From Lentilactobacillus hilgardii DSM 20176 = ATCC 8290 (lineage in GTDB: Bacteria > Bacillota > Bacilli > Lactobacillales > Lactobacillaceae), in contig NZ_GG669992.1 in NCBI RefSeq assembly GCF_000159315.1, forward strand, positions 64,160-110,501: a stretch of DNA of 46,342 nt, read 5' to 3'. The notes beneath the pieces are model-generated. The model was not told where the DNA came from. It saw nothing but the letters and a program-made list of their open reading frames with translations, and made no database searches. Made by a program: the position numbers and the translations under genes. The stretch's first letter is position 1; every line of letters begins with the position of its first letter. Below, in pieces: positions 1 to 46,342 of this stretch.

Positions 1-196
1 GTTTGGTTTGGGTATTATTCCAAATATAAGCTTTTTGGCTTTTAGTACTTGAATAATACGGAATTGGTCCCGTAAATTTGGAGCCATCGAAAGAATAGTT
101 GCTTGGAATGGTGTTGGCAGATACCGAGCCAACACTTGCTAGACTAAGAAAAATAGCCCCTAACAGTAACAGAAACGACAAACTCTTTTTTAGCAT
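1..196 (-). CDS. Secreted repeat protein, N-terminal part only
   Basis: Reading the minus strand from an ATG at 196 gives 65 codons that stay open to the window edge. The SD GGAGG lies 8 nt upstream. The protein starts with a clear signal peptide: Lys-Lys, then a Leu-rich core, with a likely cut after SVSA at about residue 27. Near the edge it reads KAYIWNNTQTK, which resembles the AYMWN..HTKK start of the SH3-like repeats in the secreted protein encoded at 40981-42186. It is therefore probably another exported cell-surface protein with such repeats. The rest of the protein and any catalytic domain lie outside the window. Confidence 0.75.
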   Translation of the reverse strand, partial: MLKKSLSFLLLLGAIFLSLASVGSVSANTIPSNYSFDGSKFTGPIPYYSSTKSQKAYIWNNTQTK

Positions 197-226
197 ATTA
201 AATACCTCCACTACATGCATTATAAC

Positions 227-282
227 AAAAATCCTATTAAACTGATCTTTTAATCTTCAAGACTGGTTTAATAGGATTTTTT
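227..282 (-). terminator. Terminator downstream of rpiA, probably bidirectional
   Basis: AAAAATCCTATTAAAC at 227-242 pairs with GTTTAATAGGATTTTT at 266-281, a stem of about 15 bp. Read on the minus strand it closes rpiA; a T run follows on either strand. Confidence 0.8.
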
Positions 283-360
283 GATTGAACGGTCAAGAAC
301 CTCAGTTATATGGCTCTTCTACCCGACCAATTTTAATATGAATAACCAAAACGTGACATT

Positions 361-1083
361 TTATTTATAGGATGGATCAGCTTTAGGATTAATCAGGATC
401 TGAGGGGCTCCTTCTTTGCCCACAACAACCTCATTAACCGCATTTAAAAACAAACCGTGTTCAACCACGCCAACCGTGTTAATTAAGGTATCGGCCAGTT
501 TATCGGGGTTGTTAATTTCATGCAGGTGAAGATCCAAAATGATGTTATTTGAATCCGTTTTAAAGACCTTGCCGTCCTTATCAGTCCTGACAACCGGATT
601 GAATCCGGCATCGGAAAACTTTTTCAAAACATGATGACTGCCGAAAGGCTCTACGTCAACAGCTAGTGGAAAGGCACCAATTCGGTCAACAACTTTGGAT
701 TTGTCTACGATCCAAATAAGCTTTTTAGAATTGGCAGCCACAATTTTTTCCCAAAGCAGGTTTCCACCACCGCCTTTAATACCATTAAAATCGCTGTCAA
801 CCTGGTCGGCACCATCAATGGTTAAATCGATTGTGTCAATCGAATCCAAATCAACAATTTTTATTCCCAATGATTCAGCCTGCTTCGCTGTTGAAATTGA
901 CGTGGAAACGCCCGTAAATTTCAGGCCTTTTTCCTGAACCCGTCGTCCCAACTCATCGACCAGCATTGTAACCGTTGAGCCACTTCCAAGACCAACAATC
1001 ATACCGTCTTTAACATAATCTGCAGCTTTAACCGCCGCAGCCTTTTTTAACTTGTTCTGAAGCTCTGAATTGATCGTACTCAT
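361..1083 (-). CDS. rpiA: Ribose-5-phosphate isomerase A
   Basis: Interconverts ribose 5-phosphate and ribulose 5-phosphate in the cytosol, feeding the pentose phosphate and phosphoketolase routes that heterofermentative lactobacilli depend on. The 240 aa product has the family landmarks in order: GLGSGST phosphate loop at about 31-37, TIDGADQVD near 88-96, and the KGGGGNLLWEK stretch near 103-113 that carries the catalytic Glu. Length is normal (family 220-240 aa). The ATG at 1083 has an AAGGAGA SD 8-10 nt upstream. It stands alone between terminators; no operon partner is visible. Confidence 0.95.
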   Translation of the reverse strand: MSTINSELQNKLKKAAAVKAADYVKDGMIVGLGSGSTVTMLVDELGRRVQEKGLKFTGVSTSISTAKQAESLGIKIVDLDSIDTIDLTIDGADQVDSDFNGIKGGGGNLLWEKIVAANSKKLIWIVDKSKVVDRIGAFPLAVDVEPFGSHHVLKKFSDAGFNPVVRTDKDGKVFKTDSNNIILDLHLHEINNPDKLADTLINTVGVVEHGLFLNAVNEVVVGKEGAPQILINPKADPSYK

Positions 1084-1455
1084 GAATCTCCCATCTCCTT
1101 ATTTTTAAGGCCAACTTGACGTTTTTCTATTTCCAACTCCATCAATGTCAAAACACCTTTATAGCAACACGATATTGATAACTTTTATAAAAAAGGCGAA
1201 AAAATTTCTACTTGGATTGCTAAGCAGAAGTTGACCTCATTTTAACTGATTGGTCTCACAACACAAGAAATAAAATTTGTCCGGTTTTACAAGCCTTTTT
1301 AAAAATGGCTGTTTTCGGATTTTTGTCTTGCAATTTTCAATACATATAGCAGATCAACTTTATACCATTGATTTTACCCCAAATTTAAGCGGCAAAACAA
1401 AAACACCACTGTTATAAGCGATGCTTTCATTAAACCATTCATTTACAGTCTCAAC
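1084..1455. other. Intergenic region between oppA end and rpiA start
   Basis: 372 bp with no convincing gene on either strand. It must hold the rpiA promoter (minus strand). A TTGACA hexamer is present at 1146-1151 (minus), but I see no good -10 at the right distance. No strong terminator hairpin for the opp operon was found. Confidence 0.5.
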
Positions 1456-3257
1456 CTATTTTGGATTTGTGGCAGTCAATGATAGATTACTCCAGAACTC
1501 GTTGGTTCCCTCTGTTGTGACACTATATCCCTTAACCCGTGTATTAACCGGTGTCCAAGATAAGTTGAATTCTTCTGGTGCATAAGCAGCTTGATCATTC
1601 ATATACTGTTGCCACTTTTTAAACTGCTGAGCCCGATATTTTGCATTCCAGGCTTTTTCATTATTCAAACTATTGAGCAACTGGGTATTCTTCTTAGTCG
1701 CAAAATGTCCATAATTATAAGGTGCATCAGCTCCATAAATCTGAGTTGGTGTTGGTTCCGATGACGTAGACCATGCAGCATTCCAAATATCAATTGCATC
1801 TTGCTTTGGCTTTTGAATAGTTGAATAAAAACTGTTCATTTCCATCGGCTTACCAGTTGTATACTTAACATTTAACCCCAATTTATGCCACTGTTGTACA
1901 TAATATTGATAAGTTGCCTCCGTAGCAGATGAACTTTGCATAGCCCCGAAATGAATGATAAGCTTCTTTCCCTTCGGATCTGTGCGCCATTTACCGTGCT
2001 TTTTATAGCCAGCCTTATTCAAAAGTGACTTAGCCTTTTTCATATTATAAGGGAAACCGGCTGCTTTTGAATTATAGACATTTTTAAAGACAGGTGGAAT
2101 TAATACATTAGCACGCCATGTCAATCCATTACCAAACTTTTTACTTACTTGATTGATATCGATTGCATACATCATTGCTTTTCGAAGGTTCTTATTGGCC
2201 ATCTTAGCATTCTTATTCATTTCGTTTAAACCTGTCTTGGTATTCATTTGACCAAGGTTAAAGCCAAAGTACGAATAATTCATTGATGGTGTTCCAACTT
2301 CGGCATAGTCTTTCAAAGTCTTAAGCTTAGGATATTGACTTGATGGCATAACGATATTTTGCTGACCATTCGCGAAATCATATTTTTTGGATTTAAAAGC
2401 CGCAACAATGTTGTTTGACGAAACCACTTGAATTGTAATGTGCTTAATCTGAGCCTTTTTACCATAATAATAAGAGTTGGGTGACCAACTAGTCGATTCT
2501 CCCTGGACAATCTTATCTAACTTATATGGGCCGGTAAAAATCGGATTCTTTCGTACTTTTGGTGATGCAGCCAGCTTAGAAATAGGGGTTTTACCATAAT
2601 ATTCATATGGCTCAACAGTCTGCCACAAGAATGAACTTCCAAGATACTGCATTGAAGGCGACATTCTAGTGTAATGAATAGTAGCAGTTCTGCCCTTTTG
2701 ACCATCTGGATATGTAATTCCTGAAATTGTTTTTGCTTTACCTGCGTGATAAGCGGCCATTCCTTTAATTGCAGCATAGTCAGATGAGTACTGCTGTGAA
2801 GCTGTCTTTTTGTTACCAATGATTTCATATGGATATTCAATATCCTTCGCTGTCACTTTCGCACCATTCGACCAACGGGCATTTTTGCGCAACGTGATTG
2901 TGGCAGTCTTCGCTTTACGGTTCAATCGCAAATTAGCTAACCCGCCATCAATGATTTTATAATTCTTTGTAACATTAAAAAGACTGTCACCACCACCAGG
3001 AGAAAAAACATCACTATCTTCTGCATTAGTCAATAGTGTTGGTGACGAAATTCCAGCAAACGGTGCATCATTAACTTCAGCGACCCTTAAAGTGCTATTA
3101 TTTCCTGCCGTAGTTGCTTTACCGGATCCACTATACGTTTCCGGCATTGATACATGTTTAGTTGTTCCTGAATTGCTACTTTTGTTATTACCACAAGCAG
3201 CCAGCGTCAAAGCTGACAAACCAACCAATCCGGCCATCAGCCATTTTTTCTTGCTCA
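1456..3257 (-). CDS. oppA: Oligopeptide ABC transporter, substrate-binding lipoprotein
   Basis: Binds extracellular peptides and hands them to the OppBC channel. The product has a lipoprotein signal (Lys-rich start, hydrophobic core, lipobox LAAC), so it should be lipid-anchored on the outer face of the membrane. The body is a family-5 solute-binding protein of about 600 aa. Two in-frame ATGs lie close together at 3264 and 3257. The SD AGGGA abuts the first, so the second (protein start MSKKK) is the likely start. It is the last gene of a minus-strand oppDFBCA cluster, 90 bp behind oppC, and may have its own promoter. Peptide specificity cannot be read from sequence. Confidence 0.9.
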
Positions 3258-3298
3258 TAAACATCCCTATTGAAACTCGCCATTAAAACTCCCTCAAT

Positions 3299-3326
3299 AC
3301 TATATAAAAAGCATCATCTCCCTCAA
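3299..3326 (-). promoter_or_regulatory. Possible internal promoter for oppA
   Basis: On the minus strand TTGAGG (3326-3321), a 16-nt spacer and TATAGT (3304-3299) sit in the oppC-oppA gap, about 40 nt ahead of the oppA start. An extra promoter would give the binding protein in excess of the permease, as is common for opp systems. Confidence 0.4.
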
Positions 3327-3348
3327 TAATTGTAAATACACAGATTCT

Positions 3349-4304
3349 CTACGACTTATCTTTACCGCGCCGCTGAGCCGCGTTCGTGGTGCGCCTCATT
3401 ACCTGACCGATGTAACTGATTGCTAAACAAAGAATAATAATTTCGACCGCTGCGGGTAACCAAGTCCACCAATAACCGGTAATATTCTCAGGATCGTTTG
3501 CGTTAGCGATTAATGTCCCAAGCGATGGTGTGCCTAGTGGAAGTCCAAATCCTAAAAAGGAAAGCCCAGTTTCAACTCCGATATTTTCAGCAAACGATAA
3601 AGTTGTATCAACAATAATCAACGATGAAATATTCGGCATAATTTCTCGAAAAATAATTTTAAAATTGCCGGTTCCTGAGGTTTTTGACGCTGCTACATAA
3701 TCCTTTTGCGATTCTGAAAGAGTTCGTGAGCGAATCAAACGAGATGTCCCCATCCAATAAAAAATCGATAAAATCAATGTTAAGGTAATGGCATTGTAAT
3801 GAGGCACAATTGTCACAATGACAATAATCGTCATGAGCATTGGAATAATCATCATAAAATCATATACTCGTTGCATGCCCAAATCGATCATTCCGCCAAA
3901 GTATCCTGAAATCAACCCCCAGCAAATTCCGAACGTTGAGGAAATGACGGTTAGTCCAATTGCAATACAGATTGAGTTTCGTGAACCAACAACTAATTCC
4001 TTTGCTATTGACGACCACCGGCATCAGCTCCCAACCAATACTCAGAAGAAAAAGGCTTGGCATAATACCCCATAATATTGGTTTCCATCATTTTAGGCAC
4101 ATCAATAAACATGGATGAAATGATGACAAATAAAATGAACGCAACCAAAATAAATAAGGAAATCAATGCCGGCTTATCAGCCACGAATTCACGCCACATA
4201 ATTTTAGCCGCCGATGGTGTTGCTTCCTGACTTGCTTCTTTGGTTAATCTATCCAAATCCTTTTCAGAAATTGTCGTAACGTCTTCAACATCTTTCTTGA
4301 CCAT
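3349..4304 (-). pseudogene. oppC: Oligopeptide ABC permease OppC, one-base frameshift
   Basis: Second membrane subunit of the Opp importer. The ATG at 4304 has a strong SD (AGGGGGGA) and encodes an N-terminal cytoplasmic tail, TM1 and the motif YWLGADAGGR. The frame then hits TAG at 4007-4005. Moving to the next frame at about 4011 gives SIAKELVVGSRNS, then the TM core, LISGYFGG and the rest of a normal OppC to 3349. The span of 956 nt becomes 319 codons if one base (a second T after CGT) is restored. OppB ends 11 bp upstream. This is either a true one-base deletion that would inactivate the importer, or a sequence error. Confidence 0.88.
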
Positions 4305-4315
4305 TTCGATCCCCC

Positions 4316-5275
4316 CTATTCAACTCGAACACGTGGGTCGACAATACTTAACGCAATATCAGAAAGTAACGTTCCCATCAGGTTCAGAAACCCATACAAC
4401 AGAACCAACGCCGTAATAACGGTATAATCCCGGAAATTTATCGCATTTAAAAACAACAGGCCCATCCCAGGATATGAGAAAACCATTTCGGTAAAAATCG
4501 ATCCACCAAGCAAACCGGTAATTGAATATCCTGCAAAGGCAGCAATTGGTAACAGCGAGTTTCTAAAGATATGGTGCCGGTAAATATCTTTCATTGGAAC
4601 GCCCTTTGCTCGAGCAGTTCTGACATAATCCGAATGCTTGGCATCAATAACTTCCGAACGGAGGTATTGAACAATATTAACCGTCCCAAAAAGAGCTCCC
4701 AGCAGTCCAGGTAAAATAATATGGCCGAGACGTGATATGAGAGAACCGCCAAAACCGCTAGCCTGCGATGAGATAGATCCACTTGTCGGAAACCAATTGA
4801 GCGTATAACCGAAAACCCAGATTCCGATAACCAACACTACGAAAAATGGAATTGACATCGTAACATATGTATAAATTCGAACCAGAGTATCCTGCAGCTT
4901 TCCTTCATGCCGACCAGCATAAATTCCCAATGGCAAACCGATGACATACGTCAAAGCCATCGTGAAAAGTGCTAACCATAAAGTATTCGTGCCCCGTTGT
5001 TTAATTAAATCAATAACCGGTTCCTGATATTCGTAACTGATTCCAAGGTTCCCATGGAATAAATGAACGACCCAGTTCCAATATTGCTGATACCAAGGGT
5101 CATAAAGGCCATGAATAACCATTAGATGGTGAATTTGAGCCTGACTGGCTCGCGGATTGATCGTTCCGGTAAATGGATCTCCCGGCATCGCTTTTGCCAA
5201 TAGGAAAACCAAAATACTTAATATAACCAATTCCGGAATCATAATTAAAAGTCGTCGTAAAATTGTCTTCCACAT
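4316..5275 (-). CDS. oppB: Oligopeptide ABC transporter permease OppB
   Basis: Integral membrane half of the Opp channel, 319 aa with about six TM segments. The family N-terminus is visible (a single TM, then AKAMPGDPF), as is the EAA-type coupling loop near RTARAKGVPMKDIYRHHIFRN. Its ATG at 5275 overlaps the stop of oppF (TAATG), so the two are translationally coupled. It is intact, unlike its partner OppC. Confidence 0.93.
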   Translation of the reverse strand: MWKTILRRLLIMIPELVILSILVFLLAKAMPGDPFTGTINPRASQAQIHHLMVIHGLYDPWYQQYWNWVVHLFHGNLGISYEYQEPVIDLIKQRGTNTLWLALFTMALTYVIGLPLGIYAGRHEGKLQDTLVRIYTYVTMSIPFFVVLVIGIWVFGYTLNWFPTSGSISSQASGFGGSLISRLGHIILPGLLGALFGTVNIVQYLRSEVIDAKHSDYVRTARAKGVPMKDIYRHHIFRNSLLPIAAFAGYSITGLLGGSIFTEMVFSYPGMGLLFLNAINFRDYTVITALVLLYGFLNLMGTLLSDIALSIVDPRVRVE

Positions 5276-6255
5276 TAGATAGTCGCTCCCTCATCATTCA
5301 TTTTCTGACGATATTGCCGCGCTTCATCAGGTGGTAGCGCAACTGAATGCGTCAGCGATACTTTGGTTAGTGGAAAGGCCATATTCTCTTTATCGTAGTA
5401 TTTTTGGTGTTGCTCTTGATAGACTCTTTCGATTTTTAGGCGATTTTGCCGGTGCTCCTCACGATGAGTAACGTTTGTTTCAGGAATTGCAGCAAGTAAT
5501 CGTTTAGTGTAAATATGCATTGGGTGGCTATATATGTCTTCACGACTCCCCATTTCAACAATTCGTCCCCGATTCATAATCGCAATATTCTTACACATAT
5601 GCCGGACAACACCTAAATCATGTGAAATAAATAAATACGAAATGCCAAACTCCCGTTGAATCTTCTTCATAAAGTTAAGCACCTGTGCCTGAACGGAAAG
5701 ATCCAATGCCGAAACCGGTTCATCTGCAATAATCAATCGTGGATGAGTTGCGACAGCTCTGGCAACCCCTATCCGTTGTCGTTGACCACCGGAAAATTGA
5801 TGAGGATACTTATACAAAGCATCCGGATCCAAACCAACAATATCAAGCAGTTGCAACACCCTTAATTTTTCAGCATCTTTACTTAAGTGCTCAAAGTTTC
5901 TTAAAGGTTCGGCAATAATATCCTCAATCCTTTTTCGAGGATTCAAACTAGATAAGGAATCCTGAAAAATCATTTGAACATCATGATTGTAATTTAATCT
6001 CCGCCGATTTTCGGCTTCGATGACGTTTTTTCCTTTATATGTAACGGTTCCCGAAGTGGCCTTTTCCAATCCGATAATGGCTTTGGCTGTTGTTGATTTA
6101 CCAGATCCTGATTCACCAACCAAGCCATATGTCTCTCCCTCTTCGATATTAAATGTGACACCATCAACCGCCTTTACGTTATCGACAATCCGGTTCCAGA
6201 AGCCACCCCGAATTGGATAATGTACTTTTAAATTATTAATTTCAATCAAGCTCAT
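5275..6255 (-). CDS. oppF: Oligopeptide ABC transporter ATP-binding protein OppF
   Basis: Cytosolic ATPase that drives peptide import with OppD. It shows Walker A GESGSGKST, the Q-loop region QMIFQDSL, signature SGGQRQR, Walker B LIIADEP, the D-loop SALD and the H-loop FISHDL, plus the OppF C-terminal extension. The start chosen is the ATG at 6255 (protein start MSLIEINNL), because it overlaps the oppD stop as TGATG and has GAGGGA upstream. A longer reading to 6315 would lie inside oppD. Confidence 0.93.
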   Translation of the reverse strand: MSLIEINNLKVHYPIRGGFWNRIVDNVKAVDGVTFNIEEGETYGLVGESGSGKSTTAKAIIGLEKATSGTVTYKGKNVIEAENRRRLNYNHDVQMIFQDSLSSLNPRKRIEDIIAEPLRNFEHLSKDAEKLRVLQLLDIVGLDPDALYKYPHQFSGGQRQRIGVARAVATHPRLIIADEPVSALDLSVQAQVLNFMKKIQREFGISYLFISHDLGVVRHMCKNIAIMNRGRIVEMGSREDIYSHPMHIYTKRLLAAIPETNVTHREEHRQNRLKIERVYQEQHQKYYDKENMAFPLTKVSLTHSVALPPDEARQYRQKMNDEGATI

Positions 6256-7277
6256 CAATGAAGTCCCTCTTTCTCCACTTGATCCGGAAAATAAAAATGT
6301 TTGTAACAAGTACACCTAACCAGATGATCTTCCCCTAAATCATGCATAATAGGATTTTTTTCATGATCAGAAGCAGAAATCCATGGAATACGGGGTGCAA
6401 ACCGATCGCCACTCTTTGGCATTCTCTGCAGTGATGGAACCATCCCGGAAATGACATAGAGTTCATCGCCTTCGTCATTACGTTGCGGCATCGATCTTAG
6501 TAATGATCGTGTATACGGATGCTTTGGGTCATCAAAAATCTGTTCAACACTACCTTGTTCAACAATTTGACCTGCGTACATAACTGCTACCCGATCGGCT
6601 GTTTCGGCAACCACTCCCAAATCATGAGTAATCAAGATAATCCCGGCATGATTTTCCCTTTGGATTTCCCTTAGAACATCCAAAATTTGGGCTTGAATCG
6701 TGACATCCAAAGCCGTAGTAGGTTCATCAGCAATAATTAAATCCGGCTTACATGCAATAGCAATCGCAATAATAATCCGTTGTCTCATACCACCGGACAG
6801 TTGATGCGGGAACTGATGAGCAGTTCGATCGGGATTATCGATTCCCACTTCATTTAGCAATTCAATCACGCGATCATGACGTTGCTTCTCAGTCATTTTG
6901 GTATGATAAACCATAACTTCCTGAATTTGATCTTCAATCCGTTTCAAAGGATTAAGTGCGGATAAAGGATCTTGAAAAATCATTCCAATTTTCAAGCCGC
7001 GAACTTTGCTATATCCGCTTTCATCAAGAGTTAATAGATCGGTCCCTTCAAAGTTGACTTTACCCGATATCTTAGTTTCTTCGGGATCATGGAGTCCCAT
7101 AATCGTGGTAGCAAGCGTACTCTTTCCACAGCCTGATTCCCCTACAATTGCTAAAATTTCATCATGCTGTACTTGTAAGCTTACATCAGAAACCGCGTCA
7201 TAATAGGCATTATTAATCTTAAAGGCCGTGCTAACATTTTCAACGTCCAAAAGTGAATTTTTATTTTCACTGGCCAT
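6255..7277 (-). CDS. oppD: Oligopeptide ABC transporter ATP-binding protein OppD
   Basis: First gene of the opp operon; ATPase partner of OppF. Walker A GESGCGKST, Q-loop GMIFQDPL, signature LSGGMRQR, Walker B LIIADEP and ITHDLG are all present. It ends with the Cys-containing oligopeptide/dipeptide C-terminal domain (VRCTCYKH), a region that carries an Fe-S cluster in some Opp/Dpp ATPases. The ATG at 7277 has SD AAGGGAGA 7 nt upstream; a TTG further out (7298) is less likely. The order oppD-F-B-C-A is the usual one in lactic acid bacteria. Confidence 0.93.
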   Translation of the reverse strand: MASENKNSLLDVENVSTAFKINNAYYDAVSDVSLQVQHDEILAIVGESGCGKSTLATTIMGLHDPEETKISGKVNFEGTDLLTLDESGYSKVRGLKIGMIFQDPLSALNPLKRIEDQIQEVMVYHTKMTEKQRHDRVIELLNEVGIDNPDRTAHQFPHQLSGGMRQRIIIAIAIACKPDLIIADEPTTALDVTIQAQILDVLREIQRENHAGIILITHDLGVVAETADRVAVMYAGQIVEQGSVEQIFDDPKHPYTRSLLRSMPQRNDEGDELYVISGMVPSLQRMPKSGDRFAPRIPWISASDHEKNPIMHDLGEDHLVRCTCYKHFYFPDQVEKEGLH

Positions 7278-7366
7278 ATTCAATCTCCCTTTTAACAAAA
7301 ATATGAAACGTTCTCATTTGTTTTTTGTGAAAAACTTATTGTACTTACTCAAAATTAGATAATCTC

Positions 7367-7394
7367 ATTGTATTCTCATTTCGAAATTTGTTAA
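7367..7394 (-). promoter_or_regulatory. Candidate opp operon promoter
   Basis: Minus strand TTAACA (7394-7389), 16-nt spacer, TACAAT (7372-7367), about 90 nt ahead of oppD. Both hexamers are one mismatch from consensus. Confidence 0.5.
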
Positions 7395-7407
7395 AGTATT
7401 TTCAGAA

Positions 7408-7441
7408 AAAAATAAAAAAAAAAAGTCAGAATACACTGACT
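7408..7441 (-). terminator. Terminator ahead of the opp promoter
   Basis: Minus strand AGTCAG, 6-nt loop, CTGACT, followed by a run of about ten T. It lies 260 bp beyond the gene at 7700-8353 and just upstream of the opp promoter, so it should isolate opp from readthrough. Confidence 0.6.
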
Positions 7442-7699
7442 CCTTTTATAACAAGTAACAAAATAATGCTATTAATTTTATATATCAGTTACTTAATTAC
7501 TAGAAAATTAACGTTTCTCTTTGTGTTTAAGATCTCACGAACTCTTTAACAAAGTTAATTAAATTAACACTGGTTGCACTTATTAAAAACTTCTATAACA
7601 TCAACAATTACTGATGTTGACTTTACTTACTTCAATATTTACATTTTTGAGAAGTCTCAATTTGCACCAAAGCTTTAAAAAGACAACAAAACGTTTGCC
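7442..7699. other. AT-rich intergenic region with palindromes
   Basis: This is the greater part of the gap of about 420 bp between oppD and the gene at 7700. No gene is seen. It holds a perfect odd palindrome GTTAATT-A-AATTAAC (7554-7568) and an inverted repeat AACATCA-8 nt-TGATGTT (7597-7618). Either could be a regulator site; neither has a T run that would make it a terminator. Confidence 0.45.
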
Positions 7700-8353
7700 T
7701 TATTTATTAACCACCGTAAACCGCTCATTCCGATGTGTAGGATTAACAATTTCATCAACGATGGCTTTTCCAACCGTTCCAGATGTTACCTCGGACTTAC
7801 CCGCATCATTTCTTAAAAGATCATTGTGTCCAAGCTCATAATCGGCAAGGTCTCCGGGCACAAAGTTTGAGCTCGGTGAAATAGCTACCCAATTAACATC
7901 TTTAACGTTGGACAAAAATTCATATTCCTTGGACTGTGCCCGCGGTGTCGCAATAAACTGCTCTTTGTTGGGCAGCCCTTCAAGACGCTCAATCAACCGG
8001 TGACCACTGCCAATGTAAAGACTGGCTGCACCAAGAATAAAGAATAGCCGCGGCTTATCCTGCCCTTTGACAAGGTCCACCAAATGCTCCGCTAATTCAA
8101 TGTGTTGTTGAGCCTTGCTGGGATCATGACCAGGTGAAAAGGCATCAACAACCACATCCAAGTCAGCGATATCAGGCTTTTGAATATCAAATACATCAAT
8201 GACACTATAAGTTGTTTGATCGCCAAACATGTCTCTGGCCTTGCTCTCATTTCGAACAAATGCTTTAACATTCAGCCCCTGCTTAAGTGCCTCTTTTGTA
8301 ATTGCACTGCCGGCCATACTGGTGGCGCCAATTACACCAATCGAAAGTGCCAT
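7700..8353 (-). CDS. NAD(P)-binding Rossmann protein, NmrA/YwnB-like
   Basis: A 217 aa atypical short-chain dehydrogenase-like protein. The N-terminus GVIGATSMAGSAITKEAL is a Rossmann nucleotide loop of the GATGxxG type. VVVDAFSP near residue 70 and the absence of a Tyr-x3-Lys pair in the classical position fit the NAD(P)H-binding NmrA/YwnB group rather than a classical SDR. These proteins act as redox sensors or small reductases; the substrate is unknown. The SD is TTGGAGGG ahead of ATG 8353. It is a single gene, and its promoter contains a perfect palindrome, so it is probably repressor-controlled. Confidence 0.8.
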   Translation of the reverse strand: MALSIGVIGATSMAGSAITKEALKQGLNVKAFVRNESKARDMFGDQTTYSVIDVFDIQKPDIADLDVVVDAFSPGHDPSKAQQHIELAEHLVDLVKGQDKPRLFFILGAASLYIGSGHRLIERLEGLPNKEQFIATPRAQSKEYEFLSNVKDVNWVAISPSSNFVPGDLADYELGHNDLLRNDAGKSEVTSGTVGKAIVDEIVNPTHRNERFTVVNK

Positions 8354-8420
8354 AAAAATCCCTCCAATTTATCAGATCATGTCAAAATTGACTAGAAGAA
8401 TAACTTTATTAATCACTACT

Positions 8421-8449
8421 AGTATCTGATATTCAGATAACCAGGTCAA
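8421..8449 (-). promoter_or_regulatory. Promoter with embedded 17-bp operator palindrome
   Basis: On the minus strand TTGACC (8449-8444), a 17-nt spacer and GATACT (8426-8421). The perfect inverted repeat TATCTGA-N3-TCAGATA at 8423-8439 fills the spacer and touches the -10. A bound repressor would block RNA polymerase. The regulator is not identifiable here. Confidence 0.6.
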
Positions 8450-8473
8450 TTGATTCGACTAGTTGTTATACAT

Positions 8474-8500
8474 CAAAAAAAGAGAATCAAGATAGTCTCT
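8474..8500 (-). terminator. Weak terminator after malP
   Basis: Minus strand AGAGA, 10-nt loop, TCTCT, then seven T. It is a short stem placed about 20 bp after the maltose phosphorylase stop. Confidence 0.45.
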
Positions 8501-8520
8501 ATCCCAATTCCCCTTAAAAA

Positions 8521-10779
8521 CTATTTAGTTAACTTCAATGCCTTGCCGGCCACATCAATCGTAATCGGGTCTCCCTCAATCAGTTTAAATTGAGCACCTT
8601 TTTGATCAACGTTAACCTCAATCAAACGGCCGCGGAAGACCTGTCTGAATGAATAACGATGCCACTTCTTAGGTAGAAATGGTGCATAGTGCAACTGACC
8701 GTCACGAACCCGCATCCCGGCAAATCCTTGAACAACGGCGATCCAACCACCGGTCATAGCCGTTACGTGCAGGCCGTCATCGGTATCGTTGTTATAATTG
8801 TCCAAATCCAATCGAGACGTCCGTTCATATAATTCAACGGCTTTATCTTCATAATGCAAATCCGCAGCAAGTACGGAATGAATTGCGGCAGATAAGCTGG
8901 ATTCATGAACGGTTAATGGTTCATAGAAATCATAGTTGGCTTTTTTCTGCTCTGGTGTGTAATCATCAATAAAGTCCCAAATTCCCTGAAGGACATCACC
9001 TTGCTTGATATATGGTGAACGGAGGATCTTATCCCATGACCAGTGCTGGTTGATCGGCAATTGATCGGCAGGAATAGCCGAAACCGGTTGAATATCTTTA
9101 TCAAGAAAGCCATCATGTTGCACAAAGATATTCAATTCTTTGTCATAAGGCAGATACATTCTGTCCACAATATCCTGCCAGTGTTTCTTTTCCTTATCGG
9201 TCACCGCTAATTTTTCGGCTTGTTCCGGCGAAACCTTTTTTAAGATTTCCAACGTATATTTCAGTGTCCATTGAGCCAAAATGTTGGTATACCAATTATT
9301 ATCAACGTTATTTTCATACTCATCCGGTCCGGTGACACCATGAATCATGTATTGCTGTTTTCGTTGGCTGAAGTGAACCCGATCAGCCCAGAATTTAGAA
9401 ATTTCGGTCAATACCTTGGATCCCTCATTCAACACGTAAGACTCGTCACCGGTATAACGTGTGTAATTGTAAATCGCAAAGGCAATGTCGCCATTTCGAT
9501 GAATTTCTTCAAAGGTAATTTCCCACTCATTATGACATTCAATACCATCGAAGGTCACCATTGGGAATAAGGCACCTTTAAGTCCCTGTTGTTTGGCATT
9601 ATGGTAGGCACCATCCAGTTGTTTATAGCGATACATCAACAGATTTCGTGTCACTTTTGGATCCGTAATCCCAAGGTAAACCGGAACTGCAAAAGCTTCC
9701 GTATCCCAATATGTGGCACCACCGTACTTCTCGCCGGTAAATCCCTTTGGTCCGATATTTAAACGGGCATCTTCACCATAATAGGTTGAGAACAGTTCAA
9801 ACATATTAAACCGGATACCCTGCTGTGCGGCAGTATCACCGTCAATTTCGATATCAGATTTATTCCAACGTTCTTCCCAAATTTTGGCATGGGCATCAAA
9901 TAAATCTTCATATGTTTTTTCGGCAACCCGATCACTCAATTGATGCATGGCAGCAATCAGGTCATCGTTTGTTTGATAATCCCGTGAAGTCGTTACAATA
10001 ACGCGTTTTTCCAACTTGGCACTTTGGTCCGGTGCCAGTTCACCCGTAAATTCGTTAACAACTTCCTTATCGTTGGGTTGCGCCACGGAAACCGTCTCTA
10101 AATCGGAAACATGACGCATTTCCATTGCAGACGTGAATTGTGGTGTCCCAAAAGGATTAGGTGTGGTTTGTGCAATCACATTTCCGAAATCCGGTTTCTG
10201 TTCGGTAGAAACCACGTTCCAAAATCGCTCGTCATAGTTTGCGTCTTCGTTCTTAACATCGGCATCAATCGCAGAATCTACCGTAACAGTTACTTTTGTT
10301 GTGCCAACATTCTTTAACATCAGCCTTTGAACGGATAATTCCTGTTGCGCCACACTTAGAAAGCGCTCGAACGTAACGGCAACTTTAGCATCACCTTTTG
10401 TAACCGTGAACGAACGTGTCAGAATAGAATGCTGCATGTCCAGATCTAATTTAAAATCGCTAAACTTGTCTTTTGCCAAATCAATTTTGTCACCATTGAT
10501 TTTAACATTCATCTTAATGAAATTAACTGCGTTGACAACTTTTCCAAAATAGTCCGGATAACCGTTCTTCCACCAGCCGACCCGGGTCTTGTCAGGATAC
10601 CAGACACCACCCAAGTACAAGCCGGCCAAACTATCGCCGCTATAGTCCTCTTCAAAGAATCCCCGCATCCCCATATAACCGTTTCCAAGACTGGTCATTG
10701 ACTCTTGAAGGCGTTTATTATCGGGATTAAACTCATTCGTTACAATGTGCCAAGGTTGAACGTCAAAAATTCTCTTCAT
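8521..10779 (-). CDS. malP: Maltose phosphorylase (GH65)
   Basis: Splits maltose with inorganic phosphate into beta-glucose 1-phosphate and glucose, saving one ATP per disaccharide. The 752 aa product matches the family in length and layout: N-terminal beta-sandwich, (alpha/alpha)6 barrel with GGATYWDTEAF near 353-363, the catalytic acid Glu487 in TGPDEYENN, and a C-terminal beta sheet. The position equals the catalytic Glu known for the Lactobacillus brevis enzyme (from memory). SD GAAAGGA. It follows a maltose-type permease by 20 bp, which argues for maltose rather than trehalose or kojibiose. No beta-phosphoglucomutase gene is in the window. Confidence 0.9.
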   Translation of the reverse strand: MKRIFDVQPWHIVTNEFNPDNKRLQESMTSLGNGYMGMRGFFEEDYSGDSLAGLYLGGVWYPDKTRVGWWKNGYPDYFGKVVNAVNFIKMNVKINGDKIDLAKDKFSDFKLDLDMQHSILTRSFTVTKGDAKVAVTFERFLSVAQQELSVQRLMLKNVGTTKVTVTVDSAIDADVKNEDANYDERFWNVVSTEQKPDFGNVIAQTTPNPFGTPQFTSAMEMRHVSDLETVSVAQPNDKEVVNEFTGELAPDQSAKLEKRVIVTTSRDYQTNDDLIAAMHQLSDRVAEKTYEDLFDAHAKIWEERWNKSDIEIDGDTAAQQGIRFNMFELFSTYYGEDARLNIGPKGFTGEKYGGATYWDTEAFAVPVYLGITDPKVTRNLLMYRYKQLDGAYHNAKQQGLKGALFPMVTFDGIECHNEWEITFEEIHRNGDIAFAIYNYTRYTGDESYVLNEGSKVLTEISKFWADRVHFSQRKQQYMIHGVTGPDEYENNVDNNWYTNILAQWTLKYTLEILKKVSPEQAEKLAVTDKEKKHWQDIVDRMYLPYDKELNIFVQHDGFLDKDIQPVSAIPADQLPINQHWSWDKILRSPYIKQGDVLQGIWDFIDDYTPEQKKANYDFYEPLTVHESSLSAAIHSVLAADLHYEDKAVELYERTSRLDLDNYNNDTDDGLHVTAMTGGWIAVVQGFAGMRVRDGQLHYAPFLPKKWHRYSFRQVFRGRLIEVNVDQKGAQFKLIEGDPITIDVAGKALKLTK

Positions 10780-10799
10780 TTGTATGAATCCTTTCTTAA

Positions 10800-12158
10800 T
10801 TAAGCTTTATAAGTTTCTTTAATTAAACCGACTGACAATGCCCCAATTGCCATAACTACTCCGGCAAATAAGAACATGTTTTCCTGTGCGTTTCCAAGTA
10901 ACGGGAATAATCCAAAGCTGGCAAGTGAAGCAACAATCTGTGGTAAACAAATTGAACCGTTAAACAAGCCAAGATAAGTGCCCATGTGTTCACCGGACAA
11001 CGCGTTGGTGATCATAGTTAATGGATAAGTGTTCATTGCTGCCCAAGCCATTCCAACCAAGACAAACGAAACGATTAATGCGGATTGCGAATGGATAAAG
11101 AAGACGGACAAGAAACCGACGGCACCCAGACCAAGACTGAGTGCATAACCCAATTTATGATGATTATTGGGTACTTTGGCCAAAACGTATGACCAAACAA
11201 CGGCAGCAATTGACTGAACGGCAGCCAGAACACCATACCAGTTACCAGCAGCCTGATAGCCGGTTGATGCAGCGTTGGTTGTGTTCCAAACGTTGTGGGC
11301 AATCGCACCGGCCGCATAAGTCCATAAGTACTGGAAAGCAACCCAGCAGAAGAATTGAACCAGTGTCACGGTCCAAAAAACCTTTGGTGCTTTCTTCAAA
11401 AGTGCAAACCAGTTACCACCGGTTGTGTTGGCTTCTTCAGAAATACCATGATACTTGGCATAGGTTTTAGGATCATACTCGTGAACCTTAAAAATCGTTA
11501 GTAAACTCGTCAATAACAGGATAACCGCACCAACATAGAATGAAATGACAACTGATTGTGGCACAACACCCTTTTTAGCGGTATTGGCAATACCGAATGC
11601 GGTAAACAGAAATGGGAAAATTGCGGCGATAACCGCACCACCATTTGATAAGAAACTTTGAATACCATATGCGTAACTCTTCTGATCATCATTTACCATA
11701 TCACCCACCATCATCTTAAATGGCTGCATGGCAATGTTTGATGAAACATCTAAAAGAGCAACTGTAACGGCCCCGAATAATAGGGCAGTAATTGACGCAT
11801 ATCCGAATCCAAAACTACCGGAATTAGGAAGCAGACACATCACAATAATCGCGATTAACGTGCCTAATGCCAAATATGGCAAGCGACGACCACCCAATCT
11901 CGGTGTCCATGTTCTGTCTGAATAATACCCGATAATTGGCTGAACAATTAACCCGGCCAGTGGCGGTAAAATGAAAAACCAACCAAGTTTATTTGGATCC
12001 GCACCAATTGTTTGAAAAATTCGGCTCATTTGAGAGCTTTGCAGCGTAAAGGCCATCTGAACACCCAAAAAGCCAAAGTTGATCATCCAAATGGTACTGG
12101 CAGGAAGTTTTGGTAACCCAGACTTCTTAGTTGCAGCTTCTGCACTTCGTTCCTCCAT
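10800..12158 (-). CDS. MFS maltose permease, SLC45/GPH-like
   Basis: A 452 aa carrier with about 12 TM segments, likely a proton symporter for maltose or similar glucosides. Diagnostic parts are the N-terminal MINFGFLGVQMAFTLQSSQM, the PPLAGLIVQPIIGYYSDRTWT loop followed by RLGGRRLPY, and LDVSSNIAMQPFKMMVGDM, typical of bacterial relatives of sucrose/maltose transporters. The ATG at 12158 is chosen because GGAGG stands 8 nt upstream; an in-frame TTG at 12173 lies over that SD. It is the first gene of the operon with malP. Confidence 0.87.
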   Translation of the reverse strand: MEERSAEAATKKSGLPKLPASTIWMINFGFLGVQMAFTLQSSQMSRIFQTIGADPNKLGWFFILPPLAGLIVQPIIGYYSDRTWTPRLGGRRLPYLALGTLIAIIVMCLLPNSGSFGFGYASITALLFGAVTVALLDVSSNIAMQPFKMMVGDMVNDDQKSYAYGIQSFLSNGGAVIAAIFPFLFTAFGIANTAKKGVVPQSVVISFYVGAVILLLTSLLTIFKVHEYDPKTYAKYHGISEEANTTGGNWFALLKKAPKVFWTVTLVQFFCWVAFQYLWTYAAGAIAHNVWNTTNAASTGYQAAGNWYGVLAAVQSIAAVVWSYVLAKVPNNHHKLGYALSLGLGAVGFLSVFFIHSQSALIVSFVLVGMAWAAMNTYPLTMITNALSGEHMGTYLGLFNGSICLPQIVASLASFGLFPLLGNAQENMFLFAGVVMAIGALSVGLIKETYKA

Positions 12159-12212
12159 GATTTGTTCCTCCAAGTCTTAATCTTAAAAATCAATAATTGC
12201 TTTAACGATGAT

Positions 12213-12250
12213 ATTATGACACCGTTTTCGGTTTAATGCAACCGGTTGCA
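12213..12250 (-). promoter_or_regulatory. Maltose operon promoter with LacI-type operator
   Basis: On the minus strand TTGCAT (12241-12236), a 17-nt spacer and CATAAT (12218-12213). The perfect 14-bp palindrome TGCAACCGGTTGCA (12237-12250) overlaps the -35. A second inverted repeat, ACCG-TTTT-CGGT (12221-12232), lies in the spacer. A central CG with flanking GCAA/TTGC is the hallmark of LacI/MalR operators, so the MalR-like protein at 20726-21682 is the natural candidate. Confidence 0.75.
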
Positions 12251-12266
12251 CACTTGTTTTTAATGA

Positions 12267-12345
12267 TAGCAACGCTTTCATGCTGTTATTAAGCCAATGG
12301 TAGCGATTAATAAAGTTTGTGAAAGTTTTTTTCATACCGCTTTCA
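12267..12345 (-). promoter_or_regulatory. Two cre-like sites upstream of the maltose promoter
   Basis: TGAAAGCGGTATGA (minus, 12345-12332) and TGAAAGCGTTGCTA (minus, 12280-12267) both match the first ten positions of the CcpA cre consensus, with mismatches in the last four. They lie 25-100 bp upstream of the -35, so glucose control through CcpA is plausible, but neither site is perfect. Confidence 0.4.
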
Positions 12346-12489
12346 AAACTTGTGTGAATAGCAAAATAAAAACACTGAAATAATCATATATGGCGTGTAT
12401 TACCCACTTAGAAAAAAATTTACAAAAAAAGTTTTGCCCGTTTTTTTCACTTATTTTTCCGGTTTGGTCTAGACCTAAAAGGTTTTAAT

Positions 12490-12575
12490 GAAAATAAGTC
12501 TCTTTCAAGTTGATCTTATTTTCATTTACATCTTAAAAAATTGTGTTATATTGAATTGTGATTCACAAGGGAATC
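12490..12575 (+). promoter_or_regulatory. Promoter and operator-like repeats of the fructokinase operon
   Basis: TTTACA (12525-12530), 16-nt spacer, TATATT (12547-12552). Upstream is a 9-bp inverted repeat GAAAATAAG / CTTATTTTC (12490-12523). Over the expected start site is TTGTG-ATT-CACAA (12556-12568), overlapping GATTC-6 nt-GAATC (12560-12575). The rest of the gap between the two divergent operons (12159-12608) holds only the maltose promoter elements listed separately. Confidence 0.6.
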
Positions 12576-12608
12576 ATTTGAGGATTAAATTAAAGGTGGT
12601 GACAATTA

Positions 12609-13484
12609 ATGTTACTTGGAAGTATTGAAGCTGGTGGTACTAAATTCGTTTGTGCCGTTGGTAATGAAGATTATCGAATTATCGACAGTGTGCACATCAA
12701 AACAACAACACCAGAGGAGACCTTACAAAAAACTGTCGATTACTTTAAACAATTTAAAGACTTACAAGCAATCGCAGTTTCATCGTTCGGTCCCATTGAG
12801 CTTCGTAAAAATTCACCAAAGTATGGTTACATTACCAACACACCTAAACCGGGTTGGGCCAATACCGATTTTGTTGGCCGATTAAAGGAAGATTTCGATC
12901 TCCCAATTTCCTGGACTACTGATGTTAATGGCTCTGCATATGGCGAGTACGTCATGGCAACACTCTTTAACGAAAAGATTGAGTCATTGGTTTACTTTAC
13001 GATTGGAACGGGTGTTGGTGCCGGTGAAATTGTTAACGGACATTTTGTTGGTGACCTTGGTCATCCAGAAGTTGGCCACGTTCGCTTGAAACGTCATCCA
13101 GACGACATGGACTTCAAGGGGATTTGTCCATATCACGGGGATTGTCTAGAAGGTTTGGTCAGTGGACCTACTTTCGAAGCACGGACCGGTAAAAAGGGAC
13201 AGGATATCCCACTTACCGATCACGTCTGGGACATCATGGCTTTCTACGTTGCTCAAGCTGCTATTCAAGAAACACTGTTATTCCGTCCAGCTAAAATTGT
13301 ATTTGGTGGCGGTGTTGTCAGTGAACCCTTCCTGAAGAAAGTCCGGGCACAATTCAAAGACCTATTGAATGACTACGTTGATGTTGGCGACTTAGACAAA
13401 TATATCGTCATGCCATTGGTTAAAAACAACGGTTCCGCAACTGTTGGCGACTTCGCTTTAGCAGTTGAAGAATTGAACAAATAA
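12609..13484 (+). CDS. scrK: ROK-family fructokinase
   Basis: Phosphorylates fructose to fructose 6-phosphate with ATP in the cytosol. The 291 aa product begins with the ROK phosphate loop EAGGTKF (residues 7-13), has TIGTGVGAGEIVNG near 130, and the zinc-binding run RHPDDMDFKGICPYHGDCLEG that marks ScrK-type fructokinases. SD AAAGGTGG lies ahead of ATG 12609. Followed by mannitol dehydrogenase and, further on, pgi, it fits a fructose module. Its product can be isomerised by Pgi into the phosphoketolase pathway. Confidence 0.92.
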   Translation: MLLGSIEAGGTKFVCAVGNEDYRIIDSVHIKTTTPEETLQKTVDYFKQFKDLQAIAVSSFGPIELRKNSPKYGYITNTPKPGWANTDFVGRLKEDFDLPISWTTDVNGSAYGEYVMATLFNEKIESLVYFTIGTGVGAGEIVNGHFVGDLGHPEVGHVRLKRHPDDMDFKGICPYHGDCLEGLVSGPTFEARTGKKGQDIPLTDHVWDIMAFYVAQAAIQETLLFRPAKIVFGGGVVSEPFLKKVRAQFKDLLNDYVDVGDLDKYIVMPLVKNNGSATVGDFALAVEELNK

Positions 13485-13498
13485 TTTTTTTACCGGAA

Positions 13499-13516
13499 AA
13501 CACAAACGTTTGTGTT
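13499..13516 (+). promoter_or_regulatory. Perfect 18-bp palindrome between scrK and mdh
   Basis: AACACAAACGTTTGTGTT is fully self-complementary, centred on CG like a LacI-family operator. It sits 30 bp ahead of the mdh start. As RNA it could also form a hairpin, but no T run follows, so termination is less likely than regulation or mRNA processing. Confidence 0.55.
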
Positions 13517-13547
13517 AACGCTTTATATTTAAAGGAGATTATATTTC

Positions 13548-14549
13548 ATGAAAGCACTTGTATTTACTGATGTTAAAAAAATGGAAATCGAAGATATTGA
13601 TACACCAAAGGTAAAACCTAACGAAGTTCGTATCAATACCGCATACGCAGGTATCTGTGGAACCGACCATGCTTTGTACAACGGCCTTCCAGGATCTGCC
13701 GATGCCGTTCCTCCAATTGTTTTCGGACACGAAAACTCGGGAATTGTCGCTGAAGTCGGTGCCGATGTCACCAATGTTAAAGTTGGCGACCGAGTAACTG
13801 TTGACCCTAACATTTACTGTGGTCAATGCTTCTACTGCCATACTGATCGTCCCGAACTCTGTGAGAACCTATCAGCCGTTGGTGTTACTCGAAATGGTGG
13901 TTTGGAGAAGTCATTCACCGCTCCAGCAACTGTTGTTTACCCAATTCCTGATGATGTTTCGTTAAAAGCTGCTGCTACGGTTGAACCAATTTCATGTGCC
14001 GTTCATGGTATCAAATTACTTCACCTCACACCTTATCAACGTGCCTTGGTTATTGGTGACGGCTTCATGGGTCAATTATTTGCTCAAATTCTTCAAGCAT
14101 ATGGTGTTCACCAAGTTGACCTTGCCGGAATCGTTGACGAAAAATTAAAGCGTAACAAAGAACAATTCGGTGTTAAGAACACTTATAACACAACTCGTGA
14201 TGCCATTCCTGCAAACTACGACGTTGTTATTGAAGCCGTTGGTTTACCACAAACTCAGGAACAAGCCGTTGAAGCAACCCGTAAAGGTGCCCAAGTATTG
14301 ATGTTCGGTGTTGGTAAGCCTGACGCTCACTTTGAAATGAACACTTACGAAGTTTACCAAAAACAATTAACTATCCAAGGATCATTCATCAACCCTAACT
14401 CATTTGAAGACTCAATTGCATTACTTCAAAGCGGTAAATTGGATGTTGAATCATTAATCACCGATGAATTATCTCTTGACCAAGTCGAAGGCGTTCTTCA
14501 AGGTAAGACTAAAGTTGCCTCAAAAGCTGTCGTTAAAGTAGGTGACTAG
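13548..14549 (+). CDS. mdh: NAD(P)-dependent mannitol 2-dehydrogenase
   Basis: Reduces fructose to mannitol, letting heterofermenters use fructose as an electron acceptor to reoxidise NAD(P)H. The 333 aa zinc-dependent medium-chain dehydrogenase closely matches my recollection of the Leuconostoc/Lactobacillus enzyme along its whole length (AGICGTDHALYNGLPGSADA, TVDPNIYCGQC, VIGDGFMGQLF). Catalytic zinc ligands appear at Cys37 and His61/Glu62; structural zinc Cys at 91, 94, 97 and 105. SD AAAGGAGA. Other sugar-alcohol dehydrogenases of this superfamily are possible, but the motif match and the fructokinase neighbour support mannitol. Confidence 0.92.
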   Translation: MKALVFTDVKKMEIEDIDTPKVKPNEVRINTAYAGICGTDHALYNGLPGSADAVPPIVFGHENSGIVAEVGADVTNVKVGDRVTVDPNIYCGQCFYCHTDRPELCENLSAVGVTRNGGLEKSFTAPATVVYPIPDDVSLKAAATVEPISCAVHGIKLLHLTPYQRALVIGDGFMGQLFAQILQAYGVHQVDLAGIVDEKLKRNKEQFGVKNTYNTTRDAIPANYDVVIEAVGLPQTQEQAVEATRKGAQVLMFGVGKPDAHFEMNTYEVYQKQLTIQGSFINPNSFEDSIALLQSGKLDVESLITDELSLDQVEGVLQGKTKVASKAVVKVGD

Positions 14550-14579
14550 TTACCCATGCAAAACAACGAGGAGGCTGAG

Positions 14580-15323
14580 ATGAACGATTCTCAAGTATTA
14601 AATGGCCGAACGATATCGATGACCACATCGATTATTTACTTCGTCATTTCCTTGGTAATTAACTCTGCCGGAAACGTTCTGACACTTGTTACCAGCGCAA
14701 AAATCCACCCCTCCTATTTAGGATCGGCCTATTGGACAGCCGCCGAAGCCAACTTAAGTGTTGCCTTTGGTTGGAACCTGTTCTGGGCATTCCTGATTTT
14801 AGGAGTTGTCATTACAATTCTAAATGCCATTCTGGTTGGTCATTGGAGCTGGCGACGGGCTCTCGGAAATTTAATCTTCATGGTTCCCTTCTCCGCATTG
14901 ATTCAAATCTTTGAAGATTTCTTTATTGGTAAATACTCATTCTTCAAAGGGCTTCCGGACGCTAATTCAACCGGAATGATTATCTTCTACATTCTGCTTA
15001 ACTTCTTTGGCGTTGCGCTCATTGGAACAGCGATCTCAATCTATCAACGGGTCAATTTAGTCTTGCACCCTGCTGATGATTTAATGCAGATTCTACGTTT
15101 CAAATATTTTAAGGGAAATGCCAATATTGCAATGTGGGCTTCTTATATTCCGCCTACAATTATGGCAATTATCGCCTTCATCATTACCAAACAATTCACA
15201 AACTTTGGTATCGGAACCATTTTTGCATTCCTATTCCAGGGTGGTATCACCGGAATCGCGGATACAAGAGTCTTTCCAAGCTTGAAACATCAGGCACTGG
15301 ATGTTGGAAAATCAGATGAATAA
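14580..15323 (+). CDS. Small polytopic membrane protein, candidate fructose carrier
   Basis: A 247 aa protein with about five or six TM segments (starting near residues 10, 55, 100, 135, 190 and 215) and no ATPase or MFS signature. The ATG at 14580 is preferred over 14556 because GAGGAGG sits 5 nt upstream of it. It lies 30 bp after mannitol dehydrogenase and before a VOC gene and pgi, all on the same strand. No other fructose uptake gene is in this cluster. A small fructose permease has been described in Leuconostoc, so transport of fructose or export of mannitol is a reasonable inference from context only. A YitT/YczE-like protein is the alternative. Confidence 0.6.
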   Translation: MNDSQVLNGRTISMTTSIIYFVISLVINSAGNVLTLVTSAKIHPSYLGSAYWTAAEANLSVAFGWNLFWAFLILGVVITILNAILVGHWSWRRALGNLIFMVPFSALIQIFEDFFIGKYSFFKGLPDANSTGMIIFYILLNFFGVALIGTAISIYQRVNLVLHPADDLMQILRFKYFKGNANIAMWASYIPPTIMAIIAFIITKQFTNFGIGTIFAFLFQGGITGIADTRVFPSLKHQALDVGKSDE

Positions 15324-15352
15324 GTGAACGTTGATTTGAAAGGAAGCTTATC

Positions 15353-15742
15353 ATGGCTATCAAAGATGATATTACAGGAATTCAACACGTTGGAATTCCT
15401 TCAAAAGATTTAGATAAAACAATTGCTTTTTATGAATCACTTGGTTTCGACCAGGCCGGTTTGTTCCACAACGGTGAAAATCGTTGTGCATTCATGAGAT
15501 TTGGCAACCTGACCATCGAAACATGGGAAGGCGATCCGGTGGCAATGAAGGCCGGCGCTATTAACCATATTTCATTGAATACGCCGGATGTTGAAAAAGC
15601 CTTTGCCGATGCCAAAGCACAAGGTTTGGACTTGGTTGATCATGAAATTCAATCAATTCCTTCCTTCTGGGAAAAGGGCATTCGTTATTTCAATATTCTT
15701 GGACCAAATCAAGAAACCATCGAATTTTGTCAAATTCTGTAA
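15353..15742 (+). CDS. VOC-family protein, glyoxalase-like
   Basis: A 129 aa vicinal-oxygen-chelate protein: two beta-alpha-beta-beta-beta modules. Potential metal ligands are His in GIQHVGIPSKD (near residue 12), Glu in TIETWEGD, His in INHISL and the terminal Glu in ETIEFCQ. The family covers glyoxalase I, fosfomycin resistance and dioxygenases. In a sugar cluster, detoxification of methylglyoxal is possible but not shown. SD GAAAGGAAG. It lies between the membrane protein and pgi, probably co-transcribed with the former. Confidence 0.75.
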   Translation: MAIKDDITGIQHVGIPSKDLDKTIAFYESLGFDQAGLFHNGENRCAFMRFGNLTIETWEGDPVAMKAGAINHISLNTPDVEKAFADAKAQGLDLVDHEIQSIPSFWEKGIRYFNILGPNQETIEFCQIL

Positions 15743-15826
15743 ATAAAAGAATATTTTGAGCAATAAGCGTTTAATTTGACGATAATATTAAGTTAAGCGC
15801 TTATGTTTTCAGAGGAGGAAATTATA

Positions 15827-17173
15827 GTGGCACATATTTCATTTGACAGTTCAAAATTATCAAAATTCGTCCATGATAACGAGTTGGGCGAAATGCAGGC
15901 TATGGTCACCGCTGCTGATGCCGAGGTTCGTCAAGGCACCGGTGCCGGCAGTGATTTTCGGGATTGGTTGACCCTGCCCAAAGACTATGACAAAGCCGAA
16001 TTTGCCCGTATCAAACAGGCAGCTAAAAAGATTCAGGGCGACTCCAAGGTTTTAGTTGTCATCGGAATTGGCGGTTCCTATCTGGGAGCCAAGATGGCCG
16101 TTGATTTTCTCAACGATACCTTCTTCAACTACCTGCCCGACGACCAGCGTGAATTCCCTCAGGTCTTCTTTGCCGGTAATTCACTCAGCCCGTCGTACGT
16201 CTATGACCTGCTTCATCTCATTGGCGACCGGGACTTCTCCGTTAACGTTATTTCCAAGTCCGGTACCACCACGGAACCTTCCATTGCCTTTCGAATCTTC
16301 AAGGATAAGCTGATTCAAAAGTATGGTGCCGAAGGGGCCAAGGAACGAATTTATGCGACAACGGATAAAGCTCATGGCGCTTTGCGCCAAGAAGCCGATG
16401 CCAACGGTTATGAAACCTTCATCATTCCTGATGGTGTCGGTGGCCGTTACTCCGTACTAACACCAGTCGGCCTCCTGCCAATCGCTGTTTCTGGTGCCAG
16501 CATCGATGACCTGATGAAGGGCGCCGCTGACGCTGCCGACGCTTATACCGATCCGGATTTGACCAAAAACGAAGCCTATCAGTACGCTGCCTACCGGAAT
16601 ATTTTATACCGCAAGGGCTTCACAACCGAATTGCTGGAAAACTATGAACCCAACATGCAGTACCTGGCTGAATGGTGGAAGCAATTAATGGGTGAGTCCG
16701 AAGGTAAGGATCAAAAGGGTATCTACCCATCATCCGCCAACTTCACGACTGATCTGCATTCCTTAGGTCAATACATCCAGGAAGGTCTGCGAAACTTAAT
16801 GGAGACCGTTGTTAAGGTTGATCATCCCAACCACGATGAGGATATTCCCAAGGAAGCGGATAACCTGGACGGCTTGAAGTATTTGGAAGGCAGAACCATG
16901 GACTTTGCCAATACCAAAGCTTTTGAAGGCGTGGTCCTGGCCCATACCGATGGTAACGTTCCGAATATGAGTGTTCATATTCCGGACCAAACCCCTTACA
17001 CCCTGGGATACTTGATCTACTTCTTCGAAATTGCCGTTTCAATTTCCGGCTACTTGAATGGCATCAACCCATTCAATCAACCCGGCGTTGAAGCTTACAA
17101 GACCAACATGTTTGCCTTGTTGGGCAAGCCCGGTTACGAAAAATTGGGTAAGGAATTAAATGATCGTCTCTAA
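15827..17173 (+). CDS. pgi: Glucose-6-phosphate isomerase
   Basis: Converts fructose 6-phosphate to glucose 6-phosphate, needed to pass fructose into the phosphoketolase pathway. The 448 aa protein has [35 protein letters not shown] and the C-terminal region with conserved Lys expected of the family. The start is GTG at 15827 with AGAGGAGG 8 nt upstream, giving MAHISFDSS; an in-frame ATG at 15803 lies before that SD. GC-rich third positions suggest strong expression. TTGACG at 15777-15782 may be its -35, so it may also be transcribed on its own. A strong terminator follows. Confidence 0.95.
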
Positions 17174-17184
17174 TTAAACATGAC

Positions 17185-17237
17185 TAAAAATGGTAGGTAA
17201 GACAAACGTCCTTTTTGTCTCAACTACCATTTTTTTG
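17185..17237. terminator. Strong bidirectional terminator after pgi
   Basis: AAAAATGGTAG (17186-17196) pairs with CTACCATTTTT (17224-17234), with an inner stem AGACAAA/TTTTGTCT. T run on the plus strand; it also serves the convergent gene at 17249. Confidence 0.9.
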
Positions 17238-17248
17238 TACTTTATTTT

Positions 17249-17857
17249 TTATTGGCGTTCCAGGTAAAATCGAATCCCCCTGGTAATCAGAACCCTGGAT
17301 AAAATTCCCAGGGCAATTGCAGCCAACAGGAACTTCGGCATCAATAAACTAACACCTATGTAAACAATGCTGATGGCAACCATCACTTTAACCGAGCGAA
17401 ACTCTTCTACATCGTGTTCGATTATCCTTTGGCCATCATAACGATTCTGCTCAATGACCAGATGAAAAAGCCATAACTGTGAAACATTCACAATAAACAT
17501 CAGAATGGCAAAACCAATTGCACTTTCACTGGAGATAAAGCTGCTGCTCAGCCAGGTTGTCGCAAATGGGACCAGACAAATCGGACACAGGTAATAGATA
17601 TTGGCAACCATGATTTTGAAAGTTGTTGTTTTTAACGTTGTAAACAATTCTTGATGCAGTACCCAATACTGGGCAACCACACCGAAACTAATCAGGTAGG
17701 ATAATAGTTGCATCATCAGACGCTGAATTTCATAGTCGGAAATATTTGCCATGGGCGCTTTAATATCCAGCACCATAATGGTTAAAACAACCGCAAACAC
17801 CCCGTCAGAGATTGCTTCCATCCTGGATTTGGAATTCCTAAACATGTCGATCATCAC
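17249..17857 (-). CDS. TMEM175/DUF1211-family membrane channel
   Basis: An about 200 aa, six-TM protein. The first TM carries RMEAISDGVFAVVLTIMVLDI, close to the F-S-D motif that lines the pore of TMEM175 potassium channels. Bacterial members form tetrameric K+-conducting channels. The reading frame overlaps the end of the Rrf2 gene by about 20 bp. The exact start (17857, 17854 or the ATG at 17845 with AGGTGATG upstream) is uncertain. The overlap points to co-translation with the regulator. Confidence 0.8.
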   Translation of the reverse strand: MMIDMFRNSKSRMEAISDGVFAVVLTIMVLDIKAPMANISDYEIQRLMMQLLSYLISFGVVAQYWVLHQELFTTLKTTTFKIMVANIYYLCPICLVPFATTWLSSSFISSESAIGFAILMFIVNVSQLWLFHLVIEQNRYDGQRIIEHDVEEFRSVKVMVAISIVYIGVSLLMPKFLLAAIALGILSRVLITRGIRFYLERQ

Positions 17858-18317
17858 CTATCCGATTCCAATCAATTGGCTGCCTGTGGGTGCCATCCGG
17901 ATTAATCAGTAAGGTCCCTAAATTTTCCCTTTTTAATCCAGACTTAAATTGTATTTCCGCTCTGCCGATCTGGTCAAAAATCTTTTTTTCCTGTGCTTCC
18001 ACAAACTGATCATCAAAGAAAATTCGACTGGCGATGCCGGTTGATTTAATAATCGGAGACGGTCCTTCAATAGCATCGTAAACATCGAGAAGCGTCATCC
18101 GATTAATATCATAGGAGAGAGAAAAGCCACCGCCTTTTCCAGCCTCAGAGCTAATCAGACCGCCTACCACCATTTGGTGCAACACCTTCTTTAGATATGA
18201 ATCCGAAACACCCAACCGATTACTGATGACAACACTTTTTAACGGCATATGGTCCTTGCTTAACGCCAACATTAATAAAATACAGACTGCCTGTTCAAAA
18301 CTACTTTTTAATTTCAA
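17838..18317 (-). CDS. Rrf2-family transcriptional regulator
   Basis: A 159 aa winged-helix regulator: VISNRLGVSDSYLKKVLHQMVVGGLISSEAGKGGGFSL is the typical Rrf2 HTH and wing. It has a single Cys (residue 12) and lacks the three-Cys Fe-S cluster of IscR/NsrR, so it probably senses something else (CymR/YwnA type). The start is TTG at 18317 with GAAGGGA about 11 nt upstream. It heads an operon with the TMEM175-like gene and is divergent from the thioesterase gene, so autoregulation over the shared promoter region is likely. Confidence 0.85.
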   Translation of the reverse strand: MKLKSSFEQAVCILLMLALSKDHMPLKSVVISNRLGVSDSYLKKVLHQMVVGGLISSEAGKGGGFSLSYDINRMTLLDVYDAIEGPSPIIKSTGIASRIFFDDQFVEAQEKKIFDQIGRAEIQFKSGLKRENLGTLLINPDGTHRQPIDWNRIGDDRHV

Positions 18318-18350
18318 AATGACTATTGTCCCTTCATAACGATTTACTAC

Positions 18351-18395
18351 CTATAGACATTTTATATCTATAGATGTATATTATCGATGTATCAA
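18351..18395. promoter_or_regulatory. Overlapping divergent promoters with CTATAG repeats
   Basis: Minus: TTGATA (18395-18390), 17 nt, TATAGA (18372-18367) for the Rrf2 gene. Plus: TAGACA (18354-18359), 17 nt, TATATT (18377-18382) for the thioesterase. The two share the same DNA. The word CTATAG occurs at 18351 and 18368, 17 bp apart, and may be the Rrf2 binding half-site. Confidence 0.6.
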
Positions 18396-18447
18396 CTTAA
18401 AATCAAGTTTAAAGAATCATTCATAATACTAAGAGAAGGTGAACCCG

Positions 18448-19143
18448 TTGTTTAAAATTAAAAGTCATATTCACTTATCAGACGTCGGTCAGGACGCCAA
18501 AATCAGATTGGGTAATCTAGTCGATAAATTTCAAAATGCTGGCTGGATGCATTTTCAAGAGCTTCAAAAACGATTACCCAGCATGGATCCCTGCCTACTT
18601 TACTTTGTCGTTTCGCAGAAAGTTGATATCCATACAGTCCCTTCGCTTAACGAACCGGTTGTACTCCAATCATTCATCACAGATGCAAACCGATTTAAAA
18701 TAACCCGTTTGGTTGAAATCCGTGATGCTGCAAAGAAATTGATTGCCAGCCAAATTGAAGATGCTTTTGTTGTTAATAAACTAACCGGGAAAATTGCCAG
18801 ACTGCCGGAAAACTACCCCATTCACTTAATGGTAGACGATCTCAGGAAACTAACTTTTCACCGTGATAAGATCGATGTGCCGGCAGGCGGACACCAAATT
18901 AAGTCAAACTTCCGGGTGCTGCCACGAGATGTCGATAATTATGGGCATATGAATAATGCCCGATATTTGGATCTCATTGCCGAGCATTCTGATCGTATCA
19001 GGGAAGTCTCCATCAATTATCTTCATCCGGCAAAATTAGGCATGGAGCTTGAGTACCTTCGAATACAAGTGGATCAGTCCGTCTTTTATACCATTCGTAA
19101 TGGCAAACAGATAATGTCCAAAATTAAATTAGCCCTTAAATAA
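18448..19143 (+). CDS. Acyl-ACP thioesterase-like protein
   Basis: A 231 aa double-hotdog protein of the FatA/FatB-like acyl-ACP thioesterase family, which releases fatty acids from acyl carrier protein. The second hotdog holds VDNYGHMNNARYLDLI, matching the Asp/His/Asn active region of these enzymes. The likely start is TTG at 18448, 8 nt after AGAGAAGG; a GTG at 18439 overlaps that SD. The gene is divergent from an Rrf2 regulator. It may tune chain length or supply free fatty acids to the membrane; substrate length cannot be read. Confidence 0.82.
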   Translation: MFKIKSHIHLSDVGQDAKIRLGNLVDKFQNAGWMHFQELQKRLPSMDPCLLYFVVSQKVDIHTVPSLNEPVVLQSFITDANRFKITRLVEIRDAAKKLIASQIEDAFVVNKLTGKIARLPENYPIHLMVDDLRKLTFHRDKIDVPAGGHQIKSNFRVLPRDVDNYGHMNNARYLDLIAEHSDRIREVSINYLHPAKLGMELEYLRIQVDQSVFYTIRNGKQIMSKIKLALK

Positions 19144-19145
19144 CC

Positions 19146-19191
19146 AAAAACACGCTGTCGGTTGCCTAAAGCAATCACAGCGTGTTTCTTT
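19146..19191. terminator. Bidirectional terminator between convergent genes
   Basis: AAACACGCTGT (19148-19158) and ACAGCGTGTTT (19177-19187) form an 11-bp stem with an inner GGTTGC/GCAATC pairing. It separates the thioesterase gene from the convergent exporter. Confidence 0.9.
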
Positions 19192-19193
19192 GA

Positions 19194-20594
19194 CTAAGTC
19201 CGTTGCTTTCTTCTTAATACAATACCCAGTAAAATAATCGCGGTCAAAATTAATCCCAGTGAAAAGGCATAGGCATAATGCATGCCGAATACAAACCAGT
19301 TGGGATGCATATCTGGATAAGTGGTCATCCGTTGGCCGGCTTTCAAGCTTATGCCATGATAAAGTAACGATGTTGCTAGTGCCAGTCCCATTGACATGCC
19401 AAGATTTCGACCCAATGCCGCAATCGATCCGGCAATGCCTTGAAATTCCGGTGCCGCATTTCCCATAATCATTGGATTATTCTGAAAAGCACCGTTTGCA
19501 CGCCCAAAGAGTGCCAGTCCAACCACCAACCAGAGAATTGACCATTGTGGCGTCACTAAAATAAAGATGATCTCCGGTACAATGAAAATAAACAAGGCAA
19601 AAAAGGAGACTTTTTCCGCACCAATATAGTCGGAAATTGCACCTCCGGTTGGTGCACTAACAATGTTAACAATTGGCACAGCCATTAAAATCAATCCTGC
19701 AATGCCGGAGGACAGCAACAAGCGATCCTGCAAATAAAACGGCATAATAACGTTATTAAAATAACCGCACATGTATACCAACATCGCTGATAAAATACCA
19801 AAACTAAACCCCAGGTTGTGAAAAATGCTAAGATTAATAAGCGGTTCTTTCTGATGTCGTTCGATCAGAATAAAGATTACCAGAAAAATCACTGTTAAAC
19901 CCATCAGGCCGATAATTTTCCAGTGACCGAACCCAATCATTTGTCCAAAAAAGGCCACGACAAAAAAGCTGAGAATCATGCCGGCATATGTTAAAAATCC
20001 CGGCACATCTATCTTGGGATGTCCGTGAACCGGCTTTGGCCGTGGAAAGAAATGATGTCCCAAGAAAAACGCGATAATACCAATCGGAACGTTGACAAAA
20101 AAGATATAGTGCCAATTGGCAAAACTAAGAATCAAACCGCCAATACCGGGGCCGGCAATATTACCAACCTGTACAAACGAACTGTTAACGCCCAACGCCA
20201 GTCCATGACGGCTTAAAGGAAAAATATCAGTAATGATACCAAAATTGGTCGACATCGTCATTGACGCACCAAGTGCTTGTAACACCCGTGATGCAAGAAT
20301 AGTTGGCAGGTTAACGCTCAATCCACAGGCCAACGACCCCAACACAAAGATAATCGTTCCGATTTGAAAAATCCGAATTCGTCCTACCTGGTCTGATAAC
20401 TTACCAAAGAAGATCAGTAAGACACATATCAAAACCAAATAAACCGATACGACCCACTCGGCCTGATTGTTGGGAATCTGCAAATCTCGGGACATTTTTG
20501 GAACCGCAATATTAACAATACTGGCGTCAATCGTTGACATGAAGGATACAATTGAGGTCGACATTAATAGAACCCATTGATTCTGTCGCTGCAC
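19194..20594 (-). CDS. MFS multidrug exporter, DHA2 (EmrB/QacA) family
   Basis: A 466 aa membrane protein with 14 predicted TM segments, typical of drug:proton antiporters of the DHA2 branch. MSTIDASIVNIAVPKMSRDL (TM1, motif D1) and FFGKLSDQVGRIRIF (motif A) are visible, and PGIGGLI resembles antiporter motif C. The start is GTG at 20594 with SD GGAGGGG. A promoter stands just upstream. No regulator is directly adjacent; the LacI gene 130 bp upstream is on the same strand but looks unrelated to drug efflux. Confidence 0.85.
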   Translation of the reverse strand: MQRQNQWVLLMSTSIVSFMSTIDASIVNIAVPKMSRDLQIPNNQAEWVVSVYLVLICVLLIFFGKLSDQVGRIRIFQIGTIIFVLGSLACGLSVNLPTILASRVLQALGASMTMSTNFGIITDIFPLSRHGLALGVNSSFVQVGNIAGPGIGGLILSFANWHYIFFVNVPIGIIAFFLGHHFFPRPKPVHGHPKIDVPGFLTYAGMILSFFVVAFFGQMIGFGHWKIIGLMGLTVIFLVIFILIERHQKEPLINLSIFHNLGFSFGILSAMLVYMCGYFNNVIMPFYLQDRLLLSSGIAGLILMAVPIVNIVSAPTGGAISDYIGAEKVSFFALFIFIVPEIIFILVTPQWSILWLVVGLALFGRANGAFQNNPMIMGNAAPEFQGIAGSIAALGRNLGMSMGLALATSLLYHGISLKAGQRMTTYPDMHPNWFVFGMHYAYAFSLGLILTAIILLGIVLRRKQRT

Positions 20595-20618
20595 AAAATC
20601 CCCTCCGATCCGATTTAT

Positions 20619-20647
20619 TCAATAAATGATAAGAGTGATTGAGACAA
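20619..20647 (-). promoter_or_regulatory. Candidate promoter of the DHA2 exporter
   Basis: Minus strand TTGTCT (20647-20642), 17-nt spacer, TATTGA (20624-20619), about 25 nt before the GTG start. Confidence 0.45.
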
Positions 20648-20689
20648 AATCATCTTCGCCCAGCTTCTCTTTGGTGTATTTAATTTAGA

Positions 20690-20720
20690 AATAGGACCAG
20701 TTACCCGATCAGTCCCTATG
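20690..20720 (-). terminator. Imperfect terminator after the LacI gene
   Basis: Minus strand ATAGGGACTG ... CTGGTCCTAT with mismatches, followed by TTTCT. A weak hairpin just after the stop. Confidence 0.35.
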
Positions 20721-20725
20721 ATTCT

Positions 20726-21682
20726 CTAAATACTGTGTTCCACAATTGTGTGTTTTAAACGAGTTTCAGTGCAATTCTCAAATAGTAATTGAACGGCAGC
20801 CTGACCCATTTCCTTTGGATGCAGGTCAACAGAATGAAAATGTTGATCCGTTAACTCATTGGGTAACGATTTATTATAACCGACAACCTCAATTTCTTTA
20901 TCCGGATGAAGCACTTTAAATCGATGATAAATCTTCAATCCCGTATAATCATCGGTTGCAACCACACCGTCCATTTGCGGGTTTTCCTTAATCAGCTGAT
21001 CCAATTGATGTTCATCTTCATCGGGAACCGCAAAAATAACTGGTTTGCGATTTTTTTGCGCCATTTCGCGAAGATACCCCTCCCGTCGATCTAGTTCATA
21101 GGGCCATCCATTAGGTGATTCCGCAAAAATAGGGTTGGAAACATGGAACCGTTTCATAAGAAAATGGGTACCGTCCGCACCTGCCCTGACGTTATTGTTA
21201 TCAACGTACAGCCATTTCTGGCCAGCCGCAGGTTTTCCAATTGTCACGAAAGTTACCGGTTGTTTACGTAACAGTTCAATAACCGGATCATTAATATGCG
21301 AATAAAGTAGAATAAACCGTTTAATTTGGGCTCTGGTAATCATTGATTTAACGTTTTCAAGAACCTGTTCCGTTGAATTCCCGATCGCAACAGAAAGTAC
21401 ATAATTTTTAGATATCAGTTCCTCATTGATTCCCCGTAGCAAACCGACATAGAAAATGTTATCAACCACCCGATTATTCACCGGAAAGACAACTCCTACC
21501 GCATTAGCCTCCTGATTTGTTAAATTTCTGGCATTATAGTTTGGCTGATAGCCAAGTTCCTGTGCCATTTTTTTAACGCGTTTTCGAGTGTCAATACTAA
21601 TTCTTTGATTATCATTAAGTGCCCGAGAGACGGTGGAAACTGATAATCCCATCTTCTTGGCAATATCACGAATGGTTGCCAT
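20726..21682 (-). CDS. malR: LacI-family regulator, MalR-like
   Basis: A 318 aa repressor. The N-terminus TIRDIAKKMGLSVSTVSRALNDNQRIS is the LacI helix-turn-helix, followed by a hinge (LGYQPNYNARNL) and a periplasmic-binding-protein-like effector domain (VGVVFPV, GVVATDDYTGLKIY). The run NYNARNLTNQEANAVGVVFP is close to maltose regulators of Gram-positive bacteria. SD AGGAAGG. It is monocistronic with its own promoter and lies 8.5 kb from the maltose operon, whose promoter holds a perfect LacI-type palindrome. The symbol rests on that inference; other sugars are possible. Confidence 0.75.
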   Translation of the reverse strand: MATIRDIAKKMGLSVSTVSRALNDNQRISIDTRKRVKKMAQELGYQPNYNARNLTNQEANAVGVVFPVNNRVVDNIFYVGLLRGINEELISKNYVLSVAIGNSTEQVLENVKSMITRAQIKRFILLYSHINDPVIELLRKQPVTFVTIGKPAAGQKWLYVDNNNVRAGADGTHFLMKRFHVSNPIFAESPNGWPYELDRREGYLREMAQKNRKPVIFAVPDEDEHQLDQLIKENPQMDGVVATDDYTGLKIYHRFKVLHPDKEIEVVGYNKSLPNELTDQHFHSVDLHPKEMGQAAVQLLFENCTETRLKHTIVEHSI

Positions 21683-21712
21683 AACTACCTTCCTATCTAC
21701 ATTAATTTGTAT

Positions 21713-21741
21713 ACTATATTTCTAAATTGCGAACGTGTTAA
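21713..21741 (-). promoter_or_regulatory. Promoter of the LacI-family gene
   Basis: Minus strand TTAACA (21741-21736), 17-nt spacer, TATAGT (21718-21713), about 30 nt ahead of the start. Confidence 0.6.
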
Positions 21742-21830
21742 GATTTCGTTTCTTTTATTAATATTCGAACATACGACTAGATTTTGCAAGTATTGTGTGA
21801 TAATTTCATCTATATGAGGTGATTACGAAT

Positions 21831-22379
21831 ATGAAAACAAGCAAATCATTAGCTGTGATTCTGATAACAACCGCAGGATTAGGACTTGTCTTAGCAGGTT
21901 GCGGCAAATCTTCTAATAAGGGCTCAAATCCAACAAGTAAAACCAGTATGCAAAACCCGACTAAGGATAAAACCGCTAAGGAAGCATTAACTTCCAACGA
22001 TAATCTTTGGTATATGAACGGCTCAATTAATTATAAAAGTAAAACCGGTATTGATGCTTATAAATTTGATGATGATCACAATACCGTCACAATTTATAGT
22101 GTCGGTAAGATGTACAAAACCTATGATGATGCTAAAAAAGCAAATGACTTGGATAAACAAGGAACACTGAAATATTCCTTTAAGAATGATTCCGCAGAAA
22201 ATCCGATTATTTATATGAAAGGAAAGCTTTCGGATATCCCAATGGATCAAACCATTTCTGTTAAGGGAAAGGTTTCCGGAAAGTATCACGCATCTGATTT
22301 GAAGGTTTCCGGTTTTAAAGTTGTCCGTAATCTGGATAATGATGACGCTAAACAAGTCTTGGTAACACCAGGTAATTAA
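21831..22379 (+). CDS. Lipoprotein of unknown function
   Basis: The ATG at 21831 has GAGGTGA 8 nt upstream (an earlier in-frame ATG at 21819 lies before this SD). The 182 aa product has a lipobox VLAGC at about residue 24 and a Ser/Thr/Lys-rich linker to about residue 50. It then has a folded region rich in beta-type segments (WYMNGSINYKSKTGIDAYKF, NTVTIYSVGK, TLKYSFKND, TISVKGKVSGKY). The last part looks like a small beta domain. It is a surface lipoprotein standing alone, with no recognisable catalytic motif. I do not recognise its family. Confidence 0.8.
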   Translation: MKTSKSLAVILITTAGLGLVLAGCGKSSNKGSNPTSKTSMQNPTKDKTAKEALTSNDNLWYMNGSINYKSKTGIDAYKFDDDHNTVTIYSVGKMYKTYDDAKKANDLDKQGTLKYSFKNDSAENPIIYMKGKLSDIPMDQTISVKGKVSGKYHASDLKVSGFKVVRNLDNDDAKQVLVTPGN

Positions 22380-22406
22380 ACAGCATCATTTATATTTAAA
22401 TAAGGC

Positions 22407-22541
22407 GGCTGGGACAATAATCAAAAATCAATACTAAAACGTTCCTACCTCAAAGTGAAACTCCTGTGAAATCAGTATTTTTGTAAACTGATTTCACGGG
22501 AGTTTTTTTAAAGCAATGTTCTTTGGACTTATGTCCCAGTC
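22407..22541. repeat. Long nested inverted repeat containing a terminator
   Basis: The outer arms GGCTGGGACA (22407-22416) and TGTCCCAGTC (22532-22541) pair. Inside is a very strong stem, AACTCC-GTGAAATCAGT against ACTGATTTCAC-GGAGTT (22459-22506), followed by seven T. GGCTGGGACA-type ends recur in intergenic elements of lactobacilli and relatives, so this may be a dispersed non-coding repeat that doubles as terminator for the lipoprotein gene. Confidence 0.7.
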
Positions 22542-22632
22542 ACTTTGCTTTTATCCTTAGAAATCCCCTGCCTAAAAGCTGCTCTTAGCCAAAAGCCAAC
22601 CAACCGATGGCTTATTCTTAAAAGTTATTACT

Positions 22633-22693
22633 AAAAAAGGCACTACCAACAAGATATGACCTTAATTTTCAATGTCAATATCCCCAAGTAGTG
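22633..22693 (-). terminator. Terminator after pepC
   Basis: Minus strand CACTAC ... GTAGTG with an inner GATATTGAC/GTCATATC pairing and a following T6 run. It lies about 30 bp past the pepC stop. Confidence 0.65.
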
Positions 22694-22723
22694 ACTTCTA
22701 TTAGTGTCATGTTCTATTTGAAA

Positions 22724-24052
22724 CTAGGCCAAAGAATCCCAAGCCGGCAGTTCAACCGGCGCTGTCTCAAGTGTTGCTTGTTGTGCCTTTGTTAAGTACT
22801 TCTTGTGGACAACAACTTCATATACATAATCATTCATCCAGCTATCGGCCATTGTAAAATATCCTTTTTCACCATTCTTATCGCCCCAGGAATTTTCAAC
22901 CTTCCATTTAGTCGGTTGATCCTGTTCATCTAAATCAACGCCCGTCAGCGTCATCGCATGTGATACAGCTGCCTGGTGATAAGCCATTCTCTTGGCTTTA
23001 TCCATTTCCAGGTTCACATCAAATAATTCGGAATAACGGTATAGGTGACTATCCAGATAACCTTTCTTACGATCCATCTGTTCCAAAACGTCGTTGCCGA
23101 ACCAAACGGCTTCACCATCTTTTAGTTGGGCAATGGCTGTTTGCTTTAAAGCGGCCATTGGCAGATTCAAAAATTGAATCTGCTTTCCACCTGCGACATT
23201 GTCCTGGCTTGGCAGTGAATATAATCGATCAAAATCCTTATCCGGCGAATTGGAAATGACTACGTAATCGTCCAGATCAACCCCAAAATATTGATCATAA
23301 AATTGTTGTGGCGTTAATCCTGAAATTCTATGATAGGCTCTATCATCATCCCTATAAGAAAAGTTGACCGTGGTTGGCGGTTCACCAAATGAGTACGATG
23401 CTATTCGATAAACTTCGCTTAACATTTTCTGACGGGCAGCAGCAATTTCATCATCGGATTTACCGGCATTCACCAAATCGCGAAGTACCATTCCGTCAAT
23501 CCGTAACTTACGATCCATAACGGCATCGAATGCACCGGTATTCTCAACGTTACTGGTTTCGGGATAGGCGCTTACCGGCACAACCCCGTATTTTTGAACC
23601 AATGCAGCTGCCATTGCCCACTGACCGCCGTCTTCACCGGGCATCCCCAAATAAAAAGCAACCTCACGGTCATTTGTCGGCCGGTCAGCAGTCGCAATCA
23701 TACGACTGTAATAAATATTGGCCCGTTCGATTTTATCCCAAAAGAATAAGTATTTTTGAGACAGGTTAAAGTCCTTAATTTTGTACTTTTTAGCAAAACC
23801 GTGTCTCAGTGTATTCACTAATGAAAACAACCAACAACGTCCGCTCTGCTTTTGATTGGTAACCGATCCAGTCTGCAAATCAACTGAAAATACCGGATCC
23901 AGCCGTACCTGAGCGTCTGGATCCTGAGCGGCCTGATTAATGCCGTTCTGTGTGATCACCCGAGAGAGTACGTCACTTTTAGGTGTCTTTATAAAGTCTT
24001 CATGCAGCTGGGCAAAGTCTGCTTTCCCCAGTGAATCGTCAATTTTAGCCAT
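22724..24052 (-). CDS. pepC: Aminopeptidase C, bleomycin hydrolase family
   Basis: Cytosolic cysteine aminopeptidase (peptidase family C1B) that trims N-terminal residues from peptides taken up by systems such as Opp. It has 442 aa, the normal length. The catalytic triad is visible: Cys73 in QKQSGRCWLFS, His in VSHAMTLTGV and Asn in KVENSWGDKNG near the C-terminus. The C-terminal tail that self-gates the active site is present. SD GGGAGG; the promoter TTGCCG-17-TACAAT is upstream. It is a single gene. Confidence 0.95.
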   Translation of the reverse strand: MAKIDDSLGKADFAQLHEDFIKTPKSDVLSRVITQNGINQAAQDPDAQVRLDPVFSVDLQTGSVTNQKQSGRCWLFSLVNTLRHGFAKKYKIKDFNLSQKYLFFWDKIERANIYYSRMIATADRPTNDREVAFYLGMPGEDGGQWAMAAALVQKYGVVPVSAYPETSNVENTGAFDAVMDRKLRIDGMVLRDLVNAGKSDDEIAAARQKMLSEVYRIASYSFGEPPTTVNFSYRDDDRAYHRISGLTPQQFYDQYFGVDLDDYVVISNSPDKDFDRLYSLPSQDNVAGGKQIQFLNLPMAALKQTAIAQLKDGEAVWFGNDVLEQMDRKKGYLDSHLYRYSELFDVNLEMDKAKRMAYHQAAVSHAMTLTGVDLDEQDQPTKWKVENSWGDKNGEKGYFTMADSWMNDYVYEVVVHKKYLTKAQQATLETAPVELPAWDSLA

Positions 24053-24088
24053 TAATAAAGCCTCCCGTAAAAAATTTGAATTGTTAAT

Positions 24089-24117
24089 ATTGTAGTGCTT
24101 TTACGCCAATTCGGCAA
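24089..24117 (-). promoter_or_regulatory. pepC promoter
   Basis: Minus strand TTGCCG (24117-24112), 17-nt spacer, TACAAT (24094-24089), about 37 nt before the start codon. Confidence 0.65.
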
Positions 24118-24151
24118 TTAAGCGCATCAATGGTTATTTGAGACACCCTAT

Positions 24152-24187
24152 CGAAAAAATCGGCAACCTCTTACGGTTACCGATTTA
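24152..24187 (-). terminator. Terminator of the vitamin B6 operon
   Basis: Minus strand AAATCGGTAACC, 5-nt loop region, GGTTGCCGATTT then T run, directly after the S-component stop. Confidence 0.85.
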
Positions 24188-24193
24188 TGAAAA

Positions 24194-24706
24194 TCAACTA
24201 TGAATTCTCTTTCGTAAAAACGGTGTAACAGCCAGGGCGATGACCGCACCAACCAATCCTTGAATGGTGTTGGTAAATATCCCTAAAAAGCCGGCTGAAA
24301 AAGTATATAAGATACTATCAGCGAAGAAATAACCGACCACCATAACGACAGCCGCAACCAAAACGGCAATCACATCAACGACCTTTTTTGTACTGCGGTT
24401 CTTAATCCAACCGGCAATCAGTCCCTCAAGACCGTGAACAATAAATGAAAAAATAGCATAATTACTATATCCAGAAAGAATATCCAATAAAAAGCCGCTC
24501 AATGCGCCAACTGTTCCGCCCACTTTAGGGCCTAAGAGTAAGGCGCTGATTAAAATACCGCCATCACATAAATTAATGTTTCCATGGGTTCCGGGAATCG
24601 GAATCGGTGGAATCCCCATACTGACTGCCAGAGTAACTGCGACAAACATCGCCGTTAAAATGATCGTTCTAAACTGTGTTCGTTGGCCAACACTTTTATT
24701 ATCCAT
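24194..24706 (-). CDS. ECF transporter S component, probable vitamin B6 uptake
   Basis: A 170 aa, six-TM substrate-binding subunit of an energy-coupling-factor transporter. After the N-terminal TM it has SMGIPPIPIPGTHGNINLCDGGILISALLLGP, typical of the PdxU/HmpT-like S components, and GxxxGxxxGFLLDIL near residues 59-73 that contacts EcfT. The ATPases and EcfT are not in the window, as usual for group II modules. The gene overlaps the DUF436 gene by 8 bp and is third behind a pyridoxal kinase gene, so pyridoxine or pyridoxal is the likely substrate. Confidence 0.8.
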   Translation of the reverse strand: MDNKSVGQRTQFRTIILTAMFVAVTLAVSMGIPPIPIPGTHGNINLCDGGILISALLLGPKVGGTVGALSGFLLDILSGYSNYAIFSFIVHGLEGLIAGWIKNRSTKKVVDVIAVLVAAVVMVVGYFFADSILYTFSAGFLGIFTNTIQGLVGAVIALAVTPFLRKRIHS

Positions 24707-25295
24707 TATTTCGACTCCCTTCTAAAAGATAATCTTTGGTGTTCTCCTCGGTAAAATCATACCGAGCACGTTCTCCGCCAATCAATTTTGGCCTTGACGA
24801 CAAACATACCACATTGGCTGCTCCGACCTTTCTGTGAGCCATCCGTACAGGAATTTGAACAAACTTCACGTGCATGCCGATTTCGGTTCCGCCAATATCA
24901 ATGCCGCCAAAAGCGGTAATATGTTCTACCTCAACCGGATCGGTCATTCGTTGATAAGCAGCTACTTGTGTCCCACCGCCCGCGTGAATGGCCGGCATAA
25001 CGGAAACAACCTCCAAGCGATGCTGTTCGGCCACGTCACGTTCAACTAATAGTGCCCGGTTAATGTGTTCACAGCCTTGGATGGCCATGTGAATACCACG
25101 GGGTAAAAGGAATTCCTCCAATGTTTCCACGACTGCTTTGCCAACATCCAAGCGTGAATTGGTGCCTTTCCAATCACCACTGATTTCACTGGTACTGCAG
25201 CCGACAACAAAAATGCCATTTTTAGGAAACGTTACTTTGTCAAAGTATTCAGTTAGTACTTCACTCAAATTATGTTTGATCGTTGTCAATTCCAT
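24699..25295 (-). CDS. DUF436 / TIGR01440 family (YwlG-like) protein
   Basis: A 198 aa cytosolic protein of conserved but uncharacterised family. Markers are FVVGCSTSEISGDWKGTNS near residues 30-50, QGCEHINRALLVER near 93-106 and the strongly conserved GGIDIGGTEIGMHVKFVQIPVR. It lies 2 bp after the pyridoxal kinase stop and overlaps the S-component gene, so it is tightly bound to B6 metabolism here. Function unknown; an enzymatic role is suggested by the conserved Cys, His and Asp residues. Confidence 0.88.
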   Translation of the reverse strand: MELTTIKHNLSEVLTEYFDKVTFPKNGIFVVGCSTSEISGDWKGTNSRLDVGKAVVETLEEFLLPRGIHMAIQGCEHINRALLVERDVAEQHRLEVVSVMPAIHAGGGTQVAAYQRMTDPVEVEHITAFGGIDIGGTEIGMHVKFVQIPVRMAHRKVGAANVVCLSSRPKLIGGERARYDFTEENTKDYLLEGSRNNG

Positions 25296-25297
25296 TT

Positions 25298-26161
25298 TTA
25301 GAGTTCCCCTCTCTTCTGCCCCAATGTGAACTTGGTCACATCATTCAAAGTCTTTGTTAAATCCAGTCCATATTTGCGCCTGTCGACATTCAACTTGGCT
25401 GTTTGGGCCACGGCTTCATATGTGCCAAAGACCGAACGTTGGACAGCACTTTCAAATCCAACACCAAAGTTAAGGTAACCGCTCAGTAAGGCAGAAAATA
25501 GATCACCGGTCCCATAAAAGTGGCCTGACATAAAAGGTGAACCATTCCATACCAACCTACCATTATGGCTGAAACACGATCCCATCCCAGCATCCCTGCG
25601 AATACCGGTCACCACAACCCGGATAGGATGAACAACGGTCTTTTTAAAAACAGCAAATGCCGATAAAATGTCCCGATCACTGGAATCCGGTGTTAACCGT
25701 GTCCCGGTCAAAAGCCCCAGTTCCGTTGCATTAGGCGTAATGACAGTCGCCGTTTCGATCAGTCCCCTTATGGCATCAAGATAATGATCATCAAAACCGT
25801 CATACATCGTTCCTCGGTCTCCAAGGACTGGATCGATTACAACGTGGTTCATTTTCGATGTCCGCAAAAGGGTTGTCAGTAAGTCAACCGTTGCCGAGTT
25901 ACCAACGTATCCCACCAGAGCAGCATTCAGATTTAAATCTGGAATTGTCTGCCAGTGTTTTACCGTCTGCTCAATCCAGTCATCGGATTTCGAAACAACG
26001 GGTTTACCAAAACCTTCAGTCTGAGTGGAAAGCACCTCCGTGGGGATGGCTGCTGTTTGAATTCCAAATCCTGAAAGCACTGAGATTGCTGCCGTCATTG
26101 ACATCCTCCCAACCGCAGAGAAATCTTCAGCTACTAAAATACTTGATTCAGAAATCATCAT
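25298..26161 (-). CDS. pdxK: Pyridoxal/pyridoxine kinase, PfkB-like
   Basis: Phosphorylates B6 vitamers taken up from outside. The 287 aa ribokinase-fold protein has AEDFSAVGRMSMTAAISVLSGFGIQTAAIPTEVLSTQT at the N-terminus (the SxVGxxxxxA form of pyridoxal kinases), VIDPVLGDRGTMY near 140, TPNATELGLLTG near 165 and the anion-hole/catalytic run GTGDLFSALLSG near 240. Two ATGs in tandem follow GGGGGCT; the second (26158) has the better spacing. First gene of the operon. A ThiD-like hydroxymethylpyrimidine kinase is the alternative, but the S component and kinase motifs favour B6. Confidence 0.88.
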   Translation of the reverse strand: MMISESSILVAEDFSAVGRMSMTAAISVLSGFGIQTAAIPTEVLSTQTEGFGKPVVSKSDDWIEQTVKHWQTIPDLNLNAALVGYVGNSATVDLLTTLLRTSKMNHVVIDPVLGDRGTMYDGFDDHYLDAIRGLIETATVITPNATELGLLTGTRLTPDSSDRDILSAFAVFKKTVVHPIRVVVTGIRRDAGMGSCFSHNGRLVWNGSPFMSGHFYGTGDLFSALLSGYLNFGVGFESAVQRSVFGTYEAVAQTAKLNVDRRKYGLDLTKTLNDVTKFTLGQKRGEL

Positions 26162-26395
26162 CAGCCCCCATTTATTATTTCTGACGCTTATTGTACCGCA
26201 AAAAACTTAGAAATTAATATTTCACACAGAAAATGTCATATTTTCTCACGAAAAGTAGATTCATTATACCAAGTTTTCGGAGAAAGTGAGAGAATTAATT
26301 CATCATTTAATTTTTAAGGATAAAAATACATCGTCAGGGGGGGCATTTATTTCATAACTTTTTCAACCAAAATAGTCTGACTACTTTACGGATCG
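26162..26395. other. Upstream region of the B6 operon
   Basis: AT-rich, no gene. On the minus strand TACAAT about 30 nt before pdxK is a likely -10 (weak -35 TTAATT), and a second TATAAT lies near 26262-26267. A run of seven G at 26337-26343 has no gene behind it in frame. Confidence 0.4.
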
Positions 26396-26753
26396 ATGTT
26401 CACCTCAATCAATGAATTAAACATGCTTTTTACCCTGGGATTATTTTCGGGGTACGAACTGACAGTTTTTAATAAGATCGGTGGAACCAGCGTTAATAAT
26501 GCTATTATGACCGGCAACCTAAAAAAACTTTTCAAACAACGTTTACGAAGCACTATTTAGTCGTGATCATGCGGCGTTGATTAAAACGGGGCAATTTCTA
26601 AGCGGTATCTGTATGTTTATATTGGGCATTCTATTCAGTACGTATGCTTTAAAAGCCACCGGTACAAACGTATTCCTGTGTGCTCTGGTTATTAATATCA
26701 TATTATTAATTATCGTCACTATTATAAAAGAAAAGAAGCCTCAACAAGATTAG
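26396..26753 (+). pseudogene. DUF1275 (YoaK-like) membrane protein remnant
   Basis: From ATG 26396 the frame reads LGLFSGYELTVFNKIGGTSVNNAIMTGNLKKL, the conserved mid-part of DUF1275 membrane proteins (the G-x-x-N..x-TGN motif). It then breaks at about 26531 and meets TAG. Removing one T from the CTTTTC run restores NVYEALFSRDHAALIKTGQFLSGICMFILGILF and a final hydrophobic helix to the stop at 26753. Only about 118 residues remain; the N-terminal half of the usual 220-230 aa family is missing and no SD is present. It is therefore a truncated and frameshifted relic. Confidence 0.75.
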
Positions 26754-26835
26754 GATTCTTTTAGGACAAACATCATTCCTACCGATAGGCACATGCCAAA
26801 CGCCTAAATAACCGTATGCTGGATATATTCCATAT

Positions 26836-27804
26836 CTAAAAATCTGAAAAAGTAGCTGTTCCTTCTTCTGCATCAATCACAGCCTGGGCTCCCAAAGGCG
26901 TTGTCATCATCGGAGTTGTATGACAAGAATCATAGTCATAAATGATAGGAAGCCGCTGATTATTTAATACTTCCAGCAAAATATCAATTGGTCGACGCTG
27001 AGTACCAAGATCATCAAACAAAGCATGTTTTCCAAGGATAACGCCACGAACCCTATCAAAAGCGCCAGCGTCGCGAATCATCGCAAAGTTCTTTTCAACA
27101 GTTGCCGCATCCTTTTCGGCATCTTCAATAAATAACAAATCTCCAGAAGCCAATTTTGGAAAATACTTCGACGCTAAAATCCCATAAATAGTGTTCAAAT
27201 TACCACCTATGAGTCGACCGGATAGCCGCGTCTCGCCAATTGCGCGCCATTGATTGGGATGCTGCTTTTTAGGTCGGTCAAAATCATTCCAGTTAATTGC
27301 TTCGTCGTCCCAATACCCGGGTGCTTTAACGGTCACAGCCTCCCCGGGACGTGTCTGGATTATTTTTTCAAAATCTGTCCAAGTCTCATCCACAAAAGGC
27401 GGCCATTCACCAAATGATGCTACCAACGCCGGTCCATACAACGTCCGATAATTGGGAGCCTGCGTTCGAACCGCAAGCAACAATGCGGTTGCGTCTGAAT
27501 ATCCGACAATCGTTTTGGGATGTTGATTAAGATACTCATAATCAAGATAAGGCAAAACAGCATTGGTGTTTGTTCCGCCAATTGTTGCCATGATAATGTC
27601 TACCTCATCATTGTGGATCAACTGATTGACCTCAATCGCCCGATCAAGAATGCTGCCGGAACGATAATAATCCCTTTTACCGGATAACGATCCGGCTACC
27701 AAACGAATGCCCTTGGTTTTTAAAAATGCCTTTGCCCGCTCAAAGCGTTTTGGCGATATTGCAGTAATAGGTGTTGATGTTGAGCAGAATCCAATAGTTG
27801 TCAT
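26836..27804 (-). CDS. S66-family peptidase, LD-carboxypeptidase/MccF-like
   Basis: A 322 aa serine peptidase of family S66, either recycling murein tetrapeptides (LdcA) or cleaving microcin-C-like aminoacyl nucleotides (MccF). The nucleophile Ser103 lies in VGYSDATALLL. The Glu of LLFIEDAEKD and a His in DSCHTTPMMTTPLG complete the Ser-Glu-His triad. IMATIGGTNTNAVLPYLDY near 71-89 is the usual lead-in. There is no signal peptide, so it is cytosolic. The long insert after GP resembles MccF-type proteins (moderate confidence). The SD AGAGGCG is weak. Confidence 0.85.
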   Translation of the reverse strand: MTTIGFCSTSTPITAISPKRFERAKAFLKTKGIRLVAGSLSGKRDYYRSGSILDRAIEVNQLIHNDEVDIIMATIGGTNTNAVLPYLDYEYLNQHPKTIVGYSDATALLLAVRTQAPNYRTLYGPALVASFGEWPPFVDETWTDFEKIIQTRPGEAVTVKAPGYWDDEAINWNDFDRPKKQHPNQWRAIGETRLSGRLIGGNLNTIYGILASKYFPKLASGDLLFIEDAEKDAATVEKNFAMIRDAGAFDRVRGVILGKHALFDDLGTQRRPIDILLEVLNNQRLPIIYDYDSCHTTPMMTTPLGAQAVIDAEEGTATFSDF

Positions 27805-28084
27805 AAAATCGCCTCTATAATCAATATGTCAGTTGATTTGATTGTAGCATTTATTTGGGACCGCAAAAAAGGTCACTCAAATCATCTCTTCTCTTCGAGT
27901 AAATCTCATAATCATGCAGCAGTCTTAAAAACATGGTTCAATTAAGGCAGTGAATTCGTCTCTAATACCCTCTTGCATCCCGAAAAAATGATGTTAATTA
28001 ACGAATTAATGATTGGCATCATACTGATAAGAACTGGTTTCCTTTTAAATCAGAGCCGTCAAATTTTAGAAAGGACATTTATTT

Positions 28085-30022
28085 ATGGACATAACAGCAG
28101 CTCAAAATACACCTGAAGGCTATTCAATAGCCCAATCAGGCAGCTTTCGGTTTAATACGACCTGCAAGGTGCGGGAAAAACCTTTGATGAGCGATACCGG
28201 ACGAACAAGTTACAGCGATGGTCAATCCGTCACCTATTCCGGAAAGGAAAAACGAGACGGCCATTTTTGGCTGTCATTTATGGGAAAAGGCGGTGTAACT
28301 TTCTTTGTCCCTTACGCCAACCTATCAACCGGGATTTACTTCGGTACCGATTCCAACGCTGTTGATCCCATTAAGATAGAAGACGATCAGCCAACGCCAA
28401 TGATTGGCGTTGATACCGGCGTTCCAAAGCTCAGTGGTGTTATCCCTGAATCAACACTTGCCGACTATGACTTTCCAATGTCCGGTTGGGTGACAATGTC
28501 GGAGGATGGCGCTCAAGTCCGCAGTAAACCAACATTCTTTGATAATTTAACTGACGAACGTTTTCCTAAAGATCATACTCACAAAATCAGATATGTTGGA
28601 AAGACTGCCGGATCCGACCGCATGTGGGTTAAGCTTGGTCCCAGCCGCTACCTGCCAATTGGCAAATTATCAACTCTTGGTAATGTGATCAAAATGTCCA
28701 AGGGCGGCCGCTTTGAAAAAGCAGGCTATGTCACTGACCAAAACAGTGCCCAGCCCTGGGAACAAATCTGGCCATACACTAAAACCATTGGCGGCAACAA
28801 AACGGATAAAGAATGGCACGTTATTGGTGATGTTGGTAGTCCAAACACTGCTTCTTGGGAAACCATCGATCAGCCAATTAAAAAAGAAATCCCAAGCACA
28901 GATTTTCAACCTTCAAGCGCTGAATTAAAGGCCTTAAAAACCTTTAACAAACAGGTCACGAAGAATGCTCCTTTCGATGCTGTTTATATTGCGTATATTG
29001 CCGATACCCATATTGACAGTTATCAAACACCGGCCTCTGCCGAAGTATTGCACAGCATGATGCTCATGAGTGACTATGCCAAAAAGTATGGCGTTGACCT
29101 CATGATTCATGGTGGAGACTTGAACGACGGCGCCAAGCCGCATGATCTGAGTAAAATCGATATCCAACTAGGGGTAGATGCAATGAAGCTGGGGCAACGT
29201 CCCTACATCATTTTGCAGGGAAACCACGATGATAATTCCGGATATGTTCGTGACCAGGCAGGTTATCAACTTGATCAATTAATGACAAATGAGGAAGCAT
29301 GGTGCCTAAGAGCTGGTGCTCTGAATCGACCGGATAATGGCAACAATGCCGTTTATGGCACGTACAATATACCAAACAGTCAGGTAACCATCATTGTTCT
29401 AGACGGTTTTGATCAGCCGGATATTGAAACCCGACGAACCACTCTTGGTGATGGAAACGTCCATTTTGATAGTTTCCGCCACGGTTATAGCCGTTACAGC
29501 GATCAACAATTAAATTGGTTAAAGAACGAGGCACTACCACATGTGCCGGAGGGTAATAAAGTCCTTTTTCTCAATCACATTGCGTTGGGTGGCATTAAGA
29601 CCTGGCAAAATACCTGGTCTAAAGAAAATCAATTGAGTATCGATGAATACGCTAGAAATCTATTCGAGAATAACGTTGTAACCAATCGGCCCGGTTTTAT
29701 AGAAAATCAACAGGTTCTAAAGGATATTATTAACTATCAGAATGCCACTCATAACGTCATCGGTTATATTTCCGGTCATACCCATCAAGATAATCAGGCA
29801 CTTTATCACGGCATCCAATTTGTGACAACCACCTGTGCGATTGCGGATCGTGGTGACGGTTCAGAGAAGAACTTTAATCCAGAAAATTCGGCTCGAAACC
29901 TGACCGATTTAACCGGCAATGCCTGGTCAATTTTTCGAATTAGCGCTCATTCTGGTGAAGTGGTCCAATTTAGATTCGGATGGAAAAATGATCGGTATTT
30001 TTTGCCCGGTTGGCACTTTTAA
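28085..30022 (+). CDS. Two SH3b domains fused to a calcineurin-like phosphoesterase
   Basis: A 645 aa protein. Two SH3-like modules (about 18-80: FRFNTTCKVREKP ... FWLSFMGKGGVTFFVPY; about 133-195: WVTMSEDGAQVRSKP ... MWVKLGPSRYLPIG) resemble the wall-binding SH3 domains of Lactobacillus endolysins. The catalytic part starts near 297 with the two-metal set: Asp307/His309 (ADTHID), Asp345 (GGDLND), Asn380/His381 (GNHDD), His in FLNHIAL and GHTHQD. It hydrolyses some phosphoester; the substrate is unknown. No signal peptide is seen at the chosen ATG 28085 (SD GAAAGGA), which is odd for wall-binding modules. Monocistronic. Confidence 0.85.
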   Translation: MDITAAQNTPEGYSIAQSGSFRFNTTCKVREKPLMSDTGRTSYSDGQSVTYSGKEKRDGHFWLSFMGKGGVTFFVPYANLSTGIYFGTDSNAVDPIKIEDDQPTPMIGVDTGVPKLSGVIPESTLADYDFPMSGWVTMSEDGAQVRSKPTFFDNLTDERFPKDHTHKIRYVGKTAGSDRMWVKLGPSRYLPIGKLSTLGNVIKMSKGGRFEKAGYVTDQNSAQPWEQIWPYTKTIGGNKTDKEWHVIGDVGSPNTASWETIDQPIKKEIPSTDFQPSSAELKALKTFNKQVTKNAPFDAVYIAYIADTHIDSYQTPASAEVLHSMMLMSDYAKKYGVDLMIHGGDLNDGAKPHDLSKIDIQLGVDAMKLGQRPYIILQGNHDDNSGYVRDQAGYQLDQLMTNEEAWCLRAGALNRPDNGNNAVYGTYNIPNSQVTIIVLDGFDQPDIETRRTTLGDGNVHFDSFRHGYSRYSDQQLNWLKNEALPHVPEGNKVLFLNHIALGGIKTWQNTWSKENQLSIDEYARNLFENNVVTNRPGFIENQQVLKDIINYQNATHNVIGYISGHTHQDNQALYHGIQFVTTTCAIADRGDGSEKNFNPENSARNLTDLTGNAWSIFRISAHSGEVVQFRFGWKNDRYFLPGWHF

Positions 30023-30107
30023 AGATCGCCATGACTGTGAAAAGGTCAATCTTCGCGTAAACCCATTTTAAGATATATAAAGACAGCACCCAAAAAACAA
30101 CTAGTGT

Positions 30108-30137
30108 TTGGACTTCATTATATGTAGAAGATATTTT
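30108..30137 (+). promoter_or_regulatory. Candidate promoter of the GNAT gene
   Basis: TTGGAC (30108-30113), 18-nt spacer, TATTTT (30132-30137), about 65 nt before the start. Confidence 0.4.
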
Positions 30138-30203
30138 AAAATTCGGATGTATGAGCTGCCTTAGCAACTCAATAAATAATAATTATCAGGAGCTGACGTA
30201 TAT

Positions 30204-30683
30204 ATGGCATGGCAAGTCGCACAACTAACACAAGAAAACGCATTGATAGTCGCTAATGATTGGCATTACGACGGAAAATATGCTTTTTATGACATGACAG
30301 CCGATCCGGAAGATTATCAGGAAATCATTAGTCCGGTATTAAGGAAAGACCATTACTATCAGGTCTTAAACGAAAATAAAACACTTGTGGGTGTTTTTGC
30401 AATTGAACCTATTGACACTGAAAAGGACACTTATGAACTGGGATTGGGTTTGGCACCCCGACTAACAGGACAGGGACTTGGTCAAAACTTCTTAGACTTT
30501 ATCCTTGATGATATTCAAAAGAACTTTTCTGTCAGTACGATTATCTTGGATGTTGCTGAATTTAATGTCAGAGCACAAAAAGTCTACCAAAAGCTTGGAT
30601 TCAAAGCGGTGCGGCGGCATAGCCAAAAAACGAATTGTTCGACTTATCCTTTTATTGAAATGCGCCGAGATTTCAGAAATTAA
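30204..30683 (+). CDS. GNAT-family N-acetyltransferase
   Basis: A 159 aa acetyl-CoA-dependent transferase. The acetyl-CoA loop is GLGLAPRLTGQGLGQNFLDFIL (the R/Q-x-x-G-x-G/A motif appears as RLTGQGLG), preceded by a beta strand and followed by IILDVAEFNVRAQKVYQKLGFKAVRR, the motif B helix. It belongs to the RimI/RimJ-like small-molecule or protein acetyltransferases; the substrate is unknown. SD CAGGAG. Stands alone, 180 bp after the phosphoesterase gene. Confidence 0.85.
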   Translation: MAWQVAQLTQENALIVANDWHYDGKYAFYDMTADPEDYQEIISPVLRKDHYYQVLNENKTLVGVFAIEPIDTEKDTYELGLGLAPRLTGQGLGQNFLDFILDDIQKNFSVSTIILDVAEFNVRAQKVYQKLGFKAVRRHSQKTNCSTYPFIEMRRDFRN

Positions 30684-30799
30684 CCATCATTCATCATTCA
30701 ACCTCAAAGTCTAACTCACTGCTTACATTAAAAAAGATCCAGACATAAAATTACCGAGACAATGATTAATAGAATAAATAACACTCTGCATCCGCCTAA

Positions 30800-30828
30800 T
30801 TGACTTTTCCCCTCATATAGTTTATTCT
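30800..30828 (+). promoter_or_regulatory. Promoter of the T-box leader
   Basis: TTGACT (30800-30805), 17-nt spacer, TATTCT (30823-30828). Transcription should start near 30835, just ahead of the T-box stem I. Confidence 0.65.
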
Positions 30829-30860
30829 AGATTAAAATTTGATTAGTCTACGAATTAAAA

Positions 30861-31116
30861 AGACGAAGAGAAGAGTAAACGTTCATTGCATCTAAGAGAA
30901 TCCCGCCGGTGAGAAGGGATATGCAGGCCACGTTGAAGATGAGCTCTGATAAGTCACTGTGTTGTTCACGCAAGGCAGTCGGTAGGAACCGTTAACTTCC
31001 CGGGTATCAATCGGTACCGTTGAGGCATTATTTGTAAGAATAGTGTAAATAAGGGTGGTAACGCGAGCATTCGCCCCTTGTTTGTCGAAATGACATTCGG
31101 GGGCGGATGCTTTTTT
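30861..31116 (+). ncRNA. T-box riboswitch, methionine specifier
   Basis: The leader senses uncharged tRNA. The conserved T-box AGGGTGGTAACGCG is at 31052-31065. The terminator hairpin GCATTCGCCCC / GGGGCGGATGC with T6 is at 31067-31116. Stem I spans about 30861-30955, its lower helices pairing AGAG..ACGT with ACGT..GCTCT. The loop between them reads GAAG-ATG-AG, giving ATG (30939-30941) as specifier codon, that is tRNA-Met. This agrees with the methionine-synthase-like gene downstream. Uncharged tRNA-Met would favour antitermination. Confidence 0.92.
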
Positions 31117-31159
31117 CGTAGACTTAAGTCAATTCATAATTTTTAGGAGGATTTTCAAA

Positions 31160-32290
31160 ATGACAGATACAGCAACCAAAATCAAATTTCCATATCGCTA
31201 CGATGTAGTAGGAAGCCTACTTAGAACCCAAGCTTTAAAAGATGCTCATGAGAAATTCAAGAAAGGTGACATCACCGCTGACCAATTGCAGCAGGTTCAA
31301 CACGATGAAACCCGAAAGATCGTAAAAAAACAAGTTGAATTGGGCTTAAAAGATGTAACCGATGGTGAGTTCAACCGCTCCTGGTGGCATTTAGACTTTT
31401 TATGGGGCCTTACCGGTGTTGGTCATTACGATTATCATCAAAGCTACAAATTTCATGGTAGTAAAACCCGAACCGACAATGCAGACTTGGTCGGCCGAAT
31501 TGCCTACAACCCGGACCATCCTTTCTTTGACAGCTTCAAATTTTTAAAGTCAATCACCCCGGATGGCGTCACACCCAAACAAACCATTCCATCCCCTTCC
31601 ATGCTCTTTCGGGATAATCGAAGCGACAACTGGTCAAAGTTCTACACATCATGGGAAGCATACTTGGACGATCTCGCTACCGCCTACCACCAAACCATTC
31701 AGCACTTTTATGATCTCGGCTGTCGTTACATCCAACTGGACGACACAACTTGGGCGTTCTTAATTACAAAATTAAACGAAACCGCCGACGATAAAGATGA
31801 ACACCAACGCTACGTTCAAATGGCAGAAGACGCCGTTCAAGTTATTAATCAGTTACTAAAAGGACTTCCGGACGATTTAACCGTGACAACCCATATTTGC
31901 CGTGGGAATTTCAAGTCAACCTACCTCTTTTCCGGCAGCTACGACGATGTTGCGGATTACCTTGGCCAACTCAATTACGACGGCCTCTTCCTTGAGTACG
32001 ATAATCAGCGTTCTGGAAGCTTTGCGCCACTTGATCGAATTTGGAACGGCAACAAGAACAAGCGCATTGTCCTTGGCCTGATCACCTCCAAATCACCCGA
32101 ATTAGAGGATGAAGATCAAATTATCAATCGGATTAAGGAAGCTGAGGAAAAAGTGCCATTGGATAATTTGGCTCTTTCAACACAATGCGGTTTTGCATCA
32201 ACCGAAGAAGGCAACAAACTTACCGAAGATCAGCAGTGGGACAAACTGAGCTTGGTTAAGCGAATTGCCGAGAAAGTTTGGGGTGCATAA
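31160..32290 (+). CDS. yxjG: MetE C-terminal-like methionine synthase, YxjG/YxjH family
   Basis: A 376 aa cobalamin-independent methionine synthase-like protein, single (beta/alpha)8 barrel. VVGSLLRTQALKDAHEKF at the N-terminus and QVELGLKDVTDGEFNRSWWHLDF are the family signature. Zinc ligands are expected in TTHICRGNF (His-x-Cys), a Glu and the late Cys in TQCGFAST. It makes methionine from homocysteine with a methyl donor that is less certain than for MetE. SD AGGAGG. Control by a Met-specifier T-box supports a role in methionine supply. A strong terminator follows. Confidence 0.9.
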   Translation: MTDTATKIKFPYRYDVVGSLLRTQALKDAHEKFKKGDITADQLQQVQHDETRKIVKKQVELGLKDVTDGEFNRSWWHLDFLWGLTGVGHYDYHQSYKFHGSKTRTDNADLVGRIAYNPDHPFFDSFKFLKSITPDGVTPKQTIPSPSMLFRDNRSDNWSKFYTSWEAYLDDLATAYHQTIQHFYDLGCRYIQLDDTTWAFLITKLNETADDKDEHQRYVQMAEDAVQVINQLLKGLPDDLTVTTHICRGNFKSTYLFSGSYDDVADYLGQLNYDGLFLEYDNQRSGSFAPLDRIWNGNKNKRIVLGLITSKSPELEDEDQIINRIKEAEEKVPLDNLALSTQCGFASTEEGNKLTEDQQWDKLSLVKRIAEKVWGA

Positions 32291-32322
32291 ACTGTCCATC
32301 GACTATTAATTATTCAATAAAC

Positions 32323-32376
32323 AAACAGGGTGCCTGCAAAGTAACTGATGATTTACTTTGCAGGCACCCTGTTTTT
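32323..32376. terminator. Very strong terminator after yxjG
   Basis: A 20-bp perfect stem starting AAACAGGGTGCCTGC with a small loop near 32346-32350, followed by T5. It can work on both strands. Confidence 0.93.
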
Positions 32377-32379
32377 GAC

Positions 32380-33257
32380 TTATTCCTGATTTTTCAATGA
32401 TTTTAATGTCACCATGACGTTAAACCAACTAGCATTCGTCCACCCAACGTTGTGATTAAAGACTGCACAATGCTAAGCCCCAGACCGACACTCTGGTTGG
32501 TTCTTGCCTGATCTGCTGTATAGAACCGGTTCATTAACCTAGTCGGATCCTTGGGTAGATTTCTGCCCCGATTGGAAAACGTCAATTTAACATGTGCGTC
32601 ATCAACGCGCACTAATTCAACCCGAACTTCCTTTTCTCCATATTTTAGAATATTGCCAATCAAATTTTGACAGACCCTTGTCAGCAAAGTTGCATCGGTC
32701 TGCAAAATAAGATTTGGACTAATTGTTGGCGTGACCTTTAATCCGCGTTGATTAAACTCATCGTAATAGTTAAACAATTCATTTTCCAACAACGCTGAAA
32801 CGTTTATTTTCTTTACTTTCAACGCAATACTTTTTTCCTGCATCAAATTAAAATCCATTAGGTAGCGTAAATAATAATTAACAGCGTCAAGGTTTCGTCC
32901 AATTCGCTTTAGCTTAGGCTGTTGCGCTGTATCCATTGACCGCATCAGCAATTGAACATACCCCATTGATACTGTCAGCGGCGTCTTGATATCATGGGTT
33001 AAATTCGTCAGCATTCTTCGAACCTGATCGTCCTGTCGAACTTGGGATTGCTGCAGTTCCCGACTGACCCTCAGGCTGGCATTACTCGCATTGATCAGCT
33101 TTTGAATAAGCGGTAAACCGGTATTAGCCGTTACAAAACCATTTGTCGTGTGCGCCTTTATATAAACCAATTCGGCCGTTACTCGCTTAATATCAATGAT
33201 TATTAATAATAATAAAACTGCTAAAACAAGACAAACGATACTCAACATAATTACCAT
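32380..33257 (-). pseudogene. Sensor histidine kinase with frameshifted C-terminus
   Basis: The ATG at 33257 (SD AAGGGGAG) starts a kinase with one N-terminal TM, a short linker, the phosphoacceptor box NLTHDIKTPLTVSMGY, an N-box (VCQNLIGNILKYG), and the G-box SVGLGLSIVQSLITTLGGRM. After GGRMLV the frame runs to a TGA at 32409. The next frame continues FNVMVTLKSLKNQE to a TAA at 32380, a typical last beta strand for this fold. A small deletion of 3n+1 bases near 32425-32432 explains it. The kinase domain lacks its last strand. The response-regulator gene just upstream is reduced to a tail. Confidence 0.78.
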
Positions 33258-33268
33258 GGTTTCTCCCC

Positions 33269-33337
33269 TTAATCGAATCGCACACCAATTCCCCAAATTG
33301 AGTTAACGTATTGGACATTTGTACTTAGCACACTTAT
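33269..33337 (-). pseudogene. Response-regulator C-terminal remnant
   Basis: 22 codons ending in VQYVNSIWGIGVRFD and TAA, 11 nt ahead of the kinase start. The ending is that of OmpR/PhoB-type winged-helix domains (..V.T/S-I/V-W-G-x-G-x-R-F). Upstream of it the frame is closed by TAA, and DNA of the divergent permease gene begins. The rest of the regulator, about 200 codons, is gone, so a deletion or rearrangement junction lies near 33338-33360. Confidence 0.78.
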
Positions 33338-33365
33338 TTATTGTCACACCAAGGAGGCGGAAAAC

Positions 33366-34135
33366 ATGATTAATCAACTATGCGCTGATTTTTATCGGCA
33401 AACCCATACGTTGGGGCACTACCTACTATTGATATTAGTTATTCTCTTCAGTATCGTCGTTGTCTATTCCAAGCAAGTCGGGGGTGTAATGGTCAGTGCA
33501 CCGGTTGATGTTCTTGAACGGTTATCGACTGTTCCTTGGACACTGCTATCTGGCATCCATGGGCTGACGATATCATCGAGCGTTTTAATGTACGCATTCA
33601 TCAGCATCTTCGTTATGGTGATCGGTTACGAATTCAGCCAACAAACCTATAAAAATACATTGGTTTCCGGGATTTCGCGCTCTGGCTTTATTATTGCAAA
33701 GCTTGTCACGATGTTATTGGATATTTTCATGCAGATCGTCATTTTTTCCTTGCCGGAATTTTAACGGGAATGGCCCTAGGGCGAAATGTCGGTACCAGTT
33801 AGGCAAACCTGTTCGGCACAACTTTACTGACCGCGCTGATCGTGGCTTTCTTCATTGGCGTTGTATTCAGCATGGCCATTGTTATTTTGATGCTGACAGG
33901 ATCACTAATCGGCAGCGCCGTTTTCATCATTATTTTTCCGCTGCTTGTTTCAATTATCAGTATGATTTCTAAATGGGATTGGTTAAAGTATGTTGATTTC
34001 TTCGGCGTTTCCGTCAAAATCAGCTTAAAGCAGTTCTCGGTTAGTCAGTTTCAACCTTACATCTGGTTTAGTGTCGCCATTTTAATTATCTGTTTTGGTT
34101 TATCGTTGATATTAATCAGAAGAAAGGAATTATAG
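33366..34135 (+). pseudogene. ABC-2 type permease, frameshift plus stop codon
   Basis: The ATG at 33366 follows a textbook AAGGAGG. It encodes a six-TM ABC-2 permease of the lantibiotic-immunity/drug-efflux kind (LGHYLLLILVILFS, FVMVIGYEFSQQTYKNTLVSGISRSGFIIAKL). The frame is lost in a T6 tract at 33743-33748 (one T short) and ends at 33764. The other frame resumes FLAGILTGMALGRNVGTS, meets TAG at 33800-33802, then continues ANLFGTTLLTALIVAFF to the stop at 34135. The span is 257 codons if one base is restored. No ATPase gene is adjacent. Two lesions make this a likely true pseudogene. Confidence 0.85.
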
Positions 34136-34139
34136 AGCA

Positions 34140-34182
34140 GAAAACGCGCACTCTCATTATAAAAGAGGTGCGCGTTTTTTAT
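34140..34182 (+). terminator. Terminator after the ABC-2 remnant
   Basis: AAAACGCGCACTCT (34141-34154) and AGAGGTGCGCGTTTT form a GC-rich stem followed by T6. Confidence 0.9.
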
Positions 34183-34326
34183 TTTACAAATTGGCAATAT
34201 CCCCCATAACATTCACTAAGAAATCATCGTTATCCTTTTCTCGGTTTCAACTGACCAGCATTTTATAATTTGATCATACTCAGGACTCCGATTAATTGCA
34301 ATCACATTTTAATATGCATCTCTGCC

Positions 34327-34355
34327 TTGCACTTTTCCTGTCAATTCACTACACT
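34327..34355 (+). promoter_or_regulatory. Promoter of the leader-MFS transcript
   Basis: TTGCAC (34327-34332), 17-nt spacer, TACACT (34350-34355). It lies about 40 nt before the small leader ORF and 165 nt before the exporter, leaving a long structured leader. The rest of the gap 34183-34326 shows no gene. Confidence 0.5.
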
Positions 34356-34394
34356 AATTCATAATTATATTGATTATTTCTCGAGGTGAAACTA

Positions 34395-34448
34395 ATGCTG
34401 GCTTGGATTACATTAAAACACTGCATCATACAGGTAACAACACTCTAG
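34395..34448 (+). CDS. Putative 17-aa leader peptide
   Basis: A 17-codon ORF, MLAWITLKHCIIQVTTL, with a well-placed SD (GAGGTG, 6 nt before the ATG) and stop TAG at 34446-34448. It ends 71 nt before the MFS exporter start. Its last codons lie inside the sequence that can pair with the exporter's SD. Its size, its own SD and its position fit a regulatory leader peptide read by the ribosome. Chance cannot be excluded at this length. Confidence 0.55.
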   Translation: MLAWITLKHCIIQVTTL

Positions 34449-34511
34449 TGACCGCATAAAAATAAAACCAGACAACTCTCTATATACCCGGGTTGTCAAC
34501 TCACTGGAGTG
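34441..34511 (+). promoter_or_regulatory. Anti-SD stem, translation attenuator candidate
   Basis: CACTCTAGTG (34441-34450, including the leader stop codon) can pair over all ten positions with CACTGGAGTG (34502-34511), which contains the SD of the exporter at 34520; nine are Watson-Crick and one is U-G. An inner hairpin GACAAC/GTTGTC (34471-34497) would bring the arms together. In the folded state the exporter SD is masked. A ribosome paused near the leader end would open the stem, as in erm- and cat-type attenuation. Confidence 0.6.
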
Positions 34512-34519
34512 TTTATCTA

Positions 34520-35701
34520 ATGAAAACTAATTATCCAACTAATATCAACACAGGTTATGCCTATACATTTTTCTCCTTTTTCGGGATTACCGGTTTATGG
34601 GTTATCTACCTGCAGATGCAAGGGTTAAGCCTTGTCGAAATCGGCCTGTGCGAAAGTATTTTTCACGTTGCCAGCTTTTTGTTTGAAGTGCCAACCGGCG
34701 TTTTGGCCGATCGCTTTTCCTACAAATCCATTTTAATCGGCGGCCGGATCGCATCAATTCTGTCCGCAGTTATCATGCTGACAAGTCATACATTTCTAAT
34801 GTTTGCTTTCAGCTTTGTGTTAAGTGCCTTATCCTATAACCTACAGTCTGGCACAATCGATGCCCTGATGTACGATTCACTTATTGAGACAAGGCAAACA
34901 AAGGCCTATCCCAAAATCATCAGTACAGTCAACGTGCTGTATGAATTTGGCGACACTGCCGGGGTTGTCATCGCAGGTTTTTTCGTTCATTGGCACTTTG
35001 AATTAACCTATGTTATCTCTATCCTAATCGGATTCTTCGCGCTCATTTCAATCTTAATGATGAAAGAACCCCACGTCACACCATCAAAGGTATCAGCCCA
35101 AGCCCCCGAAACCATTGGGTCGATTCTAAGAACTTCCTATCGGGTTCTTAAAACCAATCGCGTATTGAGAAACCTGATGTTTTTTCAGGCTGTTTTTGCC
35201 GGAATTTGCACCTCATACTATTTTTATTTTCAATCGTTGATGGAGAAAGCCCATTTTTCGGGATGGATGATCTCACTTTTAATGGTGACTTCAGCGGCTG
35301 TCAATATTGTCGGCATCCACTTTACCCCTATTATCCAAAAACGTTTTCCAAAAGCTGTTTTGGTCAATAGCCTCAGTTGGTGCCTGATTGCCCTTTTACT
35401 GGTCAGCTGGCTTGATTGGATTCCTATGCTAATGATGCTTTTTCTCACCTCACAGCTCCTCTCATCCCTTGTGGAGCCGATTTTCAGCAGCTACTACAAC
35501 GAAATGATTGATTCGAAGCAGCGGGCCACTCTCCTGAGTATCGCAAGCGTGCTGTTCTCCTTTGTGATGATCGGCCTATTTCCACTTGTCGGTTGGCTAA
35601 TTGAGCACTATAATTTCTCATTTGCATTTGGAACAATCGGCGGCATTATACTAATCCTATATATAACAACCCGTATTAAAAGCCGAACCGTCTTAAAGTA
35701 A
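34520..35701 (+). CDS. MFS transporter, probable drug exporter
   Basis: A 393 aa protein with about 12 TM segments. The start is the ATG at 34520, 8 nt after TGGAGTG; in-frame codons further upstream (34493) lie in the leader. TM1-2 reads TGLWVIYLQMQGLSLVEIGLCESIFHVASFLFEVPTGVLADRFSYKS, with the MFS motif A (G-x-L-A-D-R). The F-E-V-P-T-G-x-x-A-D form is common in putative efflux MFS proteins of Firmicutes. The substrate is not known. The leader arrangement suggests induction by a ribosome-acting compound. It is a single gene with a terminator behind. Confidence 0.85.
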   Translation: MKTNYPTNINTGYAYTFFSFFGITGLWVIYLQMQGLSLVEIGLCESIFHVASFLFEVPTGVLADRFSYKSILIGGRIASILSAVIMLTSHTFLMFAFSFVLSALSYNLQSGTIDALMYDSLIETRQTKAYPKIISTVNVLYEFGDTAGVVIAGFFVHWHFELTYVISILIGFFALISILMMKEPHVTPSKVSAQAPETIGSILRTSYRVLKTNRVLRNLMFFQAVFAGICTSYYFYFQSLMEKAHFSGWMISLLMVTSAAVNIVGIHFTPIIQKRFPKAVLVNSLSWCLIALLLVSWLDWIPMLMMLFLTSQLLSSLVEPIFSSYYNEMIDSKQRATLLSIASVLFSFVMIGLFPLVGWLIEHYNFSFAFGTIGGIILILYITTRIKSRTVLK

Positions 35702-35724
35702 CCTTAGTACCAAACTAACCAATC

Positions 35725-35779
35725 AAAAATCCTCTTCCGATCCATGGTATTCAACCCAAGGTATCGAAAGAGGATTTTA
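35725..35779. terminator. Bidirectional terminator
   Basis: AAAAATCCTCTT (35726-35737) and AAGAGGATTTT (35768-35778) form the outer stem, with inner GAT/ATC pairing. It serves the MFS gene and the convergent Lys/Ala-repeat gene. Confidence 0.8.
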
Positions 35780-35869
35780 TTGTAGGTGTAGCTCATTTTA
35801 ACCGTTTCGTGCATGAATCAATGACTGACGCAACAATGCATCATTGTCAGCCGTCAGATTTTCAATTCA

Positions 35870-36420
35870 TTATTTAGCGTACTTTGCGTAAGCCTTGTTC
35901 AAGTTAGCTTGGGCAGCCTTGTATGCCTTAAGGTATTTAGCCTTGTTGGCAGCAGTCTTGGCTTTCTTGTAGTTGGCTTTAGCTTTGGCTACTTTAGCCT
36001 TAGCGTTCTTTACAGCAGTTGGGTGTTGTAAAGTAGCCAGCTTAGCTTGGGCACTCTTGTAGCTGGCAAAAGCCTTCTTGTAAGCTTTAAGGTATTTAGC
36101 CTTAGTAGCTGACTTCTTAGCTTTTTTGTAAGCTGCTTGGTACTTCTTAGCAGTTGCTTTAGCTTTAGCAACCTTAGCCTTAGCTGATTTAACGGCTTTA
36201 GCATGCTTTGAAACAGTTGGTGTCTTAGTTGAAGATGATGATTCAGTTGGTGTCAAAGTTGATGACGAAGAAACTGATGTTGAGCTGCTTGAAACTGCTG
36301 AACCACTGGTTGCGGTTGCAGTTACGTTGTCAGTGTTGTTGGTATGTAAGCTTGCTGAAGCTACACTGCCAACGGAAAAGAGTGTGACCGCTGCTGTTAG
36401 ATATAGTAAAGTTTTTTCAT
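35870..36420 (-). pseudogene. Lys/Ala-repeat secreted protein, frameshift in signal peptide
   Basis: A well-placed SD (GGAGGG, 8 nt) precedes ATG 36420, but the frame reads only seven codons. With one extra A in the A6 tract at 36412-36417 it becomes MKKTLLYLTAAVTLFSVGSVASA, a classic signal peptide, joined to a Ser/Thr-rich linker (about 25-65). Two Lys/Ala repeats of about 50 residues follow (each with KAKVAKAKA.. and KAKYLKAYK..), predicted helical. The span then is 184 codons. An out-of-position start at 36460 exists but has no SD. It is probably a cationic surface or wall-associated protein with no LPXTG; function unknown. The break may be real, phase-variable or a sequencing error. Confidence 0.75.
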
Positions 36421-36474
36421 GTATAATACCCTCCGAGTTATGTTTTACCAATTTAGTCATTATCTATGACCGAA

Positions 36475-36502
36475 ACAATAGTTGAGCGGTTAAAATGTTC
36501 AA
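36475..36502 (-). promoter_or_regulatory. Promoter of the Lys/Ala-repeat gene
   Basis: Minus strand TTGAAC (36502-36497), 16-nt spacer, TATTGT (36480-36475), about 55 nt before the ATG at 36420. The intact promoter and SD suggest recent or reversible gene loss. Confidence 0.55.
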
Positions 36503-36596
36503 GCCCTACACCCTTAGTTACATATAATAATATGTATTTAATCTTTTGTTAAGATCTACTATACTATTTTTATAAAAAACTTTTTAGAATTGAGTG

Positions 36597-38252
36597 ATGA
36601 TTGTGTTTTCGAAGATCAAAATTTGGCTGTCAAATAAATCCTACCTGATACTTTTTCTATTAATCAGTGTCTGGTTTATGGGATTTGCCAGCTATACGTC
36701 TCCGCTGTTTTATTTTGACTATTCACCGGATAACAACTGCTTTTTTACGGTTGGAAAGGCATTGATGCATGGTATTCTGCCTTATAAGGACGTTTTTGAA
36801 CAAAAGGGCCCCTATGTTTACTTAATGCACGGAATCGCCTATTTATTGAGCAGCCGTTCATTACTCGGCATGTTTCCGTTTGAAGTTCTCAGTTTATTTC
36901 TTTCAATGTACATAGTCTACAAGATTGCGCGTATGTATACTTTTCAACTCGCAGCCTGTGCAATTGCGATTTTAATTCCTTTTTTTCAGCTGTTTCACCC
37001 ATACTATAACTATGGTGATACGGTTGAATCACTTCTATTTCCGGCAATACTTGGACTGATCTATACCCTGCTGAAGGGCGACCGAAACCACTTTGTCATC
37101 TCCCGTTGGCTTTGGAGCCTTCAGGGATTTTTGGTCGGGCTGACATTTTTCATGAAATACACCCTGCTTGGCGGCTGGATCATCTTCTACCTGGCAATGT
37201 TTGCTTATTATCTTAAGCACAAGTCATGGAAAGAAGTCTCCAAAATGATTCGTTGGAGTTTGCTCGGTTTCTTAGTAGCGATTGTGCCATGGCTGATTTT
37301 CTTTTTGGCTACCCATTCATTATCCGCCTTTTTCCACGTTTATTTTTATGAGAATATGCATATCTACATGTTATCCGACAACTCGGTCTTCGCTAAGTTC
37401 ATTGAATCCTTAACGATTTACAGTAGTTTTCTTCGTCAGGATCCCCTGATTTTTGTGTGTGGCTTTATCGGATACATCTATTTGCTATTCAGCAAGTCCG
37501 CTTTCAAAACCACATGGGGAAAAATGTTATTTGTCATGATGATGGTGGTTAACGCTGCTTTTATCGTCTATGGCTACCATCCCAATCAGGTCTACCAATA
37601 TTACGAATTGGCCTTCTTTCCATACCTGGTTATTCCGAGTATTTTTGCGTTCGTTAATGCCATCAAAAAATTTGATGTGAAAATTAACGATCAAAACGAA
37701 TCAATCGTCCTTTTAAGTTGCGCACTGCTAAGCTTTTTCTTAGTTTTAGGGGTTAACGATAATATTTTAAGTTCAAAGATTTTTCCCAATAACGGCTCCG
37801 TAACACTCAATCAAACCAACAAGCCACAACAACCCGCACAAGTCGAATTCGGCAACATTATGCGTGCACAGAGTAACGGTCGCCCAACCATGCTCAATTA
37901 TGGGTCAATCGATATGGGCTTCTACACAACTTCTGGAGCATTGCCGAACACCTACTACTTCCAAAACTATAATATCGAGTATGATAAGGCGCCCCAAATT
38001 TTAAATGGCCAGTTGAATGTCATTAAAAATCATAAGGTCCAATGGATTGTCTTGAACACGCCGGCAGGTAAGCAGATTAATAAGTGGAGTGGCTACTCTG
38101 GCGCTAAAGGAAAAATAACAAGCGGCAACCTCAATCCAGGAACCAAAAAAATGTCCAAAACATTGTTCAAGCATTACAGGATCGTCACTAACCATACGCA
38201 AAACTTCGAAAGTGCTAACGTTACTTACTGGTTACTCAAGCGAAAAGATTAA
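36597..38252 (+). CDS. Polytopic membrane glycosyltransferase-like protein (GT-C type)
   Basis: About 551 aa with roughly 10-12 TM segments. After TM1 it has a loop FDYSPDNNCFFTVGKALMHGILPYKDVFEQKGPYVYL. The acidic residue and the G-x-x-P-Y-x-D-x-F-x-x-K-G-P pattern are those of GT39/PMT-2-like (GT-C) enzymes that use polyprenyl-phosphate sugars on the outer membrane face. A soluble C-terminal domain of about 130 aa follows the last TM. The SD is weak and the start could be GTG 36594. It is followed 21 bp later by a second protein of similar build, so the two form an operon that probably decorates a surface glycan. Confidence 0.72.
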   Translation: MIVFSKIKIWLSNKSYLILFLLISVWFMGFASYTSPLFYFDYSPDNNCFFTVGKALMHGILPYKDVFEQKGPYVYLMHGIAYLLSSRSLLGMFPFEVLSLFLSMYIVYKIARMYTFQLAACAIAILIPFFQLFHPYYNYGDTVESLLFPAILGLIYTLLKGDRNHFVISRWLWSLQGFLVGLTFFMKYTLLGGWIIFYLAMFAYYLKHKSWKEVSKMIRWSLLGFLVAIVPWLIFFLATHSLSAFFHVYFYENMHIYMLSDNSVFAKFIESLTIYSSFLRQDPLIFVCGFIGYIYLLFSKSAFKTTWGKMLFVMMMVVNAAFIVYGYHPNQVYQYYELAFFPYLVIPSIFAFVNAIKKFDVKINDQNESIVLLSCALLSFFLVLGVNDNILSSKIFPNNGSVTLNQTNKPQQPAQVEFGNIMRAQSNGRPTMLNYGSIDMGFYTTSGALPNTYYFQNYNIEYDKAPQILNGQLNVIKNHKVQWIVLNTPAGKQINKWSGYSGAKGKITSGNLNPGTKKMSKTLFKHYRIVTNHTQNFESANVTYWLLKRKD

Positions 38253-38273
38253 TCAGTTGAAAGGAAAAACAGT

Positions 38274-40013
38274 TTGAAAAATAGTATCCAACAAACACCT
38301 TTAGCCCCTACACCATCACCTATCAAAACTTTTTTTAAAACTAATCGGCTTGTTCTCGTCTCTTTTTTGGCCCTTAGTATCTTTAACGTCATTTTATTTC
38401 TAAGATACGGATGGTTGTTTGGTGCCCAAGACTTTCAATTCCATCTACAACGAATTGAAGAGCTATATCAAAATAGTCAACACTTTAATTTCTTCCCGTC
38501 AATAGCGACCTTTGCTTTTAACCAAAATGGTTCGGCTGTCATGAGTATGTATCCCAAGTTGCCGCTATATTTATTTGCGGCTTGTCGACTAGTAATTCGC
38601 CAACCGATCATCAGCTATTATATCGGCATTATCTTAATGACATTTATCGGAATGGTTACCGCCTACTTCAGTTACCTATCAATAGAACAAGGCAAGACAA
38701 TCGGTGCGTACACTTTTGCAGTTGCCTACATGATGTCAGGACTGTTAATTAACACAAATTTCACCGCGGCGGATTTGGGAATCAGTTTTAGCCTTCTTTT
38801 CTTACCCCTGGTATTCGCAGGACTTTATCACTGGCTGACCAGTAATCACTATAAAATGTTAACCGTAGGTATTTCGTTGATATGTCTTTCTCATGTGCTA
38901 AATTTTATTTTCGTTATAGTAACCTTGGTGCTTCTAACCATCATTAACTTCAAGAAAGTAACTAAAAACAAACTCATTAATCTAGTCAAGGCTATTGTTT
39001 TAACAGTCTTAGTCACTAGTTCTTTTTGGTTACCTGCTTATAGTTTTGGTACGAGTGTCAAAATGGCATCACCGCAGAAATTTCCTTTGGCCGGTATTAA
39101 TTTACCTAAATATTTATTTTTAACACTCACTAACAGCACATGGTCCAGCATTTCAATTGTTGCATTATTGGGCTTGATATTGGGATTTGTTTTTTATCGA
39201 ACACTGCCAAAATACCTCAAACAGATACTATGGATTTCTATCTTTTACATCGTCGTAATCAGTAACATTTTCCCTTGGTATCTACTGCAGGACACAAAGA
39301 TTTCAATCATCCAATTCACATGGCGCTTTTTAATCTTCCCTCAATGCTTTTTGATCCTTATTTTTAGCTACTGTTTAAATGATATTATCCAACGATTTTC
39401 AAAGAAAAATGTTCGAAGACTGGTTTTTAGCGTTTTCATTCTTGTCTTTCTTGTTCTGTCACTTCACTCACAATTCCGAATTACGCACTTTGAAATCAAC
39501 GCCCCGGAAGTTGCTTCTCCTTTAACAAAAGATCAAAACCTTCAATATAAAGATGGCATTGTCTGGTTCAAAGCTACAAATTCTTACGAATACCAAAATA
39601 TCTTAGGATTCATAGGTACAAAAGATTACTATCCCAAGAACACTCTTCCTGTATTCGACAAGATTGGATATCCCGAACATCATGCATTCATAAATAACAC
39701 GGCTATTACCGTACCAACTAAAAATAAAGCCGGCAGCAATCAATCTGACATTTCCTTTCATTCAAGTCACACTGCATCTATTGAGCTTCCTTTCGTCATC
39801 TACAATCACCATTACCAAATAAAATTAGACAGCAAAAAAATCCCGCTCAACATCAGTAAGCATCAACTTCTGCTGATAAAAAACGTTAAAGCCGGAACTC
39901 ATACTGTTCATGTTCAATACAAGAATAACGCAATAACCATTGCCGTTGCTTTAATGACAGTGGCAGGATTCATTGCTATTATCTATGTTCCAAAAAAACA
40001 TCACTCAGTTTAG
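38274..40013 (+). CDS. Polytopic membrane protein, probable GT-C-like glycosyltransferase
   Basis: A 579 aa protein with about 10-12 TM segments. The first extracellular loop reads YGWLFGAQDFQFHLQRIEELYQN, an acidic GT-C-like loop (D-F-x-F-H-x-x-R), followed by FPSIATFAFNQNGSAVMSMYPKLPLYL. This pattern is common in large unknown membrane proteins of lactobacilli related to YfhO or 6-pyruvoyl-tetrahydropterin-synthase-related families. A beta-rich extracytoplasmic region lies near 400-540, before a last TM. The start is TTG 38274 with SD GAAAGGA. Co-transcribed with the gene before. Substrate unknown. Confidence 0.7.
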   Translation: MKNSIQQTPLAPTPSPIKTFFKTNRLVLVSFLALSIFNVILFLRYGWLFGAQDFQFHLQRIEELYQNSQHFNFFPSIATFAFNQNGSAVMSMYPKLPLYLFAACRLVIRQPIISYYIGIILMTFIGMVTAYFSYLSIEQGKTIGAYTFAVAYMMSGLLINTNFTAADLGISFSLLFLPLVFAGLYHWLTSNHYKMLTVGISLICLSHVLNFIFVIVTLVLLTIINFKKVTKNKLINLVKAIVLTVLVTSSFWLPAYSFGTSVKMASPQKFPLAGINLPKYLFLTLTNSTWSSISIVALLGLILGFVFYRTLPKYLKQILWISIFYIVVISNIFPWYLLQDTKISIIQFTWRFLIFPQCFLILIFSYCLNDIIQRFSKKNVRRLVFSVFILVFLVLSLHSQFRITHFEINAPEVASPLTKDQNLQYKDGIVWFKATNSYEYQNILGFIGTKDYYPKNTLPVFDKIGYPEHHAFINNTAITVPTKNKAGSNQSDISFHSSHTASIELPFVIYNHHYQIKLDSKKIPLNISKHQLLLIKNVKAGTHTVHVQYKNNAITIAVALMTVAGFIAIIYVPKKHHSV

Positions 40014-40016
40014 TTG

Positions 40017-40382
40017 CTATTTTTCCCGCAATGCTTTTAACTGATTTAAACCAGTAATAATTGATTGCTTGGAGAAGTTCCCTTCAACTAATTGATCATC
40101 ACTGTATTCATTCAGCTCCGAATAAGACCAGATACCAAGCTTCATAAATTGGGCTTCGGTCATGGCATATTGTAAACTCAGTAATCGTTTTGCCGCATCA
40201 GCGTACCGTTTTTTATCGATCAGTCCCTGCAGCTCATTTTGATAGGGCAGTTTCTGTTCCTGCTTTTCGGGGAAAACAATTTCAGCTTCCGATTGGCCGC
40301 CCTTTCCGTGTGACAGAATATATCCAAGCCCTTCAGCGAATGCCCGAATTTGACGAAGAATAAAATCATTTTCATCTCGCAC
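40017..40382 (-). CDS. Small conserved soluble protein (DUF6483-like)
   Basis: A 121 aa cytosolic protein beginning DENDFILRQIRAFAEGLGYIL, a sequence I associate with a conserved Firmicutes family of unknown function (DUF6483, from memory). The rest is helical with charged repeats (LIDKKRYADAAKRLLSLQYAMTEAQF) reminiscent of a tetratricopeptide-like hairpin. The GTG start at 40382 has GAGG 7 nt upstream. It is convergent with the membrane glycosyltransferase, with only 3 bp between the stops and no terminator. Function unknown. Confidence 0.7.
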   Translation of the reverse strand: MRDENDFILRQIRAFAEGLGYILSHGKGGQSEAEIVFPEKQEQKLPYQNELQGLIDKKRYADAAKRLLSLQYAMTEAQFMKLGIWSYSELNEYSDDQLVEGNFSKQSIITGLNQLKALREK

Positions 40383-40437
40383 TTCGATCCCTCATTTCAG
40401 CCTAAGTCCTTATATAGATAATCTCTTTAATCTCCTA

Positions 40438-40518
40438 CGAATAATTATTCGGTTTCAACTATAAGGATACCATATATAATGCATATTAATTGCCTTCTAC
40501 TTCTATCTGAATTATGAT
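40438..40518. promoter_or_regulatory. 14-bp palindrome and a divergent promoter
   Basis: CGAATAATTATTCG (40438-40451) is a perfect palindrome about 55 bp ahead of the minus-strand gene. On the plus strand TTGCCT (40490-40495), 17 nt, TATGAT (40513-40518) is a good promoter for the small membrane protein. Confidence 0.5.
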
Positions 40519-40572
40519 AAAGTTAGCGATTGTAAATTAGGTAATTTAGCAACTAATAGAGTGGATGATGTG

Positions 40573-40755
40573 ATGACTTTTAATCATAATTTTTATAAAA
40601 CGTTTCCGTTCTGGTGCGGTCTCGTTATTCTAAGTAACCTCTTATTGATGAGCGATTGTCCGGTATTCGGTGCATTTTGGTGGTATCACGTTATTTGCAC
40701 ATTGATTGGTTTTATCATGATTTTGTATTCATTTGTTGCTTCCAGTTCTGAATGA
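40573..40755 (+). CDS. Small two-TM membrane protein
   Basis: A 60 aa protein (64 aa if it begins at GTG 40561) with two hydrophobic helices, FWCGLVILSNLLLM and HVICTLIGFIMILYSFVA, joined by a short loop with Cys, Pro and aromatic residues. A promoter lies 45-70 bp upstream; the SD (GAGTGG) is weak. No family recognised. It might be a membrane microprotein; coding is supported by promoter, hydrophobic pattern and a following hairpin. Confidence 0.5.
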   Translation: MTFNHNFYKTFPFWCGLVILSNLLLMSDCPVFGAFWWYHVICTLIGFIMILYSFVASSSE

Positions 40756-40812
40756 CAGTTAAGCTTTTCTCTTTGATATAGACATTCAATTGTATATTAT
40801 TCATCGACGAAT

Positions 40813-40853
40813 AAAGGGATCGAATCAAAAGTACCGACTGATTTGATCCCTTT
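40813..40853. terminator. Hairpin after the small membrane protein
   Basis: AAAGGGATC (40813-40821) and GATCCCTTT (40845-40853) pair, with inner ATC/GAT. The T run is short, so termination efficiency is uncertain. Confidence 0.6.
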
Positions 40854-40910
40854 GATTTCGGCCAACTTTCTAATCTTCCATTAAGCTTACCCTTTGAATT
40901 AGCAAAGTAG

Positions 40911-40940
40911 TTCATTTATTCATGGATTATGTTATATAAT
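40911..40940 (+). promoter_or_regulatory. Promoter of the secreted SH3-like protein gene
   Basis: TTCATT (40911-40916), 18-nt spacer, perfect TATAAT (40935-40940), about 40 nt before the start. Confidence 0.5.
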
Positions 40941-40980
40941 GACGGTGTTTGCTACATCCAATTCAGAAAGGATTTTGTTG

Positions 40981-42186
40981 ATGAGAAAACGCATTTTTAC
41001 GGTCGTCGGATTGGGGCTCTTAGCCACCATAACCGGTTTTATAACAGAACAGCCTGTTCAGGCTAAAAGTCAAAACAGCTATCAAGTCGTTAAATCAAAG
41101 GATTACTCCCACGTTTATAGCGATAAAAAACACGCCGTTCGCTTACCATTTCATACCAAAACAACTCATACGGCCTATATGTGGAATGCCCATCATACAA
41201 AGAAACTGCATAACCTTAAAAATTACCAGGCAACGACCTGGTTTCTTGCTAAAAGCGTTGTATTAAAACACGGCAATCATAAACGTGTTTATTATCAAGT
41301 CAAGAATACTACTCAATCCATGAGCGGATATGTTTGGAAGGGCTATTTAGCCAAAGGATACAGTCCCAAGGGTTATCAAATCGTCCAACAAAAATGGGCC
41401 AACCAATCCGGTTCCTATTACCCAAGATATTACGGTCAGGATGTCAAAATGTGGAATTATAATCACAGCAAGGTTCGGGTTCATTTAAAGAACTTTCCGG
41501 GAATGAATTGGTATCGAACCGAAACGGTTGTGATGCGCCACGGCAATAAGCGGGCTATCTATTATTACCTGAGTGGTACCCTCAGAGGGAACGGTCGAAC
41601 AGTCGGCGGGTATGTTTGGCGCGGTTATTTAAAACGCGGTATCAATCCAAACCACACCGGTCAAAATTACGTTCCCATTGATGATTTCTTGGGCGATACA
41701 GACTATAACCAGTACGTTCAAACTGCTAAATACCAAAAACTGGCCAAACAGATTGCGGCTTTATTTCCATACAGCAAAATCGACTATGGCCTGTCAAGAA
41801 TCGCCGCTTACAATTACGATGCTGCCAATCAATCCATTATGAGTGACGAAGATGTTAAACCGATCGGAACGGGTGGTTATAGTAACATTAAGGCATTCCC
41901 GGACATTGACCGATACCTGCTAAAACACTCGGCATGGTCGGATGCTAAAAAACTCAATGCCGTTAAAACCATGCTGGACGAAGCTGGTTATGATTCAGAT
42001 AAACGAGCCTCAATGGCCGGTTATCAAATCGGCATTCAAATCATTGATAACATCCCCGACATTTTAGGTCAAATTGTTGCCAGTGACGGCAATGGCTATG
42101 CCAACGGATATGCGATCGTCATCGGTCAGCAGGATCCGACCGGTAATTCGGAAAATAACGACAAATCATTTTTCTACTACGATTAA
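40981..42186 (+). CDS. Secreted protein with two SH3-like repeats and an unknown C-terminal domain
   Basis: The ATG 40981 (SD AAAGGA, 7 nt) gives 401 aa; an in-frame ATG at 40939 lies before this SD. A signal peptide ends near VQAKS (about residue 28). Two repeats of about 75 aa follow, each with M-W-N-x(2)-H-x-K, a Trp-Y/F segment, V-V-x-(K/R)-H-G-N and G-Y-V-W-(K/R)-G-Y-L, a pattern seen in lactobacillus surface proteins that bind the wall non-covalently. From about residue 225 a separate helical domain begins (DYNQYVQTAKYQKLAKQIAALFPYSKIDYGLSRIAAYNYDAANQ) with no catalytic motif I recognise. Monocistronic. Confidence 0.82.
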   Translation: MRKRIFTVVGLGLLATITGFITEQPVQAKSQNSYQVVKSKDYSHVYSDKKHAVRLPFHTKTTHTAYMWNAHHTKKLHNLKNYQATTWFLAKSVVLKHGNHKRVYYQVKNTTQSMSGYVWKGYLAKGYSPKGYQIVQQKWANQSGSYYPRYYGQDVKMWNYNHSKVRVHLKNFPGMNWYRTETVVMRHGNKRAIYYYLSGTLRGNGRTVGGYVWRGYLKRGINPNHTGQNYVPIDDFLGDTDYNQYVQTAKYQKLAKQIAALFPYSKIDYGLSRIAAYNYDAANQSIMSDEDVKPIGTGGYSNIKAFPDIDRYLLKHSAWSDAKKLNAVKTMLDEAGYDSDKRASMAGYQIGIQIIDNIPDILGQIVASDGNGYANGYAIVIGQQDPTGNSENNDKSFFYYD

Positions 42187-42193
42187 GACCCAT

Positions 42194-42241
42194 AAAACAG
42201 CTTTCGACAATGCTTAAAGGCGTTGTCGGAAGCTGTTTTTG
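42194..42241. terminator. Bidirectional terminator
   Basis: AAAACAGCTT-CGACAA (42194-42210) pairs with TTGTCG-AAGCTGTTTT ending at 42239, followed by T. It lies between the secreted protein gene and the convergent PNAG operon. Confidence 0.9.
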
Positions 42242-42260
42242 TATGATAACATCATTTTAA

Positions 42261-43148
42261 TCAGCTAATCCACTTAGAAACACTTGGCCAACTGCTTGAA
42301 TTAATAATTACTCTTGGCGTTTGTTTTAAGTCACTGTGATCAGTCACAATACCATTGTTTAACGTCAAAATAGCTTTTAAACCGGGACGGTCGGCGAGAA
42401 ACTTTTGAATTTGCGGTGTCCCACTACCATATGGATATGTGAAGATCGGCGATTGATAACCAACTTTTTGTTTGAGGACAGTTTGACTAACGGCGTAGTC
42501 CCGCTTAAATCGAACAAAGTTACTTGGGATATTGAATACAGGTGTGCCATGGTCAACCAGATAATGCATTCGATTTGTATGAACGGCGAACGTCACCAAT
42601 TTTCCAGCGCGTTTCCTCATTCTTAAAATGGCCGGCCAGGTTGCCAGCTTGGTACCAGATTTATACCAACCGGTATTTCCCGTAATAATGGAATCCGTAA
42701 AGGGATAGTGGTGCTTCTGCAAAACCGGAAACGCATTGTCAATCATCGTACGGTCAATATCATCAAACGTCAAAACAACGTATTTCCCGTGAATTGGCTG
42801 ATGCGTATCCATTATTTTAATTAATTTTGGTAATGAAATGACTTTAATATGGTTCACCTGCAGCGCATTCATTTGGCGTTTAAATGCCGGCAGATTAACA
42901 TTAAAATCATGGAACTGGCTGTTAGGCGAGACGTTCTCATCAAATTTAACCATATCATTATTGTTTAATACCCGGTGGTAGCAAAAAACCATCACACCGT
43001 TTTTAATGTGCTGATCCCGAGCAGAAATGGCATAACTCGGTCGATTTCCCAATTCGTATTTGATATTGTGATGAACGCTGATCGCCAAGGCAATTAGGAA
43101 AAGGACAATAACGCTGCTTAAAATAATTTTACGGGTTGTTTTATTCAC
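42261..43148 (-). CDS. icaB: Poly-N-acetylglucosamine N-deacetylase, IcaB/PgaB type
   Basis: Removes acetyl groups from part of the PNAG chain, making it cationic and surface-retained. The 295 aa protein has one N-terminal TM (about 8-24) as anchor, then a NodB-type polysaccharide deacetylase fold: VMVFCYHRV (54-60), LTFDDID (126-132, catalytic base and metal Asp), TFAVHTNRMH with metal His190/His195, and TYPYG (238-241). There is no C-terminal glycoside hydrolase domain, so it resembles IcaB rather than the two-domain PgaB of Gram-negatives. The start is GTG 43148, overlapping the end of the PgaD-like gene by 8 bp. Last gene of the operon. Confidence 0.88.
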   Translation of the reverse strand: MNKTTRKIILSSVIVLFLIALAISVHHNIKYELGNRPSYAISARDQHIKNGVMVFCYHRVLNNNDMVKFDENVSPNSQFHDFNVNLPAFKRQMNALQVNHIKVISLPKLIKIMDTHQPIHGKYVVLTFDDIDRTMIDNAFPVLQKHHYPFTDSIITGNTGWYKSGTKLATWPAILRMRKRAGKLVTFAVHTNRMHYLVDHGTPVFNIPSNFVRFKRDYAVSQTVLKQKVGYQSPIFTYPYGSGTPQIQKFLADRPGLKAILTLNNGIVTDHSDLKQTPRVIINSSSWPSVSKWIS

Positions 43149-43446
43149 GATTTTTCGCCTGCCGTTTCAGTTTTCTAATTCGCAGCCATCCAAAAATAAT
43201 CATCAGACTGGCAATCACCACAACCAGCAACGCAAATATGGCATATGAACGAAACGATAAATTTAAAACCAGATAATCCGAAACCAGCGCGTCTGAATAG
43301 ATATTTAAAAGAAAACAAATATTGATATACACAATATATCCAGTACCCATCCAAAGGCCAATTAAAATAATGGCTCTTCGAAGCATCGTTAACAGCGATG
43401 ACCTTTTTCGAATAATCAACTTAGAAGGTTGTCTTTTCTTCATCAT
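43141..43446 (-). CDS. pgaD: PgaD/IcaD-like synthase partner
   Basis: A 101 aa basic protein with two TM helices (about 24-46 and 66-88), RRAIILIGLWMGTGYIVYI and YAIFALLVVVIASLMIIFGWL, and a charged tail. Size, topology and position behind the PNAG synthase fit the small partner PgaD/IcaD needed for polymerisation. The sequence itself is weakly conserved, so the name rests on context. The ATG overlaps the synthase stop (TGATG), and its own end overlaps the deacetylase start, so all three are translationally coupled. Confidence 0.75.
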   Translation of the reverse strand: MMKKRQPSKLIIRKRSSLLTMLRRAIILIGLWMGTGYIVYINICFLLNIYSDALVSDYLVLNLSFRSYAIFALLVVVIASLMIIFGWLRIRKLKRQAKNRE

Positions 43447-44660
43447 CAAAGCCCCCGATCCGGACTACGCCAGCTGCCAACATGCTTGGGGTCCAAAAAG
43501 AACGACCCAAGTGCCGTCAAACAACTAATTAAATTAATGAACCAGTAGAAAACAACGTATAGCGGCAATAACAGCAAATCCTGCCAACTGATGAAATCCG
43601 ATTTTTTGGAATCAGTGTATCCAATAATAAATTGCACCAAACTGATTAATAATAACAGAAATAGAATAACACCATCCATAATCAGATCACCGGTAAACGC
43701 GACCATCATCAGGTAAAAGAGGGTTACAAAGGCACAGCTGATTGCCCACAAATCGCTTAAAATCATATCCAGCAATAACCACTGCTCGCTTAAACGGCCT
43801 GTGACCAGCATTCCCCGATTTCTAAACAACACTTCAAAACCACCGCGTGCCCAGCGCCGTCTCTGATGAATCAAATCTTTAATATGTTCCGGCACTAAAA
43901 TCCACGCAACCGACTGTGGGCAATAAACGACCTGCCATTGATGATGGTATAGACGCCACGTCACGTCAATGTCTTCGGTAATCGCATCGGTATTCCACCA
44001 CCCAACATCGGCTAACGCTTCTTTTCGATAGGCAACCACTACTCCAGAAACAGTGGTGATATGCCCGGTCACGAACGCCTGACCACGCTTAATAATATCA
44101 ATAACACCCACGTATTCCAATAATTCGAGCCGACCCAGGATACTGGTCCGATTTCTGACAATCGGTTTTCCACCAACGGCACCGACACGTGGATTGTTAT
44201 AGAATTGTGCAAGCATTGGCTCCAATACATGACGATCAACGTAGCAATCTGCATCCAGGCAAAGTAGAAATTTACCATGTGCAATTTGAGCGCCCTGATT
44301 AAGTGCGTTTGCTTTCCCTTTATTTGGTTGTACATCAACGATTTTAACTGGAAACTGCTGCTTGTATTTTTGAACTAAGCGACGCATAACCGAAAGCGTT
44401 GCATCCTGACTGCCGTCATTGATCAAAATCAACTCGATCTTTAAATACGCCATGTCAGCTACCGACGTCACAACGTTTTCCAACGTATCAGCTTCATTAT
44501 GAGCCGGAATCAGTACAGAAACTAAATCGGCAGGCTTGCCCTCATGCAGATTAATAAGTGGTACCTGCCGGCGCTGAATTGAAAAGAACACCGACCCAAT
44601 GATCCAAACCATTGATACGATGACCGGATACAAAATCACAAATGAACTAAGCGTACGCAT
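43446..44660 (-). CDS. pgaC: Poly-beta-1,6-N-acetylglucosamine synthase, PgaC/IcaA type
   Basis: Membrane processive GT2 enzyme polymerising UDP-GlcNAc. It has about 404 aa from ATG 44660 (SD AAGGGAAG). It has one N-terminal TM, then a GT-A domain: VLIPAHNEADTLENVV, the first Asp in LINDGSQD, DADCYVD (DxD), TEDIDVTWRL (TED base) and QRRRWARGG (the Q-x-x-R-W product-binding motif). Three or four C-terminal TM helices follow. These are the complete hallmarks of PgaC/IcaA; hyaluronan or cellulose synthases share the fold, but the neighbours (PgaD, deacetylase, dispersin-like hydrolase) fix the polymer as PNAG. Confidence 0.92.
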   Translation of the reverse strand: MRTLSSFVILYPVIVSMVWIIGSVFFSIQRRQVPLINLHEGKPADLVSVLIPAHNEADTLENVVTSVADMAYLKIELILINDGSQDATLSVMRRLVQKYKQQFPVKIVDVQPNKGKANALNQGAQIAHGKFLLCLDADCYVDRHVLEPMLAQFYNNPRVGAVGGKPIVRNRTSILGRLELLEYVGVIDIIKRGQAFVTGHITTVSGVVVAYRKEALADVGWWNTDAITEDIDVTWRLYHHQWQVVYCPQSVAWILVPEHIKDLIHQRRRWARGGFEVLFRNRGMLVTGRLSEQWLLLDMILSDLWAISCAFVTLFYLMMVAFTGDLIMDGVILFLLLLISLVQFIIGYTDSKKSDFISWQDLLLLPLYVVFYWFINLISCLTALGSFFLDPKHVGSWRSPDRGL

Positions 44661-44705
44661 AGTCTTCCCTTCCCCTCTAAGCACGATATTTCCCTCAAAT
44701 ATCGT

Positions 44706-45842
44706 TTATAATGACTTTCGTGTAAGCACCAGAAAGTTCTTAATGAAGCCTTTCCCTGCTTGATAAATTTGCTGATCAGACACGTTTCCGGCGGAATCAG
44801 CCCAGAAAGAAACACTGCTGCCAACAATTCCCTTAAGCGATTTTAAGTGAGTGGCATCATCATTGTGCCACAGTGTTGGTTTCCAATATCGCTTCATGTC
44901 GCTACTCATGTACGAAACATTGCTCTTTGAAAGATTCTTCTTGGAAATATTAAAATATAAGTAGTAATCGTTGTAGTTAAAGACTTTAAAGTGATGACGA
45001 ATCAAATTCGGCATCGAGGACCAGGCTTTTCTTCTGGCAGCACCCAATTTTCCGTATTGATCAGCGGTCCAATTCCAGTAAGTAACTTGAATATGATGAT
45101 TCAACGCAGTCAAACTGCTGTTTAGGAAACCGTCATTCCAAGCTTCCGGAATAAACCCAAGTTTTTGAATAGTTGCACTGGTCGCGTTTAGGTAGTTAAT
45201 GTATGCTGAATTCTTGGTTAATTTATCAGTAAATTCATCCCCGCCTAAGTGAAACCGGGCATCTTTTTGTCCCGCAAAATCCGCGGCAACTTCAGTATCA
45301 ACTTTTTCAACGAACTTAATGCTGGCTTTACTTAAATGTAATTCGTCACCATAACTGTTGGAATGCCAACTCAATGCTTTAACCAGCTTTGATTGACCGG
45401 CTGCCTTTAGTGTATTCACAAGACCGGTTACGTGAGCAGGTGTATCAATTTCCGGAATCAATGTGACGTTATATTTTTTGGCGTTATTAACCAAAAAGTG
45501 AATTTGCTGTCGACTGTAAAACGCCTGATGCGTTTTTTTATTTCGCCAAATACCGCCTTGTTCAACAGCCCGATCCCTCGTCTGACCGACAACCTGATTT
45601 TCAATGGCAAAATCCTTATCATCACTAAGATGAAGCTGAATAAATTGACCGTGGTTCGTACTAACCAACTTGATAAATTTAACTAACGTGGCCACCCGAT
45701 AATGATGCCGGGATACATCCAGTGTGACACCATTAAACCGGCCGTATTGGCTTTGAGTTGATTTTTGAACCGATTTTGTCGTTAAACTACACCCCATTAA
45801 CAAAATAACCAACGGCATCAATAACAACCAGCGTTTATGCAT
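44706..45842 (-). CDS. Dispersin-B-like GH20 hexosaminidase, lipoprotein
   Basis: A 378 aa GH20 enzyme that should cut beta-1,6-GlcNAc polymers. A lipobox LLMGC puts Cys18 as lipid anchor. The barrel follows dispersin B closely: NGVTLDVSRHHY (Arg45), QLHLSDDKDFAIEN, LIPEIDTPAH, the catalytic pair Asp202-Glu203 in HLGGDEF, EAWNDG (Trp235), TYWNW (Trp256), NYNDYYLY, and SFWADS (Trp347), where Asp349 takes the place of the substrate-contacting Glu in dispersin B (recalled as Glu332). First gene of the PNAG operon, 45 bp before pgaC. SD AGGGGGGAGA. It probably trims or releases PNAG outside the cell. Confidence 0.9.
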   Translation of the reverse strand: MHKRWLLLMPLVILLMGCSLTTKSVQKSTQSQYGRFNGVTLDVSRHHYRVATLVKFIKLVSTNHGQFIQLHLSDDKDFAIENQVVGQTRDRAVEQGGIWRNKKTHQAFYSRQQIHFLVNNAKKYNVTLIPEIDTPAHVTGLVNTLKAAGQSKLVKALSWHSNSYGDELHLSKASIKFVEKVDTEVAADFAGQKDARFHLGGDEFTDKLTKNSAYINYLNATSATIQKLGFIPEAWNDGFLNSSLTALNHHIQVTYWNWTADQYGKLGAARRKAWSSMPNLIRHHFKVFNYNDYYLYFNISKKNLSKSNVSYMSSDMKRYWKPTLWHNDDATHLKSLKGIVGSSVSFWADSAGNVSDQQIYQAGKGFIKNFLVLTRKSL

Positions 45843-45885
45843 ATGATCTCCCCCCCTAAAAACCTTTTTAACGTATGTAATAATC

Positions 45886-45900
45886 GACTTTTAAAGTCAA
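45886..45900 (-). promoter_or_regulatory. Operator-like palindrome at the PNAG operon promoter
   Basis: On the minus strand TTGACT (45900-45895) could be the -35. It overlaps GACTTTTAAAGTC (45886-45898), a perfect 13-bp odd palindrome. A fitting -10 is less clear (TACATA, 15-nt spacing, or CATACG, 17-nt spacing). It lies about 45-60 nt before the hydrolase start. Confidence 0.45.
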
Positions 45901-46096
45901 ATCTATACTAGCAAAGATACCTCAAAATGGTATTAACGTGACTTGTGAATGATGAATCGTTAACTATCTTTAAGAACTTGATTTCAAACCACCATTTTTA
46001 GCCGTAATGATGACCACCTCTGCCAAAAAATCGAGTTATAATGAAATAGCATTTATTTTCAGAAAAAAGCTATTTTGAAAACAAGGAAGTGATCCT

Positions 46097-46342
46097 GTGG
46101 CACTCGGTCAACTGACTAATCAAATTGTTCTGATGTTTGTTTTAATGCTGGTCGGCGTTTTGATTAACAAACTCGGCTTTATGCAGGCTCAAACATCAAA
46201 TGATCTGACTAATATTCTGCTTTACATCGTTTCACCCTGTTTAATCATCGGAGCTTTCGAACAACACTATTCCGCTAGTCGCATGCAGCAGTTAATGCTG
46301 GTTTGTGTTGGCATTTTTATCTTCTACATAATTGAAATTTTT
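46097..46342 (+). CDS. AEC-family permease, N-terminal part
   Basis: GTG 46097 with SD AAGGAAG gives 82 codons open to the window edge. The sequence has two or three TM helices, IVLMFVLMLVGVLINKLGF and LTNILLYIVSPCLIIGAF. The L-L-x-x-I-V-S-P-C-L-I pattern is the signature of the auxin efflux carrier (AEC) family. In lactobacilli members include malate and other organic acid carriers. Substrate not readable. It is divergent from the PNAG operon; TATAAT at 46037-46042 is a likely -10. Confidence 0.82.
   Translation, partial: MALGQLTNQIVLMFVLMLVGVLINKLGFMQAQTSNDLTNILLYIVSPCLIIGAFEQHYSASRMQQLMLVCVGIFIFYIIEIF

Follow-up and report, generated by a model that had tools for sequence, protein, structure and literature searches.

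The window analyzed here (46,342 nucleotides of Lentilactobacillus hilgardii DSM 20176 = ATCC 8290, contig NZ_GG669992.1) carries a gene for an MFS exporter that is preceded by a short leader ORF with its own SD, and the end of this leader is predicted to pair with the SD of the exporter (Table 1). Both the 17-codon leader with its SD and the identity of the downstream gene, which a first-pass annotation had read from the sequence alone, were confirmed, the latter by a Pfam profile. Similarity of the exporter to named efflux families is weak (the TetA(P), Tet(40), and Cmx/CmrA profiles all scored far below their cut-offs, and NorA was reached with a phmmer E of 7.5e-4), and the libraries searched gave no close named relative and no named substrate. 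In the excerpts of PMC11732008, tetracycline MICs were above the cut-off in all tested L. parabuchneri strains, with the same cited for the genus, and this report together with the weak profile likeness to TetA(P) and Tet(40) makes tetracycline a lead as exporter substrate, no more.

Table 1. Features of the leader and exporter locus, in window positions
Feature	Position	Strand	Details and basis
Promoter-like pair TTGCAC-17-TACACT (weak)	34327-34355	+	7 of 12 consensus positions, hand count
SD of the leader ORF, GAGGTG	34383-34388	+	sequence; GAGGT also flagged by script
Leader ORF, MLAWITLKHCIIQVTTL then stop	34395-34448	+	17 codons; leader present in 28 loci; pN/pS 0.16 for codons W to W+8 (16 Lentilactobacillus loci)
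Arm A of the SD-sequestering stem	34439-34451	+	overlaps the last codons and stop of the leader; 12 bp in fold, 13-bp duplex
Inner hairpin between the arms	34471-34497	+	fold; not conserved as a feature, absent by reading in 5 of 28 loci
Arm B, holding the exporter SD GGAG (34506-34509)	34501-34513	+	sequence, fold, duplex, comparison
MFS exporter, 393 aa	34520-35701	+	ATG at 34520; Pfam MFS_1, 106.7 bits

Inverted repeats with a T run were seen by reading at 34144-34180 (after the upstream gene) and at about 35725-35775 (after the exporter), so the exporter would be a single-gene unit. A histidine kinase is encoded on the minus strand at 32409-33296, about 1.1 kb upstream of the leader, with VanS as its best profile match at a sub-threshold score (108.7 bits, cut-off 400), and a repeated-unit ORF on the minus strand (35870-36460), Ala/Lys-rich by reading, gave no Pfam or NCBIfam matches. 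The promoter is the weakest part of the layout and only slightly supported: the pair proposed in the first-pass annotation has a similar layout in the two closest relatives (TTGTGA-17-TATACT and TTGCAC-17-TAGAAT, the second one by reading), but it matches the consensus in part and was not listed by the promoter scan, which listed CTGTCA-16-CATAAT at 34338-34365, and over the 28 loci the top promoter score in the region preceding the leader averaged 8.1, compared to 7.8 in shuffles, hardly above chance.

The pairing first proposed between the leader end and the exporter SD, over ten positions (34441-34450 with 34502-34511), turned out to be the core of a 13-bp duplex between arms A and B, and the minimum free energy structure of 34395-34530 (RNAfold) includes 12 of its pairs (34440-34451 with 34501-34512). 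Compared with shuffled leaders, as had been suggested, this region folds more stably (-30.9 kcal/mol, whereas shuffles averaged -19.8 with an sd of 3.24, giving z -3.43; one of 200 shuffles matched its energy). The inner hairpin is present in the window's fold (about 34471-34478 with 34490-34497) but inconstant among relatives; both it and the promoter are weaker than the first-pass annotation implied. Two features of the erm/cat layout are found here: a short ORF that has its own SD, lies upstream of the regulated gene, and is under selection in its own frame, and, as folding and comparison suggest, an SD of the regulated gene that is paired with the leader's end. The intrinsic terminator that mef/erm(K)-type systems carry between leader and gene was not seen in the window (no terminator-like site in 34100-34560 in a scan of loops of 3-8 only, which missed the long-loop upstream repeat too). 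Rfam gave no match at curated score in the window; in 15 loci searched at E<=5, one match exceeded its curated score, a T-box in L048 at a large distance from the leader, and the other eight were all below their own curated scores.

The leader peptide contains no known stalling motif. The RLR or +x+ motif, as given in the excerpts of PMC4335068, PMC10314930, and PMC6310831, is absent from MLAWITLKHCIIQVTTL, which places the leader outside the erm(K)/mef family. The RLR-type leaders of erm(K), erm(D), mef, msr(A), and hflXr were ruled out on this ground, and the minimal uORFs of the VmlR/CplR type by their length (three codons, versus 17 here).

Conservation of the leader and of the predicted SD-hiding stem

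Among the 60 relatives searched, 24 were of the same genus (Lentilactobacillus, the window's own genome included), and exporter orthologs were present in 16 of these 24 genomes (E<=2.1e-144). In all 16 orthologs the leader follows the pattern [ML]-x-[AT]-W-I-x-L-[QK]-H-x-[IV] (that of L011 was found by reading, not by the leader-finding script), and all 16 have an arm complementary at the exporter SD. The first-pass annotation had named a lack of leader and pairing in close relatives as one ground for dropping its reading, and the reading withstood this check. A further 12 loci of this SD type comprise ten of Liquorilactobacillus type, in five of which the genus is an assignment by group code, as well as Ligilactobacillus ubinensis and Agrilactobacillus fermenti, which brings the SD type to 28 loci, 27 of them with distinct arms. 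From another search, 14 new loci were read; G426 (broken by stops) and G035 (already present as L017) were left out of the relatives. Because they are conserved across relatives, the leader and the stem are likely more than chance.

The two arms also appear to be matched to each other. Own arms gave a mean duplex energy of -19.3 kcal/mol compared to -16.7 kcal/mol for swapped arms, with none of 5000 permutations as good, and in a 15-column register 343 of 405 cells were paired, compared to a mean of 322.9 in whole-arm shuffles, with 343 reached in none of 2000, although these permutation counts overstate the strength because the rows are related and non-independent. Sliding the registers left 120 to 163 paired cells. 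Nine core pairs are standard in all 27 distinct arm pairs and one core pair varies (G-C in 21 rows, G-U in one, and A-U in five), but at the outer edges of the 15-column register most pairs are lost. Compensatory changes, which the first-pass annotation had proposed to look for in orthologs, were partly borne out: some were found, but pairs with two-sided changes numbered six, hardly above the mean of 5.0 in whole-arm shuffles. Overall, the sequence comparison suggests that the SD-hiding stem coevolves, and the direction is clear despite the relatedness of the rows. Fold z-scores of the whole leader were below -2 in 19 of the 28 loci.

The inner hairpin varies in sequence, and by reading four Lentilactobacillus loci and the Agrilactobacillus locus have a short inter-arm spacer only. 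These five loci (fungorum, rapi, dabitei, kisonensis, and Agri. fermenti) also have their leader stop just 18-30 nt ahead of the exporter start; the distance is 51-121 nt in the other 23. In L008, L011, L013, and L014, where the inner hairpin is absent, the leader ORF runs through arm A and ends 18-28 nt before the exporter, and a terminating ribosome would approach or cover the exporter SD. A shortened exporter frame with the leader present was observed in L005 (1849-2652, minus strand, L. parakefiri, inner TGA), L017, and L062, the last two being the Agrilactobacillus and Liq. oeni loci.

Selection on the leader acts on its peptide. With W as the conserved Trp codon and later codons counted from it, codons W to W+8 are under purifying selection in the 16 Lentilactobacillus loci (pN/pS 0.16), and codons W+9 to W+11 of the same loci have a pN/pS of 0.68; reading the same leader DNA in its two other frames gives 0.82 and 1.30. 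The Trp codon is invariant in the 27 distinct SD-type leaders, and the His codon is present in 22 of these 27, with K or R in five.

Farther relatives and resistance-type genes with the AGTCT element

Exporter homologs in Lacticaseibacillus, Oenococcus, and more genera and families have leaders such as MQNQIINWIALNNAIINIFAA, LAAWISLQHAIINVLVLKG, and VLAKFLAWINLKRTIFAVMVMSG, and the SD stem was not found in these relatives. By reading, an RGGGG-NNN-AGTCTGCCC element (AGTCT element hereafter) lies directly 3' of, or within, their leader ORF, often followed by a T run (in many copies, not all), and a second terminator-like repeat often precedes the gene. A model of the element built from 22 copies matched 54 of 94 sources at E<=0.05, training copies included; it misses the variant in L051/L114 and in L107 matches a later hairpin. 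The model gave no match at the leaders of the 15 SD-type loci given to it (of 28) and none between leader and exporter gene in the window. In the window's genome as a whole, 12 matches reached E<=10, the best of them at 0.017; the best two of the 12 were read, look like ordinary terminator-like repeats by an integrase-like and a cation-ATPase-like gene, and were set aside. The element was rejected as a proven hairpin, as its six-pair stem had 78.8% of cells paired compared to 78.6% in shuffles (77.3% and 75.8% when slid by +1 and +2). The element is conserved in sequence, and the T run in many copies suggests that it folds and terminates; its output is probably transcriptional.

Most of these leaders share a register relative to the GGG codon of the element, with W/F/Y 15 codons, H/R/N 10 codons, and I/L 8 codons before it. 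At least three of the four register positions were found in 34 of 46 loci and at 27 of 920 shifted anchors, a count that takes in L107, L179, and near-duplicates and describes the pattern rather than testing it independently, since the motif was first seen in some of these loci. A fixed distance from the peptide motif to the switch thus appears likely and is supported by this comparison.

A strict search for the element in 325 genomes of the order gave nine matches, and its reversed control none; two were at these exporters, five were before ABC-F genes of one genus that looks like Listeria, and two were unexplained. In L168 and L169 (about position 1500, E about 2e-4), the element lies by a leucine-biosynthesis-like gene and is followed by masked sequence (N), respectively. 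Among 398 genomes at class level there were five matches, with two in the reversed control, and these include one ABC-F leader and one Erm gene; the matches in L175, L176, and L178 look unrelated and were set aside.

Six ABC-F genes (L170, L171, L172, L173, L174, and L177, at about position 1500) are thus preceded by both a leader in register and the AGTCT element. Three of them were checked by profile and the other three by reading; the profile scores of 343-360 bits stay under the cut-off of 380, the genes being truncated where the locus ends. Their leaders follow x-L-x3-R-A-[IL]-F, with the W position taken by F or Y in five and by L in L177; the five order-level leaders (e.g., MFLSKAQASFVEFLYIVRALFSIAGTQGDKSALLEVTA) fit the register, and the class-level leader has R and I in register with L instead of W/F/Y. 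In L179 (1493-1522, minus strand), the element lies between an RLR-type leader, MYSVRLRFPTLNR, and an Erm gene (261 bits with the NCBIfam Erm model, whose cut-off is 212), which shares the element but not the peptide, and the element is therefore not tied to the W/H-type peptide. The leader was also sought before other genes with the pattern DTGNNNRCNTGGATHNNNYTNMARCAY, and none was found at this strictness in 395 genomes of the order, only five of them Lentilactobacillus: eight genomes matched, three through this exporter's own leaders in Lentilactobacillus, and the other five matches look like chance (three out of frame in a valyl-tRNA-synthetase-like gene and two elsewhere).

Proposed control of the exporter by its leader

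The effect of a ribosome on the stem was modeled by holding open the bases -14 to +16 from the first base of the P-site codon and computing SD unpairing by folding; the +16 edge is consistent with the toeprint distance in the excerpts of PMC9226507. Folding a blocked mRNA to equilibrium imitates a stalled ribosome only roughly. The mean predicted probability that the SD is unpaired was 0.00 without a ribosome and through W+6, 0.05 at W+7, 0.42 at W+8, and about 0.5 over W+9 to W+15 (28 loci through W+14 and 16 loci at W+15). Among individual loci, three were partly open already at W+7, in the window the SD was freed to no more than 0.21-0.23 and in Liq. satsumensis to 0.15 at most, and in Liq. 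oeni it closed again for late stalls. The constraint on the peptide fades at W+8, which is the first position where a ribosome stall would matter for the SD.

We consider it probable that the exporter is under ribosome-mediated translation attenuation, in which the SD stem keeps expression off and a ribosome stall on the leader peptide turns it on. In the off state, the leader end would be paired with the exporter SD, as conservation and folding suggest. In the on state, a ribosome whose P site has stalled near W+8, which is codon 12 and the second I of KHCII, or slightly later would cover arm A and, judging from the folding model, make the exporter SD more accessible. As the motif is selected up to about W+8, the peptide itself probably stalls the ribosome through its nascent motif W-I-x-L-[QK]-H-x-[IV]-x, most likely jointly with a small molecule that targets the ribosome and would be pumped out by the exporter. 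The inducer is probably a ribosome-targeting compound; the link to antibiotics comes from the leader and element before six ABC-F genes and the element, without the peptide, before an Erm gene, and a drug is a better guess than an amino acid because leader and element also precede ABC-F genes. Against this reading, arm A would likewise be covered by a ribosome that terminates on the leader, and normal translation may therefore give some basal expression. The first-pass interpretation is partly supported: the erm/cat-like layout that it recognized is a well-supported, probable mode of action, and the leader itself falls outside the erm(K)/mef RLR family.

Three other explanations were weighed. 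The leader might sense slow translation caused by a shortage of an amino acid or its charged tRNA (Trp or His) and not a drug, as the invariant Trp codon and the His codon of most SD-type leaders would allow. We regard this as unlikely, because the Trp and His codons are single, with no runs, His gives way to K or R in five of 27 leaders, and Trp is replaced by F or Y in related leaders; the I, the L, and the spacing are conserved too, and the gene is an exporter. Moreover, arm A would stay uncovered by a ribosome stalled on the Trp codon, and the folding model gives a probability of 0.00 for an unpaired SD at W in all 28 loci. Coupling or reinitiation, in which ribosomes ending on the leader restart at or unfold the exporter start with no stall, is known in this form for some tet leaders. 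It would suit the five of 28 loci with a leader ending 18-30 nt before the exporter, and the window's leader stop overlaps arm A; we find it improbable in view of the 23 of 28 loci in which the leader ends 51-121 nt upstream, and a peptide motif that fades after W+8 is not expected from reinitiation.

The ORF might also be incidental, with the stem opened by a trans-acting factor, an antisense RNA, or temperature, since a stem by itself could act as a thermosensor or be targeted by an sRNA. The purifying selection on the ORF in its own frame only argues the other way, as does the persistence of a similar peptide motif in relatives where the other element is present and no SD stem was found, and this explanation strikes us as very unlikely indeed.

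Known systems and likely origin of the switch

Among known systems, ermC uses a set of alternative hairpins, compared to one long-range stem here, and mef is an MFS gene. With ermC, the present locus has in common, going by the excerpts of PMC4191407 and PMC10219788, a leader ORF with its own SD, a leader end that lies in an SD-hiding stem, and an SD that a stalled ribosome would expose; it differs in that the peptide is unrelated and that the target is a methyltransferase there and an MFS exporter here. The mef(E)/mel and erm(K) systems, with RLR leaders such as MTASMRLR, likewise place an efflux gene behind a leader on which a stall disrupts an attenuator (PMC4335068, in excerpt), but the RLR motif is absent here, and in the window the scan gave no terminator in the stretch that separates the leader from the gene. 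The MsrDL leader (MYLIFM) before the ABC-F gene msrD, where in the excerpts of PMC10314930 the stalled ribosome directly obstructs a downstream terminator, is the closest parallel to those relatives in which the GGGG...CCCTTTTT element comes right at the leader stop; it differs in having another peptide, a transcriptional output, and a known macrolide inducer. The uORFs of VmlR and CplR (MIN and MRI) and Listeria Rli53 are similar in that uORFs control Bacillota resistance genes through alternative structures (excerpts of PMC9226507, PMC10201436, and PMC8079631), but those ORFs have three codons, compared to 17 with a conserved internal motif here. Finally, the BmrB leader of bmrCD also represents leader-peptide control of a multidrug exporter that responds to ribosome inhibitors (PMC4191407, in excerpt), and by its description it differs in being a longer leader with transcriptional control of an ABC transporter.

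Ribosome-mediated attenuation of exporters and ABC-F genes is thus already known (excerpts of PMC4335068, PMC10314930, PMC4191407, PMC9226507, PMC10201436, PMC6310831, and PMC8079631). For the present family of leader peptides and its combination with two switches, we recognized no description among the matches listed from open-access PMC text. The excerpts of PMC2965389 describe sensing systems that were exchanged for the same gene; there the sensor was exchanged, whereas here the sensor would stay and the output change.

In an exporter tree of 88 rows, built by a quick method with a midpoint root and with row labels partly set by reading, the 28 SD-type rows form one side of a branch (SH-aLRT 96), 40 AGTCT-type rows lie around this clade, and five rows are unassigned; several long branches were flagged, so single placements are unsure. 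Among the 15 leaderless rows, 11 form an outer group (one Streptococcus-like genus, others of order or family rank, and a Lactococcus plasmid). Leaderless rows within the leader-bearing group are, by reading, L060/L108 (one sequence twice), L120, and L131; L132, L133, L134, L136, and L137, of the subclade of L131, were left out of the leader reading. The simplest reading of the tree is that the SD-type switch arose once.

These comparisons suggest a broader picture that we rate as an even bet: one family of nascent-peptide sensors, approximately [WFY]-[LI]-x3-[HRN]-x-[IL]-[IF] and set at a constant distance from the switch, may serve two unrelated classes of resistance-type protein, MFS exporters and ABC-F proteins, across several families of Bacilli with two different RNA switches, an older AGTCT element, probably transcriptional, and then an SD-hiding stem acquired once in the ancestor of the Lentilactobacillus/Liquorilactobacillus exporters, so that the sensor was kept and the output moved from transcription to translation. 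If true, a peptide class without a known stalling motif would join the short list of drug-sensing leaders, here in fermentation bacteria, and a stall is predicted once the P site has reached roughly the second Ile, which lies eight codons past the Trp. It would also constitute a natural experiment in which a ribosome sensor was rewired between outputs with its peptide unchanged.

Second copies of the exporter occur in some genomes: L131 (a second copy without visible leader), L132, L133, and L136 adjoin the leader-bearing L113, L127, L125, and L116, respectively, of the same genomes.
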